The notes: a model not told the origin generated them from the letters alone. DNA of 47,146 nt from a virus (IMGVR_UViG_3300031857_000337:1-47146); one strand, 5' to 3'; shown: positions 1-47,146, counted from the stretch's first letter. A program made the numbers and translations.

Positions 1-354
1 GACGTTGAGGTGGTGGCCAAGGGTGCCATCAACCTTGCGGTCAAGGAGACCGTCAACGTGCGCCGCATCGAGTTCCTCAACGCAACCGCCAATCCTTTCG
101 ACATCGAAATCATTGGTAGGGATGGCCGCGCCGCGATCCTTCGCGAAGTGGCTAAAGGGTTGCAGATGCCCGTGGATGACGTTGTCCCGTCTCGGGAGAA
201 GTCCGCGTATGACCAGCAACAGGCTGCACTTGCGATGGCTGCGATGCCACAGCAGACCCAGCAACCCGCGCCTGCCGCGACTGGTCCTGCCGGAGAACCC
301 AAAGGTGGGATGGAAGGAAACACGGTCACTAACCGCGTGAGTGGGGCGGCATGA
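1..354 (+). CDS. Portal protein, C-terminal part (cut by window edge)
   Basis: The reading frame is open from the first base and ends in TGA at 352-354, so only the last 117 residues are here. The visible part matches the C-terminal end of portal proteins of short-tailed phages: a VRRIEFLNATANP segment, then a helical stretch, then a Pro/Ala/Gln-rich tail. The portal is the dodecameric ring at the capsid vertex through which DNA is packaged and ejected. Its place directly before scaffold and coat genes fits. Family assignment rests on pattern recognition of this short tail only. The stop overlaps the next start as ATGA, which suggests translational coupling. Confidence 0.75.
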   Translation, partial: DVEVVAKGAINLAVKETVNVRRIEFLNATANPFDIEIIGRDGRAAILREVAKGLQMPVDDVVPSREKSAYDQQQAALAMAAMPQQTQQPAPAATGPAGEPKGGMEGNTVTNRVSGAA

Positions 355-566
355 TCCGGCCCGATCCTCAGGTGATCAAGGCGCTTGCCGCCTCAGTCAG
401 GCAGTTCCCTGTCCTTCTGGACTGGCTGCGTGAGTGGGAGATGCAAGAGCTTCGGCGCTTGCCTCAAGCGGTTGACAACACTGGCATTTTTCAGGGCAGG
501 TGCCAAGTGTTAGGCGAGCTTACCAAGTTCGCTTCCGATGCCCCCAACCTAGCGGCTGACTTATGA
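351..566 (+). CDS. Small protein between portal and scaffold genes, unknown function
   Basis: This encodes 71 residues starting at an ATG that overlaps the portal stop (ATGA). It is mostly alpha-helical in character (LLDWLREWEMQELRRLP) with no signal peptide, membrane segment or cysteine cluster. Small proteins at this position are common in podovirus head operons, and coupling to the portal gene suggests a head-assembly or packaging role. That role is inferred from context only. Confidence 0.7.
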   Translation: MIRPDPQVIKALAASVRQFPVLLDWLREWEMQELRRLPQAVDNTGIFQGRCQVLGELTKFASDAPNLAADL

Positions 567-602
567 GCCGACTAATCAAGCTCACAGATTGGAGCAATTA
601 AC

Positions 603-1628
603 ATGGCAATTCCAGCGCAAGTTCGAAAGCAGTCCGAAGCCGTACAGGAACTGTACAAGCAGCTTAACGGTGATGCCGCTCCGGCGGGGGATACCCCGAC
701 CGATGGTGACTCCGTGGGTAGCGAAGACATGGACCCTCCGGCTGACGAGAACGCTAACGACGATGCCGCTCAGGCACCGGCAGACGAGCACACTACCGGT
801 GCGTCAGACACGGAAGATGAAAACTCTGACACCTATGCTCAGAGATGGCGTTCCCTTCAGGGGTCGTACAATGCGACGGTTCGGCAGAAGTCCGAACTGG
901 AGCAGCGCGTACAGCAGATGGAACAACTGCTTGCTACGCTCTCACAGTCGCCGCCTGCGGCTGCCCAGACTGAGAAGGAGGCAGAGCCTGTGCGCTATGT
1001 CTCTGAACAGGAGGCCAGCGAATACGGCGAGTCGATTGATGTGATGCGCAAGGTCAGCCGCGAGGAACTCGTCCCCGTGGCACAACGCCTTGCTCAGATC
1101 GAGGGCCTCCTCCAGCAGATGCAGGCGACCGTGGTACCGCAGGTTCATGCGGTGTCGCAGCGTCAGCAGATGTCGGCGGAACAGCAGTTCTGGTCTGATC
1201 TGACTAGCTACGTACCCAACTGGCGTGAGGTTAATGACGATGACGGGTTCCAGTCTTGGTTGCTGGATATCGACCCGCTCACCGGCCTCAATCGTCAGAC
1301 GTACCTCGAAGACGCCCAGCGGTCACTCGATGCTCATCGGGTGAGTGCATTCTTCCGGACTTGGCTTGAGTCTACTGGACAAGCCTCTGTTGCTCAATCC
1401 AACCCCAAACCTGCTGTCGAGCTTGAAAAGCAGGTTGCTCCGGGCCGTTCGCGCGGTGCCGGGTCAGCCTCTACCAAGCAGCCTAAGACCTACACGCCTG
1501 AGGATATCAAGAAGTTCTTCGATGATGTCCGGTCGGGTAAGTACAAGGGTCGGGAACAGGAGCGGGACCGTATCGAACGCGACATCTTTTCCGCGCAGCG
1601 GGAAGGTCGTATAATGGCCAATGCTTGA
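603..1628 (+). CDS. Capsid scaffolding protein
   Basis: This encodes 341 residues. The N-terminal third (about 20-80) is very acidic and rich in Asp/Glu/Ala/Thr. It is followed by a predicted coiled coil (about 95-125, LEQRVQQMEQLLATL) and a second Gln-rich helical region (about 155-200). The C-terminal end is basic (about 290-341, ending in repeated Arg/Lys/Glu). Acidic, helical, coiled-coil proteins placed immediately before the coat gene are scaffolds that guide procapsid assembly and then leave or are degraded. The basic C-terminus would be the usual coat-binding helix. GGAG lies 13 bases before the ATG. No protease domain is visible, so this looks like a free scaffold rather than a protease fusion. 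Confidence 0.8.
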   Translation: MAIPAQVRKQSEAVQELYKQLNGDAAPAGDTPTDGDSVGSEDMDPPADENANDDAAQAPADEHTTGASDTEDENSDTYAQRWRSLQGSYNATVRQKSELEQRVQQMEQLLATLSQSPPAAAQTEKEAEPVRYVSEQEASEYGESIDVMRKVSREELVPVAQRLAQIEGLLQQMQATVVPQVHAVSQRQQMSAEQQFWSDLTSYVPNWREVNDDDGFQSWLLDIDPLTGLNRQTYLEDAQRSLDAHRVSAFFRTWLESTGQASVAQSNPKPAVELEKQVAPGRSRGAGSASTKQPKTYTPEDIKKFFDDVRSGKYKGREQERDRIERDIFSAQREGRIMANA

Positions 1629-1647
1629 TTAGAAGGAACTCTTTGTT

Positions 1648-2571
1648 ATGTCGTATCCTGTTTCCCCCGGTCGCCCGAACTACTCGGGCAACTTTATCCC
1701 CGAAATCTGGTCGGGTAAGCTGATCGAGAACTTCTACGATGCCACCGTGCTCGCGGCGATCTCGAACACCGACTACGAAGGCGAAATCCGTCAGTTCGGC
1801 GATACCGTCAACATCCGCACCACCCCGGAGATCACGATCCGCGACTACGTCAAGGGTCAGGCTCTGACGGTTGAGAACCCCGACAAGCCGAAGCTCCAGC
1901 TTGTCATCGACAAGGGCGAATACTTCGCTTGCGTCGAAGACGACGTGGATAAGGTGCAGTCGGACATCAACCTGATGGACACTTGGTCGAAGGACGCCTC
2001 GGAGCGTATGAAGATCAAGATCGACCAGCGCGTTCTGACCGACCTGCTGCCGGACATCGCCGCCACCAACAAGGGTGCCACTGCCGGTGAGCAGTCGGCC
2101 TCGTTCAACCTCGGCACCAACGCTTCGCCGCTGACCGTGACCAAGGATGGCGCTGGTGGTACCACCTCGGTGATCGACCTGATCGTCGATATGGGCACCG
2201 TGCTCGACGAAGCTAACGCTCCGGAAGCCGACCGCTTCCTCGTCATTCCTGCCAAGATGGCTGGTCTGATCAAGAAGTCGGAACTGAAGGACGCTTCGCT
2301 GACCGGTGACAGCCAGTCGATTGTCCGCAATGGCCGTCTGGGTATGGTTGACCGGTTCACCCTCTACGTGAGCCACAACCTGTACGTGTCCTCGGGCAAG
2401 TACAACCTGATTGCCGGTCACAAGATGGGCTTCACCTTCGCCTCGCAGATGACCAACATGGAAACCATCCGCTCTGAAACGACCTTCGGTAACATCATCC
2501 GTGGTCTTCAGGTGTATGGCTACAAGGTCGTCAAGGGCGAAGCGCTCTCGACCGCTGTGGTCCAGTTCTGA
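1648..2571 (+). CDS. Major capsid protein (HK97-fold, P22 coat-like group)
   Basis: This encodes 307 residues. The N-terminal segment (NFIPEIWSGKLIENFYDATV, about 16-35) followed by a GDTVNIRTTPEITIRDYVKGQ strand region is typical of coat proteins of P22-like and related podoviruses. So are the long middle domain and the C-terminal YGYKVVKGEALSTAVVQF end. It forms the icosahedral shell. It directly follows the scaffold gene, has an AAGGA ribosome binding site, and is followed by a strong GC-rich hairpin. Codon choice is strongly biased to GC-ending codons, as expected for the most highly expressed gene. The exact coat subfamily is not certain without a profile search. Confidence 0.88.
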   Translation: MSYPVSPGRPNYSGNFIPEIWSGKLIENFYDATVLAAISNTDYEGEIRQFGDTVNIRTTPEITIRDYVKGQALTVENPDKPKLQLVIDKGEYFACVEDDVDKVQSDINLMDTWSKDASERMKIKIDQRVLTDLLPDIAATNKGATAGEQSASFNLGTNASPLTVTKDGAGGTTSVIDLIVDMGTVLDEANAPEADRFLVIPAKMAGLIKKSELKDASLTGDSQSIVRNGRLGMVDRFTLYVSHNLYVSSGKYNLIAGHKMGFTFASQMTNMETIRSETTFGNIIRGLQVYGYKVVKGEALSTAVVQF

Positions 2572-2578
2572 TCATGAT

Positions 2579-2596
2579 GGGGGGCTTCGGCCCCCC
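2579..2596 (+). terminator. GC-rich hairpin after the coat gene (terminator or mRNA-stabilising stem)
   Basis: A perfect 7-bp stem GGGGGGC/GCCCCCC closes a UUCG tetraloop in the very stable C(UUCG)G form. It starts eight bases after the coat stop codon. No continuous U-run follows directly, so it may be a partial terminator or a 3' stabiliser rather than a full stop. Confidence 0.65.
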
Positions 2597-2620
2597 GTCT
2601 AGCCAAAAAGGATTTTTGAA

Positions 2621-3073
2621 ATGGCTGCTTACACTGACTCGCTCGGCTTCAACAAGGGCACCGCCGCGTACCCGGACACTGCGTGTGTCTACAAGTTCGA
2701 AGTCGAACTCGACTTCGCCGAGATCATTGCCGCTCGTTCTGCTGCTGGCGCTACCGCGCTGGCCGCTACCGACACCCTTCAGGTGATCAACCTCCCGGCT
2801 TATTCGGTGGTCCTCGCTGCCGGTCTGAACGTGGTCTCTGTCGAGTCCACCAACACGACCGCGACGTTTGACTTCGGGTATACCGGGGGTACTCCGGCTG
2901 CTGCCAACGTGTACTGCGATGACTTCGCGTGCACCTCGGTCGCTATGGACTCGGATAACCTCGCCAATCCGACCGTTATCAAGTCGGCTGACACCATCGA
3001 CCTTCTGCTGAACACTGCGGTTCCGACCGACTGCGTTCTGAAGGCGTGGGCCATCGTCGCAAACTGCGGCTAA
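2621..3073 (+). CDS. Small head protein, possible capsid decoration protein
   Basis: This encodes 150 residues following the coat gene, with its own AAAAAGGA ribosome binding site. The sequence is beta-rich, low in charge, and full of Ala/Thr/Val/Asp stretches (YSVVLAAGLNVVSVEST, ATFDFGYTGGTPAA). Three cysteines lie in the second half or near the ends. Hairpins flank it on both sides, so it may be made at a level different from its neighbours. Position and composition suggest a decoration or minor head protein; no family is recognised. Confidence 0.7.
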   Translation: MAAYTDSLGFNKGTAAYPDTACVYKFEVELDFAEIIAARSAAGATALAATDTLQVINLPAYSVVLAAGLNVVSVESTNTTATFDFGYTGGTPAAANVYCDDFACTSVAMDSDNLANPTVIKSADTIDLLLNTAVPTDCVLKAWAIVANCG

Positions 3074-3079
3074 CGGTTT

Positions 3080-3124
3080 GGGGCTGCTGGCTGGATTGGG
3101 AGTTCCCGGTCGGAAGGCAGCCCC
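3080..3124 (+). terminator. Intercistronic hairpin
   Basis: GGGGCTGC at 3080-3087 pairs perfectly with GCAGCCCC at 3117-3124, enclosing a 29-base loop that has some internal pairing (GGGA/TCCC). It fills the gap between two structural genes. A short pyrimidine-rich tract (TCCTTCTT) follows. It could attenuate transcription or protect mRNA ends. Confidence 0.5.
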
Positions 3125-3143
3125 TCCTTCTTAGGAGGTTATC

Positions 3144-3473
3144 ATGGGTGTTTATCGCGGTATTACTCAGGACAATGTGACTATTCAGGGCGGCACGCTC
3201 TATAACGTCACACTGTCCACCGCCACCGTCACTGGTGGCACGCTCGCAGGTACGCTCACTGGCAATGTTGATGCTACGACTGGTTACATCCAGCTCCGCA
3301 CCAACACGGCTGCTGAGATCGCTGCCAAGGCTAACGCAGTGAACACGACCGGTAAGGCTGCTGGGACTATCGTCTTCGATACGACCAACAGCAAGATCAA
3401 GGTTGCTACAGGCGCAACTGACACATCGACTTGGGTCGATGCTGATGGTACAAACGCCGTCACTCCGTCGTAA
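3144..3473 (+). CDS. Small repeat-rich virion protein (fibre-associated), unknown
   Basis: This encodes 109 residues preceded by an optimal AGGAGG site. The first 45 residues are a Thr/Gly/Val beta-repeat (VTIQGGTLYNVTLSTATVTGGTLAGTL), the kind of sequence that builds triple-beta or beta-helix fibre shafts. The second half has a strand pattern ending in TSTWVDADGTNAVTPS, similar to short C-terminal modules of phage fibre proteins. It sits just before two fibre-like genes. A fibre or head-fibre role is inferred. Confidence 0.7.
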   Translation: MGVYRGITQDNVTIQGGTLYNVTLSTATVTGGTLAGTLTGNVDATTGYIQLRTNTAAEIAAKANAVNTTGKAAGTIVFDTTNSKIKVATGATDTSTWVDADGTNAVTPS

Positions 3474-3475
3474 CA

Positions 3476-3498
3476 GATGGGGGCCTCGTGCCCCCATC
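3476..3498 (+). terminator. Intercistronic GC-rich hairpin
   Basis: The perfect stem GATGGGGGC/GCCCCCATC has a five-base loop (CTCGT). It begins two bases after the stop codon of the preceding gene. Like the stem after the coat gene it lacks a U-run, so partial termination or mRNA stabilisation is equally possible. Confidence 0.6.
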
Positions 3499-3514
3499 AA
3501 CACAGGATAGAAAC

Positions 3515-5116
3515 ATGGCTGGCAAGCGCATTCCTGACCTTGATCCGCTCTCTGGCGCAGCATCTGCGAACGACGATAAGCTCGTCATCTACGATAGCTC
3601 GACGACATCGACGAAGCGTATTGATCGGTCCCAACTTGCTGCTGGCCTTGTGGGCGATCTTCCCTACACCCCTTCGGGTGGTATCTCTGCCACGACCATC
3701 CCGACTGCCATCGCGGAACTGGATAGTGAAGCCGCCAAGTCGGCTACGCTTGCTGCGTCTGGTGGTGCTGCGCTGATTGGCGCGACCGGTGGTGGGACAG
3801 TTCAGTCTGGTTTGGATGCACGACCCACTTCTGCGACTCTAGCTGCCTCCGGCGGTGCCGCACTTATCGGCGCTTCAGGCGGCGGCACCGTGCAGGATTA
3901 CCTCTCAACGCCCATATTTAAGTCGGCAAATATCAGTACCACTAATGCGGTTATCGACAGTACTGTTAGCGGTTCCCTAGTAGTCGGGACATACGCTGCT
4001 CAGTATACGAACAAAGTAGGCGTAAATAATACGAAACCCCTTGACGATCCTACTGTCGTCACGCGAGCCAATGACACTGCGTATACCGCAGGTGTTGCGG
4101 ACGTTGCTGCGATCCTCGGTGGTTATGACAACGTGAACAACGCTCTGGCTGGGATGATCGCCAGCCAGCATTCGATGCTCTACACCGGGGCAGATCACGC
4201 CTCAATTTTTGGTGGATCGCTGCATACTATTTACGACGATACTGACTACTCTGTAATTCTTGGCGGCACAAACTGCGCTATTGAAGGTCGCGGGCGTTAC
4301 GCAGCAATCATTGCAAGCGATGGTTGCAAACTGGAAACAGGCGCTTCTGACGCAGAGAGCGGCTTCCGTGGCCTGATTTCTAATTCCACAACCTGCACAG
4401 TCAGCGGTCGCAACGGGGTGATACTTGGCAGTGCGGGGTCTCGTATTGACTCAACCTATGGCTCCATTTTCTCCGGGGAAACAGTTACACTAACCAACGG
4501 CACCCACATGGGTGCCGGTGGGGCAAACATCACGATGGGCGGTACGACTGCTGCCACCTACAGTTTCGCTTGGGGTAACGACCACATCATCGACGGAAGC
4601 CGTGCGCTTGTGTTCGGTGACGGTCATCGAATCGGGTCTGGTCATGACTATACAGTGACCACAGGTTATCGTTGTCAGACTCCATTCATCGGCGCACAAG
4701 TACATTCGGGCAGGCAGCGCGGGGGCACTGTCGGCAACAACATGGGGCTTGATTGGACAGCCTCTCAAGAAACCACCGACACCACTGTCACGCGATTGTC
4801 TGCGGCGGGCACTGCAAATTTCCCCACACAACCAGCAAACAGCATTGTCAACGGCACTGTGTGGGTGACGGGGGTAAGCGATGCGGGGGTCTGTTCCAGT
4901 TTCAGCATTGACTTCACAAGTGAACGAGTTGGAACTGGCACGCCGACGTTGCGGGCTAACACAACAACGACGGTCTACAACGGCCTCGCGCTTGGCACTG
5001 TACCAACCATGAACACGACCACAGGTGGTATCTACCGCGTTCAAGTTGTCGGCTTGGCCGCAACAAACATTCGCTGGGATGCGCGTTTTACGGGGCAACA
5101 GGTTGTGTATGGATGA
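3515..5116 (+). CDS. Tail fibre-like protein with beta-helix/YadA-head-like repeats
   Basis: This encodes 533 residues. The start is chosen at the ATG giving MAGKRIPDL because AGGATAG lies just upstream and earlier in-frame codons fall in the hairpin. The N-terminal part (1-45) is a compact beta domain. It is followed by a module (about 48-75) also found in the tailspike gene at 9359, then two nearly identical 22-residue repeats (SATLAASGGAALIGATGGGT type). The central region carries repeating IFGG/ILGG/VFGDG motifs about 14-25 residues apart, which resemble the beta-roll head repeats of trimeric autotransporters. The C-terminal 150 residues look like a jelly-roll receptor-binding domain. It probably forms a trimeric fibre that binds the host surface. 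No catalytic site is recognised. Confidence 0.75.
   Translation: MAGKRIPDLDPLSGAASANDDKLVIYDSSTTSTKRIDRSQLAAGLVGDLPYTPSGGISATTIPTAIAELDSEAAKSATLAASGGAALIGATGGGTVQSGLDARPTSATLAASGGAALIGASGGGTVQDYLSTPIFKSANISTTNAVIDSTVSGSLVVGTYAAQYTNKVGVNNTKPLDDPTVVTRANDTAYTAGVADVAAILGGYDNVNNALAGMIASQHSMLYTGADHASIFGGSLHTIYDDTDYSVILGGTNCAIEGRGRYAAIIASDGCKLETGASDAESGFRGLISNSTTCTVSGRNGVILGSAGSRIDSTYGSIFSGETVTLTNGTHMGAGGANITMGGTTAATYSFAWGNDHIIDGSRALVFGDGHRIGSGHDYTVTTGYRCQTPFIGAQVHSGRQRGGTVGNNMGLDWTASQETTDTTVTRLSAAGTANFPTQPANSIVNGTVWVTGVSDAGVCSSFSIDFTSERVGTGTPTLRANTTTTVYNGLALGTVPTMNTTTGGIYRVQVVGLAATNIRWDARFTGQQVVYG
3740..3895 (+). repeat. Two-copy in-frame repeat inside the fibre gene
   Basis: Two 66-base units (3740-3805 and 3830-3895, 90 bases apart) encode 22-residue segments identical except for one Thr/Ser change. 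Their DNA differs at many third codon positions. An old duplication held by selection on the protein is the simplest reading. Confidence 0.8.
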
Positions 5117-5148
5117 CCCTTGGGGTAAAAGTAGTAAGGACATAACCA

Positions 5149-6255
5149 ATGCCAACTAACCTGACAGGCTCAACGATCAACAGCACGTATGATCAGTTGC
5201 TGCATATCGACGGCGGTCCGGTTGCGTCTGAGCAGACGGTCTACAGCGGCACGGGTGTGGCAACGGCCCTTAAGGTCGGCACGGTATCTGTCTCGGTGGA
5301 CAACGTCCGCTTCGATGGCAACACCATCTCAACGCTGGATACCAACGGTAACCTCGTGCTTGCCCCGAACGGGACCGGCTCTGTCAGCATGTCTAAGGTT
5401 GCCATCACTGGTGGGACGATCTCGGGGATCACTGACCTTGCTATCGCTGACGGTGGTACGGGTGCCTCTGATGCTGTCACTGCCCGATCCAATCTCGGCC
5501 TCGGTTCCATCGCTACGCAGAACTCGAACAACGTCACCATCACAGGCGGTTCGATTACCAATGTGACCTTCACCGGGTCGTTCTCCGGTATCACTGCTAT
5601 TGACTCGGCAACCTTCACCACGAGCAATGCCGCAACTGGTCTCACCATCACGAGCAGCACGATTTCTGCCGATGGTACCGACGCGAACATCGATATCAAC
5701 ATCACTCCGAAAGGCAGCGGTGAGGTTAACGTCACCAACATCGATATCCTGAGTGGTAAGGTTCCGTTTAGCACGGTCACCGGTCGGGCCTATGCCATGT
5801 TCTCAGATGTGACTGATCAGACCGGTAACGTCTCGACACCGACCGCAGTGAAGTTTGGTACGACCGAGGTTGCTGGCAGTGGCATCACGATGGTGACTGA
5901 CGGGTCGGCTTTGACGCGCCTGACCTTTGCCGCCGCTGGCACCTACATGATCGCCCCGAACTTGCAGTTCGTGAACTCGGATGTCGCCGACCATGATGTC
6001 ACCATCTGGCTTCGTTTGGACGGCAGCGACATCGCTCGGTCTGCTACGCGGGTTACGCTCCCTAAGTCCACAGATGGTGGGAGCGCTTTCTTTCAGATCG
6101 TGTTCTACACGACCGTGACCGCAGGGCAATATGTTCAGGTTATGTGGCTTCCGGAGAACGTCGCTGTTACTCTGGATCATGTTGCCGCAGCCGCAGGACC
6201 GCCTGCTGTTCCTGCTATCCCTTCCGCCGTTATCGTCTCTGAAAGGATTGCCTGA
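5149..6255 (+). CDS. Fibre-like protein with C1q/TNF-like C-terminal domain
   Basis: This encodes 368 residues. Residues 1-200 are Gly/Thr/Ser/Ile-rich beta-repeats containing ITGGTISGITDLAIADGGTGA and a following ARSNLGLG motif, a widespread phage fibre-shaft module. Residues about 210-368 have the strand order of C1q-like jelly rolls (AGTYMIAPNLQF, VTIWLRLDGSDIARSATRV, FYTTVTAGQYVQVMWLPENV). Such domains trimerise and bind surface sugars or proteins. It lies directly after another fibre gene and overlaps the next gene by one base. Likely a tail fibre or head fibre; the target is unknown. Confidence 0.75.
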   Translation: MPTNLTGSTINSTYDQLLHIDGGPVASEQTVYSGTGVATALKVGTVSVSVDNVRFDGNTISTLDTNGNLVLAPNGTGSVSMSKVAITGGTISGITDLAIADGGTGASDAVTARSNLGLGSIATQNSNNVTITGGSITNVTFTGSFSGITAIDSATFTTSNAATGLTITSSTISADGTDANIDINITPKGSGEVNVTNIDILSGKVPFSTVTGRAYAMFSDVTDQTGNVSTPTAVKFGTTEVAGSGITMVTDGSALTRLTFAAAGTYMIAPNLQFVNSDVADHDVTIWLRLDGSDIARSATRVTLPKSTDGGSAFFQIVFYTTVTAGQYVQVMWLPENVAVTLDHVAAAAGPPAVPAIPSAVIVSERIA

Positions 6256-6488
6256 TGCCTAAACGTGTTCCCGGTGTCACTGACATGACCCCTGCTCAGA
6301 AGAAGATGTATACCTCCGGTGCGACCAAGTATATGAAGGAGAGCGCTGAGGAGCGCCGCTATCGTCGTGCTATGGGATCGCAGGCAGATATCGTCGAGCG
6401 CGGTAACCGTATGCAGTCGATGGAAGCTAAGGACAGTAAGGTCCTCCGTAGTTCCAGCACCGGCTACGGCAGCTTCAGGAACAAGTGA
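6255..6488 (+). CDS. Small basic protein, unknown
   Basis: This encodes 77 residues; the start ATG overlaps the previous stop by one base (TGATG). It is rich in Lys/Arg/Met/Ser and ends in SSSTGYGSFRNK. The same SS(G)TGYGxFR ending occurs in the gene at 13560. It is the first of five tiny, highly charged genes packed head to tail. It has no membrane segment or cysteines. A nucleic-acid-binding or virion-internal role is only a guess. Confidence 0.65.
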   Translation: MPKRVPGVTDMTPAQKKMYTSGATKYMKESAEERRYRRAMGSQADIVERGNRMQSMEAKDSKVLRSSSTGYGSFRNK

Positions 6489-6489
6489 G

Positions 6490-6750
6490 ATGGCCAAGAC
6501 TCCAGCGTGGACCCGCAAGGAGGGAAAAGACCCCAAAGGCGGGTTGAACGCCAAGGGTCGTGCCTCCGCTAAGGCTCAGGGTATGAACCTGAAGCCACCT
6601 GCACCTAACCCCAAGACCAAGGAGGATAAGGGTCGCAGGGCGTCCTTCTGTTCGAGGATGGAAGGGATGAAGAAGAAACTCACCTCAGAGAAAACCGCTC
6701 GCGATCCCAACTCGCGTATCAACAAATCCCTGCGTGCGTGGAACTGCTGA
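6490..6750 (+). CDS. Small Lys-rich protein of the 'GGLNAKGRASAKAQG' family, unknown
   Basis: This encodes 86 residues; the ATG at 6490 is one base after the previous stop. The conserved core is WTRKEGKDPKGGLNAKGR, then RRASFCSRMEGMKKKL, then SRINKSLRAWNC at the end. This layout is widely shared among small proteins of environmental phages and is catalogued as a domain of unknown function (I believe DUF6321, unverified). Two cysteines lie in fixed positions. Strongly basic. Function unknown. Confidence 0.75.
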   Translation: MAKTPAWTRKEGKDPKGGLNAKGRASAKAQGMNLKPPAPNPKTKEDKGRRASFCSRMEGMKKKLTSEKTARDPNSRINKSLRAWNC

Positions 6751-6751
6751 G

Positions 6752-6919
6752 ATGGCTAGTCCCAAACCAACTAATCCATCGCTCTGGTCGAGGGTCAAGG
6801 CTGAGGCCAAGTCCAAGTTCGACGTGTATCCCAGTGCCTATGCAAACGCTTGGGCATCTAAGGAGTACAAGAAGCGCGGCGGCGGGTGGAAGGGGCCGGA
6901 TAACCGGGTGAAGAAATGA
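6752..6919 (+). CDS. Small 'PSAYANAWASKEYK' protein, unknown
   Basis: This encodes 55 residues starting at the ATG one base after the previous stop. The recognisable pattern is SLWSRVKAEAKSKFDVYPSAYANAWASKEYKKRGGGWK, seen in many small phage and bacterial proteins of unknown function, often next to the other basic proteins of this cassette. It is helical, basic, and has no cysteines. Its last codon overlaps the next start (ATGA). Confidence 0.7.
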   Translation: MASPKPTNPSLWSRVKAEAKSKFDVYPSAYANAWASKEYKKRGGGWKGPDNRVKK

Positions 6920-7149
6920 GCAAGGGTGGTCTCGGTAAATGGTTTGGTGAGAAGTGGGTCGATGTGAAGACCGGCAAGCCCTGCGGGCGATCTGGCTCTG
7001 AGAAGTCTACCCGCAAGTATCCGGCCTGTCGCCCCGAGGCCGCTGCCAAGAAGCTCACAGCCTCGGAACGCAAGACGATGGCAGCCAAGAAGTCAGGTCC
7101 GGCTCGTCAGTCATGGCCTGTGTCCCCGTCTGGTAAGAGGAAGAACTAA
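6916..7149 (+). CDS. Small basic protein 'GGLGKWFGEKWVDVKTGKPCGRS', unknown
   Basis: This encodes 77 residues with an ATGA overlap to the preceding gene. The N-terminal pattern (GGLGKWFGEKWVDV, PCGRS, YPACRPEAAAKKL) is a recurring phage small-protein family. Its two cysteines flank a basic loop and could bind metal or pair. About a quarter of the residues are Lys/Arg, concentrated in the C-terminal half. Function unknown; it travels with the other members of this cassette. Confidence 0.7.
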   Translation: MSKGGLGKWFGEKWVDVKTGKPCGRSGSEKSTRKYPACRPEAAAKKLTASERKTMAAKKSGPARQSWPVSPSGKRKN

Positions 7150-7150
7150 C

Positions 7151-7318
7151 ATGGCAAAGAAGCCCGACAAGGTCGCTAAGGTGATGGGTGAGTACAAGCG
7201 TGGCACGCTCCACGCTGGCCGAGACCCCAAAGGTCCCAAGAAGGCACCCATCGTCAAGTCTCGTAAGCAGGCTATCGCCATCGCACTGAGCGAGGCGGGC
7301 AAAGCAAGGAAGAAGTGA
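7151..7318 (+). CDS. Small basic protein, DUF6496-like
   Basis: This encodes 55 residues from the ATG at 7151, one base after the previous stop codon. The pattern VMGEYKRGTLHAG, then VKSRKQAIAIALSEAGKARKK, is typical of the DUF6496 family (from memory, not searched). It is strongly basic and helical at the C-terminal end. The gene is easily missed because of its length, but it fills an otherwise empty gap and its stop shares a base with the next start. Confidence 0.75.
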   Translation: MAKKPDKVAKVMGEYKRGTLHAGRDPKGPKKAPIVKSRKQAIAIALSEAGKARKK

Positions 7319-7605
7319 TGGAAGAGAAGCTCTATATCCGCGTCAAGAGCGACGGGTTCATCTACGACTACAACGAGCGGATGGCAGTTCATCCGTCCTG
7401 CGAAGTGGTCACCGAGCGGGAAGTCTACCCCGAACGGTTCATCACCCCGGAGGTTGCTCAGAAGATCGAGGAGTTCACCAAGCCCGCCCCCAAACGCGGA
7501 CGCAAGCCCCGTAAAGGTCTCGATCTAGCTACTGACATCTCTGAAGAACCAGTGTATACTGATCCCGAACTGGCTGCTGAAGCTGCACGGGGTTGGCCTG
7601 AATGA
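7318..7605 (+). CDS. Small protein linking the basic cassette to the adaptor genes, unknown
   Basis: This encodes 95 residues. The ATG at 7318 shares its A with the previous stop (TGATG), and this start is preferred over a GTG one codon earlier. The N-terminal half (LYIRVKSDGFIYDYNERMAVHPSCEVVTE) looks like a small beta domain. A basic hinge (KRGRKPRKG) and an acidic tail (SEEPVYTDPELAAEA) follow. Its stop overlaps the adaptor gene by four bases. No family is recognised. Confidence 0.7.
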   Translation: MEEKLYIRVKSDGFIYDYNERMAVHPSCEVVTEREVYPERFITPEVAQKIEEFTKPAPKRGRKPRKGLDLATDISEEPVYTDPELAAEAARGWPE

Positions 7606-8246
7606 CGCCTGCGGATATCATCGCTGAAGCACGAGTACTTATTCAGGACTCGCGGACCCCGTATCGCTATAGCGACACGGTACTGTTGGGCTTCGTCAAT
7701 CAGACGTTGCGCCGCATGTCGATCCTGCGCCCTGATCTGTTCATGGTCATCGGTGATATCCCCACGACGGCGAACACGGTTATCCAGAGTTGTCCTAGCG
7801 ACTCGCTGCGTCTGGTCGAGATTTTCCAGATCAAGAACGGCGATGCCGTAACCGAGGTCAACCGGGAAGTCCTCGACCAGATGAGTCCCGGCTGGGTCAA
7901 CGAGGCGGCAGGGACGCCGCTCAACTTCATGCGGCACGTCCGCAACCCGAACAAGTTCTTCTTGTATCCCCGCCCTACGGCAGGGATCGTGCTTGTCGGT
8001 GAGTATGCTCAGGTTCCGCCCGCCTATACGTTGAACCAGACGATTGTGGCACTCCCTGACTCCTACCTTCCTGTAGCTGCGGATGGCGTAGTGTTCCTCG
8101 CAGAGTCGGTTGATAACGAACACGTCAACTCGAACCGCGCCAAGCTGTTCCAAGACTCGTTCAACCAAACACTGGCGGCAGGTCTCCAGACCCGCACCCT
8201 CACCGACACAGAGGAAGGCGGACTTGATCCGAAGCAGGTGATCTGA
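7602..8246 (+). CDS. Neck/head-tail adaptor protein, DUF6682-like
   Basis: This encodes 214 residues with an ATGA overlap upstream. The opening TPADIIAEARVLIQDSRTPYRYSDTVLLGFVNQTLRRMSILRPDLF is the signature of the phage adaptor family: a helical N-terminus that packs against the portal, followed by a beta domain. These proteins form the ring between portal and tail. It is followed by a second neck-type gene. In this phage the pair lies after the fibre genes instead of beside the coat gene. Confidence 0.75.
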   Translation: MTPADIIAEARVLIQDSRTPYRYSDTVLLGFVNQTLRRMSILRPDLFMVIGDIPTTANTVIQSCPSDSLRLVEIFQIKNGDAVTEVNREVLDQMSPGWVNEAAGTPLNFMRHVRNPNKFFLYPRPTAGIVLVGEYAQVPPAYTLNQTIVALPDSYLPVAADGVVFLAESVDNEHVNSNRAKLFQDSFNQTLAAGLQTRTLTDTEEGGLDPKQVI

Positions 8247-9019
8247 TGGCTGATCGTGCGTTCTCCTCTCTGGCTGCCAAGATCAACCCGAGCGTTCCGG
8301 GCTGTCCTACTGCGACGATGATCCAGTACATCCGCGACTCGGCGATCCGGACTTGTGAGCGCACACTGGCATGGCGCTATGAGGTGCCGTTGTTCGACCT
8401 CCTGCCGGGGGTCCATGAGTACGCTTATAACAAGCCGACCAACACGGATGCTCACGCAGTCTTTGCTGCTATCGTCAATGATAGCCATCTGGAGAAGCTG
8501 ACGCTCGATGATGCCCTGCGGCTTTATCCCCAGTGGGCTGATCTCTATTCGGGCGAGGACCCGTCTGTGTTGTGGAGCCTGACACCTCCGGGTAGCTATA
8601 ACAGCTATGACTACAACGACTCGCTGTTCAACGATGGTGAGCCGTTCGTGTTGCCGCAGTCTATTGTCGCAGACGCGAGTTCGCCACGCTCGATCTGTCA
8701 GGTAACTCCTGACAAGTTTATCGTTCTTCCGCTGCCTGATGACGACGAGCCGTACACGATGCGGATGTTCTTGGCGCTCAAGCCCAAGCGCGATGCGTCT
8801 GGTATGGACTCGGTTATCTTCGACGATCTCGAAGAGGTCATCATGCACGGTGCACTCCAGCATCTGCTGGTGCTACCTAATCGGTCTTGGTCTGACCGGG
8901 AACTCGCGGCGTATCACGCCAAGCAGTACGTCTACCAGATCGCAGAACGTCGTGCTCGCGCTAATCTCGGCAATGTCCGGGGTTCGATGCGGGCCAAGAT
9001 GCAGCCATTCGGAGCCTGA
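8246..9019 (+). CDS. Tail/neck protein, second adaptor-like protein
   Basis: This encodes 257 residues, overlapping the previous gene by one base. Helical segments at the N-terminus (FSSLAAKINPSVPGCPTATMIQYIRDSAIRTCERTLAWRYE) and C-terminus (DDLEEVIMHGALQHLLVLPNRSWSDRELAAYHAKQY) flank a beta core. This is the general plan of tail-tubular-A-like gatekeepers of podoviruses. It probably completes the neck below the adaptor ring. The assignment comes from gene pairing and fold-like pattern, not a clear family hit. Confidence 0.65.
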   Translation: MADRAFSSLAAKINPSVPGCPTATMIQYIRDSAIRTCERTLAWRYEVPLFDLLPGVHEYAYNKPTNTDAHAVFAAIVNDSHLEKLTLDDALRLYPQWADLYSGEDPSVLWSLTPPGSYNSYDYNDSLFNDGEPFVLPQSIVADASSPRSICQVTPDKFIVLPLPDDDEPYTMRMFLALKPKRDASGMDSVIFDDLEEVIMHGALQHLLVLPNRSWSDRELAAYHAKQYVYQIAERRARANLGNVRGSMRAKMQPFGA

Positions 9020-9021
9020 CC

Positions 9022-9351
9022 ATGGGTGTGAAGGTAACCAATAATGCGACAACGACTACGGTCGGGGCAGTCTCCAGCACTGCATTGTCACTCACTGTCG
9101 CCAGCGGAACAGGCGCGCTGTTTCCCATCCTCGGTGGTAGCGACTACTTCTACGCCACGCTGAGTGACACGAACGACAACTACGAAGTGGTCAAGGTCAC
9201 GGCCCGCACTGATGATGTGATGACCATTGTCCGTGCGCAGGAGGGGACTCTTGCGTTGCCGTTCCCGGCGAACAGCCGCTTTGAGCTTCGAGTTACTGCT
9301 GCCAGTGTTCTGGAGTCGTTTATCTCGAACTACGATTTCCTGCTTCTGTGA
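9022..9351 (+). CDS. Stand-alone copy of the tailspike N-terminal domain
   Basis: This encodes 109 residues. It aligns along its full length with residues 1-100 of the next protein (shared SGTGALFP, SDYFYATL, YEV+KVTAR, MTIVRAQEGT, RVTAAS). The same fold-like pattern is common at the start of phage fibres and spikes, where it anchors them to the virion. A stand-alone copy could be a cap, a short adaptor for another fibre, or the product of a duplication. Its stop lies seven bases before the tailspike start. Confidence 0.7.
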   Translation: MGVKVTNNATTTTVGAVSSTALSLTVASGTGALFPILGGSDYFYATLSDTNDNYEVVKVTARTDDVMTIVRAQEGTLALPFPANSRFELRVTAASVLESFISNYDFLLL

Positions 9352-9358
9352 GGGTATT

Positions 9359-11488
9359 ATGGGTGTCATTCTGAAGAACAACGCGGTCAGCACGATCACT
9401 ACGGCGATCAGTGCGTCTGACGTTGGCCTCGCAGTTGCTGCCGGTACCGGCACGCTCTTCCCCACGCTCGGTGCGAGTGACTACTTCTACGCCACGCTGG
9501 TCAGCGCAGGCGGCACCTATGAGGTGATCAAGGTTACGGCACGGGTCGGAGATACCATGACCATCGTCCGTGCTCAGGAGGGCACGACAGCCCAGAGCTT
9601 CGCTTCTGGTTCGCGCATCGAGGTTCGCGTCACCGCTGCGTCCATCGAGGATATGCTGGACTACCACGATCAGGCCAGCGAGATCAGCTTCACTCCCACC
9701 GGGGGTATCAGTTCGAATAACGTGCAGGATGCCATTGCTGAGTTGGATAGCGAGGCAACCAAGTCGGCTGCGCTTGCAGCTTCCTCCGGTTCGTCGCTGA
9801 TTGGGTTCCTACAAGCCGGTTCTGGTGCGACTGCACGGACGGCTCAGGCTAAACTGCGGGACACCGTCTCGGTCAAGGACTTCGGTGCTGTTGGCGATGG
9901 TGTAACGAACGATACTGTCGCGCTCAAAGCTGCATTTGACTATGCCATTCCTCTCGCGTTGCCAGTCGAGCTGGAGGGTACCTACCTTATCAGCGGCCCG
10001 ATCCAGCCTTACGATTCGCGGGCATCGGGTTCCGTGCATATCGTCTGTAAGGGGCACGTCGTCATCAATGTCAGTGGAAGTGCGACGGCGTTCCGCGATC
10101 TGTTTTATCATCAGACGACGGCGTCAAACAACTGCTCGATCATCGGCGGTTCGCTAACCGTTGATTGCAATAATAAGGCCGCGAGTGGCATCACGTTCCG
10201 TCATTTGGCGGCAAGCCAGTCGGGTGTAGTCAACATTTCGTGCCCGGTGGAGGTGCTGAACTGCTACAACAACGATGCCGCCGCGACTTACGAAAACCAA
10301 GGTATCGCGGTTATCGGTGACTATGAGACCGTTGTGATTGAGCGCCCCCGCGTGGTCGGCGTATCGCGTGCATCGGTTAACGGTGCTTGTAAGGGTATTT
10401 CGGTCTCCGGCTTCAGCGGCGTAGTTACGATCAATCAGCCTTATACGGCCAACATTTTGGTCGGCCCCGGAGTTGCTGACGCAGACGGGATCGCGACGTT
10501 TGGCAAGGTTCTTGGCGGGACTTATGCGGCTCGTGGTGGTATAGCTAACATTAATGAACCCGTGTTTGTTGACTGCCAAGGCCGTAGCTTCAAGAGCCAA
10601 TGCTCCGACACGACCGTGTTTCGTCCCCGTGTTTTCCGCAAGGATGTAGTGTCAATTACCCAAGGGGTTGATTTTGATTTTCAAACCGGTGGTCAGTCTT
10701 CGCTGATTGAGCCGTACTTTGAATATCGCCTAAACGGTGCGACCAGTCCGCTTGGGATTTCATTCACCTGTGTCTCTTTCCAGCAATTGCTGGACGACAA
10801 GCAGAATGTAGGCAGGTCAACCGGTGGTGTGCTGAGGACAGAAGTATTGGTCCCTCGGTATGCTTCGACCATTTTTCAGACCACGGCGCTAGAGTCGTAT
10901 ACGGAAGTGGATGGCCTTGTAGTGCAGCCGATAGGGGCTTTGTCTACCAAGGCTATTGACCGCGCGATCCTTGAATTTCGCGGAGACACCGTTGGTGCAA
11001 AAAGCACTAGGACTATGGTCGCTGTCCGTAATTGCCGAGGACCGATTGGCACATACGCTATAGGGTATACGAATTATGACGGCAGCAGCCTGACTTCCAA
11101 ACTCTCATATGAGGTCACAGATAATTACAATACGGCACCCAGTCCTTTTTACCGAGGCTTTTCGAATTTAAGCGGCTCCATAATTACTGCCGTTGAAAAG
11201 TTCGTCTTGCGTAACAACTATGGCTTTAAGGCATTGATGCAGGCAGGGTGGACGTTTGACTTTAATAATCTCGCTCCCGGCAACTACTTCACTGTTGATA
11301 TTGCTACGGTAAGTGCGACGAATGCCCCCGCTTGGGGTGCGTCCGGGTATGCGTTCATTGAAAGCCTAGATCAATGGGACGCTAACGAATTTCAGCATAT
11401 CCGCGTAACCGTCGATAACGCTGCTGTAGCCAACACAGTGTTCTTCACGCAGGGCGGTGCTACACCAACTTGGGGGACGATTAAGTAA
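9359..11488 (+). CDS. Tailspike protein with pectate-lyase-type beta-helix
   Basis: This encodes 709 residues from the ATG at 9359, chosen because AGGG lies just before it and the N-terminus then matches the neighbouring paralogue. Domains: virion-binding domain (1-100); a linker shared with the fibre at 3515 (about 110-140, FTPTGGISSNNVQDAIAELDSEA); a GATARTAQAKLRDTVSVKDF neck; then GAVGDGVTNDTVALKAAF, the hallmark entry to the Pectate_lyase_3 right-handed beta-helix (about 170-500); and a C-terminal domain of about 200 residues. Such spikes bind and usually cleave capsule or O-antigen polysaccharide. Catalytic residues cannot be placed by eye. Confidence 0.88.
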   Translation: MGVILKNNAVSTITTAISASDVGLAVAAGTGTLFPTLGASDYFYATLVSAGGTYEVIKVTARVGDTMTIVRAQEGTTAQSFASGSRIEVRVTAASIEDMLDYHDQASEISFTPTGGISSNNVQDAIAELDSEATKSAALAASSGSSLIGFLQAGSGATARTAQAKLRDTVSVKDFGAVGDGVTNDTVALKAAFDYAIPLALPVELEGTYLISGPIQPYDSRASGSVHIVCKGHVVINVSGSATAFRDLFYHQTTASNNCSIIGGSLTVDCNNKAASGITFRHLAASQSGVVNISCPVEVLNCYNNDAAATYENQGIAVIGDYETVVIERPRVVGVSRASVNGACKGISVSGFSGVVTINQPYTANILVGPGVADADGIATFGKVLGGTYAARGGIANINEPVFVDCQGRSFKSQCSDTTVFRPRVFRKDVVSITQGVDFDFQTGGQSSLIEPYFEYRLNGATSPLGISFTCVSFQQLLDDKQNVGRSTGGVLRTEVLVPRYASTIFQTTALESYTEVDGLVVQPIGALSTKAIDRAILEFRGDTVGAKSTRTMVAVRNCRGPIGTYAIGYTNYDGSSLTSKLSYEVTDNYNTAPSPFYRGFSNLSGSIITAVEKFVLRNNYGFKALMQAGWTFDFNNLAPGNYFTVDIATVSATNAPAWGASGYAFIESLDQWDANEFQHIRVTVDNAAVANTVFFTQGGATPTWGTIK

Positions 11489-12804
11489 TGGCTAACCGTT
11501 ACTGGGTCGGCGGGACCGGCACATGGGACACTACGAACACGACCAATTGGTCGACTACGTCTGGTGGAGCTGGTGGTGCGTCTGTTCCCACCGCTTCAGA
11601 CGTAGCCTTTATTGACGCCAATTCTGGCGGGGGGACCGTCACGTTAGCACAAGATGTAACATTGATCGCGGCGTATTTTGCAGGGTTTACCGGGACGATT
11701 GACTTTGCGTCGAAGACAATTTCAATCAGCGGTTCTAACACCACAGTAATTACTACCGGCACTATCACCATGACCGGTAATCCACATTTTATTCTGACTT
11801 ACTCAGGCGGCACCGGAACAAGAACTATATCCACTGCAAATTCGGAAGCGAATGCGGCTTCGTTTACTATTCAAGCTGGTTCGGATATTATCGCTTCCCC
11901 GAGTCGCGCTAGAAACTACATTTTTAATGATGCCTTTACTGGGTCTCTCAACCCCAACGGAGGGACGTTTTACGGCGACGTTACCTTTTCCGCAAACATG
12001 ACCATCCCCGGTGGGTCTACTTTCTGGGCATTTGGTGGGGCATCGGGGACCGTCAACATCACTACCAAAGGAGTCGTTTTCGATAGGTCTGCCTACTTTG
12101 GCGGCAGCAGCGGAAGCACTGTAGTTGTTCGGTTCCAAGACAATTTCACGCAAGGTTTAACTCGTGATTTTACGACTTGGAATGGCACGATTGACGGAAA
12201 CGGAAAGAACATCTCCATCGGCTCATTTAGTATGCTAAGTGGCACCAAGACGCTCACACTTGGTAGCGGAACGTGGAGCGTAGCCGGGAACTGGGATGCC
12301 AATACCAACGTCACCAATCTGACGGTTAGTGCTTCTACTGGCACGATCAGCATGACCAGCGCCAGCGCCAAGACGTTCGCCGGGGGTGCCAAGACGTGGC
12401 CCACTCTCAATCAGGGTGGCGCAGGCGCACTGACGATCCAGCAGAGCAACACGTTCACTAACATCACCAACACGGTCCAGCCTGCGACGATCACCCTGAC
12501 CTCTGGGACTACGCAGACTGTGACGAGCTTTGGTGTGTCCGGTACAGCCGGGAACCTGATTACGCTGAACAGCAGCAGTGCCGGATCGCAGGCAACCTTA
12601 AGCGACAGTAGCGGGGCCAACAGCGTATCTTACACCTCGATCAAGGATATCAACGCGACCGGCGGTGCTACTTGGAATGCCTTCGTCACCAGCGGTAACG
12701 TGGATGATGGGAACAATACCGGTTGGGACTTCCTCGTTCAGACAGGTCGGTATATGTATAATGTTCGCAAGGCCAAGCGCATCTTGCAGCAAGGAGAAGT
12801 TTGA
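11488..12804 (+). CDS. Beta-rich virion protein ('MANRYWVGGTGTWD' type)
   Basis: This encodes 438 residues, overlapping the tailspike stop by one base. The N-terminal RYWVGGTGTWDTTNTTNWS with a nearby VPTASDVAFI pattern is frequent in phage structural proteins that fold as repetitive beta-solenoids. Thr/Ser/Gly/Asn-rich strands of about 20-25 residues repeat through residues 50-400. The C-terminus has a SYTSIKDINATGG and NTGWDF ending, also seen in this group. It is likely a fibre, appendage or baseplate component. No enzymatic motif is seen. Confidence 0.7.
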   Translation: MANRYWVGGTGTWDTTNTTNWSTTSGGAGGASVPTASDVAFIDANSGGGTVTLAQDVTLIAAYFAGFTGTIDFASKTISISGSNTTVITTGTITMTGNPHFILTYSGGTGTRTISTANSEANAASFTIQAGSDIIASPSRARNYIFNDAFTGSLNPNGGTFYGDVTFSANMTIPGGSTFWAFGGASGTVNITTKGVVFDRSAYFGGSSGSTVVVRFQDNFTQGLTRDFTTWNGTIDGNGKNISIGSFSMLSGTKTLTLGSGTWSVAGNWDANTNVTNLTVSASTGTISMTSASAKTFAGGAKTWPTLNQGGAGALTIQQSNTFTNITNTVQPATITLTSGTTQTVTSFGVSGTAGNLITLNSSSAGSQATLSDSSGANSVSYTSIKDINATGGATWNAFVTSGNVDDGNNTGWDFLVQTGRYMYNVRKAKRILQQGEV

Positions 12805-13136
12805 TGGCGACCAATGCTTTTAGTCCGCTCGGTCTCACGGTGTCCTTCACCGCTGCTTCCGTTGTCCCCACTTCGGCGCAGGCCGTATCTACCGCCGCAA
12901 CCACGCGACCCGCATACGAGTACCGCGTTGTGAATGCAGGGACTGAAGTTGTCCTGCTCGGCGTGGGTGTAAGCGATGCGGCTGCCAAAACTGCTGCTGC
13001 TTCAATTGCCGCAGGTGCGGTACCTATCCTGCCGGGTGCGGTTGAAATCCTTGGGTTCCCTGCCGGTTCGTACTTCACAGGTAAGACCGCTTCGGGTACT
13101 TCTGTAGTCTACGTCACTCCCGGCGTTGGTCTGTAA
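12804..13136 (+). CDS. Small virion-associated protein, unknown
   Basis: This encodes 110 residues from the ATG that shares a base with the previous stop (TGATG); AAGGAGAAG is a good ribosome binding site. It is rich in Ala/Val/Thr/Gly, beta-like, with almost no charged residues and no signal peptide. A strand pattern such as YRVVNAGTEVVLLGVGVSD and PILPGAVEILGFPAGSYF resembles small fibre-tip or decoration modules. Function unknown. Confidence 0.65.
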   Translation: MATNAFSPLGLTVSFTAASVVPTSAQAVSTAATTRPAYEYRVVNAGTEVVLLGVGVSDAAAKTAAASIAAGAVPILPGAVEILGFPAGSYFTGKTASGTSVVYVTPGVGL

Positions 13137-13149
13137 GGGAAGTAGGGTC

Positions 13150-13443
13150 GTGGATCAGAGTATCATAAACTGGTTGTTCGCTGGATTTGGTGCCGCTGTC
13201 GGCTGGATACTGAAGGTGGTTTGGGATGCCCTGCGTGATTTACGGACCGATCTCCGCGACATTGAGAAGAACCTCCCTGAGGTCTACGTGCGCAAGGATG
13301 ATTTCAAGGACGCAATCACTGAGATCAGGACTGAAATGCGCGAGATGCGGCAGGATATGAAGGTCGGTTTCAAACAGGTTGATGATACCCTGAACATTTT
13401 GTTCGAGAAGCTCAACAAGAAGGAGGACCGTAATGCCCGGTAA
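13150..13443 (+). CDS. Small membrane protein with coiled-coil tail (holin- or XhlA-like)
   Basis: This encodes 97 residues with a GTG start at 13150, preceded by a TAGGG site. A single membrane segment (about 5-25, IINWLFAGFGAAVGWILKVVW) is followed by a long charged coiled coil (about 28-90). It lies at the head of a lysis cassette, before the endolysin and a second holin-like gene. It could be a holin partner, an antiholin or a membrane anchor. The TM-then-coil order is the reverse of classical XhlA. Confidence 0.65.
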   Translation: MDQSIINWLFAGFGAAVGWILKVVWDALRDLRTDLRDIEKNLPEVYVRKDDFKDAITEIRTEMREMRQDMKVGFKQVDDTLNILFEKLNKKEDRNAR

Positions 13444-13558
13444 GAAGATGATGTCGTACAAGAAGGGCGGTCCGGTTTTCAAGCCGTGCGCCAAGTGCCC
13501 GTCTCCTGCCAAGTGCAAGGCTATGGGCAAGTGTCTCCTCAAGAGCAAGGCGAAGTAA
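13433..13558 (+). CDS. 41-residue basic protein with four-cysteine cluster
   Basis: The ATG at 13433 has an excellent AGGAGG site six bases upstream and overlaps the preceding gene by 11 bases. The product contains PCAKCPSPAKCKAMGKC, with spacing C-x2-C-x5-C-x5-C, and 13 lysines. The pattern suggests a tiny zinc-binding or disulphide-bonded peptide. The following gene starts two bases after its stop. No family is recognised. Confidence 0.65.
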   Translation: MPGKKMMSYKKGGPVFKPCAKCPSPAKCKAMGKCLLKSKAK

Positions 13559-13559
13559 G

Positions 13560-13859
13560 ATGGCCAAGAACTTTTGGACCAGCAAGGAAGGTAAGAAGGC
13601 TACCCAGCAGGCAGCCATTACCGATATGGCAGGCTCCATGCGTGTTTCCCCCGGAACTCGTCAGCGCCCCGCGCCGTCCGGTATCGGTGCTGCCCTGAGC
13701 CGCACTCCCGTGCGTGGCCCACTCGCTGGCACCCAGCCAAACCTCACGATGGGTAAGGTGATTAACAGTTCGGGTACCGGCTATGGCGGCTTCCGTGGCG
13801 GTCCGGACCCACTCGAACCCAATCGGATCACCTTCGCACGTAGGGATGTGCTGCCGTGA
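13560..13859 (+). CDS. Small basic protein sharing an ending motif with the 6255 gene
   Basis: This encodes 99 residues beginning MAKNFWTSKEGKKATQQAAI. It is basic in the first half and Pro/Gly/Thr-rich in the second. The motif INSSGTGYGGFRGG (about 69-82) parallels SSSTGYGSFRNK of the protein at 6255, at DNA level as well as protein level. It lies between the Cys-cluster gene and the endolysin, with a GTGA overlap to the latter. Function unknown. Confidence 0.65.
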   Translation: MAKNFWTSKEGKKATQQAAITDMAGSMRVSPGTRQRPAPSGIGAALSRTPVRGPLAGTQPNLTMGKVINSSGTGYGGFRGGPDPLEPNRITFARRDVLP

Positions 13860-14287
13860 GCATTGTGCTTGGGGCGCGTTCACTTAGCAGGCTGGAAGGG
13901 GTCCACCCTGACCTAGTCCGCGTGGTCAAGAAGGCTGCGGCGATGTCGGACCTCGACTTCACCGTGCTGGAAGGGCTGCGAACGCTGGACCGCCAGAAGC
14001 AACTTATGGCGAATGGTGCAACGCGGACCATGAACTCGCGTCACCTGACCGGACACGCTGTCGATCTAGGTGCTATGGTGGGCGGCGCTGTGCGTTGGGA
14101 TTGGGGGTTGTACCTCAAACTAGCCGACATTATGCGCTCGGCGTCCGTAGCCGAGAACGTACCTATCCGTTGGGGTGGCACATGGAAGTTGCTTACTGCT
14201 GTCCAAGGGCCAATTACCGCTAAGGTTCTGAGTCGCTCGTTTCCCGATGGCCCGCACTTTGAATTACCTAGGGCGAACTACGCATAA
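13856..14287 (+). CDS. Endolysin, M15-family L,D/D,D-peptidase
   Basis: This encodes 143 residues with a GTG start overlapping the previous stop (GTGA). Zinc-peptidase motifs of the VanY/T5-endolysin group are complete: SRHLTGHAVD (S61, H63, D70), RWGGTW (105-110) and GPHF (H134). The predicted zinc ligands are H63, D70 and H134. It should cut peptide cross-links in murein at lysis. There is no signal peptide, so it needs a holin for release, and holin and spanin genes follow at once. Length is normal for a single-domain enzyme of Gram-negative phages. Confidence 0.92.
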   Translation: MSIVLGARSLSRLEGVHPDLVRVVKKAAAMSDLDFTVLEGLRTLDRQKQLMANGATRTMNSRHLTGHAVDLGAMVGGAVRWDWGLYLKLADIMRSASVAENVPIRWGGTWKLLTAVQGPITAKVLSRSFPDGPHFELPRANYA

Positions 14288-14299
14288 GGAGAAAGTAGC

Positions 14300-14470
14300 A
14301 TGAACCGTGATCAACTCTTTGGTATCATCCGTACTGTAGCTGCCGCTGGCTTCGGCTTCCTCGCTGGTAAGGGCTATCTCGATGGCGCTACTGCTGAGGC
14401 TCTGGCTGGCGCTGTCGCCACTATCGGCGTTGCCGTATGGTCGGTGGTCAGCAAGAAGCCGACTGCCTAA
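14300..14470 (+). CDS. Holin, Pam3-gp28-like
   Basis: This encodes 56 residues with an AAGGAGA ribosome binding site. The pattern MNRDQLFGIIRTVAAAGFGFLAGKGYLDGATAEALAGAVATIGVAVWSVVSKK gives two hydrophobic segments (about 7-22 and 34-50) separated by a YLDGAT turn, with a basic C-terminus. It matches small putative holins of the Pam3-gp28 family (from memory). It would form pores releasing the endolysin. Its stop codon shares a base with the i-spanin start. Confidence 0.85.
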   Translation: MNRDQLFGIIRTVAAAGFGFLAGKGYLDGATAEALAGAVATIGVAVWSVVSKKPTA

Positions 14471-14679
14471 TGTTTAAGTTTCTGACTCTCCTCCTGTCGC
14501 TCCTCGACCGCCTGTTCAATGAATGGGACAAGTCCAAGTTGCGGCAGGAGGGGCGTCAGGATGCGCAGGAGCAACTCGATGCGAACGTGGAAAAGGCTGA
14601 AGCTGCTATCGCTACCCCTGATCCTGAGCGCGACGAGCGCTTGCGTTCACGATTTGACCGAAGCCGAAATCAAGGGTGA
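14470..14679 (+). CDS. Inner-membrane spanin subunit (i-spanin, Rz-like)
   Basis: This encodes 69 residues from the ATG inside TAATG. An N-terminal hydrophobic anchor (about 3-16, KFLTLLLSLLDRLF) precedes a charged helical periplasmic domain (about 18-69). The o-spanin gene begins inside it in the +1 frame, the classical Rz/Rz1 nesting. Together they fuse inner and outer membranes in the last step of lysis. It is short for an Rz protein but in range for small spanins. Confidence 0.8.
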   Translation: MFKFLTLLLSLLDRLFNEWDKSKLRQEGRQDAQEQLDANVEKAEAAIATPDPERDERLRSRFDRSRNQG

Positions 14680-14812
14680 CTATTGCCGTATCGCTGGCCC
14701 AATCACCTACGATACCAAGGCCGACACGCCGGAGACCGTTAAGCAGATCGAACGCCACAACAGTCAATTCGCATGCGTTTGCGAAGGTGACTGCCAGACG
14801 AAAACGGAGTAG
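14579..14812 (+). CDS. Outer-membrane spanin lipoprotein (o-spanin, Rz1-like)
   Basis: This encodes 77 residues. The ATG at 14579 is preferred because AGGAG lies seven bases upstream and the product then starts with a proper lipoprotein signal: MRTWKRLKLLSLPLILSATSAC, cleaved before Cys22. The residue at -3 is Thr, slightly off the usual lipobox. The mature part contains CRIAGPITYDTKADTPETVKQI, a pattern seen in Rz1-like proteins, and extra cysteines near the end. The first 101 bases overlap the i-spanin gene in another frame. Confidence 0.82.
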   Translation: MRTWKRLKLLSLPLILSATSACVHDLTEAEIKGDYCRIAGPITYDTKADTPETVKQIERHNSQFACVCEGDCQTKTE

Positions 14813-14823
14813 ATAGATACACC

Positions 14824-17244
14824 ATGGCTGGCGTGAAGATCACGAACTTCTTTGGGATCGCACCGAAGATTTCACCGGAACTCCTACCGGAGACCGCCGG
14901 ACAGATCGCGCGCAATACGAAGTTGTACTCCGGGGACCTGATCCCTTATCCGCAGCCTGTCGTCGTGGGCAACACCGGTCGCACCGGTACGATCAAGACG
15001 CTCTACGCACTCAAGGACTCACTTGGTGACAACCGTTGGTTGTCATGGACCACTGACGTAGACATCGCCATCGTCACCTCCTCAGACATCACGGACCAGC
15101 GGTTCTATTACACGGGCGACGGCGTCCCGAAGGTCAGCAACTACACTTTGGCCTTTGACGGCGTGGGTCCGTACCCCACCAACTATTACGATCTCGGGCT
15201 GCCGCTCCCGACGACAATGCCGTCAGTCACGGTTACGCCGTTCACAGCGGCCACGACTGCGACCTATGAGCGCGATAGCAATAACACTGCGACCTTGACG
15301 ACTGCGGCTCCGCACGGCCTCAAGGAGGGTGCCTACGTCACTGTGACTGGCTTCAGCTATCTGGCTGGGACCTATACCTATGTGGGCACTACGGTTACAT
15401 GCACCATCGCGAGCCATGGCCTGACTGGCACCCCGCAGGTTGCCTTGGATTTCACGTCCGGCGATGCGATTGATGGGGTCTACACGGCTACTGTCACTGG
15501 CGTTAATACCTTCACGGTCAACGTCCCCGTGGCCCCTACGGCTGGCGGCACTGTTCGCCTGAGCATGACCTCGTTCAACGTGTCGGGTATTCAGGCTACG
15601 GTTATCGACCCATCCACGATTGAGTACTTCAGCCCCGGCCCTGCTATTTCAACGACTGCCTTTGCTGGGGGCCTGATCAACCTCGGCGGTCCAACTCAGT
15701 CGCGCTCGTATGTCTACACATGGTATACGCCGTGGGAAGAAGAGAGCATCGCGTCTGACCCGACACCGGATGTGTTCGTCAAGGAAGGTGTGACCATCAC
15801 GGTCGGCAACCTCCCGACTGCGAAGCCTACCGGAAACAACTTTGTGCGTGGCATTCGCCTCTACCGCACGCTCGCGACTTCGTCGGGCACCGAGTATTTC
15901 CGGTTGAAGACCCTGTGGTTCCCCACCGATCTAGCGACTGTCAGCCGCACCAGCAACGTATCGACCGTCAAGCTGGAGTTTCCCCATAACCTTGGGATTG
16001 ATGATCGGTTCAAGATCAGCGGGTGCTCGGTTGCCTCGTTCGACATCACGGGAGGCATCGTTCTCGATATCCCCGATGACTACACGTTCACTTATGCGCA
16101 GGTCGCTGCTGATGTGGCGACCACGACTGTGGCTGCTGGTACGCTCTATCATGATGTGTCGGAGGACCCTCCGACGACTGCGGCTCGGTATTGGGGTGAT
16201 GGCGGAAACTACGACTTTACGGATGACTTCGATCCGCTGAACCTGATCGATACCCTGACCTCGGATGAGTACGACGCACCGCCTGATGATCTTCAGGGTT
16301 TGATCGCCGCGCAGAACAACATCCTCGCTGGCTTCGTCGGCAACAAGTTGTACCTCACTGAGCCTGCCGTACCTCACGCTTGGCCACAGGCTTATACGAT
16401 TACCTTCGAGTACGACATTGTCGGTCTGGCCCCAATCAACGGCTCGATCTTGGTATTGACCAAGGGGTATCCATACCTTGTCGCGGGTAGCGATCCTGCT
16501 GCCGGGATGAGCATTCAGCGGATCGACGCGCTCTACCCCTGCCTCAACCGCAAGGGTATCGTGGCCATGAACTATGGGGTGGTCTACCCCACGCACGATG
16601 GTCTGGCTGTGTTCTCTCCGTCCAGCGGTCCGACGATCATTACGCGGACGAACTTCAACAACGACACATGGGGGATCGAACTGAACCCCACCACTATCGT
16701 CGGCGAGTTCTACGGGGACGCCTATCTGGCCTCGCATTCGACCGGTGGGTTTGCCTTTGAGCCTGATCGGAATATCGGCGGTCAGTTCGTGGACCTCGAC
16801 TTCACCTACACTGCTTCGTGGTATGATCCCGTCGAGGGTCGCCTATTCTGCGTGACCGGTACCGATGGCGATGTCTATGAGTGGGATAACCTGAACCAGC
16901 CTGCGCTTACCCAAGAGTGGAAATCCAAGGTCATCAAGACTACGGATATGATCAACCTCGGGGCGGCGCGGGTTATCGCTGACTTCGCAGAGGTTACCAC
17001 TACGTGGGATGCTGCATCGCAGCAATGGCAGAACGACACTTCCCCTTGGGCTACTGTCAACGACATTACGTTCAAGCTCTGGGTGGACAAGCAGCTTCTA
17101 CTTACTACGACGGTTACTGATATGAACACCTTCCGGCTACCGACCGGCTATCGCTCTGATACGTTCGAGGTTGGTGTGACTGGCGATATCCGCGTTCGTG
17201 CCATCCACCTTGGCGAAACCCCGCTCAGTCTGAAGGAGGCTTGA
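14824..17244 (+). CDS. Large tail protein (probable tail nozzle/hub)
   Basis: This encodes 806 residues. The start MAGVKITNFFGIAPKISPELLPETAGQIARNTKLYSGDLIPYPQP is the conserved opening of a widespread podovirus tail family. It continues with Ig-like beta inserts (about 140-260, twice a VTCTIASHGL/TLTTAAPHGL pattern) and a beta-propeller-like C-terminal half (LYLTEPAVPHAWP, VVYPTHDGLAVFSPSSG). It is the largest tail protein besides the ejection proteins and sits between lysis and ejection genes. It probably forms the distal tail tube or nozzle. No catalytic site is seen. Confidence 0.75.
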   Translation: MAGVKITNFFGIAPKISPELLPETAGQIARNTKLYSGDLIPYPQPVVVGNTGRTGTIKTLYALKDSLGDNRWLSWTTDVDIAIVTSSDITDQRFYYTGDGVPKVSNYTLAFDGVGPYPTNYYDLGLPLPTTMPSVTVTPFTAATTATYERDSNNTATLTTAAPHGLKEGAYVTVTGFSYLAGTYTYVGTTVTCTIASHGLTGTPQVALDFTSGDAIDGVYTATVTGVNTFTVNVPVAPTAGGTVRLSMTSFNVSGIQATVIDPSTIEYFSPGPAISTTAFAGGLINLGGPTQSRSYVYTWYTPWEEESIASDPTPDVFVKEGVTITVGNLPTAKPTGNNFVRGIRLYRTLATSSGTEYFRLKTLWFPTDLATVSRTSNVSTVKLEFPHNLGIDDRFKISGCSVASFDITGGIVLDIPDDYTFTYAQVAADVATTTVAAGTLYHDVSEDPPTTAARYWGDGGNYDFTDDFDPLNLIDTLTSDEYDAPPDDLQGLIAAQNNILAGFVGNKLYLTEPAVPHAWPQAYTITFEYDIVGLAPINGSILVLTKGYPYLVAGSDPAAGMSIQRIDALYPCLNRKGIVAMNYGVVYPTHDGLAVFSPSSGPTIITRTNFNNDTWGIELNPTTIVGEFYGDAYLASHSTGGFAFEPDRNIGGQFVDLDFTYTASWYDPVEGRLFCVTGTDGDVYEWDNLNQPALTQEWKSKVIKTTDMINLGAARVIADFAEVTTTWDAASQQWQNDTSPWATVNDITFKLWVDKQLLLTTTVTDMNTFRLPTGYRSDTFEVGVTGDIRVRAIHLGETPLSLKEA

Positions 17245-17591
17245 TGGCTAGGTTCTCCGCAATCCCCAACCCACCGCAGTCCGAGATGTCGGGCTGGCAG
17301 TACTATATGCTCAATGCGCTCAAGGAGAACGTTGAACTCCTGACCGGCGCACGAGGCGAGAAGGACAACGCCAGCCGCGCCATTACCAAGGCTGCGGTTA
17401 CTGTTACGCAGGCACCGGCACAGACAATGCGTCAGGTCACCGCACAGGGGGCCGCTGTTAATCTGGACGGTGCTGTTGTCCCCGCAATGGATGACTACAT
17501 CGAACTACTCAAGAATGTACAAGCGCTCGCAAACGATGTAGCTACACTGCGAGCAACTCTGAACACGCTCATCGGACAGTTGCGAGGGTAA
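17244..17591 (+). CDS. Small tail-associated coiled-coil protein, unknown
   Basis: This encodes 115 residues from the ATG sharing a base with the preceding stop (TTGATG); GGAGG lies just upstream. It has a helical N-terminus (SGWQYYMLNALKENVELLTGARG), a Thr/Val/Gln middle and a C-terminal coiled coil (about 84-113). Small proteins of this kind often follow the large tail protein in podoviruses. Function unknown. Confidence 0.65.
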   Translation: MARFSAIPNPPQSEMSGWQYYMLNALKENVELLTGARGEKDNASRAITKAAVTVTQAPAQTMRQVTAQGAAVNLDGAVVPAMDDYIELLKNVQALANDVATLRATLNTLIGQLRG

Positions 17592-17592
17592 T

Positions 17593-18408
17593 ATGGAAAA
17601 TCCTGTGATGGCAGCACTGAACCCGCAGGTGGCTTCGACCACCTCGTTGGACCTTCCCCCGGCGCTTGCCAGTATCTTGGCAATGCCCGCCGCTGGTGCG
17701 GCTCCGATCTCTGCCGCTGGTCCTGCTTCGCCCATGGCTCCGGCTGCGCCGTCGCCCACTCTTGGTGGCGCTCTCGGTGGTACACCCACTATGCAACCTC
17801 AGCCGCTGCCCAGCTTCCAAGAGGGTGGGATGATTGGTCCCGGCGGTATGCCGATGGGCGGTGCCCCGGCCCAGCCTTCTGCACCCATGAACCCGGCTGA
17901 ACGCGACCAGCTTCTCAACCAGTCGATCAACCAGAACCCACAGATGGTTCAGGAAATCCAAGCGACCCTGATGGCTGGTCTCCAGTCCGGCGAGATCACT
18001 CCGCAGGAACTGAACATGATCATCCAGCTTACCCAGTTGGCTGCGCAGAACCCGGATATGTACCCCTACGTGCGGCGCTTTGCTATCCAGCAGGGTATTG
18101 CTGCCGAAGACGATCTGCCGATGCAGTATGATGAAGGTCTGATGATCGCCATGCTCACTGTGGCCAAGGCTGCGCAGCAGATGATCCAAGGGGGTGAGTC
18201 GATGATGGGCGAGCAGGCTCCGATGACCGGACAGCTTGAAGCCACGATGCCGTCGATGAAAGATGGCGGCACCGTCAAGGGTAAGACTGACGCCCCGGTT
18301 CCGATCATGGCTCACGAAGGTGAGTACGTCATCCCTAAGAACGTGGTGCAGATGAAGGGGCGCGAGTTCTTCGACCGTCTCGTTGAGCAGTACAAGGACA
18401 AGGCGTGA
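17593..18408 (+). CDS. Virion protein with Pro/Ala/Gly-rich N-terminus and GEYVIP motif
   Basis: This encodes 271 residues. Residues 1-105 are low-complexity Pro/Ala/Gly/Met. Residues about 110-210 are helical and Gln-rich. The C-terminus has GGTVKGKTDAPVPIMAHEGEYVIPKNVV and FFDRLVEQYKDKA. The G-x-V-x-G...P-x-x-x-H-x-GEYVIP pattern is found near the ends of many phage virion proteins, including tape-measure-like and ejection proteins. A part in the ejected core or tail is likely. The stop overlaps the next start (GTGA). Confidence 0.65.
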   Translation: MENPVMAALNPQVASTTSLDLPPALASILAMPAAGAAPISAAGPASPMAPAAPSPTLGGALGGTPTMQPQPLPSFQEGGMIGPGGMPMGGAPAQPSAPMNPAERDQLLNQSINQNPQMVQEIQATLMAGLQSGEITPQELNMIIQLTQLAAQNPDMYPYVRRFAIQQGIAAEDDLPMQYDEGLMIAMLTVAKAAQQMIQGGESMMGEQAPMTGQLEATMPSMKDGGTVKGKTDAPVPIMAHEGEYVIPKNVVQMKGREFFDRLVEQYKDKA

Positions 18409-18842
18409 GCGAACTACGCATCGAACTGCTTACCAAGGACAGGGCCATCTCGCTCTGGCCTAAGATCGCGCCTCTCGCAGAGCAGTCTGTGCGTGGTAAC
18501 GCTATGTCCTCTTCTGACATGGATGCACAGTACATCTTCAATGCGGTATGTGCTGACGAGGCAATTATCTTTGCCGGGTTTGAGGGCGACGAACTTGCCA
18601 CAATCCTCGGTATCCAGTTCTCCGACGCCAACGGACATAAGTGTGCGGATATCATCGCACTGGCAGGTCGCCATCTGACCATGTTCAAGCGTCGGTACTG
18701 GGAGCCTATCCTCGACTGGCTTCGTGCCAATGATGTCGAGTTTCTTGATAGCTATGTTCCGACAGAACGAGCTATGCTATACATGAACAAGTTCGGTTTC
18801 GACAAATCCTGCGCACATATCAGAATGTCTCTGGGGAACTAA
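18405..18842 (+). CDS. GNAT acetyltransferase-like virion-region protein
   Basis: This encodes 145 residues with a GTG start overlapping the previous stop. The layout is GNAT-like: an N-terminal helix with LLTKDRAISLWPKIAPL, central strands (EAIIFAGFEGDELATILGIQFS), then a helix and a C-terminal YMNKFGFDKSCAHIRM strand. The acetyl-CoA loop (R/Q-x-x-G-x-G/A) is not clear, so it may be degenerate. GNAT-like proteins are a known component next to internal virion genes in several podoviruses. No substrate can be suggested. Confidence 0.65.
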   Translation: MSELRIELLTKDRAISLWPKIAPLAEQSVRGNAMSSSDMDAQYIFNAVCADEAIIFAGFEGDELATILGIQFSDANGHKCADIIALAGRHLTMFKRRYWEPILDWLRANDVEFLDSYVPTERAMLYMNKFGFDKSCAHIRMSLGN

Positions 18843-18843
18843 A

Positions 18844-19929
18844 ATGGGTAAGGTGGTCAAGACGGTCCTGAAGGTTGCAGCCGGGGTGGCTATTGCCGCC
18901 TTTGCCCCTCAGCTTGCGGGTGCAATGCTCAAGACAGTCGGTGTTGGTGGGGCGCTCGCGTCCACTGTGGCAACCGCAGCCGTAGGTGCGGGCCTCGGTC
19001 AGGTCAGCGGTCTTGGGTGGCAGACAGGTGCCTTAATCGGGGGTCTAGCGGGGGCAGGTAAATCAGGACTATTTGGGGGCGGATCAAAGACAGCGACTGC
19101 TGCGGGTGGCGCAGGTACCCCTGCCGCTGGTGTTACTACCGCTGCACCTATTGCGCCGCCTCCCGTTGACGCAGCCCTTGCGGGTAGTCCGGAGTTTGCT
19201 GCCAGTGCAGTGCCGACAGCCGGTGCTGCCGCTGCTCCCCAGACGCTTGGTAGCACTCTCTCCGGTGCGGCCTCGAAGGTGGGCAACGTACTCCAACAGG
19301 GGGTGAGTAACATCCGCGCTGGGGTTGGTGGTGCGCTTGGTGCTGTTGGCGTTGGTGGTGGCGCTGCTACTGCGGCTGGTGGTGCTGCTGGTGGCATGGG
19401 GATTGTTGCCCCTGCCCTTCTTGCTGCTGGACTTGTCCGGACGCCCGGAGGTGCAATCACTGGGGCACAGCAGGCCGAGCTTGCTCGGGCACAGGGCTTT
19501 AATGCAGCGCTTACCCAGCAGCGTATGGATCAGGCTAACAAACTGATCGAAGAAGCCGGGTACTATGATCCGGAATATATGGCCCGTCAAGCCGCCGAGG
19601 CTGCCATGATCCGGGGTGGCATCCAAGAGACCGAAGGGACTCGCGGTCTGACCGGTGAGCGGCTTGCAGCCGAGCGTCGTCGCTACCGCCTCGGCACTGC
19701 GCGTACCGCTGGTTCTGCCTATCAGCAGGGTTATGGCACTGGGGTCGGCGCTCGCCTTCAGGCTCGTCAGGCTGGTATCCAGTCACTCCCGGCGCAGTAC
19801 CCGACCACTGCGGCAGAGAGCAGTACGGCACTCCGAGATCGTCTCGCAGCCGACGAGGCACGTCGGACTGAAGAAGCTGGTCTGGCTGCATTGTTTGGGC
19901 AGGCTCTTGGTCGCCCCGCCACTACGTAA
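18844..19929 (+). CDS. Ejection/internal virion protein, Gly/Ala-rich
   Basis: This encodes 361 residues. The N-terminal 200 residues are extremely rich in Gly/Ala/Val with long hydrophobic stretches (VAAGVAIAAFAPQLAGAMLKTVGVGGALASTVATAAVGAG). Residues 205-361 are helical, Gln/Arg/Ala-rich (TQQRMDQANKLIEEAGYYDPEYMARQAAEAAMIRGG). This composition and the place before a transglycosylase protein fit small ejection proteins that enter the host envelope with the DNA. No specific family is named. Confidence 0.7.
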   Translation: MGKVVKTVLKVAAGVAIAAFAPQLAGAMLKTVGVGGALASTVATAAVGAGLGQVSGLGWQTGALIGGLAGAGKSGLFGGGSKTATAAGGAGTPAAGVTTAAPIAPPPVDAALAGSPEFAASAVPTAGAAAAPQTLGSTLSGAASKVGNVLQQGVSNIRAGVGGALGAVGVGGGAATAAGGAAGGMGIVAPALLAAGLVRTPGGAITGAQQAELARAQGFNAALTQQRMDQANKLIEEAGYYDPEYMARQAAEAAMIRGGIQETEGTRGLTGERLAAERRRYRLGTARTAGSAYQQGYGTGVGARLQARQAGIQSLPAQYPTTAAESSTALRDRLAADEARRTEEAGLAALFGQALGRPATT

Positions 19930-19943
19930 GATAGGGATACCCC

Positions 19944-22016
19944 ATGGCGATTGGTTCGTTTCTCGCTAGTGCAGGCCGGATCGGCGAAGGTATTGAGACA
20001 TACCAGACCCAGAGCGAACTGCGTCGTCTCCAGCGACTTCAGGCAGAACTTGCTCGCGGCGAACTCGCACGGCAGGAACAGTTTCGTCAAATCCAGCTAG
20101 AGGCCCCGGTCGTCGAACTTCCTGAACAGGGGCTGCTCCTCGGTGCACCGATGCAGGTCGCCGAGCCTGAGTTTGCTCCCGCAGGTCGCACTGCCGCTGC
20201 TGGGCTTATGCCCGCTGCTCCTGCCGCCATGGCTCCCGGCGCTGCTCCTGCGGCTCCTGCTGCCGCCCCGGCGAAGCCTGCTGCTCGCGTGATGAAACTT
20301 GGCGGGGTGACCATTCCTCGCTTTGACTCCCGGCAACCTGACCGTCTCAACGCTGGCGTCGCTGGCTTCAAGCGTGTTGATCCCGAGACTTCTGACTTCC
20401 GTCGCGGCCAGATCGAAGGGCAGAACGAGACGCGGCTGAACAATACCCTCAATCAGATCGCGACCGCCACCAACGTCCCTCTCAGCACTATCCGCAAGCC
20501 TTTCGTGTCGCAGACCGAGAAGCGCCGCATGGAGGAGGGCGACTCTGCCAGCCAGTGGTACCGCACTACGAACGCTCGCGAGTATTTCCGCCGCAATCCG
20601 GAGATGCTGTCGGTCGCGCAAAAGAACCCGGTTGAGTTCTTCAAGGGACTCATGCGGTATAATAAGATGCCAGCGGCTGCTCCCGCTGCTCCCGCCGCTG
20701 CTGCCCCCACGCCTACTGCTGGCCTCTCCACGTCCATCGCGAAGATCGCTGGTGCCGAAACTGGCGGCGTAGCCAATCCGTATCAGACACCTAACCTTGC
20801 TGGCGCTTCGTCGGCGTTTGGGAAGTACCAGTTCACCAAGGGGACGTGGGTCAACACCTACCGCAAGCTGAACCCCAAGACGGGTCTGAGCGACGACCGC
20901 ATCTGGGCACTGCGTACCAATCCTGAGATGCAGGAGCGTCTCATGGCAAAGCTCACGCAGGATAACGCTGCTGCCCTTACGGGTGCCGGTCTGCCGGTCA
21001 GTGATGCTACGCTCTACCTTGCGCACTTCCTCGGCCCCAAGGGTGCGCAGACGCTGTTGAATGCTGACGCGAATACTCCGGTCGAACAGCTTCCCGGTTT
21101 CGCTGCTGCAATCAAGGCCAACCCGACTGTCCTTCGTGGTAAGACGGTTGGTCAGGTAGCTGAGTGGGCCGCTGGTAAGATGGGCGGTGCTGCTCCCGCA
21201 GGGGGTACCGGTGTCGGCCCCCAGATGGCCGCTGCTCAAGCAACCCCAGTGCCGGTCCGTATCGACCCGTCGAACTTCTATCTCGCCAACCCCAACGCAA
21301 CTTCGCGCGATGTGCGGATTGCCATGCAGAACCGTCAGGAACTGGCGCGTATGGCTGATATGTACCGTCGCGCTGGCATGGGGAACGAGTTCACGGCTGC
21401 CCGCCTCAAGGTGGTTGAACTGGATAACAGCCTCATGTTCCTTCAGGGGATGCAGGGGCTACAGGAACTGGCATTGGCCAACGACCCTCGCCGCCTCGCC
21501 GCAGTATGGTCTGACTATGCTGGCGTGCCGGTTCAGCTTCAGCCGCAGACCAATGGTACGTTCAACGTCGTGGTCAATGGCCGGGTGACCCAGCGCGGCG
21601 TGGCTCGTAGCGCCATCATCGATGCTGCCCGGTCGTCGTTTGATAAGCAGTACGTCACGACACAGGCCGAAGCACAGGCCGAGATGAACACCGAGTTCTT
21701 CAAGAGCCAACTTCGCATGACCGAAGAGGCAGCCAAGACTGCTGCCAAGTTTGCTGCCGATGTCCAGCTTAAACTGCTTGAAGGCGATAACGCTCGGGCT
21801 ACCGAGATGATCAAGCAGATGGACCCCAACGGAAAGATCACGATGCTGCCCGATGGTAGTGGTCAGGCAATCCTTCAGGTGCAGGGTCAGACCTTGCTTA
21901 TCGACAAAGGTGGTGTACAAATCGAAGGCGCGCCTGAAGGTATGGTATCTGGTCCGTCCGCACGTCCCATCGCAGGTCTGCCGCAGCGCACTGTAGGTGT
22001 TGGTACTGGAGGATAA
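19944..22016 (+). CDS. Internal virion protein with lytic transglycosylase domain
   Basis: This encodes 690 residues. It has a helical Gln/Arg-rich N-terminus (20-50), Ala/Pro linkers (82-115 and 243-260), then a lysozyme-like domain (about 262-415). That domain has the catalytic Glu in IAGAETGG (E272) and the SSAFGKYQFTKGTW signature. The C-terminal part (415-690) is helical and carries a long coiled region. It would make a small hole in murein to let the ejection channel pass. It sits between the two other ejection-type proteins, and its stop is two bases from the giant gene. Confidence 0.82.
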   Translation: MAIGSFLASAGRIGEGIETYQTQSELRRLQRLQAELARGELARQEQFRQIQLEAPVVELPEQGLLLGAPMQVAEPEFAPAGRTAAAGLMPAAPAAMAPGAAPAAPAAAPAKPAARVMKLGGVTIPRFDSRQPDRLNAGVAGFKRVDPETSDFRRGQIEGQNETRLNNTLNQIATATNVPLSTIRKPFVSQTEKRRMEEGDSASQWYRTTNAREYFRRNPEMLSVAQKNPVEFFKGLMRYNKMPAAAPAAPAAAAPTPTAGLSTSIAKIAGAETGGVANPYQTPNLAGASSAFGKYQFTKGTWVNTYRKLNPKTGLSDDRIWALRTNPEMQERLMAKLTQDNAAALTGAGLPVSDATLYLAHFLGPKGAQTLLNADANTPVEQLPGFAAAIKANPTVLRGKTVGQVAEWAAGKMGGAAPAGGTGVGPQMAAAQATPVPVRIDPSNFYLANPNATSRDVRIAMQNRQELARMADMYRRAGMGNEFTAARLKVVELDNSLMFLQGMQGLQELALANDPRRLAAVWSDYAGVPVQLQPQTNGTFNVVVNGRVTQRGVARSAIIDAARSSFDKQYVTTQAEAQAEMNTEFFKSQLRMTEEAAKTAAKFAADVQLKLLEGDNARATEMIKQMDPNGKITMLPDGSGQAILQVQGQTLLIDKGGVQIEGAPEGMVSGPSARPIAGLPQRTVGVGTGG

Positions 22017-22018
22017 AA

Positions 22019-25000
22019 ATGGCTCAGGCCGGTCTGTCGATCCTTAACCCGTTGGCGGCTCCGGCGGGTGGCTCTGACCTTAATCCTCTGGTCAACCGCA
22101 CACCCACCAAGGTCACCGGCCTTGATGCACTCCAGCAGAGCGTAGCCTCCATTCAGGCTATGGGTGAAGCTGCCCGTGCGCAGGTCCGTGTTCCGGAGAT
22201 TGCCGCGCCGCAGGTACAGCAGGCGCAGCCGACCATTGCGTTCAGCCCGTCTCGTGGTGAGTTCTTTGTGCAAGGCCGCACGTTCTCCAAGGACGATGCG
22301 CAAAGCGCCATCGAGAGCGAAGCCCTGTTGGGTCAGCCCGGTGCGCCTCTCCCCACTGGTGACTGGGTCCCTGTGGACCCGCAGGCTTATGCTGGCTACC
22401 TCCAAGGGATCAAGGAACCTAGCCTCGGCACGCTGTTCTCCAAGGGGTTCGGTCGCGGCGTTGATGTAAGCCAGCTTCTTGCCGGTCGTGGTCTCCAGTT
22501 CCTTGGTGCTGAAGAAACTGGTGGGCGGATTGTCGCCCAGCAGATGGAAGACCTCCGGCAGACCACACCCTACGAGCGTCAGTTTAGTGATATCGAGTCT
22601 GGCCGTGACGCCATCGAATGGTTCGTAGCCAACCTTGGTGCGCAGGGTCCCAACCTGCTGGAGTCCATCGCTGTCGCTGCTGGTGGTGCCGCTGCGGGTA
22701 CTCTCTCCGGTGGTCCGGGTCTCGGTACGCTTGGTGGTGCCATCGCCGGTCTGGCAGGCAAGTCCTCGTTCAAGCAAGCGGTCCTTGCCGCAGCGCGCAA
22801 GCAGGCTGCGGGTGAAGTCCTTGACGCTGCTGAACGCAAGATACTGCGGAGTGCTGCCGGTATCGCTGGTGCCACTGTTGCTTCCTATGCGAACAACATC
22901 GCTACGGGTACAGCGGATATCTATGGCGAGATGCGTGAGCAGGGTGCCGACCCGGACGATGTGAACGCGCGGATGACCGCGCTCTTGGGGTCCCTACCTT
23001 ATGCTGCGCTCGAAACACTCCCTGAGTTCCTGCTGGCTGGTCGCGTTCTTGGCGGTGTTGCCGCTCCTCGGGCTATGGCTGCTGGCACTTCTCTGCCTCG
23101 TCGTGGCGCTGAACTTCTGCGCCGTGGTGCTGTGGGTGGTGCAATCGGTGGGGCTGCCGAAGGCGCTACAGAACTCGGGCAGGAAGCCCTGCTCCTTGGT
23201 CTCTCCGATCAGGACCTGAGCAAGCCTGAGAACGTCCAGCGTCTTATCGAGTCTTTCGCTGCTGGTGCTGCCATCGGTGCACCACTCGGCGGAGTTGCCA
23301 ATCTCAAGGGGCGTAAGCCTGCTGACCTGCTCGGCGGCGCTAACCCTGAACCTCTGGCACTACCCGCGCCGCCCAAACAACTTCCGGCTCCGCTTAAGCG
23401 GCTGCCGTATTATGGTCCAGAGCAGGGCGAGCTTCCCCTTATTGGTGGTGGCGGTGTCGCTCCGACTCCTATTGCGCCTACTGCGGTTCCGACGCAGCCA
23501 GAGATGTTCGAGGGTGTTGATCTCGGTATTGCACCCGAAGGTCCCTCCCCGCAGCTTGAACTGCCCTTCGCCGCTGGCGTGGCTCCGGTTGCGCCGACCA
23601 CTGAAATCCAAGACGTACTGCCCTTCGAGTCCGGTCTGGCTCCGTTCCGCTATGCGCAGCCTGTTGTTCCCACTGGTACTCTTGCCGATAACCCTGTGCT
23701 CCGCGCACTTCAGCAGCGCGAGCAGGAAGCGCAGATGGCCGCGCAGCGGCAGGCCGAGTTCGAACAAGCACAGGGCGCACGGGTTCCCGTCACGGGTCTT
23801 AATGCCCTCCAGCAGCGCCTTGCCGAGTCGCAGCCGTTCCTTGAAGTGGTGGGTACTGAGGGCACGCTCCTACCCGAACCGACCTATGGTGCTACTCCTG
23901 CGCAGGCTGCCGAAGAGTGGCGTGCCCTTGCTGGCCGTGGTCGGCCTAAGCCGTTTGCCAACTTCCTACCCGAAATCCAGAACCAGTGGATCGATGCGCT
24001 CAATATGGAGCAGGCTGGTGAGCTTTCGCGTGATGACCTCCGGCAAATCCGTACCGAATTGGTACAGGCCGAGAACGAAGCGCGCCTCACTAAGACCCCG
24101 CCACGCACTGTGGTCACTGGTGCCATCACGCCGACACCCACCCCGCCGACAGGAGGAAAGCCGAGTGGTCTTAAGAAGCCAAAAGCAACTGCGGTTTCTC
24201 CAGCGCAGCAACCCGCAACTCGCGGAGAAGCTCTCAAGCGGCCTGTCGGACGAGCAGTTGCAGCGCCTACCGGAAAGCCTAGCGCCAAGCCAGCGGCCAA
24301 AGCCAAAAAAGCAGCCGCACCTGTTCAGAAGCAGCCGGGAGAAGTTGTTCAAGTTCTGAAGAAGGGCAAGACTGAAAAGCGCAAACCGAGAACGCAGGCC
24401 CCGACCCTCGCTGAAGACCGTGGCAACATGACCGATGCTGATCGGATTGATGCAGCTATCCGGTTTGCAGAAGAGGCTACGACCCGAGCAGATCGCGACG
24501 ATGTTCGCGATGCCTATTATGATATCTTGGAGCTTGCCTTCTTCGAGCGCCTGTCCAGTGGCACAGTCGAAGGCCGCAAAGCGATCCAGACCAAGGCGCG
24601 TGACTTCCTCAAGGGTCCGATCTCCAAGTGGCACCAGCCGTCGCTGGCCAAGGCGTTCCGCGATATCATGCTGCGTGAGGACACCCTTCCGGCTGATGGT
24701 CCGTGGTTCCAGTTCATGCTGGACAACGATCTGACCAAGGCGTTCCCGGACAAGGCGAAGGACAAGATTACTAACCTCGACAAGATCAAGGACCCTGCGC
24801 TCCGGGCGCAGGCCGAGGAGATGTTTGCGATTGAGCCGCAGCCTGCGGTTACCAAGAAGGCGACTTACGAAAGCAAGCCTGTCCTTACCGACACGGCTCT
24901 GTCCAAGCTGGCTGCGCTGCTGGCGAGCAACTTGAAGGTGTTCAACCTTGAGCGTCCGTTCACCTTTTCGCAGTCGTCGATGTCCAAGGAGGAATACCCG

Positions 25001-28000
25001 AGCCTGCCCTTCGCACTCGAAGACCTGTTCGCTGAGACCAACGAAGCTGACCGCGACACGCTGATCAATGGCTACCCGCTGAAGGATTACTTCACTGCGG
25101 ATGGTGAAGCCAAGTTTGACAAGGTCGGTGACCTCTTCACTCCGTCTGCCAAGAAGGAAGACGAAGGCCGCTTCGCTCTGGCCTCGTTCAACCAGCCTGA
25201 TCGCGCTGATCCTGCTGTGGGTAAGCTGCGCATGGCGATCTCGCGGTTCGTATCGAAGCTGGCGACTAAGCCCAAGGTCGCGGTGTTCAAGAACCAAGCC
25301 GACATGAAGGCCAAGAACCCGGCTCTCTACCGCAAGGCTGTGGCTGCTCGCCCTGAAGGCGACTTCGATACCGCACTGGCTGCGGGTTACTCGTTCGGCG
25401 ACGGTAACGTGGTGATCTTCACGGACCGCATTGCCAACCAGCAGCACCTGAACTTTGTGTTGGCACACGAAACCCTCGGCCACTTCGGTCTGCGTGGGAT
25501 CATCCCGGCGAACAAGTTCAACGCCGCCATGGAGGCGATCTATAACGCCAGCCCTGCTATCCGCTCCGATGTGGATATCGCTGTGGCCAACGGCCAGTCC
25601 AAGGCTGAAGCGGTCGAAGAATACCTCTCTGACTTTGCCGGGGTGCTCGACACCAGCGTGGTGGCTCGGGTCTGGAATGCCATCAAGGGTGCGCTCAACA
25701 AGCTGGGCATCAAGTTCGGTGACGAGATGGTGCGCTACGTCCTGAAGCACTCGCGGTCCTATGTGCGCAGTGGCAAGTCGAGCATGTTCGATGTGGCCAA
25801 GGTCTTCGGTGACCTGCAAGATGTGGAGTACGGCAAGGGTTACGCTTCCACCGGGCGGTTCAGCACAGTGGGAGATATCTACGCGGACAACCGTGCGGCT
25901 GAACTGGTGCGCGACCATATGGCCAATGCTCCACTGAACTGGGAGCAGGCATGGACCACGATCAAGGGCGCTGTCGGCAATAGCACTGACCGCTTCGACC
26001 GGTTCAAGGCTGAGTTCCTGAGTCTCGCCAACTTCCGCTCACGCCTCAACCCCGGCCTCAATCGCTTGGAGGAAATCCTCGAAGCGGCTCGCGACCTCAC
26101 CTCCAGCATCCGGGTCTCAAGCAACGAGCGTAACGCAGAGGTGTTCGACGCCGCCGTGTTCGGTAAGTACTTCGGGGTGACGGACGAGCAGACCGACTCG
26201 ATCAACAAGCTGATGTACGCTTCCCAGCGGCTTGCCGCCAGCAAGGTCAAGAGCTTGCGAGACCTCAAAGGTCCTCCGCTGTATGAGTTCAAGGATGGCG
26301 AACTGGTCCCCAACCAGCCGGAAATCGACAGGCTCACCAAGCAGGGCATGGTTACTTTCGAACAGGCGCGGGACGGGTTTACCTACGAGGTCCAGCTTCC
26401 GGATGGCACTACCCGCGAAGAGCGCTTTGCTGGCATCCCCGGTCTGACCAAGGAGAGCATCGAGTGGCGTGGGTATGTCAGCCTGCGTGAGACGGTCAAC
26501 GAGGTAGAGCTTCTGCTTCTGCGCGCCCACTACCAGAGTCGGTTCGAAGACCAGAACATCGCGTTCAAGCAGTTCGATGAACTGGTCGAGAACAAGCGCC
26601 TGACCAACGCGGAGCGTGATCTGCTGCGCCGCATCATCAGGACATACCACGACCTCTATACGGCAGACATCACCTTCGATGAGCTTGGCTACCCCAAGCT
26701 CGACACCAATGCCATGCAGAACGGTAATGACTTCGTCGTGGCCATCAACAAGGCGCTGACGCTCGGGCAGCAGCGGGACTTCGACGAGGTCGCGCGGTTC
26801 TTCGAGGGCAAGGCGGCTGACGATATGGTCGCCAAGCTGCGTGAGTTTAAGACTCGCCTGAAGATCGGGGCCGACAACAAGTACACCATCCAGAACCGGG
26901 TCAAGCAGCTTGGGGTACTGGAAGTGTCGAACACCGACGCTGATCTCTACACCCGTCGCACACTGGCCACTGGCTACACCCCGCTGCTGCGCGAGGGCCA
27001 GTTCCAAATCCGTGTCGAAGTGGTCAACCCCCGCACGGGCAAGGTCGTTCGTTTGGCTGATGCCTATCGTGAGCAGCTTATCTACTCGCAGGTGGAGAAG
27101 GAGAGCGAAGCCCTCGAACTGGCTGCGGGCATTAATGACATCTTCAAGGACAAGACCTACGAGGTCGATGCCTATAGCCCGGATGCAGGTGAGTACGTCA
27201 AGCAGACCGTGGTCTTCCGAGCCGTGTCGGAGACGGCACTCGACGCCATCGCCGGTCCTCCGGAACTGAACCTCAACGAGTTTGTGTATGGCCTGCGTCA
27301 GCTTGATATTGTACTGACCCCGAAGGAAGTTGAGCGCGTGGTCACTGCCCTGACCCGGCAGAACAGTTCGGCTCGTAACCGCCTGCTGCGCGCCTTCACT
27401 CCGGGTGCTGACCCGGATGCCATCAAGGCGATCTCCCGCCATGTGGACTCGCGTGCCTCGACCATCTCCAAGACGATCATGCGTCCGCAGTTGGGCGAAC
27501 TTATGAACCTGTCGATGGAGTCCACGCAGCGCCTGTGGAATGGCGATGCCCGACTGCTGGCTGACCTTAAGACTGCGGCTGAGAACACCAACTTGTCTGT
27601 GGAAGAACGCGCCATCGCGCAGCGTGAATATGCCCGCTACAAGTACATGTATGAACAGACCAATCCGAAGGGTAAACCCAAGCGGACTAACCAGTTCTAC
27701 AATGAAGCCTCGCGCACGGTGTCGTTCCTTGACGAGAACCGCGACGTAACCGAGTCGAACTTCGAAAGTGGTGAGGTTGTCTCGCGAGTCCGTGCGGCTA
27801 CCAGCATCATGCAGCTTGGCGGTTCTATCGCCACTGGTGCGCTCAACCTGATCAGCGCTTATACCAACGGTCTGCCGTTCCTCGCCAGTTACAACCCTCG
27901 CAATGGTTTCGGTGGCGGCTTCGGTATCGGTCCCTCGGTTGCCCAGTTCCACATCGCGGCCAAGCAGGTCGGGGCATTGGGTATGGCCAACATGAAGGCC

Positions 28001-29356
28001 AACACGGCAGAGTTCTACGATGCCGTGGCCAAGAGTAAGGAACTCCAGACCAAGTACGGACTGGCAGCACACGAGGCCGAGTTCATCGCCCGCGAAATCC
28101 GTGAGGGTGCCATGATCCCGGCGCAGACCAACGCGCTGATCAACACTGCTCGTGGTCAGATATCGTCGGGCTTTGCCCGCAAGTTCATCGATGGGTGGAT
28201 GCTGCCTTTCAACCTGACTGAACAGGCTTCTCGCCGCACGCTGGGTCTCACTGCCTATCGGCTTGAGTATGAGCGGCAGATTGCCGGTGGTCGTAGCGAG
28301 ACCAAGGCACAGGAAGCGGCTCGCCGCTTTGCTGTCGATGCCCTGAGCCTGACCATGGGTGAGTACTCAGTGCTCAACCGCCCGCCTGCATGGCGTTCGG
28401 GTATCCAGTCGTTCCTCTATATGTACAAGGTCTTCCCGACCACTTCGATCCAGTTGTTCTCGAACCTGTCGCGTGGCGGCAAGATCGCCATGCTGGCATC
28501 TCTGTGGATGCTCTCCGGTTTGCAGGGTCTGCCGTTCGCTGAGGACCTCGAAGACCTGATCGACACACTGGCTCAGGCGCTTGGGTTCAAGGTCGGTAGC
28601 ATCCGTATGGAGATCGCCAAGTTTGTTGATGGCGTCTTCCCCGGCATGTCGCCGTACTTCCTACAGGGTGTGGTCAACTCGGCAGTGCCCGCTGATATCG
28701 CTGGACGTGTCTCGCTGGGCAACGTCTTCCCCGGCACGGGTATCCTCCTGTCTGGTGCGGACGTAGGTCGTGAACTTACCGACATCGCCGGTCCTGCGCC
28801 TTCGGCCCTGATTGGCTCGGCCCAGTTCTTTGCTGACCTGATGCGTGTACCGTTCTCCGACCGTATCCAGTTGGTCGATGTGGCTCGTGAGGCTCCGGTG
28901 ACTATGCTCCGTGCAACCGGTGATGCTGTTGCCTACGCCAAGTCAGACGCCATTGTGGACCGCCGTGGTTATGTCGTGGCCGATGATGCCAACGCTGGAG
29001 TTATCGCTGCTCGTTTGTTGGGGTTCTACCCGAGCGAGGCTGCGCAGCAGTACAGCGCGATCCGCGTCGCTACCCGTGTGACAGACTACCAGCGAGATGT
29101 CGTGGCAGGCTTCCGCCAAGCATGGATCAAGGCCACGATGGAGGGCAACACTGGCCGCGCACGCGAGATCGAGCAGGCAGTGGATAGCTGGAACAAGGGG
29201 GCCAAGGGCACCGGGCTTGAGATCGCTGACTTCCGTCGCCGGTCCATGCGTGCGCTCAAGGAAGCCCAGCGACCGGCCAAGGAGCGCACCCTGCGTACTG
29301 TCCCCAAGGCTGGCCGCGAAGATATCGAGAGGGCATTCGATACCCTCTCGTACTAG
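22019..29356 (+). CDS. Giant ejection/polyvalent virion protein (2445 residues) with HExxxH motif
   Basis: The single frame begins MAQAGLSILNPLAAPAGGSD. A glycine-rich hydrophobic region lies at about 215-255. A Pro/Ala/Gln-rich disordered stretch with repeated ELPLI/ELPFAAG/VLPFESG motifs covers about 435-560. A Lys/Pro linker (700-790) and several helical domains follow. A metal-binding-type motif LAHETLGHFGLRGI places H1150, E1151 and H1155. The C-terminal third has hydrophobic helices and a LYMYKVFPTTSIQLFSNLSRGG segment. These features match the giant 'large polyvalent' virion proteins of podoviruses, thought to be ejected into the cell ahead of the DNA. Spacing HExxxH differs from the usual HExxH, so protease activity is uncertain. 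It ends at the convergence point with the opposite operon. Confidence 0.78.
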   Translation: MAQAGLSILNPLAAPAGGSDLNPLVNRTPTKVTGLDALQQSVASIQAMGEAARAQVRVPEIAAPQVQQAQPTIAFSPSRGEFFVQGRTFSKDDAQSAIESEALLGQPGAPLPTGDWVPVDPQAYAGYLQGIKEPSLGTLFSKGFGRGVDVSQLLAGRGLQFLGAEETGGRIVAQQMEDLRQTTPYERQFSDIESGRDAIEWFVANLGAQGPNLLESIAVAAGGAAAGTLSGGPGLGTLGGAIAGLAGKSSFKQAVLAAARKQAAGEVLDAAERKILRSAAGIAGATVASYANNIATGTADIYGEMREQGADPDDVNARMTALLGSLPYAALETLPEFLLAGRVLGGVAAPRAMAAGTSLPRRGAELLRRGAVGGAIGGAAEGATELGQEALLLGLSDQDLSKPENVQRLIESFAAGAAIGAPLGGVANLKGRKPADLLGGANPEPLALPAPPKQLPAPLKRLPYYGPEQGELPLIGGGGVAPTPIAPTAVPTQPEMFEGVDLGIAPEGPSPQLELPFAAGVAPVAPTTEIQDVLPFESGLAPFRYAQPVVPTGTLADNPVLRALQQREQEAQMAAQRQAEFEQAQGARVPVTGLNALQQRLAESQPFLEVVGTEGTLLPEPTYGATPAQAAEEWRALAGRGRPKPFANFLPEIQNQWIDALNMEQAGELSRDDLRQIRTELVQAENEARLTKTPPRTVVTGAITPTPTPPTGGKPSGLKKPKATAVSPAQQPATRGEALKRPVGRAVAAPTGKPSAKPAAKAKKAAAPVQKQPGEVVQVLKKGKTEKRKPRTQAPTLAEDRGNMTDADRIDAAIRFAEEATTRADRDDVRDAYYDILELAFFERLSSGTVEGRKAIQTKARDFLKGPISKWHQPSLAKAFRDIMLREDTLPADGPWFQFMLDNDLTKAFPDKAKDKITNLDKIKDPALRAQAEEMFAIEPQPAVTKKATYESKPVLTDTALSKLAALLASNLKVFNLERPFTFSQSSMSKEEYPSLPFALEDLFAETNEADRDTLINGYPLKDYFTADGEAKFDKVGDLFTPSAKKEDEGRFALASFNQPDRADPAVGKLRMAISRFVSKLATKPKVAVFKNQADMKAKNPALYRKAVAARPEGDFDTALAAGYSFGDGNVVIFTDRIANQQHLNFVLAHETLGHFGLRGIIPANKFNAAMEAIYNASPAIRSDVDIAVANGQSKAEAVEEYLSDFAGVLDTSVVARVWNAIKGALNKLGIKFGDEMVRYVLKHSRSYVRSGKSSMFDVAKVFGDLQDVEYGKGYASTGRFSTVGDIYADNRAAELVRDHMANAPLNWEQAWTTIKGAVGNSTDRFDRFKAEFLSLANFRSRLNPGLNRLEEILEAARDLTSSIRVSSNERNAEVFDAAVFGKYFGVTDEQTDSINKLMYASQRLAASKVKSLRDLKGPPLYEFKDGELVPNQPEIDRLTKQGMVTFEQARDGFTYEVQLPDGTTREERFAGIPGLTKESIEWRGYVSLRETVNEVELLLLRAHYQSRFEDQNIAFKQFDELVENKRLTNAERDLLRRIIRTYHDLYTADITFDELGYPKLDTNAMQNGNDFVVAINKALTLGQQRDFDEVARFFEGKAADDMVAKLREFKTRLKIGADNKYTIQNRVKQLGVLEVSNTDADLYTRRTLATGYTPLLREGQFQIRVEVVNPRTGKVVRLADAYREQLIYSQVEKESEALELAAGINDIFKDKTYEVDAYSPDAGEYVKQTVVFRAVSETALDAIAGPPELNLNEFVYGLRQLDIVLTPKEVERVVTALTRQNSSARNRLLRAFTPGADPDAIKAISRHVDSRASTISKTIMRPQLGELMNLSMESTQRLWNGDARLLADLKTAAENTNLSVEERAIAQREYARYKYMYEQTNPKGKPKRTNQFYNEASRTVSFLDENRDVTESNFESGEVVSRVRAATSIMQLGGSIATGALNLISAYTNGLPFLASYNPRNGFGGGFGIGPSVAQFHIAAKQVGALGMANMKANTAEFYDAVAKSKELQTKYGLAAHEAEFIAREIREGAMIPAQTNALINTARGQISSGFARKFIDGWMLPFNLTEQASRRTLGLTAYRLEYERQIAGGRSETKAQEAARRFAVDALSLTMGEYSVLNRPPAWRSGIQSFLYMYKVFPTTSIQLFSNLSRGGKIAMLASLWMLSGLQGLPFAEDLEDLIDTLAQALGFKVGSIRMEIAKFVDGVFPGMSPYFLQGVVNSAVPADIAGRVSLGNVFPGTGILLSGADVGRELTDIAGPAPSALIGSAQFFADLMRVPFSDRIQLVDVAREAPVTMLRATGDAVAYAKSDAIVDRRGYVVADDANAGVIAARLLGFYPSEAAQQYSAIRVATRVTDYQRDVVAGFRQAWIKATMEGNTGRAREIEQAVDSWNKGAKGTGLEIADFRRRSMRALKEAQRPAKERTLRTVPKAGREDIERAFDTLSY
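29326..29350. terminator. Hairpin at the convergence of the two arms
   Basis: CGAGAGGG (29326-29333) and CCCTCTCG (29343-29350) form a perfect 8-bp stem with a nine-base loop. The stem is coded by the last codons of the giant gene and ends three bases before the shared stop. It reads as a hairpin from either strand and could act as a bidirectional terminator, although neither side has a U-run. Confidence 0.5.
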
Positions 29357-32205
29357 ACTACTTTCAACTCCCCGAGTACTTGCGTGTCGTATGCTTGGTC
29401 CGCGTTATCAAGGATACCACGCAGTCTCGGGTGACACAGGTTGATCTGGACGACGTAGGACTGGCCGGTCTTGATATCGGTTCCCTTACCCAGATACGCC
29501 TTGTTGTTCTTGACCGGCAGCAGGATGTTCTCAGACTCTAGGTCTCGGGTAATCTGCCGGTAGTCCACATTGCGAGACGCAAGCCAGTTGCGGAAGTGGG
29601 TCCGGTCCAGCATTACAGAGCCGTGGTCGAATACTCCGTTCGGTTGGTTGCGCCGCACATCATAACGTATCCTGACTTCGCCCTGCGGCATCCGTTGGAA
29701 CAGTGGCACTGGCTGCTGCCCATAGGTGTGCATGACCGTAAGCGCCAGCCGGGTATTGTCGTTGAGGTACTCCGACAGGATATCGAAACTGTCCATCTTG
29801 TTGGAGACGATGTTCTGCCGCACGGTCCCGGTCTGGTCCAGTACCCAGTTGATCGCCATGGCTGGATCAAACCTGATCCAGTTCTGTTCCTTGGCGATCC
29901 GTAGAGCCAGATCGGTCAGGACAATGGCGATCTCCCAGTAGCGTTCTTCACCGCTGAACTCAGCAGGATACCTCTGTGGGAACGTAGTCATCGCCTCGTC
30001 GATCATCTCCTTGATTGCCTGTGGTCCCATCGCCAACAGGTACTCGACGAACTTAGGGCCGACCCAACCGTAGTTGGTGGTGATGAACTGGAAAATCTTG
30101 CGGCCACCGGACGTACCGTCAGCAAATACCGGGTGCGGCTCGACAGCAACCTCCAGCATACGCATCAACTGCGCGTCCGTAGCAGTGCTCATCGCTGCCA
30201 GTTTGGTGGACCAAGGGATGTTGGTGGAGATGGTCACGCTGGTGGCCCAGCGCTTGGTCTCCCGTTCCTCTGCACTGCGGTTCAGACGTGCCTTGTCGCG
30301 GCCCTGCGTGACCATGTAGAGGAAGTCGCCGACCTCCTTGTCCGTCACAACTGTGGCTTCGTCGATGGTCATCGGCAAGTTGCAGTAGAACCCAAGCCGA
30401 TTGTACAGGCTGTTCATCGTGAACTTGGCTGCGAAGTGCAGCTTCTGCGGATCACCCCACAGCGACTGCTGCCAGAGTTGTGCCAGCGTCTTACCCGTAC
30501 CAGTCTGACCGCACAGCGATAGCGTCAGACCATTCAGGCCAGTCAGTTCGATCAACGGTGTGGCAAGGCTGAACCCAATCGCAAACATGTGCGCAGGCAT
30601 CTTGGCTGCCTGAAGCAGTGACGTGAAGTCGGTCCACCCCTGCTGACTACCCGAAGAACCGTAGAGTTCGCCGCCCAACCGCTGGCTGCTGGTCGAGAGA
30701 GTGATGTTCTCCTTGCTGACAGTGCCGTCATCCAGCTTGCGGTAGAGCGTGTTGCCGTGGACGAACTGCTTATAGTCATCCTTCCACCCCATGCTGTTGT
30801 AGAGGTTGGTCATTGCGCGCATCTCGCGCAGCTTGTCCATGTACGAACGTAGCATAAACTGGAAACTCGCGGTTTGCTTCTCTGTCCTGAGAACTATCCC
30901 CTGATCAGCGACGGCAGTTGTGAACTCACGCAGACGTGTGTCCGTGAGGAATGCTTGGCGCAGCGTCAGTTCCTGCCAGCCTGCGTGCTTACGATCCCAG
31001 TGGTAGCGGACGGTCTCATACCCAAGCGACTCGTCCCTACCGTAACCAACGGGGTAGATATCGAACGGGCAGATATCGAGGTCTGTGCCATCGACAGTCT
31101 GCTTGATGCCCGAGGCAGTGCGCTTGTAGCTTCGTGGAAGTGGTACCGCAGCGCCGATCTTGTCAGGCGCAGCTTCCGATATCTCTACCGTGCTGAACTG
31201 TGCACCGATCTGGGTAGGTGCCGTGATCTTGCCTGCGAACTTGCAGCCAGCGCAGCCCTTGGGGCGTTCCTCTTGGAACTTTTTGCAGGTGGCAGGGCCG
31301 GAGACCGACTGCTTCCAGTGCGCCATCTTGCGCATGGTCTTGGTGTAGTCGAAGTCTGGATGCTTGCTCGACCAAGCGACAGCGGTGTTCTCCGAGTCGA
31401 TGCAGAAGGCAGCGATGCCCAGCATGGCGTACCAAAACGGCTCGGAGACTTCGGCTTGGTTCTCCACACCCCACGCGATCTGCTGGCACTTGGAGGCAAC
31501 GACATCCGGGTTGGCGTCAGGGAACTCTGCATCGACAGCGAGAGCTTGTGACAACGCACTGGTACGTGTTGGAACTCCGAAGTGAGTCGTAGTCGGTGCA
31601 TGTACAACAAAACTACTGAGCGCGGTCCGCATCACATCGGCATCCACCGCAGGCGCGTCGATCAGCAACCTGACCTCGGCACCACCCTTCGGGTTGATGG
31701 TTCCCACAGGGCGAAGCAGTCGGGCGCTGTCACCCGGCACGTTCATGTCGATCTCGAACCCGTTGGCCTTGGCCGCTGCCTTAAGGGCAAGACCCAGTGG
31801 TCCCCACTGCGCAGGCGCAAGCGCTTCGGTCAGTACCCAATAGACGTGCAGTCCGTTGCCCGAATGAATGATCATGGGCTTGGGTAGCTGGAGCGCGGAT
31901 ATGAACTGGCTGAGGGCGAGCAGCCCTTCTTTCCATGTGGGGTAGGGTTTGTCCGGGCCACAGTCCACGTCGATGAACAGGGTCTGGGTAAGGTGGGTGT
32001 TGCGCTGGCTGCGCTCTGAGTTGTCTTGCATTGACGAGACGGCATAGTACACGTTGCCGCCGCGCTGGCTGATGGATTGTACTGCCTGAGTAAGGTTTTC
32101 CACTGAGTCGTAGAACTTGTGGATCATCCCTCGTGGCGTCAGTTGTGCGCTGACGTACACACCTTCAGATGGCAGCACCTTCCCGAAAAATGTTATAGTG
32201 TCCAT
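29353..32205 (-). CDS. Primase-helicase (archaeo-eukaryotic primase plus DUF927-type helicase)
   Basis: This encodes 950 residues. N-terminal primase motifs: FIDVDCG (D79, D81), HSGNGLHVYW (S115-W123, with H120) and DSARLLRPVGTIN (159-171), the three catalytic motifs of archaeo-eukaryotic primases. A cysteine cluster (C307, C318, C321) fits the zinc-binding element after the primase core. The helicase has Walker A GQTGTGKT (566-573) and Walker B MTIDEA (D615, E616), as in DUF927 ATPases. It should make primers and unwind DNA at the fork, working with the DNA polymerase and SSB-like protein of the same arm. Its TAG stop lies in a CTAG shared with the opposite gene. Confidence 0.85.
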   Translation of the reverse strand: MDTITFFGKVLPSEGVYVSAQLTPRGMIHKFYDSVENLTQAVQSISQRGGNVYYAVSSMQDNSERSQRNTHLTQTLFIDVDCGPDKPYPTWKEGLLALSQFISALQLPKPMIIHSGNGLHVYWVLTEALAPAQWGPLGLALKAAAKANGFEIDMNVPGDSARLLRPVGTINPKGGAEVRLLIDAPAVDADVMRTALSSFVVHAPTTTHFGVPTRTSALSQALAVDAEFPDANPDVVASKCQQIAWGVENQAEVSEPFWYAMLGIAAFCIDSENTAVAWSSKHPDFDYTKTMRKMAHWKQSVSGPATCKKFQEERPKGCAGCKFAGKITAPTQIGAQFSTVEISEAAPDKIGAAVPLPRSYKRTASGIKQTVDGTDLDICPFDIYPVGYGRDESLGYETVRYHWDRKHAGWQELTLRQAFLTDTRLREFTTAVADQGIVLRTEKQTASFQFMLRSYMDKLREMRAMTNLYNSMGWKDDYKQFVHGNTLYRKLDDGTVSKENITLSTSSQRLGGELYGSSGSQQGWTDFTSLLQAAKMPAHMFAIGFSLATPLIELTGLNGLTLSLCGQTGTGKTLAQLWQQSLWGDPQKLHFAAKFTMNSLYNRLGFYCNLPMTIDEATVVTDKEVGDFLYMVTQGRDKARLNRSAEERETKRWATSVTISTNIPWSTKLAAMSTATDAQLMRMLEVAVEPHPVFADGTSGGRKIFQFITTNYGWVGPKFVEYLLAMGPQAIKEMIDEAMTTFPQRYPAEFSGEERYWEIAIVLTDLALRIAKEQNWIRFDPAMAINWVLDQTGTVRQNIVSNKMDSFDILSEYLNDNTRLALTVMHTYGQQPVPLFQRMPQGEVRIRYDVRRNQPNGVFDHGSVMLDRTHFRNWLASRNVDYRQITRDLESENILLPVKNNKAYLGKGTDIKTGQSYVVQINLCHPRLRGILDNADQAYDTQVLGELKVV

Positions 32206-32220
32206 GATGCCCCTGCGTCC

Positions 32221-32242
32221 GTGGGGGGATTGCTCCCCCCAC
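32221..32242 (-). promoter_or_regulatory. GC-rich hairpin upstream of the primase start
   Basis: On the - strand this is GTGGGGGGA, loop GCAA, TCCCCCCAC: a perfect 9-bp stem with a GNRA-type tetraloop. It lies between the HTH gene stop and the primase ATG, 16-37 bases ahead of that start. It may attenuate read-through into the primase gene or mark an mRNA processing or stabilising site. Confidence 0.55.
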
Positions 32243-32246
32243 TAGT

Positions 32247-32528
32247 TCAGTCTTGGTTGAGTAGCTGCTGGAGGCGCTCCTTCCTCTGCTTCTGGTCTGC
32301 GGCGATCACCTCCGGCATGGGCCATGAGTGCTCCGTCATGACCGCGAGCAGCCTCTTTAGCATAACCCGAACAGTCGCGTCATTGGATTTGCGGATCGGT
32401 TTACCGCGCAGCCAACCATAGTACGTCGCACGAGTTACGCCAAAGAGATCGGACATGTCCTGAACGGTCAGAAGCATGTGCTTCCGCAGCGCCTCCACCT
32501 TGGTGAAGTCGATTGCGGTATTAGTCAT
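32247..32528 (-). CDS. Helix-turn-helix DNA-binding protein
   Basis: This encodes 93 residues. A Cro/CI- or MerR-type helix-turn-helix covers about 20-45 (LTVQDMSDLFGVTRATYYGWLRGKPIRKSN). A helical C-terminal part ends in a charged coil (QKQRKERLQQLLNQD). It probably represses or modulates early phage promoters. The start overlaps the SSB-like gene stop by eight bases, so the two are translationally linked. A strong hairpin follows it. The operator is not identified. Confidence 0.8.
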   Translation of the reverse strand: MTNTAIDFTKVEALRKHMLLTVQDMSDLFGVTRATYYGWLRGKPIRKSNDATVRVMLKRLLAVMTEHSWPMPEVIAADQKQRKERLQQLLNQD

Positions 32529-33510
32529 CGCTATCCATACCTCCCACCAGAGCCGCGATCTCGTCTGCCAGAGACATGGCGTCAGCGCTTTCGGTTGCTA
32601 CCGCAGGGGCAGGCTTTGCCTTGGGCGCAGGCTTGGGAGCCGGGGCTTCTTCTTCGACAGGCTTTGCTGCACCGAAGCCACGCTTCGGAGGGGCCGCTTC
32701 AGGCGCAGGGGCAACTGGTTCCTCCACGACTTCGACCGGAGCGGGCTTCGGTGCAACAGGCGCAGGCCGCTGGGCCTGAACCGGAACTTCGACGGGACGG
32801 CTGTTAGTCTTCTCGCCCGTGATCTCAAGGACCTGATCGCTACCAAACAGGCTATCGACCGCAGCCTGCGTCTCAGCGTCAAGGAACCCGCCGAAGCCAA
32901 ACTTCAGCTTGGGGTATGACGCATCGGTATCGAACGACAGGACGGTCTTGACCACTTCGACCGGGATACCACGGACGGTCAGTTCTTTCTGGAACTGGTT
33001 CAGCCCCTTGAGCGCAGCAGGCGTAACCTGAAGTAGGTAGACCGGACCGGTGGGGTCCTCAGCAGCCACGATGGCAAGACGCTTCTGGTCAGCACAAGCC
33101 TTGATCTGCTGCCCGGTGGCGCTGACCTTCGAACCCCATGCGTTCTTGGGGCACGATGCACACAGATCGTTCTCAGGGTTCTGGACCGAGGCGTCAGGAC
33201 CGATGCCGTCCAGCGAGAAGCAGTCAGGACCAGTCGGCTCGTCGTTCGGGTCCCACTGCTTGGCGTAGAAGGTCTTGGACAGGCGCGGGTTGGCACCGAC
33301 GATAACCACGTTCAACTTGGTCTGGTCGAGGACGGTCTCGGTCTTACCCTCGACGATGCGGAACCGCGAACCCTTGATGCTGATGCGCGGGTAGCTGTCA
33401 CCCTGAGCCAGACCGGCAGCCAGCGAGGCAGCCAGAGCAGACTGCTGACCCATACGGGCAGCGAGGTGTGCAGGGACTTGGATGTTAGACGGAATAAGGG
33501 ACGTGCTCAT
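32521..33510 (-). CDS. Single-stranded DNA-binding-like protein with zinc cluster and acidic tail
   Basis: This encodes 329 residues. The core (30-220) has beta-strands with a cysteine group DCFSLDG, LCASCPKNAWGS and KACADQ that could hold zinc. Residues 235-300 are a Pro/Ala/Val/Glu-rich linker. The last residues are acidic (DEIAALVGGMDSDD), the typical protein-recruiting tail of SSB proteins. It is placed next to the primase-helicase and has an AGGAGAA site. The role is inferred from layout and context; the core is not an obvious bacterial SSB. Confidence 0.65.
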   Translation of the reverse strand: MSTSLIPSNIQVPAHLAARMGQQSALAASLAAGLAQGDSYPRISIKGSRFRIVEGKTETVLDQTKLNVVIVGANPRLSKTFYAKQWDPNDEPTGPDCFSLDGIGPDASVQNPENDLCASCPKNAWGSKVSATGQQIKACADQKRLAIVAAEDPTGPVYLLQVTPAALKGLNQFQKELTVRGIPVEVVKTVLSFDTDASYPKLKFGFGGFLDAETQAAVDSLFGSDQVLEITGEKTNSRPVEVPVQAQRPAPVAPKPAPVEVVEEPVAPAPEAAPPKRGFGAAKPVEEEAPAPKPAPKAKPAPAVATESADAMSLADEIAALVGGMDSDD

Positions 33511-33556
33511 AAGTTCTCCTGTGATGAGCGTGTTGATGTTAGACGCTTGTTAGACG
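33484..33556. repeat. Three GTTAGACG direct repeats around the SSB-like gene start
   Basis: GTTAGACG occurs at 33484-33491, 33538-33545 and 33549-33556. The first two are both preceded by GAT. The first and third are both followed by GAA. They lie inside the SSB-like coding start, in its leader, and across the stop of the upstream gene. They may be an operator or just a local duplication. Confidence 0.5.
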
Positions 33557-33885
33557 GAACCCCGTGCGGTCACCGATCCGCCGGAGAGTTTCAATTCATA
33601 CTGGTGCCCGACGCCAAGGGCGGTCCGGGCCTGTTCTGCAACGATGTGTTCTGCGATGTCAGTGTGGTCCTTGCAATAGGTAAGCACCGGCATCTTCATT
33701 GTCTGGTTGATAACTCCCCGGTCGAAGGTCCGAACGATGTAGCCGTTGCTGATCCGGTAGGCCATGATGGCTGGGCCGGACTCGGACAGTACAGAGTTGG
33801 CCTCGCGTGTCTCTCTGAGTGTAGCCTCGTAGTAATCTGGCTCGGGCGCAATACCCAGCCACCTGCGTATCATTCGCTTGATCAT
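33550..33885 (-). CDS. Early-region protein, unknown
   Basis: This encodes 111 residues with a basic N-terminus (MIKRMIRRWLGI), then a mixed domain with AIMAYRISNGYIVRTFD and a helical segment (CKDHTDIAEHIVAEQART). It starts immediately after the stop of the preceding gene in the operon (33886). No signal peptide or catalytic pattern is seen. Function unknown. Confidence 0.65.
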   Translation of the reverse strand: MIKRMIRRWLGIAPEPDYYEATLRETREANSVLSESGPAIMAYRISNGYIVRTFDRGVINQTMKMPVLTYCKDHTDIAEHIVAEQARTALGVGHQYELKLSGGSVTARGSV

Positions 33886-34290
33886 TCAGTCCTCCACTTT
33901 CGCTGTTGGTTTGCGGACGCTGACCTCGATCTTGGTGCCGTAGTTCACACCCGGAGGTACAGCCTTGTACTGCTCGATGTACCCGCGCACTGCGGTCTTG
34001 TTCACCGCCTTGTTCAGCATGTCGTAGGCACCGGTCTCCTTGATGAAGTTCAGCGTAGCATCCCAGTTCTCGACGTTGGCATAGTCCTTGGTGGTCAAGA
34101 ACGCTGTGCCATGCTTGGTCTTGAACGAGGTTACCCCCAGCGCATCGGCCTGTGCCTTGATCCACGCTTCGATCTTGTCCATCTTGGTTTCGAGTTGGGT
34201 TACTTCGTCCTTGATGCGGGCTTCCACTTCTGCCTTCTTGGCCCGCAGTGTCATGTAGGCCGCGATGGCCTGATCCACAGTAATTGTCAT
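33886..34290 (-). CDS. Coiled-coil early protein, unknown
   Basis: This encodes 134 residues. The N-terminal half is a coiled coil (about 5-50, VDQAIAAYMTLRAKKAEVEARIKDEV). It is followed by a small domain with SFKTKHGTAFLTTKDYANV and WDATLNFIKETGAYDML, and a basic end (PPGVNYGTKIEVSVRKP). This layout recurs in many phage replication regions, sometimes compared with Gam- or Gp157-like proteins, but the match is too loose to name. It overlaps the helicase gene stop by four bases. Confidence 0.7.
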   Translation of the reverse strand: MTITVDQAIAAYMTLRAKKAEVEARIKDEVTQLETKMDKIEAWIKAQADALGVTSFKTKHGTAFLTTKDYANVENWDATLNFIKETGAYDMLNKAVNKTAVRGYIEQYKAVPPGVNYGTKIEVSVRKPTAKVED

Positions 34291-35840
34291 CGTCTCGTTT
34301 CCTCTTGGATTAGGTCGAGCAGCAGACCTTGTAGTTTCTGCTTATTCTTCAGCCGCTCGTATGCTCGGTGTTCCAGATCGGTCGCTTCGATATGGATCAC
34401 ATTCGAAGTCTTGTTCTTGCCAATCCGTTCGATACGCCCGTTTGCTTGGACGTATGTCTCGTTACTGTTGACCGGTCCGTACCAGATGATGGTGGACGCA
34501 GTTGTCAGTGTAAGTCCGTGAGCCATGGTGCCCGGATGGGCGATCAGGACGTGAGGGTCCTTGCTGTCTTGAAAGTCCTTGAAGATCACATCGCGTTTGG
34601 ATGACGAGACCTGACCGTTCACAACACCCACAGTCCAGTGCTTGGATAGCTCCTTCTCCAACATGTGGAGTGTGCCTGTCAGTGGGACGAAGACGATCAC
34701 CTTCTCGCCTGCTTCCTCGATAATCTCCTTGACCACCTTGACCCGAGGGCTGGCGTCGATCTCGATGTCCTGACCATCATCCCCATAGGCCACACCGCAA
34801 GCGATTTGGATCAGCTTCTGGACCTTGACCGCCTCGTTCACTGCACTGATGGTGCCGTCACTACCCACCTCGGCGATGAAGTCCTTGAGCATGGCTTTGT
34901 AATGCTTCTGTTGCTCGGCTGTCAGCGCAACCTGACGTGTCTGCACGATGGTCTCTGGTAGATCGAAGCACTCATCTCGGGTGAACCGCACTGCTGGTTG
35001 CAGGATGTCCTTGACGATATCGGTGGACTCCGGTCGGGGCACGTACTTCCACTGGCCGATCTTCATCATAACCGTTTCGCGGAACGAAGTGAACGTGGAC
35101 TTGCAGTTCGGACTGTCCACCAGCTTGGCGAGTGCCCATGCGTCAGTCGGGTCATTTGGAGTCGGCGTGCCGGTCATCAACCACAAACGTGTTCCGGGGT
35201 TCATCCCCATCCACTTACGGAAGAACTTGAACCGCTGAGTGCTGGGGTTACGCAGCACGGCTGCCTCATCGACGATGACCAGATCGAACTTACCATGGGC
35301 TTCCTCAGCGATGATCGAAAAGCCGTCGTGGTTGACGATGTAGAAGTCCACGTCCTGCTGGAGCAACCTGCGTCTACGCTCTGCCGTACCATGCAGCACG
35401 GCGAACTTGCGGTGCGGGAAGCCGAGGAAGATACCATCACCCCAGACACGTTCCAGTGTGGACAGTGGCGACAGGATCAGCACCTTCTCGACCTGCTTGG
35501 TCTTGAGTAAATAGTCCGCTGCCCACAGCGCGCTCTGCGTCTTGCCAGTACCGATGTCGTTGAGCACCAATCCCTTCTCATGGAGCGTCAGGAACGCAGC
35601 CGTTTCCTTCTGGTGATCGAACGGGGTGAACCGACCGGGCCAGTCGTAGTAGTGGAGGATGGGTGACGGGGCCTTAATCCCCATGTTATTGAGAACACGG
35701 ACTTCATCAAGCCGATGCGGTGCGACCACGAGGTCCATGCCACGCACAGAGATATGCTTGGCAGTCGGTATCGTGTCGAGGATACGGTTGGGGTTGTTCA
35801 GCTTCAGCGCAAGCGCCTTGGCTTTTTCAATGACTAGCAC
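34287..35840 (-). CDS. SNF2-type superfamily 2 helicase
   Basis: This encodes 517 residues with a GTG start overlapping the VRR-NUC gene by 14 bases. Motifs in order: Q-type FDHQKE (75-80), Walker A NDIGTGKT (94-101), Ia LILSPLSTLE (121-130), II VDEAA (190-194), III MTGTP (222-226), and VI QANGRIERIGK (465-475). The order and the QxxGRxxRxG form fit the SNF2/RapA-like group. Such phage helicases sit with nucleases and are thought to help recombination or replication-fork repair. There is no nuclease domain on the same chain; a VRR-NUC protein is encoded just upstream. Confidence 0.88.
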   Translation of the reverse strand: MLVIEKAKALALKLNNPNRILDTIPTAKHISVRGMDLVVAPHRLDEVRVLNNMGIKAPSPILHYYDWPGRFTPFDHQKETAAFLTLHEKGLVLNDIGTGKTQSALWAADYLLKTKQVEKVLILSPLSTLERVWGDGIFLGFPHRKFAVLHGTAERRRRLLQQDVDFYIVNHDGFSIIAEEAHGKFDLVIVDEAAVLRNPSTQRFKFFRKWMGMNPGTRLWLMTGTPTPNDPTDAWALAKLVDSPNCKSTFTSFRETVMMKIGQWKYVPRPESTDIVKDILQPAVRFTRDECFDLPETIVQTRQVALTAEQQKHYKAMLKDFIAEVGSDGTISAVNEAVKVQKLIQIACGVAYGDDGQDIEIDASPRVKVVKEIIEEAGEKVIVFVPLTGTLHMLEKELSKHWTVGVVNGQVSSSKRDVIFKDFQDSKDPHVLIAHPGTMAHGLTLTTASTIIWYGPVNSNETYVQANGRIERIGKNKTSNVIHIEATDLEHRAYERLKNKQKLQGLLLDLIQEETRR

Positions 35841-36129
35841 AAATGTACGCCTCTACTTGGGCGATGGTGTCATCGTCATAGACGAGGAACCACATACCGC
35901 CTGCTTCCTTGATCTCGTGCCCTGTCTTCCATTGCAGGGCTGTCGGCTTCTTGGTCTTGTCTGCCTTCACCTCGATACCCACGAACCGACCACGCACGAT
36001 GGCGATGATGTCGGGCAGCCCAGACTTTCCGAACCCGTTGTTGCCGGGGAAGAAGTACCAGACCTTGTGCTTGCGCAGCATCTCAGTGAGACGGCGCTTT
36101 ACTTTTGACTCGGGCGTAGTCGCTCCCAT
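35827..36129 (-). CDS. VRR-NUC domain nuclease
   Basis: This encodes 100 residues, essentially only the nuclease domain. The PD-(D/E)XK catalytic set is visible as GLPD (D40), GIEVK (E53, K55) and Q66, with an upstream PGNNGFGKSG loop. GAGGAG precedes the start. Stand-alone VRR-NUC proteins cut branched or structured DNA, and in phages they pair with SNF2 helicases exactly as here. The gene stands behind a predicted promoter. Confidence 0.87.
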   Translation of the reverse strand: MGATTPESKVKRRLTEMLRKHKVWYFFPGNNGFGKSGLPDIIAIVRGRFVGIEVKADKTKKPTALQWKTGHEIKEAGGMWFLVYDDDTIAQVEAYICASH

Positions 36130-36186
36130 AAGAACTCCTCAGTGCAGGTTTGCAGTCCACGCCTGCTCACCCGAGGTATGACTTCT

Positions 36187-36230
36187 TCGCACGGTGCCCT
36201 TACGCTTCCCTAGATCAGGCAACGGTGCGA
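36187..36230 (-). other. Imperfect inverted repeat in the leader of the VRR-NUC gene
   Basis: TCGCAC (36187-36192) pairs with GTGCGA (36225-36230), and an inner TGCC/GGCA pair extends the stem after a small internal loop. It would form a hairpin in the transcript between the predicted promoter and the VRR-NUC start. The 36130-36285 gap holds no gene I can support. Confidence 0.35.
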
Positions 36231-36248
36231 GTGCTGCGCCATAACCTC

Positions 36249-36276
36249 AAGGTAGCTTACGATACACGGGTGTCAA
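36249..36276 (-). promoter_or_regulatory. Predicted sigma70-type promoter for the nuclease-helicase-primase genes
   Basis: On the - strand a perfect TTGACA (36276-36271) is followed after 16 bases by TACCTT (36254-36249), which keeps T1, A2 and T6 of the -10 consensus. It lies in the longest intergenic gap of the arm and points at the VRR-NUC gene. The weak -10 limits confidence. Confidence 0.4.
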
Positions 36277-36285
36277 GTGACAAAA

Positions 36286-36966
36286 TTAGCGGCGCGCCCA
36301 TTTACATGTGGATTGTGCGGGGCACCAACCACACAGACCGCTCGGTCTGGCGGGCCAGTTGTCGAAGTATAGCGCCTGTTCGATGCGACTCGTGGCCGCT
36401 GCGATCCCGCCCCAGATACCCATCATATCCGTCTTGCGGTCATAGGTCTCGCTGTCCATCTTCATGTCCTTGAGCCAGACCAGTGTGGTCTTGACCCGCT
36501 GCACTTCGGGAAAATGCTTGAACACCTGCCCCGCAAAGATTTCCATCTGAAAGAAGTCAGGCTTACGCTTGCCGGTCTTCCAATCCATGACGACAGCATC
36601 GTCGCCTTTGAGTACCAGAATGTCGAGCTTGGACCTCAGCCATGCGTCCTTGTCCCACCAACCTGTCGGCTCGTGATTGTCGTTGAGGACAAGCTCCTTC
36701 TCGACGTGCAACTCACCGCCTTGGGCCAACTTCTCGACGCCCTTGCAGAGCGGTTCGTAGTGGGCTGCTTCCTGCGGTAACTCATCGTTGTCCCTGAGCC
36801 TGCGCTCCAGCATCTCGTGGATGCGTTCGCCATACTTGCTGGCCTCGCCGCCCTCGTCCTTAATATCCTTCAGGATGCGCTGGCGGTAGTACCGCTGCGG
36901 GCAGTTCTCGAACTGCTTCATGGAGGAATAGGAGTGCGACAGGTAGATACCCTTCTCTTCGTTCAT
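36286..36966 (-). CDS. PD-(D/E)XK exonuclease, Cas4/RecB-like with Fe-S cysteines
   Basis: This encodes 226 residues. Nuclease residues: H50 (YGERIHEML), D115 (KLDIL), D128 and K130 (VMDWKTGK) and Q140. Four cysteines in Cas4/AddB positions, C22 (ENCPQRYY) and C212, C215, C221 (LCGWCPAQSTCK), would hold an iron-sulphur cluster. It probably resects or recycles DNA ends in phage recombination. The start overlaps the stop of the dCTP-deaminase-like gene (ATGA). No Cas1 or CRISPR array is nearby, so this is not a CRISPR component. Confidence 0.87.
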   Translation of the reverse strand: MNEEKGIYLSHSYSSMKQFENCPQRYYRQRILKDIKDEGGEASKYGERIHEMLERRLRDNDELPQEAAHYEPLCKGVEKLAQGGELHVEKELVLNDNHEPTGWWDKDAWLRSKLDILVLKGDDAVVMDWKTGKRKPDFFQMEIFAGQVFKHFPEVQRVKTTLVWLKDMKMDSETYDRKTDMMGIWGGIAAATSRIEQALYFDNWPARPSGLCGWCPAQSTCKWARR

Positions 36967-37508
36967 GACTTGATCCCCGAGACTTGTGTGTCGTTGTTGT
37001 ACCTACCCTTGGCGGCATAGGATGCCTGCTCGGGGACCGCCTTGTGGCGGAAGAAAATCATCTGTCCAATCGCATCGCCCGGACGGATGCGTATCGAATG
37101 GTAGCGGGTCATGTTCTTCAGTTCGAGGGTAAGGACGGAGCCGTTCCATCCGGCATCGCACCAGCCAGCATTCATATGCTCCAACCCGATGCGGGCCATC
37201 GAGGACTTCAGCTTGTACTCAGCAGAAATATCTGTGGGTAAGTTGAAGGTCTCGGTGGATTGGGCCAGAATAAACTCGCCCGGTTCCAGCACATACCCGT
37301 CCTCATCCATGACATGTCTGTCCATGATAAGCGGTGTGCGACTGCGGTAATCGATTATCCGGTGGTAATATCCTTTGGGTGTACGTTCGACCAGCAATGT
37401 ATCACCGAGATGTATGTCGATGCTTGCTGCGTTTATGTCGGACTTGTCCACAGGATGTATCACTCTGCGTGACACCAGATCAGCAAGTTCGTCGTGACTA
37501 AGCAACAT
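36963..37508 (-). CDS. dCTP deaminase / dUTPase-family enzyme
   Basis: This encodes 181 residues. It shows the trimeric dCTP-deaminase/dUTPase fold signatures: INAASIDIHLG (25-35), LKSSMARIGL (S102, S103, R106), the NAGWCDAGWNG turn and LTLELKN with the deaminase Glu (E129). In dCTP deaminase, Ser, Arg and Glu at these places do catalysis, so it probably turns dCTP into dUTP on the way to dTTP. A plain dUTPase is less likely because the Glu is kept. It is followed by the Cas4-like nuclease. Confidence 0.82.
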   Translation of the reverse strand: MLLSHDELADLVSRRVIHPVDKSDINAASIDIHLGDTLLVERTPKGYYHRIIDYRSRTPLIMDRHVMDEDGYVLEPGEFILAQSTETFNLPTDISAEYKLKSSMARIGLEHMNAGWCDAGWNGSVLTLELKNMTRYHSIRIRPGDAIGQMIFFRHKAVPEQASYAAKGRYNNDTQVSGIKS

Positions 37509-37680
37509 CGCAGTTCTCCATTATCCTGTACTTCGCTCTGAGTGCGAGGACGATCTTCGGGTGCTCCTTCACCAGCGCATTGAACAGCTTGGCGCTCCCC
37601 ACCAACATACCTTTGCGGTGCAGCCGGTCACTTTCAAGCCACGTACTGCTGTTGTCGAGTGTCTGCTTGTCAAACGCCAT
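37498..37680 (-). CDS. 60-residue early protein, unknown
   Basis: The start at 37680 (MAFDKQTL) is chosen over an ATG two codons earlier because GGAG then lies seven bases upstream instead of one. The product is helical and basic (WLESDRLHRKGMLVGSAKLFNALVKEHPKIVLALRAKYRI). The gene overlaps both neighbours by 11 bases. It may be a small DNA-binding partner of the DnaA-like protein before it, but this is speculative. Confidence 0.6.
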   Translation of the reverse strand: MAFDKQTLDNSSTWLESDRLHRKGMLVGSAKLFNALVKEHPKIVLALRAKYRIMENCDVA

Positions 37681-37975
37681 CGTCATACTCCAGTGGTATA
37701 GTAACCAGTTCAAGGACCTTGGCCTTGTACGCTTCGTCCTTACCCATGCGCCACGTCCCCTGATCGACGGCATAGATTATTGAACTGTGGTCACGACCCA
37801 TGAGTTTACCGATCTTCGGATAGGACATCCCTTGTGTCCTAAGTGCGGTGCACAATGCAAACTTGGCAGGCATCAGGAACTTGAACCTGAAGTCGCCGAC
37901 CAGATCGCGTGGGTGAATTGAGAACATCTCTGCACAACGCAGGACGATGGGCTGCTTACTAAAATCTGAGGTCAT
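37670..37975 (-). CDS. Stand-alone DnaA domain IV-like DNA-binding protein
   Basis: This encodes 101 residues. Residues about 8-85 match the C-terminal DNA-binding domain of the replication initiator DnaA. They include VLRCAEMFSIHPRDLVGDFRFKFLMPAKFA and the signature LRTQGMSYPKIGKLMGRDHSSIIYAV, where the RDHSS part makes base contacts in DnaA boxes. The AAA+ and helicase-loading domains are absent. It could recognise a phage origin, compete with host DnaA, or act as a transcription factor. It sits among replication genes. Confidence 0.85.
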   Translation of the reverse strand: MTSDFSKQPIVLRCAEMFSIHPRDLVGDFRFKFLMPAKFALCTALRTQGMSYPKIGKLMGRDHSSIIYAVDQGTWRMGKDEAYKAKVLELVTIPLEYDDGV

Positions 37976-38042
37976 CGGGGTTCCAGTCGTAAATGTCCCA
38001 GCCGAAGTTCAGCCAGAGCCAGTGGCGCAGGCTAGGCGTCAT
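37959..38042 (-). CDS. Possible 27-residue protein, Trp-rich
   Basis: The ATG at 38042 overlaps the preceding gene by 11 bases and the stop overlaps the DnaA-like gene by 17. It fills the only gap here. The product MTPSLRHWLWLNFGWDIYDWNPDD plus three more residues has four tryptophans. AAGG lies about eight bases upstream. Size makes it uncertain; coupling to both neighbours is the argument for it. Confidence 0.4.
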   Translation of the reverse strand: MTPSLRHWLWLNFGWDIYDWNPDDLRF

Positions 38043-38196
38043 CGGTCTTGCCTTTCAGGATGACTTGCACTTCGTAGGCGTGGCCACACCACTCCAGCGG
38101 GAAGCGCGCGTAGCAGTCTGGCATGAAGAGCCGCAGCTTGTCGGCGTCAGCCAGCACGCGCCGACCGATGTAGTCGGCCAGTTCGTCCTCGGTCAT
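38032..38196 (-). CDS. 54-residue accessory protein, unknown
   Basis: The start at 38196 (MTEDELADYIGRRV) is in an ATGA overlap with the gene before it, preferred over an upstream Arg-rich extension that lies in the neighbour's antiparallel-free frame. The product has two cysteines (DCYARFPLEWCGH) and a C-terminal strand. The first residues resemble the N-terminus of the dCTP-deaminase-like protein (ELADLVSRRV), probably by chance. Function unknown. Confidence 0.6.
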   Translation of the reverse strand: MTEDELADYIGRRVLADADKLRLFMPDCYARFPLEWCGHAYEVQVILKGKTDDA

Positions 38197-38564
38197 CACA
38201 CCTCCCCGCGTTCGATTGCGTCTGCGGCCCGCTTTAGCGCCAGCATCCCGCCTATGTATGCGCGGGCCGCGCCCTCCTGATCCCTGCCGACAGCCTCGTT
38301 GGCCTTTTTGTCTCCGATGTCGGCCTGCCCCCGCAGCCACTCCACAATCTCCCGCTCCCTCGCTGCTTTGCCTGCTGCGAATGCGGTGGCGCGGTGGCGG
38401 GCAAAGCGGTCTGCAAGTTCGACTTCGGGGATCACCTCAAAGTTGATACCGCGCGGCGTGAACCATTCCTGGGCCGCCTTTATGTCCCCCTCCGTCACCC
38501 CATCCTCGCCAGCGTGTTCGATCAGGGCGGTGAGGGCGGCTTTCATTTCGTCAGTCAGCATCAT
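38196..38564 (-). CDS. Accessory protein, 122 residues, unknown
   Basis: The start could be the first or second of two adjacent ATG codons (AGGA lies four or seven bases away). It is helical throughout, with AREREIVEWLRGQADIGDKKANEAV and a C-terminal GMLALKRAADAIERGEV helix. This kind of sequence is common in phage accessory loci where Ead/Ea22-like proteins are shuffled. It overlaps the small membrane-protein gene by 14 bases. Confidence 0.65.
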   Translation of the reverse strand: MMLTDEMKAALTALIEHAGEDGVTEGDIKAAQEWFTPRGINFEVIPEVELADRFARHRATAFAAGKAAREREIVEWLRGQADIGDKKANEAVGRDQEGAARAYIGGMLALKRAADAIERGEV

Positions 38565-38673
38565 GCGTTCCTTTCAACCACTGCCACACAAAGAGAACAT
38601 CGTCCCGGTAGTGGCGGTAAACCACGGCGATGAGTGCCAGCAGGCCGATGTAGATCAGGGCGTCAGTCAGCAT
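38551..38673 (-). CDS. 40-residue single-span membrane protein
   Basis: The ATG at 38673 starts four bases after the upstream stop. The product begins MLTDALIYIGLLALIAVVYRHY, one clear membrane helix (5-19), then a short charged tail with Trp residues. It is too short to appear in ordinary gene calls. It overlaps the next gene by 14 bases. A role in host-envelope modification or superinfection exclusion is possible but not shown. Confidence 0.55.
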   Translation of the reverse strand: MLTDALIYIGLLALIAVVYRHYRDDVLFVWQWLKGTHDAD

Positions 38674-38676
38674 CGG

Positions 38677-38970
38677 TCACTTCACCTCTCCCTGTTCGAG
38701 TGCGGCCTTGGCGTCGCGCACATCCTTGACCGTCAACGGCTCTTCGGAGGCGGAATAGCGCCAAAGAAGGCGGCGCAATTCGGCCACTTCTGCCCGCAGC
38801 GCCTCGGCTTCCCGCTTGAACGCTTCCAGTTCGGCCTTCGTGGTGCGGTGCTCGGTGATGAGATCTTCAAGTGCCTGCGCGTGTAGTGATCCCGGTGATC
38901 CACTCCCATGCTCTTTCGCTACCGCCACCGCCCGCCGCCACGCTTCCCGCTCTACAGTCTCAATGTCCAT
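38677..38970 (-). CDS. Coiled-coil accessory protein, unknown
   Basis: This encodes 97 residues from the ATG at 38970, chosen because AAGGAG lies seven bases upstream; an earlier in-frame start has no site. Residues 40-75 form a strong coiled coil (TKAELEAFKREAEALRAEVAELRRLL). The C-terminus is TVKDVRDAKAALEQGEVK. It overlaps the gene before it by 11 bases. Function unknown. Confidence 0.65.
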   Translation of the reverse strand: MDIETVEREAWRRAVAVAKEHGSGSPGSLHAQALEDLITEHRTTKAELEAFKREAEALRAEVAELRRLLWRYSASEEPLTVKDVRDAKAALEQGEVK

Positions 38971-39445
38971 TGGGGTTCTCCTTGAGCATCGCCCGCATAG
39001 CATCGCGGTAAGTTTCAACCGTATCTGGCTTTAGGCCAAACAGCGCCTTGATTGCGCGAAGCATGAAACCGCCAGCATCTTCGCGGACACCCTGCCCTTT
39101 CCGCAGTTCGTCTTCGAATGCGTGGATTTCAGGCCAGCCCATGCGGTCGATTGCTTCCTCCAACGCCTCCCGCCGCGCAGCATCGGCCCGCGCTTGCATC
39201 TGGGCTTCGGTGTAGAGACGATATTCCCCATCCGGTTGCCAGTCGCACGAGATCACCTTAGGCATCTCGTTCTCGTTGCCGGGTGCGCCGCGATCAAATC
39301 GGATCACCGCTACAGGTTCAGCATCCGCGCTGGCGGTGGGCTGGGGGCGGATTTCTGGGTAATCCTCAAGCCACATTCCGCAATCGACGCACTTGCGACC
39401 GTTTAGAGGCACATCCTGCCATGCTTCATGGGGGCAAACACTCAC
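38960..39445 (-). CDS. Accessory protein with N-terminal zinc-ribbon-like motif
   Basis: This encodes 161 residues with a GTG start in a GTGA overlap with a 20-residue gene. CPHEAW near residue 4 and KCVDCGMW near residue 19 give C-x-H/C-x2-C spacing typical of a small zinc knuckle. The rest is modular: a middle segment (DGEYRLYTEAQMQARADAARREALEEAI) and helical C-terminus. Similar mosaics are usual in phage accessory cassettes (Ead/Eaa-type). Function unknown. Confidence 0.65.
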   Translation of the reverse strand: MSVCPHEAWQDVPLNGRKCVDCGMWLEDYPEIRPQPTASADAEPVAVIRFDRGAPGNENEMPKVISCDWQPDGEYRLYTEAQMQARADAARREALEEAIDRMGWPEIHAFEDELRKGQGVREDAGGFMLRAIKALFGLKPDTVETYRDAMRAMLKENPNGH

Positions 39446-39504
39446 GGCTCATTCCTTTCTGCGCGCAGGATCGCGGCGAGTAGGGCCAGTTCTTCGTTGG
39501 TCAT
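39442..39504 (-). CDS. Possible 20-residue coupled peptide gene
   Basis: The ATG at 39504 overlaps the previous stop as ATGA, and the TGA at the end overlaps the next start as GTGA. The product is MTNEELALLAAILRAERNEP, an amphipathic helix. A purine-rich GGAAGGA lies nine bases upstream. The double overlap suggests a true translated link in the chain, if only for re-initiation. Confidence 0.45.
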   Translation of the reverse strand: MTNEELALLAAILRAERNEP

Positions 39505-39731
39505 TGGCTGGGTTCCTTCCTGACGAGTTCAAGGCCACGGGCGGCGAGGGCGGCGCGGGCGATGTCGGCGCATTGCAATTCAGCATCAGGTCCGCCGATG
39601 CCTTCTCCTGTGGCGATTTTCTCCAGCGCTCCCCGCAGCCGCTCGATCTCGCGGGCTTGGGTTTCGATTAGGTCGCGTAGGTTGCGCTCGGTATCGCGGA
39701 ATGTCTGCTCCGGTCCGTTGTCGTCAGTCAT
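39501..39731 (-). CDS. Small coiled-coil accessory protein (Ead-like C-terminus)
   Basis: This encodes 76 residues from the ATG at 39731, preceded by GGGAGGTG. The central coil is RNLRDLIETQAREIERLRGALEKIA. The following DAELQCADIARAALAARGLE tail is a recurrent ending of phage accessory proteins. It shares one base with the upstream stop. Function unknown. Confidence 0.65.
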   Translation of the reverse strand: MTDDNGPEQTFRDTERNLRDLIETQAREIERLRGALEKIATGEGIGGPDAELQCADIARAALAARGLELVRKEPSQ

Positions 39732-40084
39732 CAATCACCTCCCCACACGATCTTGCCGCCGCGCTTCTCGATGGCTGCGTTTAGCGGCTCCATGCCCACA
39801 GTGTTACCCGTGGCTTCGATCCACGCCTCAACCAGCGGATCGGGCTGGGGGATGATGAAGGGATCAAGAAGATAGCTGTGCAATATGCGCGTGTTGCCGT
39901 GCTTAAATGTCTCCAGAGCAAAGCTCACTTCCTGCCGGAAGCGTTCGTGCTGTTCGATGGCGCGGGCATGGGCTTCGATAGACTGGCGCAGGACATTTTC
40001 CTCGGCCATAATGGCGTAGTCTTGCAGCCGCCGCCCAGCCGCTGCAACCGCTTGCGCCAGCGCCTTTTGTTCGATGTCAGTCAC
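39731..40084 (-). CDS. Helical accessory protein, unknown
   Basis: This encodes 117 residues with a GTG start at 40084, chosen because GGGAG lies seven bases upstream. The longer frame would run through the neighbouring gene. The first 65 residues are Gln/Ala/Arg helices; the second half has LLDPFIIPQPDPLVEAWIEATG and ends KRGGKIVWGGD. It overlaps the secreted-peptide gene by eight bases. Function unknown. Confidence 0.6.
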   Translation of the reverse strand: MTDIEQKALAQAVAAAGRRLQDYAIMAEENVLRQSIEAHARAIEQHERFRQEVSFALETFKHGNTRILHSYLLDPFIIPQPDPLVEAWIEATGNTVGMEPLNAAIEKRGGKIVWGGD

Positions 40085-40259
40085 ACTCGATCTCCCGGAT
40101 GCTGGTCCAGACGTAAGGCATGTAGCAAATCTCATCGCCATCCTTGGTGACGGTCCAACCCGACAGGTAGCCAGTGCTACCCACGATGGTGGCCGCAGCG
40201 GCGGGCACGACAGTGCCCATGACGAGGCCGACGATGAAGCCAGTGATATACTTACGCAT
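40077..40259 (-). CDS. Small exported protein with signal peptide
   Basis: This encodes 60 residues from the ATG at 40259, with AAGGAG seven bases upstream. MRKYITGFIVGLVMGTVVPAAAA is a clean Sec signal peptide, so about 37 residues would reach the periplasm. The mature part, with GYLSGWTVTKDGDEICYM and EIECD, has two cysteines that could form a disulphide. Phage-coded periplasmic peptides often alter the host envelope; here that is a hypothesis. Confidence 0.7.
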   Translation of the reverse strand: MRKYITGFIVGLVMGTVVPAAAATIVGSTGYLSGWTVTKDGDEICYMPYVWTSIREIECD

Positions 40260-40464
40260 CGATGTTCTCCTTCTTGATGAACCTGCCAGACTTGTCTCGC
40301 TCGGGGACAAGATCACGGTAGTAGTCGCGCTCGCACTCCACTGCGTACAGATCAGCGAGCAGTTGGCTCATGCCACGTATCCCCCACAGTGTGCCTGCGA
40401 AGAACCCGATAATCCCAACCGCAGCAGCACCCACGGTGAGTTCAACCATATCGACGTATACCAT
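40252..40464 (-). CDS. Small single-span membrane protein
   Basis: This encodes 70 residues from the ATG at 40464, which shares a base with the DNA polymerase stop. GGAGAG lies five bases upstream, favouring it over a GTG two codons earlier. One membrane helix (about 9-30, TVGAAAVGIIGFFAGTLWG) precedes a charged C-terminal tail. It overlaps the exported-protein gene by eight bases, so the two may act together. Confidence 0.68.
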   Translation of the reverse strand: MVYVDMVELTVGAAAVGIIGFFAGTLWGIRGMSQLLADLYAVECERDYYRDLVPERDKSGRFIKKENIDA

Positions 40465-42347
40465 CAGCACTCTCCATAGTTATCTGCCCGCCCCGACTCG
40501 CAGGCTACAGGAAGGTCGGGTGCCCATGCTGGTGGCGTGGACATGATGCGAATGATCTCAGCCTCGGCAGCCTCAGCACTGGCCGTAGGCACTACGCAGA
40601 CGTTCTCGTCATGAACTTGGAAGGCCACGAAGTGTCCGGCCTGTCCGATCAAGGTCATCTGCCAACGCACGATGATACCAGCCAGAGCCTGCACGATGTT
40701 CTCAGTGACCTTGCCGCCATAAATCTTGGTCCATGGCAGGTCATCGAGGGAGCCACCGGCAACCCGGTCCTTCAGCGCCTTGCGATATGTCCGTGCATCA
40801 TTGATGTACTGGAACCCATCCTTGGTCTGACGCAGTGCGGGGTAGGTGATACGCAGGTGGTTCGGTAACCGGATACCTTCCTTGTCATACACAACGACTT
40901 CTTTGAGAGAGCCAGTGCGATTACCAACCATGTCCTTGAGTATTTGGTTGCAGGTCTGCCATAGCTGGACGATCTTCCAGTACTTCTGGCGGTAGAGACG
41001 GACGATGCGCTCGGCTTCGTTCTCGTCGATGTGGATTTTCGCAAGGGCCAGAGTCTTGCGGAACTTGTCGGCCCCCATACCGTAGCCGAGGCCAAGGATG
41101 CAGGTCTTACCCACAAATCTTTCAGTGTAGTCCGCCTTGGTTATAGTGCGACCGTAGACCTCACTGGCAAACTCGGAGTAGACATCGCGTCCCTCACGGA
41201 ATGCTTGTACCAGATCGTCCTGTCCTGCCAGCCATGCTACAGTGCGCGCTTCGATCTGGCTGGAGTCACATGCGATGATCTCGTACCCCTCCGGTGCCCT
41301 CAGGGCCTGACGGATAGTAGTATTGCCCCGGCTGGGCAGGTTCTGGAGGTTCACCTTGTCGCCACCTGAGAACCTGCCGGTGTGTGCCCCATAGTAGTTG
41401 AGCATGATCGGCAGGGGACCACGGCCAGCGATACCAATGAACGCATCAGTGCGGGTCTCTTCAAGTGTGGACTTGGTACCAAGCCGCGCCTCAGCCGCTG
41501 CCCGGACACGCTCGTCGTGGTGCTCAAGCAGGGCGAGGAAAGCCTGATCTGTCTTACTGAAGGCGAAGGTCTCCTTGCCAGTGCGGGCACTGATCTTGGT
41601 CGGTGCTGTCACACCCAGCAGATTAAGCAGCTTGGCGAACTGAGGGTTACTCATCAGCAGCGTCTTCAGTGCCGCCGGGTCGAACTGTTCCCCCATACCT
41701 ACGATGTCAGCCAGTTCCTTGAGTACGTCGTCCTTGCGCTGGCGCACCTCACCGAGGTGCTTCTCCAACAGGGGCACGTCCAGTTCGATCATCGGCTGGG
41801 TGTACATCCGCAGGGTCTGGTCGATCACCAGCAACTCGGAAGGTGGCAGTTCCTTCTTCAGCCTGAGCCACAACTGGTACGTCAACTCCACGTCATTGAC
41901 GCAATACTCGGCATACCGCTCCAGTTCCTGCTTGGAGAAATCAGCGTAGCGTTTACCCAGTGCGTTGATCACCTCGTCACCCTTGGCACCCAGCTTGTAG
42001 TACTGGGCCAGCGCCTTGAGGCTGCCTCCTACAGTGACGTTGTGCAGGGGCCGCGCCATTGACAGGGTATCGAGCCATAGCTTGGGCTTCACACCGTAGC
42101 GCCATGACAGAATAGCCCCGTCGAAGGCAGTGTTGTGACAGAGGATGGCCGACTTGGAGAAGTCGATGGCCTTGAGGAACGGCTCGATCAGTGGCTTGGG
42201 TATCCACTTTACAGGGCCGTTGTTCTTCTTGATGCCCAACAGGATCGCCTCGAACCGGGGATCACGGACGTAGCGCTCGGTGGTTATCTTCGAGAGGCTG
42301 AACTCTCGGTCATAAAATGTTTCGAAATCAATGGTATAGATATCCAC
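40464..42347 (-). CDS. Family A DNA polymerase with 3'-5' exonuclease
   Basis: This encodes 627 residues. Proofreading motifs: DFET (D7, E9), HNTAFDG (D76) and YCVNDVELTY (D152). Polymerase motifs: A, ACDSSQIEAR (D361, E366); B, ERFVGKTCILGLGYG (R410, K414, Y422); C, QVHDE (H579, D580, E581). The position matching Phe762 of E. coli Pol I is Leu418. There is no 5'-3' nuclease domain, as usual for phage enzymes. It is the replicative polymerase, working with the primase-helicase of the same arm. All key catalytic residues are kept. Confidence 0.95.
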   Translation of the reverse strand: MDIYTIDFETFYDREFSLSKITTERYVRDPRFEAILLGIKKNNGPVKWIPKPLIEPFLKAIDFSKSAILCHNTAFDGAILSWRYGVKPKLWLDTLSMARPLHNVTVGGSLKALAQYYKLGAKGDEVINALGKRYADFSKQELERYAEYCVNDVELTYQLWLRLKKELPPSELLVIDQTLRMYTQPMIELDVPLLEKHLGEVRQRKDDVLKELADIVGMGEQFDPAALKTLLMSNPQFAKLLNLLGVTAPTKISARTGKETFAFSKTDQAFLALLEHHDERVRAAAEARLGTKSTLEETRTDAFIGIAGRGPLPIMLNYYGAHTGRFSGGDKVNLQNLPSRGNTTIRQALRAPEGYEIIACDSSQIEARTVAWLAGQDDLVQAFREGRDVYSEFASEVYGRTITKADYTERFVGKTCILGLGYGMGADKFRKTLALAKIHIDENEAERIVRLYRQKYWKIVQLWQTCNQILKDMVGNRTGSLKEVVVYDKEGIRLPNHLRITYPALRQTKDGFQYINDARTYRKALKDRVAGGSLDDLPWTKIYGGKVTENIVQALAGIIVRWQMTLIGQAGHFVAFQVHDENVCVVPTASAEAAEAEIIRIMSTPPAWAPDLPVACESGRADNYGEC

Positions 42348-42385
42348 CGGGCTACTCCGTTTATTTCTGCGGGGAGACTACCGAA

Positions 42386-42592
42386 CTATACAGCCTTGTC
42401 AAGCAGGCCGTGGTTCTCGGCAGCGATGCGAAGGTGGTGGGGCGCACAGCCCCACAACCCGAAGTGTTTATCATAGGCTCGGCACAGCGCACGCAGTTCC
42501 GTATCGTTCCTGCGGACAGCATCGCGTAGCCGGTTCTGTTCAGCGAGAGCAGCCGCTGCCCTCGTGAGGATATCTTTCTGTTCGTCTGTCAC
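42386..42592 (-). CDS. Small early protein, unknown
   Basis: This encodes 68 residues, overlapping the preceding gene by four bases (ATGA). Helical N-terminus (DEQKDILTRAAAALAEQNRLRDAVRRNDTEL), then LCRAYDKHFGLWGCAPHHLRI. The second half is seen in other phage small proteins without a known role. A 38-base gap separates it from the polymerase gene. Confidence 0.65.
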   Translation of the reverse strand: MTDEQKDILTRAAAALAEQNRLRDAVRRNDTELRALCRAYDKHFGLWGCAPHHLRIAAENHGLLDKAV

Positions 42593-43035
42593 TTCACGTC
42601 CCCCCTGAGTCTGTCAGCCACGAGCTTGGCATAGCCAGCGATGTCATCCCATGAGTCGATGTAGTCAGGGTCACCGTTCACAATGCGCCCGATCTTGTGG
42701 AAGATCATGTCGAGCGCTTCCTGCTGGTCGTGGTCAAGCTCCTTGCCTGAGTTGTGCAGGAACTTGTGGGTCAGCCGCTTGTACCGCTGCGTGATCTCTG
42801 CGTGGGTAATGAACGGACCATACCTAGAACCACGCTCAGTCAGTATTGCGTCGATGGCGCTCGTATTCTCCTCAAACATCTCTGTCTGTCTCTCGTCCTT
42901 GGTGGTGTCCTTTAGCCACTGGTTTTCGACCTGATTGACGTAGGTCGGGTGACACCCCACGCGATCCGCGATCTGCCACTTGTTGAGGTTAGGGAAGTCG
43001 CACATCGTGCGGATGATCATCTCTTTCTTGGTCAT
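42589..43035 (-). CDS. HTH plus DUF6378-like protein
   Basis: This encodes 148 residues. The first 40 residues look like a small winged-helix (LNKWQIADRVGCHPTYVNQVENQWL). Residues about 65-145 show ERGSRYGPFITHAEITQRYKRL, HDQQEALDMIFHKIGRIVNGDP and SWDDIAGYAKLV, the pattern of DUF6378 phage proteins, whose helical Glu/Asp layout recalls MazG-type nucleotide pyrophosphohydrolases. That link is an inference. Fusion to an HTH is notable. Confidence 0.75.
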   Translation of the reverse strand: MTKKEMIIRTMCDFPNLNKWQIADRVGCHPTYVNQVENQWLKDTTKDERQTEMFEENTSAIDAILTERGSRYGPFITHAEITQRYKRLTHKFLHNSGKELDHDQQEALDMIFHKIGRIVNGDPDYIDSWDDIAGYAKLVADRLRGDVK

Positions 43036-43036
43036 G

Positions 43037-43666
43037 TCACAGTCCTCCCATCTTGCTTGCTGCCAGCACTGCGGTCAGCTTGGCGGTGTCGATCTCGGGT
43101 GCTTCCCGATCAGCCTTCTTGCGCTCAACGATCTCCTTGTGCTTGTTCTTGGCGTACTCAGGGACCAGTTCCCACAGCGGAGGCCACGCCTTCAGGGCAG
43201 GCGACAGCGTTGAGTAGGCACCCAACACCTTGGTCACACCTTCAGTGAACTCCCCGGCCTGCTTGCGGACTACAGCGCACTTCTCCTTCCATGCTACGAC
43301 TTCTGCGTAGAGTTCTCCCCACGCGAGATCATCTTTCAGGGTGAGTGCACCACCATAGTAGTTCACTTCTGCCGGGGCATCAGCAGGCAGACGCCTGGGC
43401 CACCGCTTGCGTGAGGACAGAGTTAAGTGCAGGTTTACTACCTGCCCACCGACCCGCTGCACAGCGATCTTGTCTGCCGCGTCAAAGAACTCTTCAGGAA
43501 GTTGCTCCATGAGCGGGACGTATTTGCCGAACAGCTTCTCGTAGATGTAGTCACCCCAACCTAGCGGGGCGGTAGCCTCCGCCGCCTTGATCCTGTCAGT
43601 GAACTTGGCACGGGCGTTAGCGGTGATCTGCTCAGTCAGTTCCTTAGTTATGCGAACGGTTGCCAT
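43037..43666 (-). CDS. Early protein, possibly Nmad5-like (nucleotide modification-associated)
   Basis: This encodes 209 residues from the ATG at 43666, with GGAGA six bases upstream. The opening VRITKELTEQITANA, the middle LTLSSRKRWPRRLP, and the C-terminal KVLGAYSTLSPALKAWPPLWELVPE resemble proteins catalogued as nucleotide-modification-associated domain 5 in phages. This is from memory and uncertain. The domain family has no proven activity. A one-base gap separates it from the DUF6378-like gene. Confidence 0.6.
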   Translation of the reverse strand: MATVRITKELTEQITANARAKFTDRIKAAEATAPLGWGDYIYEKLFGKYVPLMEQLPEEFFDAADKIAVQRVGGQVVNLHLTLSSRKRWPRRLPADAPAEVNYYGGALTLKDDLAWGELYAEVVAWKEKCAVVRKQAGEFTEGVTKVLGAYSTLSPALKAWPPLWELVPEYAKNKHKEIVERKKADREAPEIDTAKLTAVLAASKMGGL

Positions 43667-43895
43667 TGCTGTTCTCCATATCATCATACAGGTTGGACAG
43701 GCTCTCATATGCCTGCGCTAAGAACTCATGCTTGGGTACGTTACTCTGGGCAGCGCAGTCGGCCAGCAGGTACAGCAATGCCGTCACCACTGTACCCATT
43801 TCATAGCCAGAACACGCCTGCCCAAGCAGGATGGTGAGGGCACCAAGGCCCTCGGGTTCATCGTCATCAAACACTACACTCACCTCGCTTACCAC
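43644..43895 (-). CDS. Small early protein, unknown
   Basis: This encodes 83 residues with a GTG start at 43895; GAGG lies seven bases upstream inside the VWA gene, which it overlaps by seven bases. The product is helical with ALTILLGQACSGYEMGTVVTALLYLLADCAAQ and an acidic N-terminus (FDDDEPEG). It overlaps the next gene by 23 bases. It may be a small partner of the VWA protein. Confidence 0.6.
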   Translation of the reverse strand: MVSEVSVVFDDDEPEGLGALTILLGQACSGYEMGTVVTALLYLLADCAAQSNVPKHEFLAQAYESLSNLYDDMENSNGNRSHN

Positions 43896-45031
43896 TTCAC
43901 CACCTCGCCGAACGGTGCCTTGTCAGCACCATCGCTGACCCAGAGCACGGGATAGTCAGGCTCCGGACCGAAGTCGGAGCAGTACAGATCGGTCAGGAAC
44001 ACACAGGCTACCGGCTCGATGTTGTTGTCAGTCATGTACTGGAACACCGGGCTGAAGGCCGTGCCGCCGCCACCATGCGGCTTGATATCCAGCGCATCAC
44101 CGGGTTCATAGACATCCGCATGGGACACCTCGCTGTCGAAGTAGATCACATGCAGCTTGGCAGGACGGAAGTGTTCGAACACCTTGGTCACCTCGGCTGC
44201 CGCCTGATTGATCTGCTGCGGAGTGATAGAGCCAGAGCAGTCAACACAGAATGCAAACTCACCCATCGACTCACCGGTAACGCTCGGCAAGTATAGACCC
44301 TGCGCTGCAAAGATGCGGCTCGGTCGGGCATAGGTCCGGGTATCGTTCTTGCACTTCTGCATGAACCGCCAGAGCACATCAGCCCAGTTGACCTTGGGTT
44401 GCAGCACCGCATCGACAAGTCGCTGCATGTTTGCCGACAGTTTGCCCATCATCTTGGCAGCCTGTGCTGCCTGAGCAACCTGCACTTTCATCTCGGCAGC
44501 AGCTTGAGCCTGCTCGGCAGGGCTACCCCCACCGTCCTCGCACTCATCGTAAGCCTCGCCGCCACCGCCGTTGTCATCGTCGTCATCAGGCAGCAGGTTG
44601 TAGATACCATCACTGGTGCCACCGCCTGCGTTGTACAGGTTGGGATCGAGACAGCCACCGGGGATGAACTTGCCGATACCTTCCTGCGTCAGGTGGTGAT
44701 TGATCACATAGTCACATGCCCGGTTCCACCTGCCCGGAGTGCGCTCACCGCGCCGATAGTTATGCTCGAACATGGGGTGGAAGCACTCGTGGGCAACGAG
44801 GAACTTGAGTTGCTCATCACACAGCGGATCGATGAAGTTGGGGTTGAACTTGACATACTTACCGTTGGTTGCCGCAGTGGGGACAGACTCGTCCAGTATG
44901 AACGGCATGTTGAGAGCGATGGTCCCGACGAAGGGATGCTCTAGGATCAGGCTGGTCTTGGCCTTGGCCAGACGGCGAGTGAGGGCGACACTGTCGCCCT
45001 CATAAGCACGCTTCTTGATTGCTACCTGCAT
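43889..45031 (-). CDS. VWA-domain protein with N-terminal metallopeptidase-like domain (DUF2201-type)
   Basis: This encodes 380 residues. The N-terminal domain carries HECFHPMFEH, a full HExxH zinc motif (H81, E82, H85), with ACDYVIN (D107) after it. A Gly/Asp-rich linker runs about 135-175. The C-terminal von Willebrand A domain has the metal site D264-C-S266-G-S268, T324 and D348. This architecture pairs with MoxR-type AAA+ ATPases to remodel or activate other proteins, and such an ATPase gene lies two genes upstream. The phage target is unknown. Confidence 0.85.
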   Translation of the reverse strand: MQVAIKKRAYEGDSVALTRRLAKAKTSLILEHPFVGTIALNMPFILDESVPTAATNGKYVKFNPNFIDPLCDEQLKFLVAHECFHPMFEHNYRRGERTPGRWNRACDYVINHHLTQEGIGKFIPGGCLDPNLYNAGGGTSDGIYNLLPDDDDDNGGGGEAYDECEDGGGSPAEQAQAAAEMKVQVAQAAQAAKMMGKLSANMQRLVDAVLQPKVNWADVLWRFMQKCKNDTRTYARPSRIFAAQGLYLPSVTGESMGEFAFCVDCSGSITPQQINQAAAEVTKVFEHFRPAKLHVIYFDSEVSHADVYEPGDALDIKPHGGGGTAFSPVFQYMTDNNIEPVACVFLTDLYCSDFGPEPDYPVLWVSDGADKAPFGEVVKW

Positions 45032-45042
45032 TAGTTTGCTCC

Positions 45043-45513
45043 TTAATCTTTAGCGAAGTCACCGTGGTGTTTCTGTCTTGTCAGACTAACAACCGCAGCA
45101 GCCTCCTCTATAGTTTTATATGAACCGAGGTATGTATTACGACCATTGATAGACAGTTGTGCCTGCCATCGCTTGTCTTTCTTATTCCATGTAACTCCTT
45201 TAACACCGCTAGACGTATACCCTTTGGTGTTAAAACAGTTCTGTTGTTGGGTACATGGGCGCAGATTTTCTATGCGGTTGTCAGTGCGGATACCGTTTAT
45301 GTGATCTATATATTTAGGTAACCACCCGTGATGGTATAGAAATACTATGCGGTGTTCAGGGTATATCCTGTTATCTATATAGATTTGCCTGTACCCATTA
45401 CCGTTTATAGTACCGGCAGGCCGGTCAACCTGCCGGTTCCGTGTCTTCTTGAGCCACCATAGATGGCCGTCTTCATACCTCAGTATCGACTGAATATATT
45501 CTTGCGTCAGCAT
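45043..45513 (-). CDS. HNH homing endonuclease with AP2-type DNA-binding tail
   Basis: This encodes 156 residues. The HNH core has HRIVFLYHHGWLPKYIDHING (H54, D70, H71) and DNRIENLRP (N79-P86). The C-terminal AP2-like repeat is GVKGVTWNKKDKRWQAQL with a following LGSYKTIEEAA. Free-standing enzymes of this sort spread by cutting alleles that lack them. It sits between the DUF3150 and VWA genes and is visibly richer in A+T than both; for example 45301-45360 has 24 G/C of 60. It seems a later arrival with its own promoter and AGGAGG site. Confidence 0.92.
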   Translation of the reverse strand: MLTQEYIQSILRYEDGHLWWLKKTRNRQVDRPAGTINGNGYRQIYIDNRIYPEHRIVFLYHHGWLPKYIDHINGIRTDNRIENLRPCTQQQNCFNTKGYTSSGVKGVTWNKKDKRWQAQLSINGRNTYLGSYKTIEEAAAVVSLTRQKHHGDFAKD

Positions 45514-45530
45514 AGCTACCTCCTACGTTG

Positions 45531-45559
45531 ACGCTATGTTATGATGGGAATAATGTCAA
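45531..45559 (-). promoter_or_regulatory. Predicted promoter of the homing endonuclease gene
   Basis: On the - strand a perfect TTGACA (45559-45554) is followed after 17 bases by TAGCGT (45536-45531), keeping T1, A2 and T6 of the -10 box. It lies just upstream of the HNH gene and overlaps the end of the DUF3150-like gene. Spacing is ideal; the -10 is weak. Confidence 0.4.
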
Positions 45560-46413
45560 CCCGGCTGCATGAATACGGACATTGCGTCCATGATCTTGCG
45601 TGCTTCCTCTGCCGTGTCCTGACGGACATCGAGGTCGTTACGCAGGGTATCAGGGTGGTGGTCCAGTAGCTTGCGCTCCACTGCCTGCCGCATGGCTTCG
45701 AGGTTGGGGTCTTCAGAGATATTCAGACGTGTCAGTAGGTCACAGGTCTCCCTCGCGTTCTCGATCATGCTGTCACGGAAGATATTCTTAGGGTCGGACA
45801 GCTTCTCGGTGATGTGTTCGACATGCTTGTACAGCCGGTGCCAGCAATCATTCATTGCCTCCTGCTGGATCGAAGTCATCCGGCTTTCGAGGTCCTCTTG
45901 GATGCGGGTAAGCTCATCACTGGACAGTTCGACACGGAAGTCGTTGCTCGGCACAGGGAAAATACCCATGTCCATGCTGAACTTGCCGATGATGCTCTCC
46001 TTGGAGGGGTAGTCCTTCTCGTCATAGAGATCACCCAGCCACCGCTTGGCCTCGGCCACGAGGTACTCGTAGTTATCGAGGAACGTGTTGACCAGCGACT
46101 GCCACTCAGACTTCTCCTTGCGGAAGTCCTGCATGAACTGGAGGTAGTTGGCACTGGGCAGGATGCGGGTACCATCGACACCCCAAGGCAGGGTATTCTT
46201 GGCGAACTTCTCACGGATCACACCAGTCTTCTGGTGGACGTTGGCAAGCAGATCGTTAAGCGGAAGCAGAGACTTGTTGTAGCGACCAGCGCTGGTACTG
46301 GCACGGTTGATATCAGCCACTTCCTTGGTGGCCTTCTTGTCTAGTTTGCGGGCGGTCCACTGCGAGATCGACAGGGACACGAGAAGGGCACGATCATTGA
46401 GCATCATAGTCAT
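45556..46413 (-). CDS. DUF3150-like protein of the AAA+/VWA module
   Basis: This encodes 285 residues from the ATG at 46413, with GGAGT seven bases upstream. MLNDRALLVSLSISQWTARKLDKKATKEVADINRAS at the start, and the NTLPWGVDGTRILPSANYLQFM and VPSNDFRVEL segments, match the DUF3150 pattern. It is helical and charged throughout. In phages it is typically found with a MoxR-like ATPase and a VWA protein, so it may be the substrate-binding or bridging part of that machine. Confidence 0.78.
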   Translation of the reverse strand: MTMMLNDRALLVSLSISQWTARKLDKKATKEVADINRASTSAGRYNKSLLPLNDLLANVHQKTGVIREKFAKNTLPWGVDGTRILPSANYLQFMQDFRKEKSEWQSLVNTFLDNYEYLVAEAKRWLGDLYDEKDYPSKESIIGKFSMDMGIFPVPSNDFRVELSSDELTRIQEDLESRMTSIQQEAMNDCWHRLYKHVEHITEKLSDPKNIFRDSMIENARETCDLLTRLNISEDPNLEAMRQAVERKLLDHHPDTLRNDLDVRQDTAEEARKIMDAMSVFMQPG

Positions 46414-46442
46414 ATCAGTTACTCCGCTAAGTGATTGATTTA

Positions 46443-47141
46443 TCAGAACAGAACGTCTTGGTGGGCCAGCGACCACTTGACGAACGCCTGCGTCGAAGCG
46501 AGGTCAGGGTCCTTACGCACCGCTTGGCTGACCATCAGGACAGAGAACTCAGCAGGCATACGCTCGGCATAGGTAACCGCACGGTCCATGTTGCTGTCAG
46601 TAATCCGGGCAGCAAGCGAACCAGACAGGGCATAGAGCGTTGCCGGATCGGTCGGCACGTCAGCCGTTGACGGGTTCATAAGCACAGCATCAGGGTTGGG
46701 CAACTTGCGCCAGATACGCATGAAACCAACGAACTCAGCGGCTGCACCCTCACCCACGGCACCCTTGAAGCACTCGTACTCAGCCTCGAAGGGCACAGTG
46801 CCAAGCACATCGGAGACACCTTCGACCCAGCTACGGGGAGTCGGGTTGGCATCGCGCTGCGGATCGAAGTCATGCAGCAGACCGGGACGGAACCGGATAA
46901 AGCTAATAACCTCGGGCTTGACGTTGTGGTCGATCATCCACTTGGTGCTGTCGTTGAGATCAGTCTCGAACTCCAGTGTGGTCTCGCGGTTGGCGAGGTG
47001 GCTCAGAGTGCGGACAGCACCAGCACGATCAGACTGTCGGTTACCAGTGGACACCACCTGCCAGCCATCAGCCAGTGGCACACCATGCAGGTCACGAGCC
47101 TGACAGAGATGAGCAATGGCCTTCTGGTGATCCGGGCTGGC
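46443..47141 (-). CDS. MoxR-like AAA+ ATPase, C-terminal part (at window edge)
   Basis: The readable frame covers 232 residues, from ASPDHQKAIAHLCQARDLHG to the end. It shows sensor 1 VVSTGNRQSD, the arginine finger in LANRE, a lid with VISFIRFRPGLLHDF and sensor 2 NPTPRSW: the second half of a MoxR-type AAA+ domain. The Walker A and B part would lie beyond the right edge. An in-frame TAG stands at 47142-47144, right after the visible conserved part. It may be an assembly or edge error or a true truncation. The first start codon inside the frame is GTG at 47081, which would leave no ATP site. Confidence 0.72.
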   Translation of the reverse strand, partial: ASPDHQKAIAHLCQARDLHGVPLADGWQVVSTGNRQSDRAGAVRTLSHLANRETTLEFETDLNDSTKWMIDHNVKPEVISFIRFRPGLLHDFDPQRDANPTPRSWVEGVSDVLGTVPFEAEYECFKGAVGEGAAAEFVGFMRIWRKLPNPDAVLMNPSTADVPTDPATLYALSGSLAARITDSNMDRAVTYAERMPAEFSVLMVSQAVRKDPDLASTQAFVKWSLAHQDVLF

Positions 47142-47146
47142 CTAAG

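Follow-up and report, generated by a model that had tools for sequence, protein, structure and literature searches.

Results

Three neighbouring minus-strand genes at one end of a phage sequence (IMG/VR record IMGVR_UViG_3300031857_000337; linear, 47,146 bases, analysed whole and hereafter called the window) were confirmed to be a real module. They encode an AAA+ ATPase, a DUF3150-type helical protein and a VWA protein with an N-terminal zincin-like domain. We see about an even chance that the trio works as one ATP-driven remodelling machine of mobile elements, its target most likely being a replication or DNA-handling complex and not the virion. An earlier note on this DNA had reported together a MoxR-like ATPase end, a DUF3150-like protein and a protein bearing both HExxH and VWA domains; all of these were present on the minus strand (Table 1). 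Its observation and its idea of a module were upheld, while its emphasis on a targeted protease was weakened by the results given below.

Table 1. Positions of the module genes, their key motifs and the intervening endonuclease gene in the window
Feature	Position	Strand	Basis
AAA+ ATPase (phrog_1297 type), C-terminal ~232 residues	46443..47141	-	PHROG profile, L003, homologue motifs
DUF3150-type helical protein, 285 aa, module's third component	45556..46413	-	PF11348, relatives, fold
HNH_3 + AP2 homing endonuclease, free-standing	45043..45513	-	HNH_3 3.4e-14, AP2 2.4e-7
VWA protein with N-terminal zincin-like domain (DUF2201_N + DUF2201; N4 gp25 family, phrog_1314)	43889..45031	-	
HECFH zinc motif, residues 81-85 of VWA protein	44777..44791	-	sequence
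MIDAS DxSGS, residues 264-268 of VWA protein	44228..44242	-	sequence
MIDAS T324 of VWA protein	44060-44062	-	sequence
MIDAS D348 of VWA protein	43988-43990	-	sequence
AAA+ sensor-1 Asn	47040-47042	-	
AAA+ arginine finger	46833-46835	-	

Gene layout in the window

On the same strand, the region 3' of the VWA gene carries Nmad5-like, DUF6378, DNA polymerase A, exonuclease, helicase and primase/helicase genes, and the major head protein, tail fibre and transglycosylase genes lie on the plus strand. The module is a member of the replication-side gene block, and an early class, assigned to it from its position beside the minus-strand replication genes alone, is plausible. The homing endonuclease gene between the DUF3150 and VWA genes was absent from the earlier note. 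Relatives such as L004 lack this gene, and at L004 the DUF3150 stop overlaps the VWA start (TGATG); in the window the endonuclease is inserted exactly at this junction, and it is outside the functional module. A circular genome joining the two window ends was considered and rejected, since position 1 falls within a plus-strand gene that has no relation to the ATPase.

The AAA+ ATPase is complete in a related contig

The ATPase part in the window matched phrog_1297 ('ATPase'; E = 1.9e-46) over profile positions 111-352 of 356, so that ~110 N-terminal residues are missing from the window. The near-identical contig L003 matches the ATPase part at 100% identity and continues the gene upstream to completion; its upstream portion (RAELLKQTLKALYPIQRTVLIVGPPGGGKTTIV...GGILLFDDRTQ) joins directly to the first window residues, ASPDHQ. 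The N-terminal half and the Walker motifs, which the earlier note had proposed to seek to the right of position 47146, are therefore present in L003, with Walker A (GPPGGGKTT) and Walker B (ILLFDD) both intact. The last window bases read CTTAG where L003 has CTCAG, so that the TAG lying in frame at 47142-47144 is a false stop, due to a discrepancy at the contig end. A group I intron at the ATPase edge, an idea raised by this in-frame TAG before an open frame, was rejected because L003 reads through with CTCAG.

Among the non-redundant AAA+ homologues, the Walker A Lys was kept in 84/85, and the first Asp of Walker B, the sensor-1 Asn and the Arg finger were each kept in 85/85. These four motifs, together with a PF00004 score of 22.2 bits against a cut-off of 21.2, place the protein in the AAA+ family. 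AAA_5 gave 19.2 bits, under its cut-off, and a MoxR-specific model was not among the models listed; homologues of the ATPase have been annotated as MoxR by others.

The DUF3150-type protein

The second protein of the module scored 17.5 bits against PF11348 (DUF3150; E = 0.0026), under the curated cut-off of 24.9, and thus fell outside the family by profile. However, 43 of its 81 relatives matched PF11348 (best 3e-8), and the closest viral model by fold was annotated DUF3150 (TM 0.88). As the score was under the cut-off and remote kinship was supported, we named the protein DUF3150-type. Its AlphaFold2 model (mean pLDDT 93.7) gave no PDB match at E ≤ 0.001, the C-terminal helices reaching only middling Z, and with no convincing solved-structure match neither a known nor a new fold can be claimed. 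DUF3150 was named in no paper of the literature searched (subscription journals mostly outside it).

MIDAS is invariant and the catalytic Glu is repeatedly lost in the VWA protein

The VWA protein of the window matched PF13203 (DUF2201_N; 5.8e-41, 141 bits against a cut-off of 23.2), PF09967 (DUF2201; 1.5e-24, 86.9 against 26.4 bits) and phrog_1314 (1.8e-100, residues 16-379), and by profile is a member of the DUF2201/N4 gp25/phrog_1314 family. Its AlphaFold2 model (mean pLDDT 90.4) gave Z 11-12 to VWA structures, and the MIDAS residues D264, S266, S268, T324 and D348 were each kept in 101/101 homologues, identifying a VWA domain with a MIDAS. The zincin motif of the window protein, HECFH, is accompanied by further conserved H90 and D107, as expected of a zincin-like metallopeptidase. 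Across the homologues, H81 and H85 were each found in 97/101 and E82 in 87/101. The catalytic Glu of HExxH was missing in 14/101: ten Glu-less members keep the His ligands (the Desulfobacterota clade, L145 and L122), and four phage contigs (L082-L085) have lost the whole zinc site. The VWA tree required at least four changes for the loss of the Glu. Since the Glu was lost at least four times while MIDAS never varies, the sequences suggest that some lineages can do without peptidase activity, whereas the ATPase/MIDAS core cannot be spared. In this phage, the zincin domain is probably an active zinc peptidase. In the Desulfobacterota clade, loss of DUF3150 and loss of Glu82 seemed by eye to go together, but this came down to only two independent pairs and had no significance.

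The three genes remain linked in phages and bacteria

In DUF3150-seeded viral loci, AAA and VWA genes adjoined DUF3150 wherever the contig was long enough. In VWA-seeded viral loci (relatives 52-95% identical), AAA and DUF3150 were both present in 72/79; in the other seven the contig begins no more than about 500 bases from the VWA gene, which truncates the locus. The dN/dS values of the AAA, DUF3150 and VWA genes were 0.06-0.24, and together with the co-occurrence in the viral loci they indicate a gene set far beyond chance. The earlier note had held that its module idea would fail if the genes did not co-occur in related phages; they do, truncated contigs apart. Bacterial loci were found through the VWA gene alone, at 29-65% identity and with no selection for DUF3150; among those with full flanks (n = 55), all three genes occurred in 47, AAA only in 6 and neither in 2. 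The order was AAA-DUF3150-VWA in some groups, AAA-VWA-DUF3150 in Chitinophaga and DUF3150..AAA..VWA in Brucella and relatives. Linkage that is kept despite changed order speaks more strongly for joint function than a constant order among close relatives would.

The triad is shared with conjugative plasmids and genomic islands

The bacterial copies lie on conjugative plasmids and genomic islands, a setting beyond what the earlier note could see. Their neighbours include PRTRC ThiF, Prok-E2_D, VirB4, VirB11, RNase H with Sipho_Gp157, DnaN, ligase, SSB and RadC. On the conjugative plasmid pMSMB608, PRTRC ParB-E-C-F-B-A-ThiF is followed by AAA-DUF3150-VWA and then by the T4SS genes VirB11, VirB2-4 and TraD; the PRTRC-to-triad order is repeated on Cupriavidus plasmid I. 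PRTRC ThiF exceeded its cut-off in 16/29 module-bearing bacterial genomes (in 13/29 on the same contig, 4.6-14.9 kb from the VWA gene) and in 0/14 control genomes. The triad is a neighbour of the PRTRC cassette (ThiF, ParB, A, B, C, E, F) and not a listed component of it. Neighbours on mobile elements are often accessory and are no proof of function. Of 72,556 plasmid records, 60 carried the VWA gene. The phage rows of the VWA tree fell in more than one place, L087 standing beside a Chloroflexota copy with strong support; phages have thus probably exchanged the gene with cells or plasmids more than once.

DUF3150 accompanies one large branch of AAA/VWA pairs

VWA protein matches were found in 626 phage records. 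AAA + VWA pairs occurred in the N4-like phages phi G17, Arace01 and Roseovarius phage 1, in the jumbo phages PBECO4 (a relative of which is phAPEC6), 30-2 and G, and also in the rV5-like phage AlexBoehm, cyanophage S-TIM61, Thermus phage phiFa (with an RNase H gene between AAA and VWA) and the Synechocystis plasmid pSYSA. With speed filters off, no DUF3150 was detected by profile within 5-8 kb of these two-gene pairs (12 kb in pSYSA). Its non-detection beside the pair in the N4-like, jumbo and rV5-like phages and S-TIM61 shows that it is not indispensable to every AAA/VWA-peptidase pair: one large branch of these pairs has DUF3150 as a stable third partner, and others do not.

Discussion

From these observations we infer that the three proteins form a complex in which the AAA+ protein would act as a hexameric motor, and the VWA domain would use its MIDAS metal site to grip an acidic residue of the target and transmit force. 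This grip is proposed by analogy with CbbQO, where an acidic rubisco residue is bound by the VWA/MIDAS of CbbO, with CbbQ serving as the motor (PMC4660213); the parallel that the earlier note drew with bacterial MoxR/VWA pairs fits. The third subunit, devoted to this machine, would be DUF3150, which would most likely serve as an adaptor for substrate or for assembly. The core function would not depend on the zincin domain of the VWA protein, so that proteolysis would be optional, and phages, conjugative plasmids and islands would all carry the machine.

If cleavage were instead the essential output, with the AAA motor feeding substrates to the zincin domain, the module would be a targeted ATP-dependent protease. 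The HExxH and the conserved residues after it are intact in the window, the Glu is kept in most homologues, the dN/dS of the VWA gene is 0.11-0.22, and the N-terminal part of the protein has weak fold similarity to selecase and M48 peptidases. However, MIDAS and the triad linkage persist where the Glu or the whole zinc site has been lost, and we consider this reading possible but unlikely. The kept zinc motif bears out one part of the earlier note, and the 14 homologues without the Glu, all of them with MIDAS, weaken its stress on proteolysis. It is unlikely, too, that the pair is a virion-assembly chaperone and maturation protease, helping to build the particle while the zincin trims structural proteins, as proposed for jumbo phages in PMC7824862, which cites the p618/p892 pair of the archaeal virus ATV as a precedent. 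In PBECO4 the pair has tail and head genes around it, a setting that speaks against a replication target for that branch; virions of phAPEC6 contain a protein annotated 'ATPase', gp265c, which is six gene numbers away from thymidylate synthase and possibly the same gene (PMC7247149); and a VWA protein was recorded, with a single count, in virions prepared from a Vi01-like phage (PMC10892097). Against it, the window triad sits with replication genes on the strand opposite to the major head protein, N4 gp24/gp25 are middle and not late genes (PMC4193335), and the same triad occurs on conjugative plasmids and islands, which make no virions, so that a role in virion assembly only cannot be general.

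Two further readings follow labels in use. AAA+/VWA pairs of archaeal tailed viruses and cyanophages have been called 'cobST' (PMC8651126), and in pairing AAA+ with VWA the genes are indeed laid out broadly like those of the cobaltochelatase subunits CobS/CobT, which would boost host vitamin B12 synthesis. This is strongly disfavoured, since in NCBIfam the AAA protein had no CobS match and the VWA protein no CobT match at E ≤ 0.1, the VWA protein carries a zincin domain and is partnered by DUF3150, and no cobalamin gene was found among the proteins scanned from the window. The label HNH endonuclease, attached to phrog_1314 and to the VWA protein in several RefSeq phage records, is all that speaks for such an activity, and it is contradicted by Pfam, which assigns DUF2201_N + DUF2201 and detects an HNH domain neither in the protein of the window nor in the proteins so labelled. 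A defence system was rejected as well, as PADLOC gave no convincing match for the three proteins, the AAA protein yielding short P-loop matches only.

The remodelling machine acting on a replication or DNA-handling complex is the reading that we prefer. In its favour stand the nearly unchanging AAA+ motifs and MIDAS, the linkage of the three genes, the mobile-element setting and the replication-type genes found nearby. A bolder version, very unlikely in our judgement, would make the triad with the PRTRC ThiF/E2-like and JAB-like proteins the counterpart of a Cdc48-type extractor on element DNA. It would recognise modified or tightly bound proteins and pull them off or clip them, clearing host or replication proteins, and phages would run the same machine without the modification cassette.

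Genes of the N4 gp24/gp25 type belong to the core set of a whole phage family, and databases label one of them an HNH endonuclease. That the same putative machine, its own third protein included, occurs on conjugative plasmids turns attention away from virus assembly and towards a requirement common to phages and plasmids. This sharing changes which functions need testing, in plasmids as well as in laboratory phages, and the natural losses of the catalytic Glu offer ready-made variants for parting protease from remodelling function.

The earlier note rightly called the role in phages not established, but the AAA/VWA pair itself had been described there (PMC7824862, PMC4193335, PMC7650795). In the available text of PMC7824862, Iyer et al. 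2021 describe a jumbo-phage MoxR-vWA pair with a metallopeptidase domain and propose virion assembly, so that an AAA+/VWA-peptidase pair in phages is already known. The plasmid-shared DUF3150 triad and its PRTRC linkage appear to be undescribed in the literature searched, subscription journals being mostly outside it. The jumbo-phage pair, as given in that text, resembles the window in that its AAA+ gene adjoins the gene of a VWA protein that begins with a metallopeptidase domain, and phage-plasmid sharing is not described for it there; unlike the window, the jumbo-phage copies tested had no DUF3150 nearby, and the PBECO4 pair lies among virion genes whereas the window module lies in a replication operon. 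N4 gp24/gp25, core genes of N4-like phages/Schitoviridae and middle-expressed in N4 (PMC4193335, PMC7650795), are likewise adjacent and encode homologous AAA+ and DUF2201 proteins, but in a two-gene form, with DUF3150 not detected within 7 kb. The MoxR-vWA ternary conflict systems (VMAP, iSTAND, FtsH, beta-propeller; PMC7159879) also combine AAA+, VWA and a third protein; going by their description, the triad is set apart by its DUF3150-type third component and its phage- and plasmid-borne setting, and none of their variable effector domains was seen in it. CbbQ-CbbO (PMC4660213) and RavA-ViaA (PMC10585395), which are without a zincin domain and have other third regions and cellular housekeeping targets, are not members of this group, but they share with the triad an AAA+ motor and a VWA adaptor and provide a useful mechanistic model for it.

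Annotation of the zincin/VWA family

Members of the zincin/VWA family, to which N4 gp25 belongs, were named 'HNH endonuclease' in PHROGs (phrog_1314) and in several RefSeq phage records, and this label appears to have been widely propagated. Pfam found no HNH domain in the family. At the contig end (47142-47146), the window read CTTAG where the near-identical contig L003, which carries the complete ATPase gene, read CTCAG; through this single-base discrepancy the reading frame of the ATPase seems to hit a stop codon, which is spurious.

Variation within and around the module

A homing endonuclease gene between DUF3150 and VWA was also present in the relatives L012-L014, L044 and L077, and was absent in L004-L011. 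RNase H genes lay within the module or right behind it in Thermus phage phiFa and a dozen Acidobacteria loci.

Features in and beside the module
Feature	Location	Remark
VWA gene	window 43889-45031
Homing endonuclease	window 45043-45513	insertion at overlapping stop/start junction, DUF3150 to VWA
Nmad5 (nucleotide modification associated) match	window 43037-43708	directly downstream of module; score slightly under Pfam cut-off
RNase H gene	L022:4282-4779; L103:7204-7770	inside or just after module
Protein with weak MTES_1575/Vsr endonuclease similarity	L254:5437-6933	between AAA and VWA genes, jumbo phage 30-2
~170 aa protein	L171:7340-7855	example downstream of a two-gene locus

In four phage contigs (L082-L085) the VWA protein had wholly lost its zinc motif, with N-I/V-T-M-R in its place, and all three genes were retained. 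The catalytic Glu was missing in most Desulfobacterota-type loci of the two-gene form (AAA and VWA); such loci, eight in number, had in common a conserved protein of ~170 aa, encoded immediately downstream, that had no Pfam match.

A MAG contig and a plasmid

The triad, with 65% identity to the phage, was found on contig L092, which had been assigned to an actinobacterial MAG but is probably a mis-binned phage contig. On the Synechocystis plasmid pSYSA, the two-gene form had toxin-antitoxin genes on one side and a type I-D CRISPR locus on the other.
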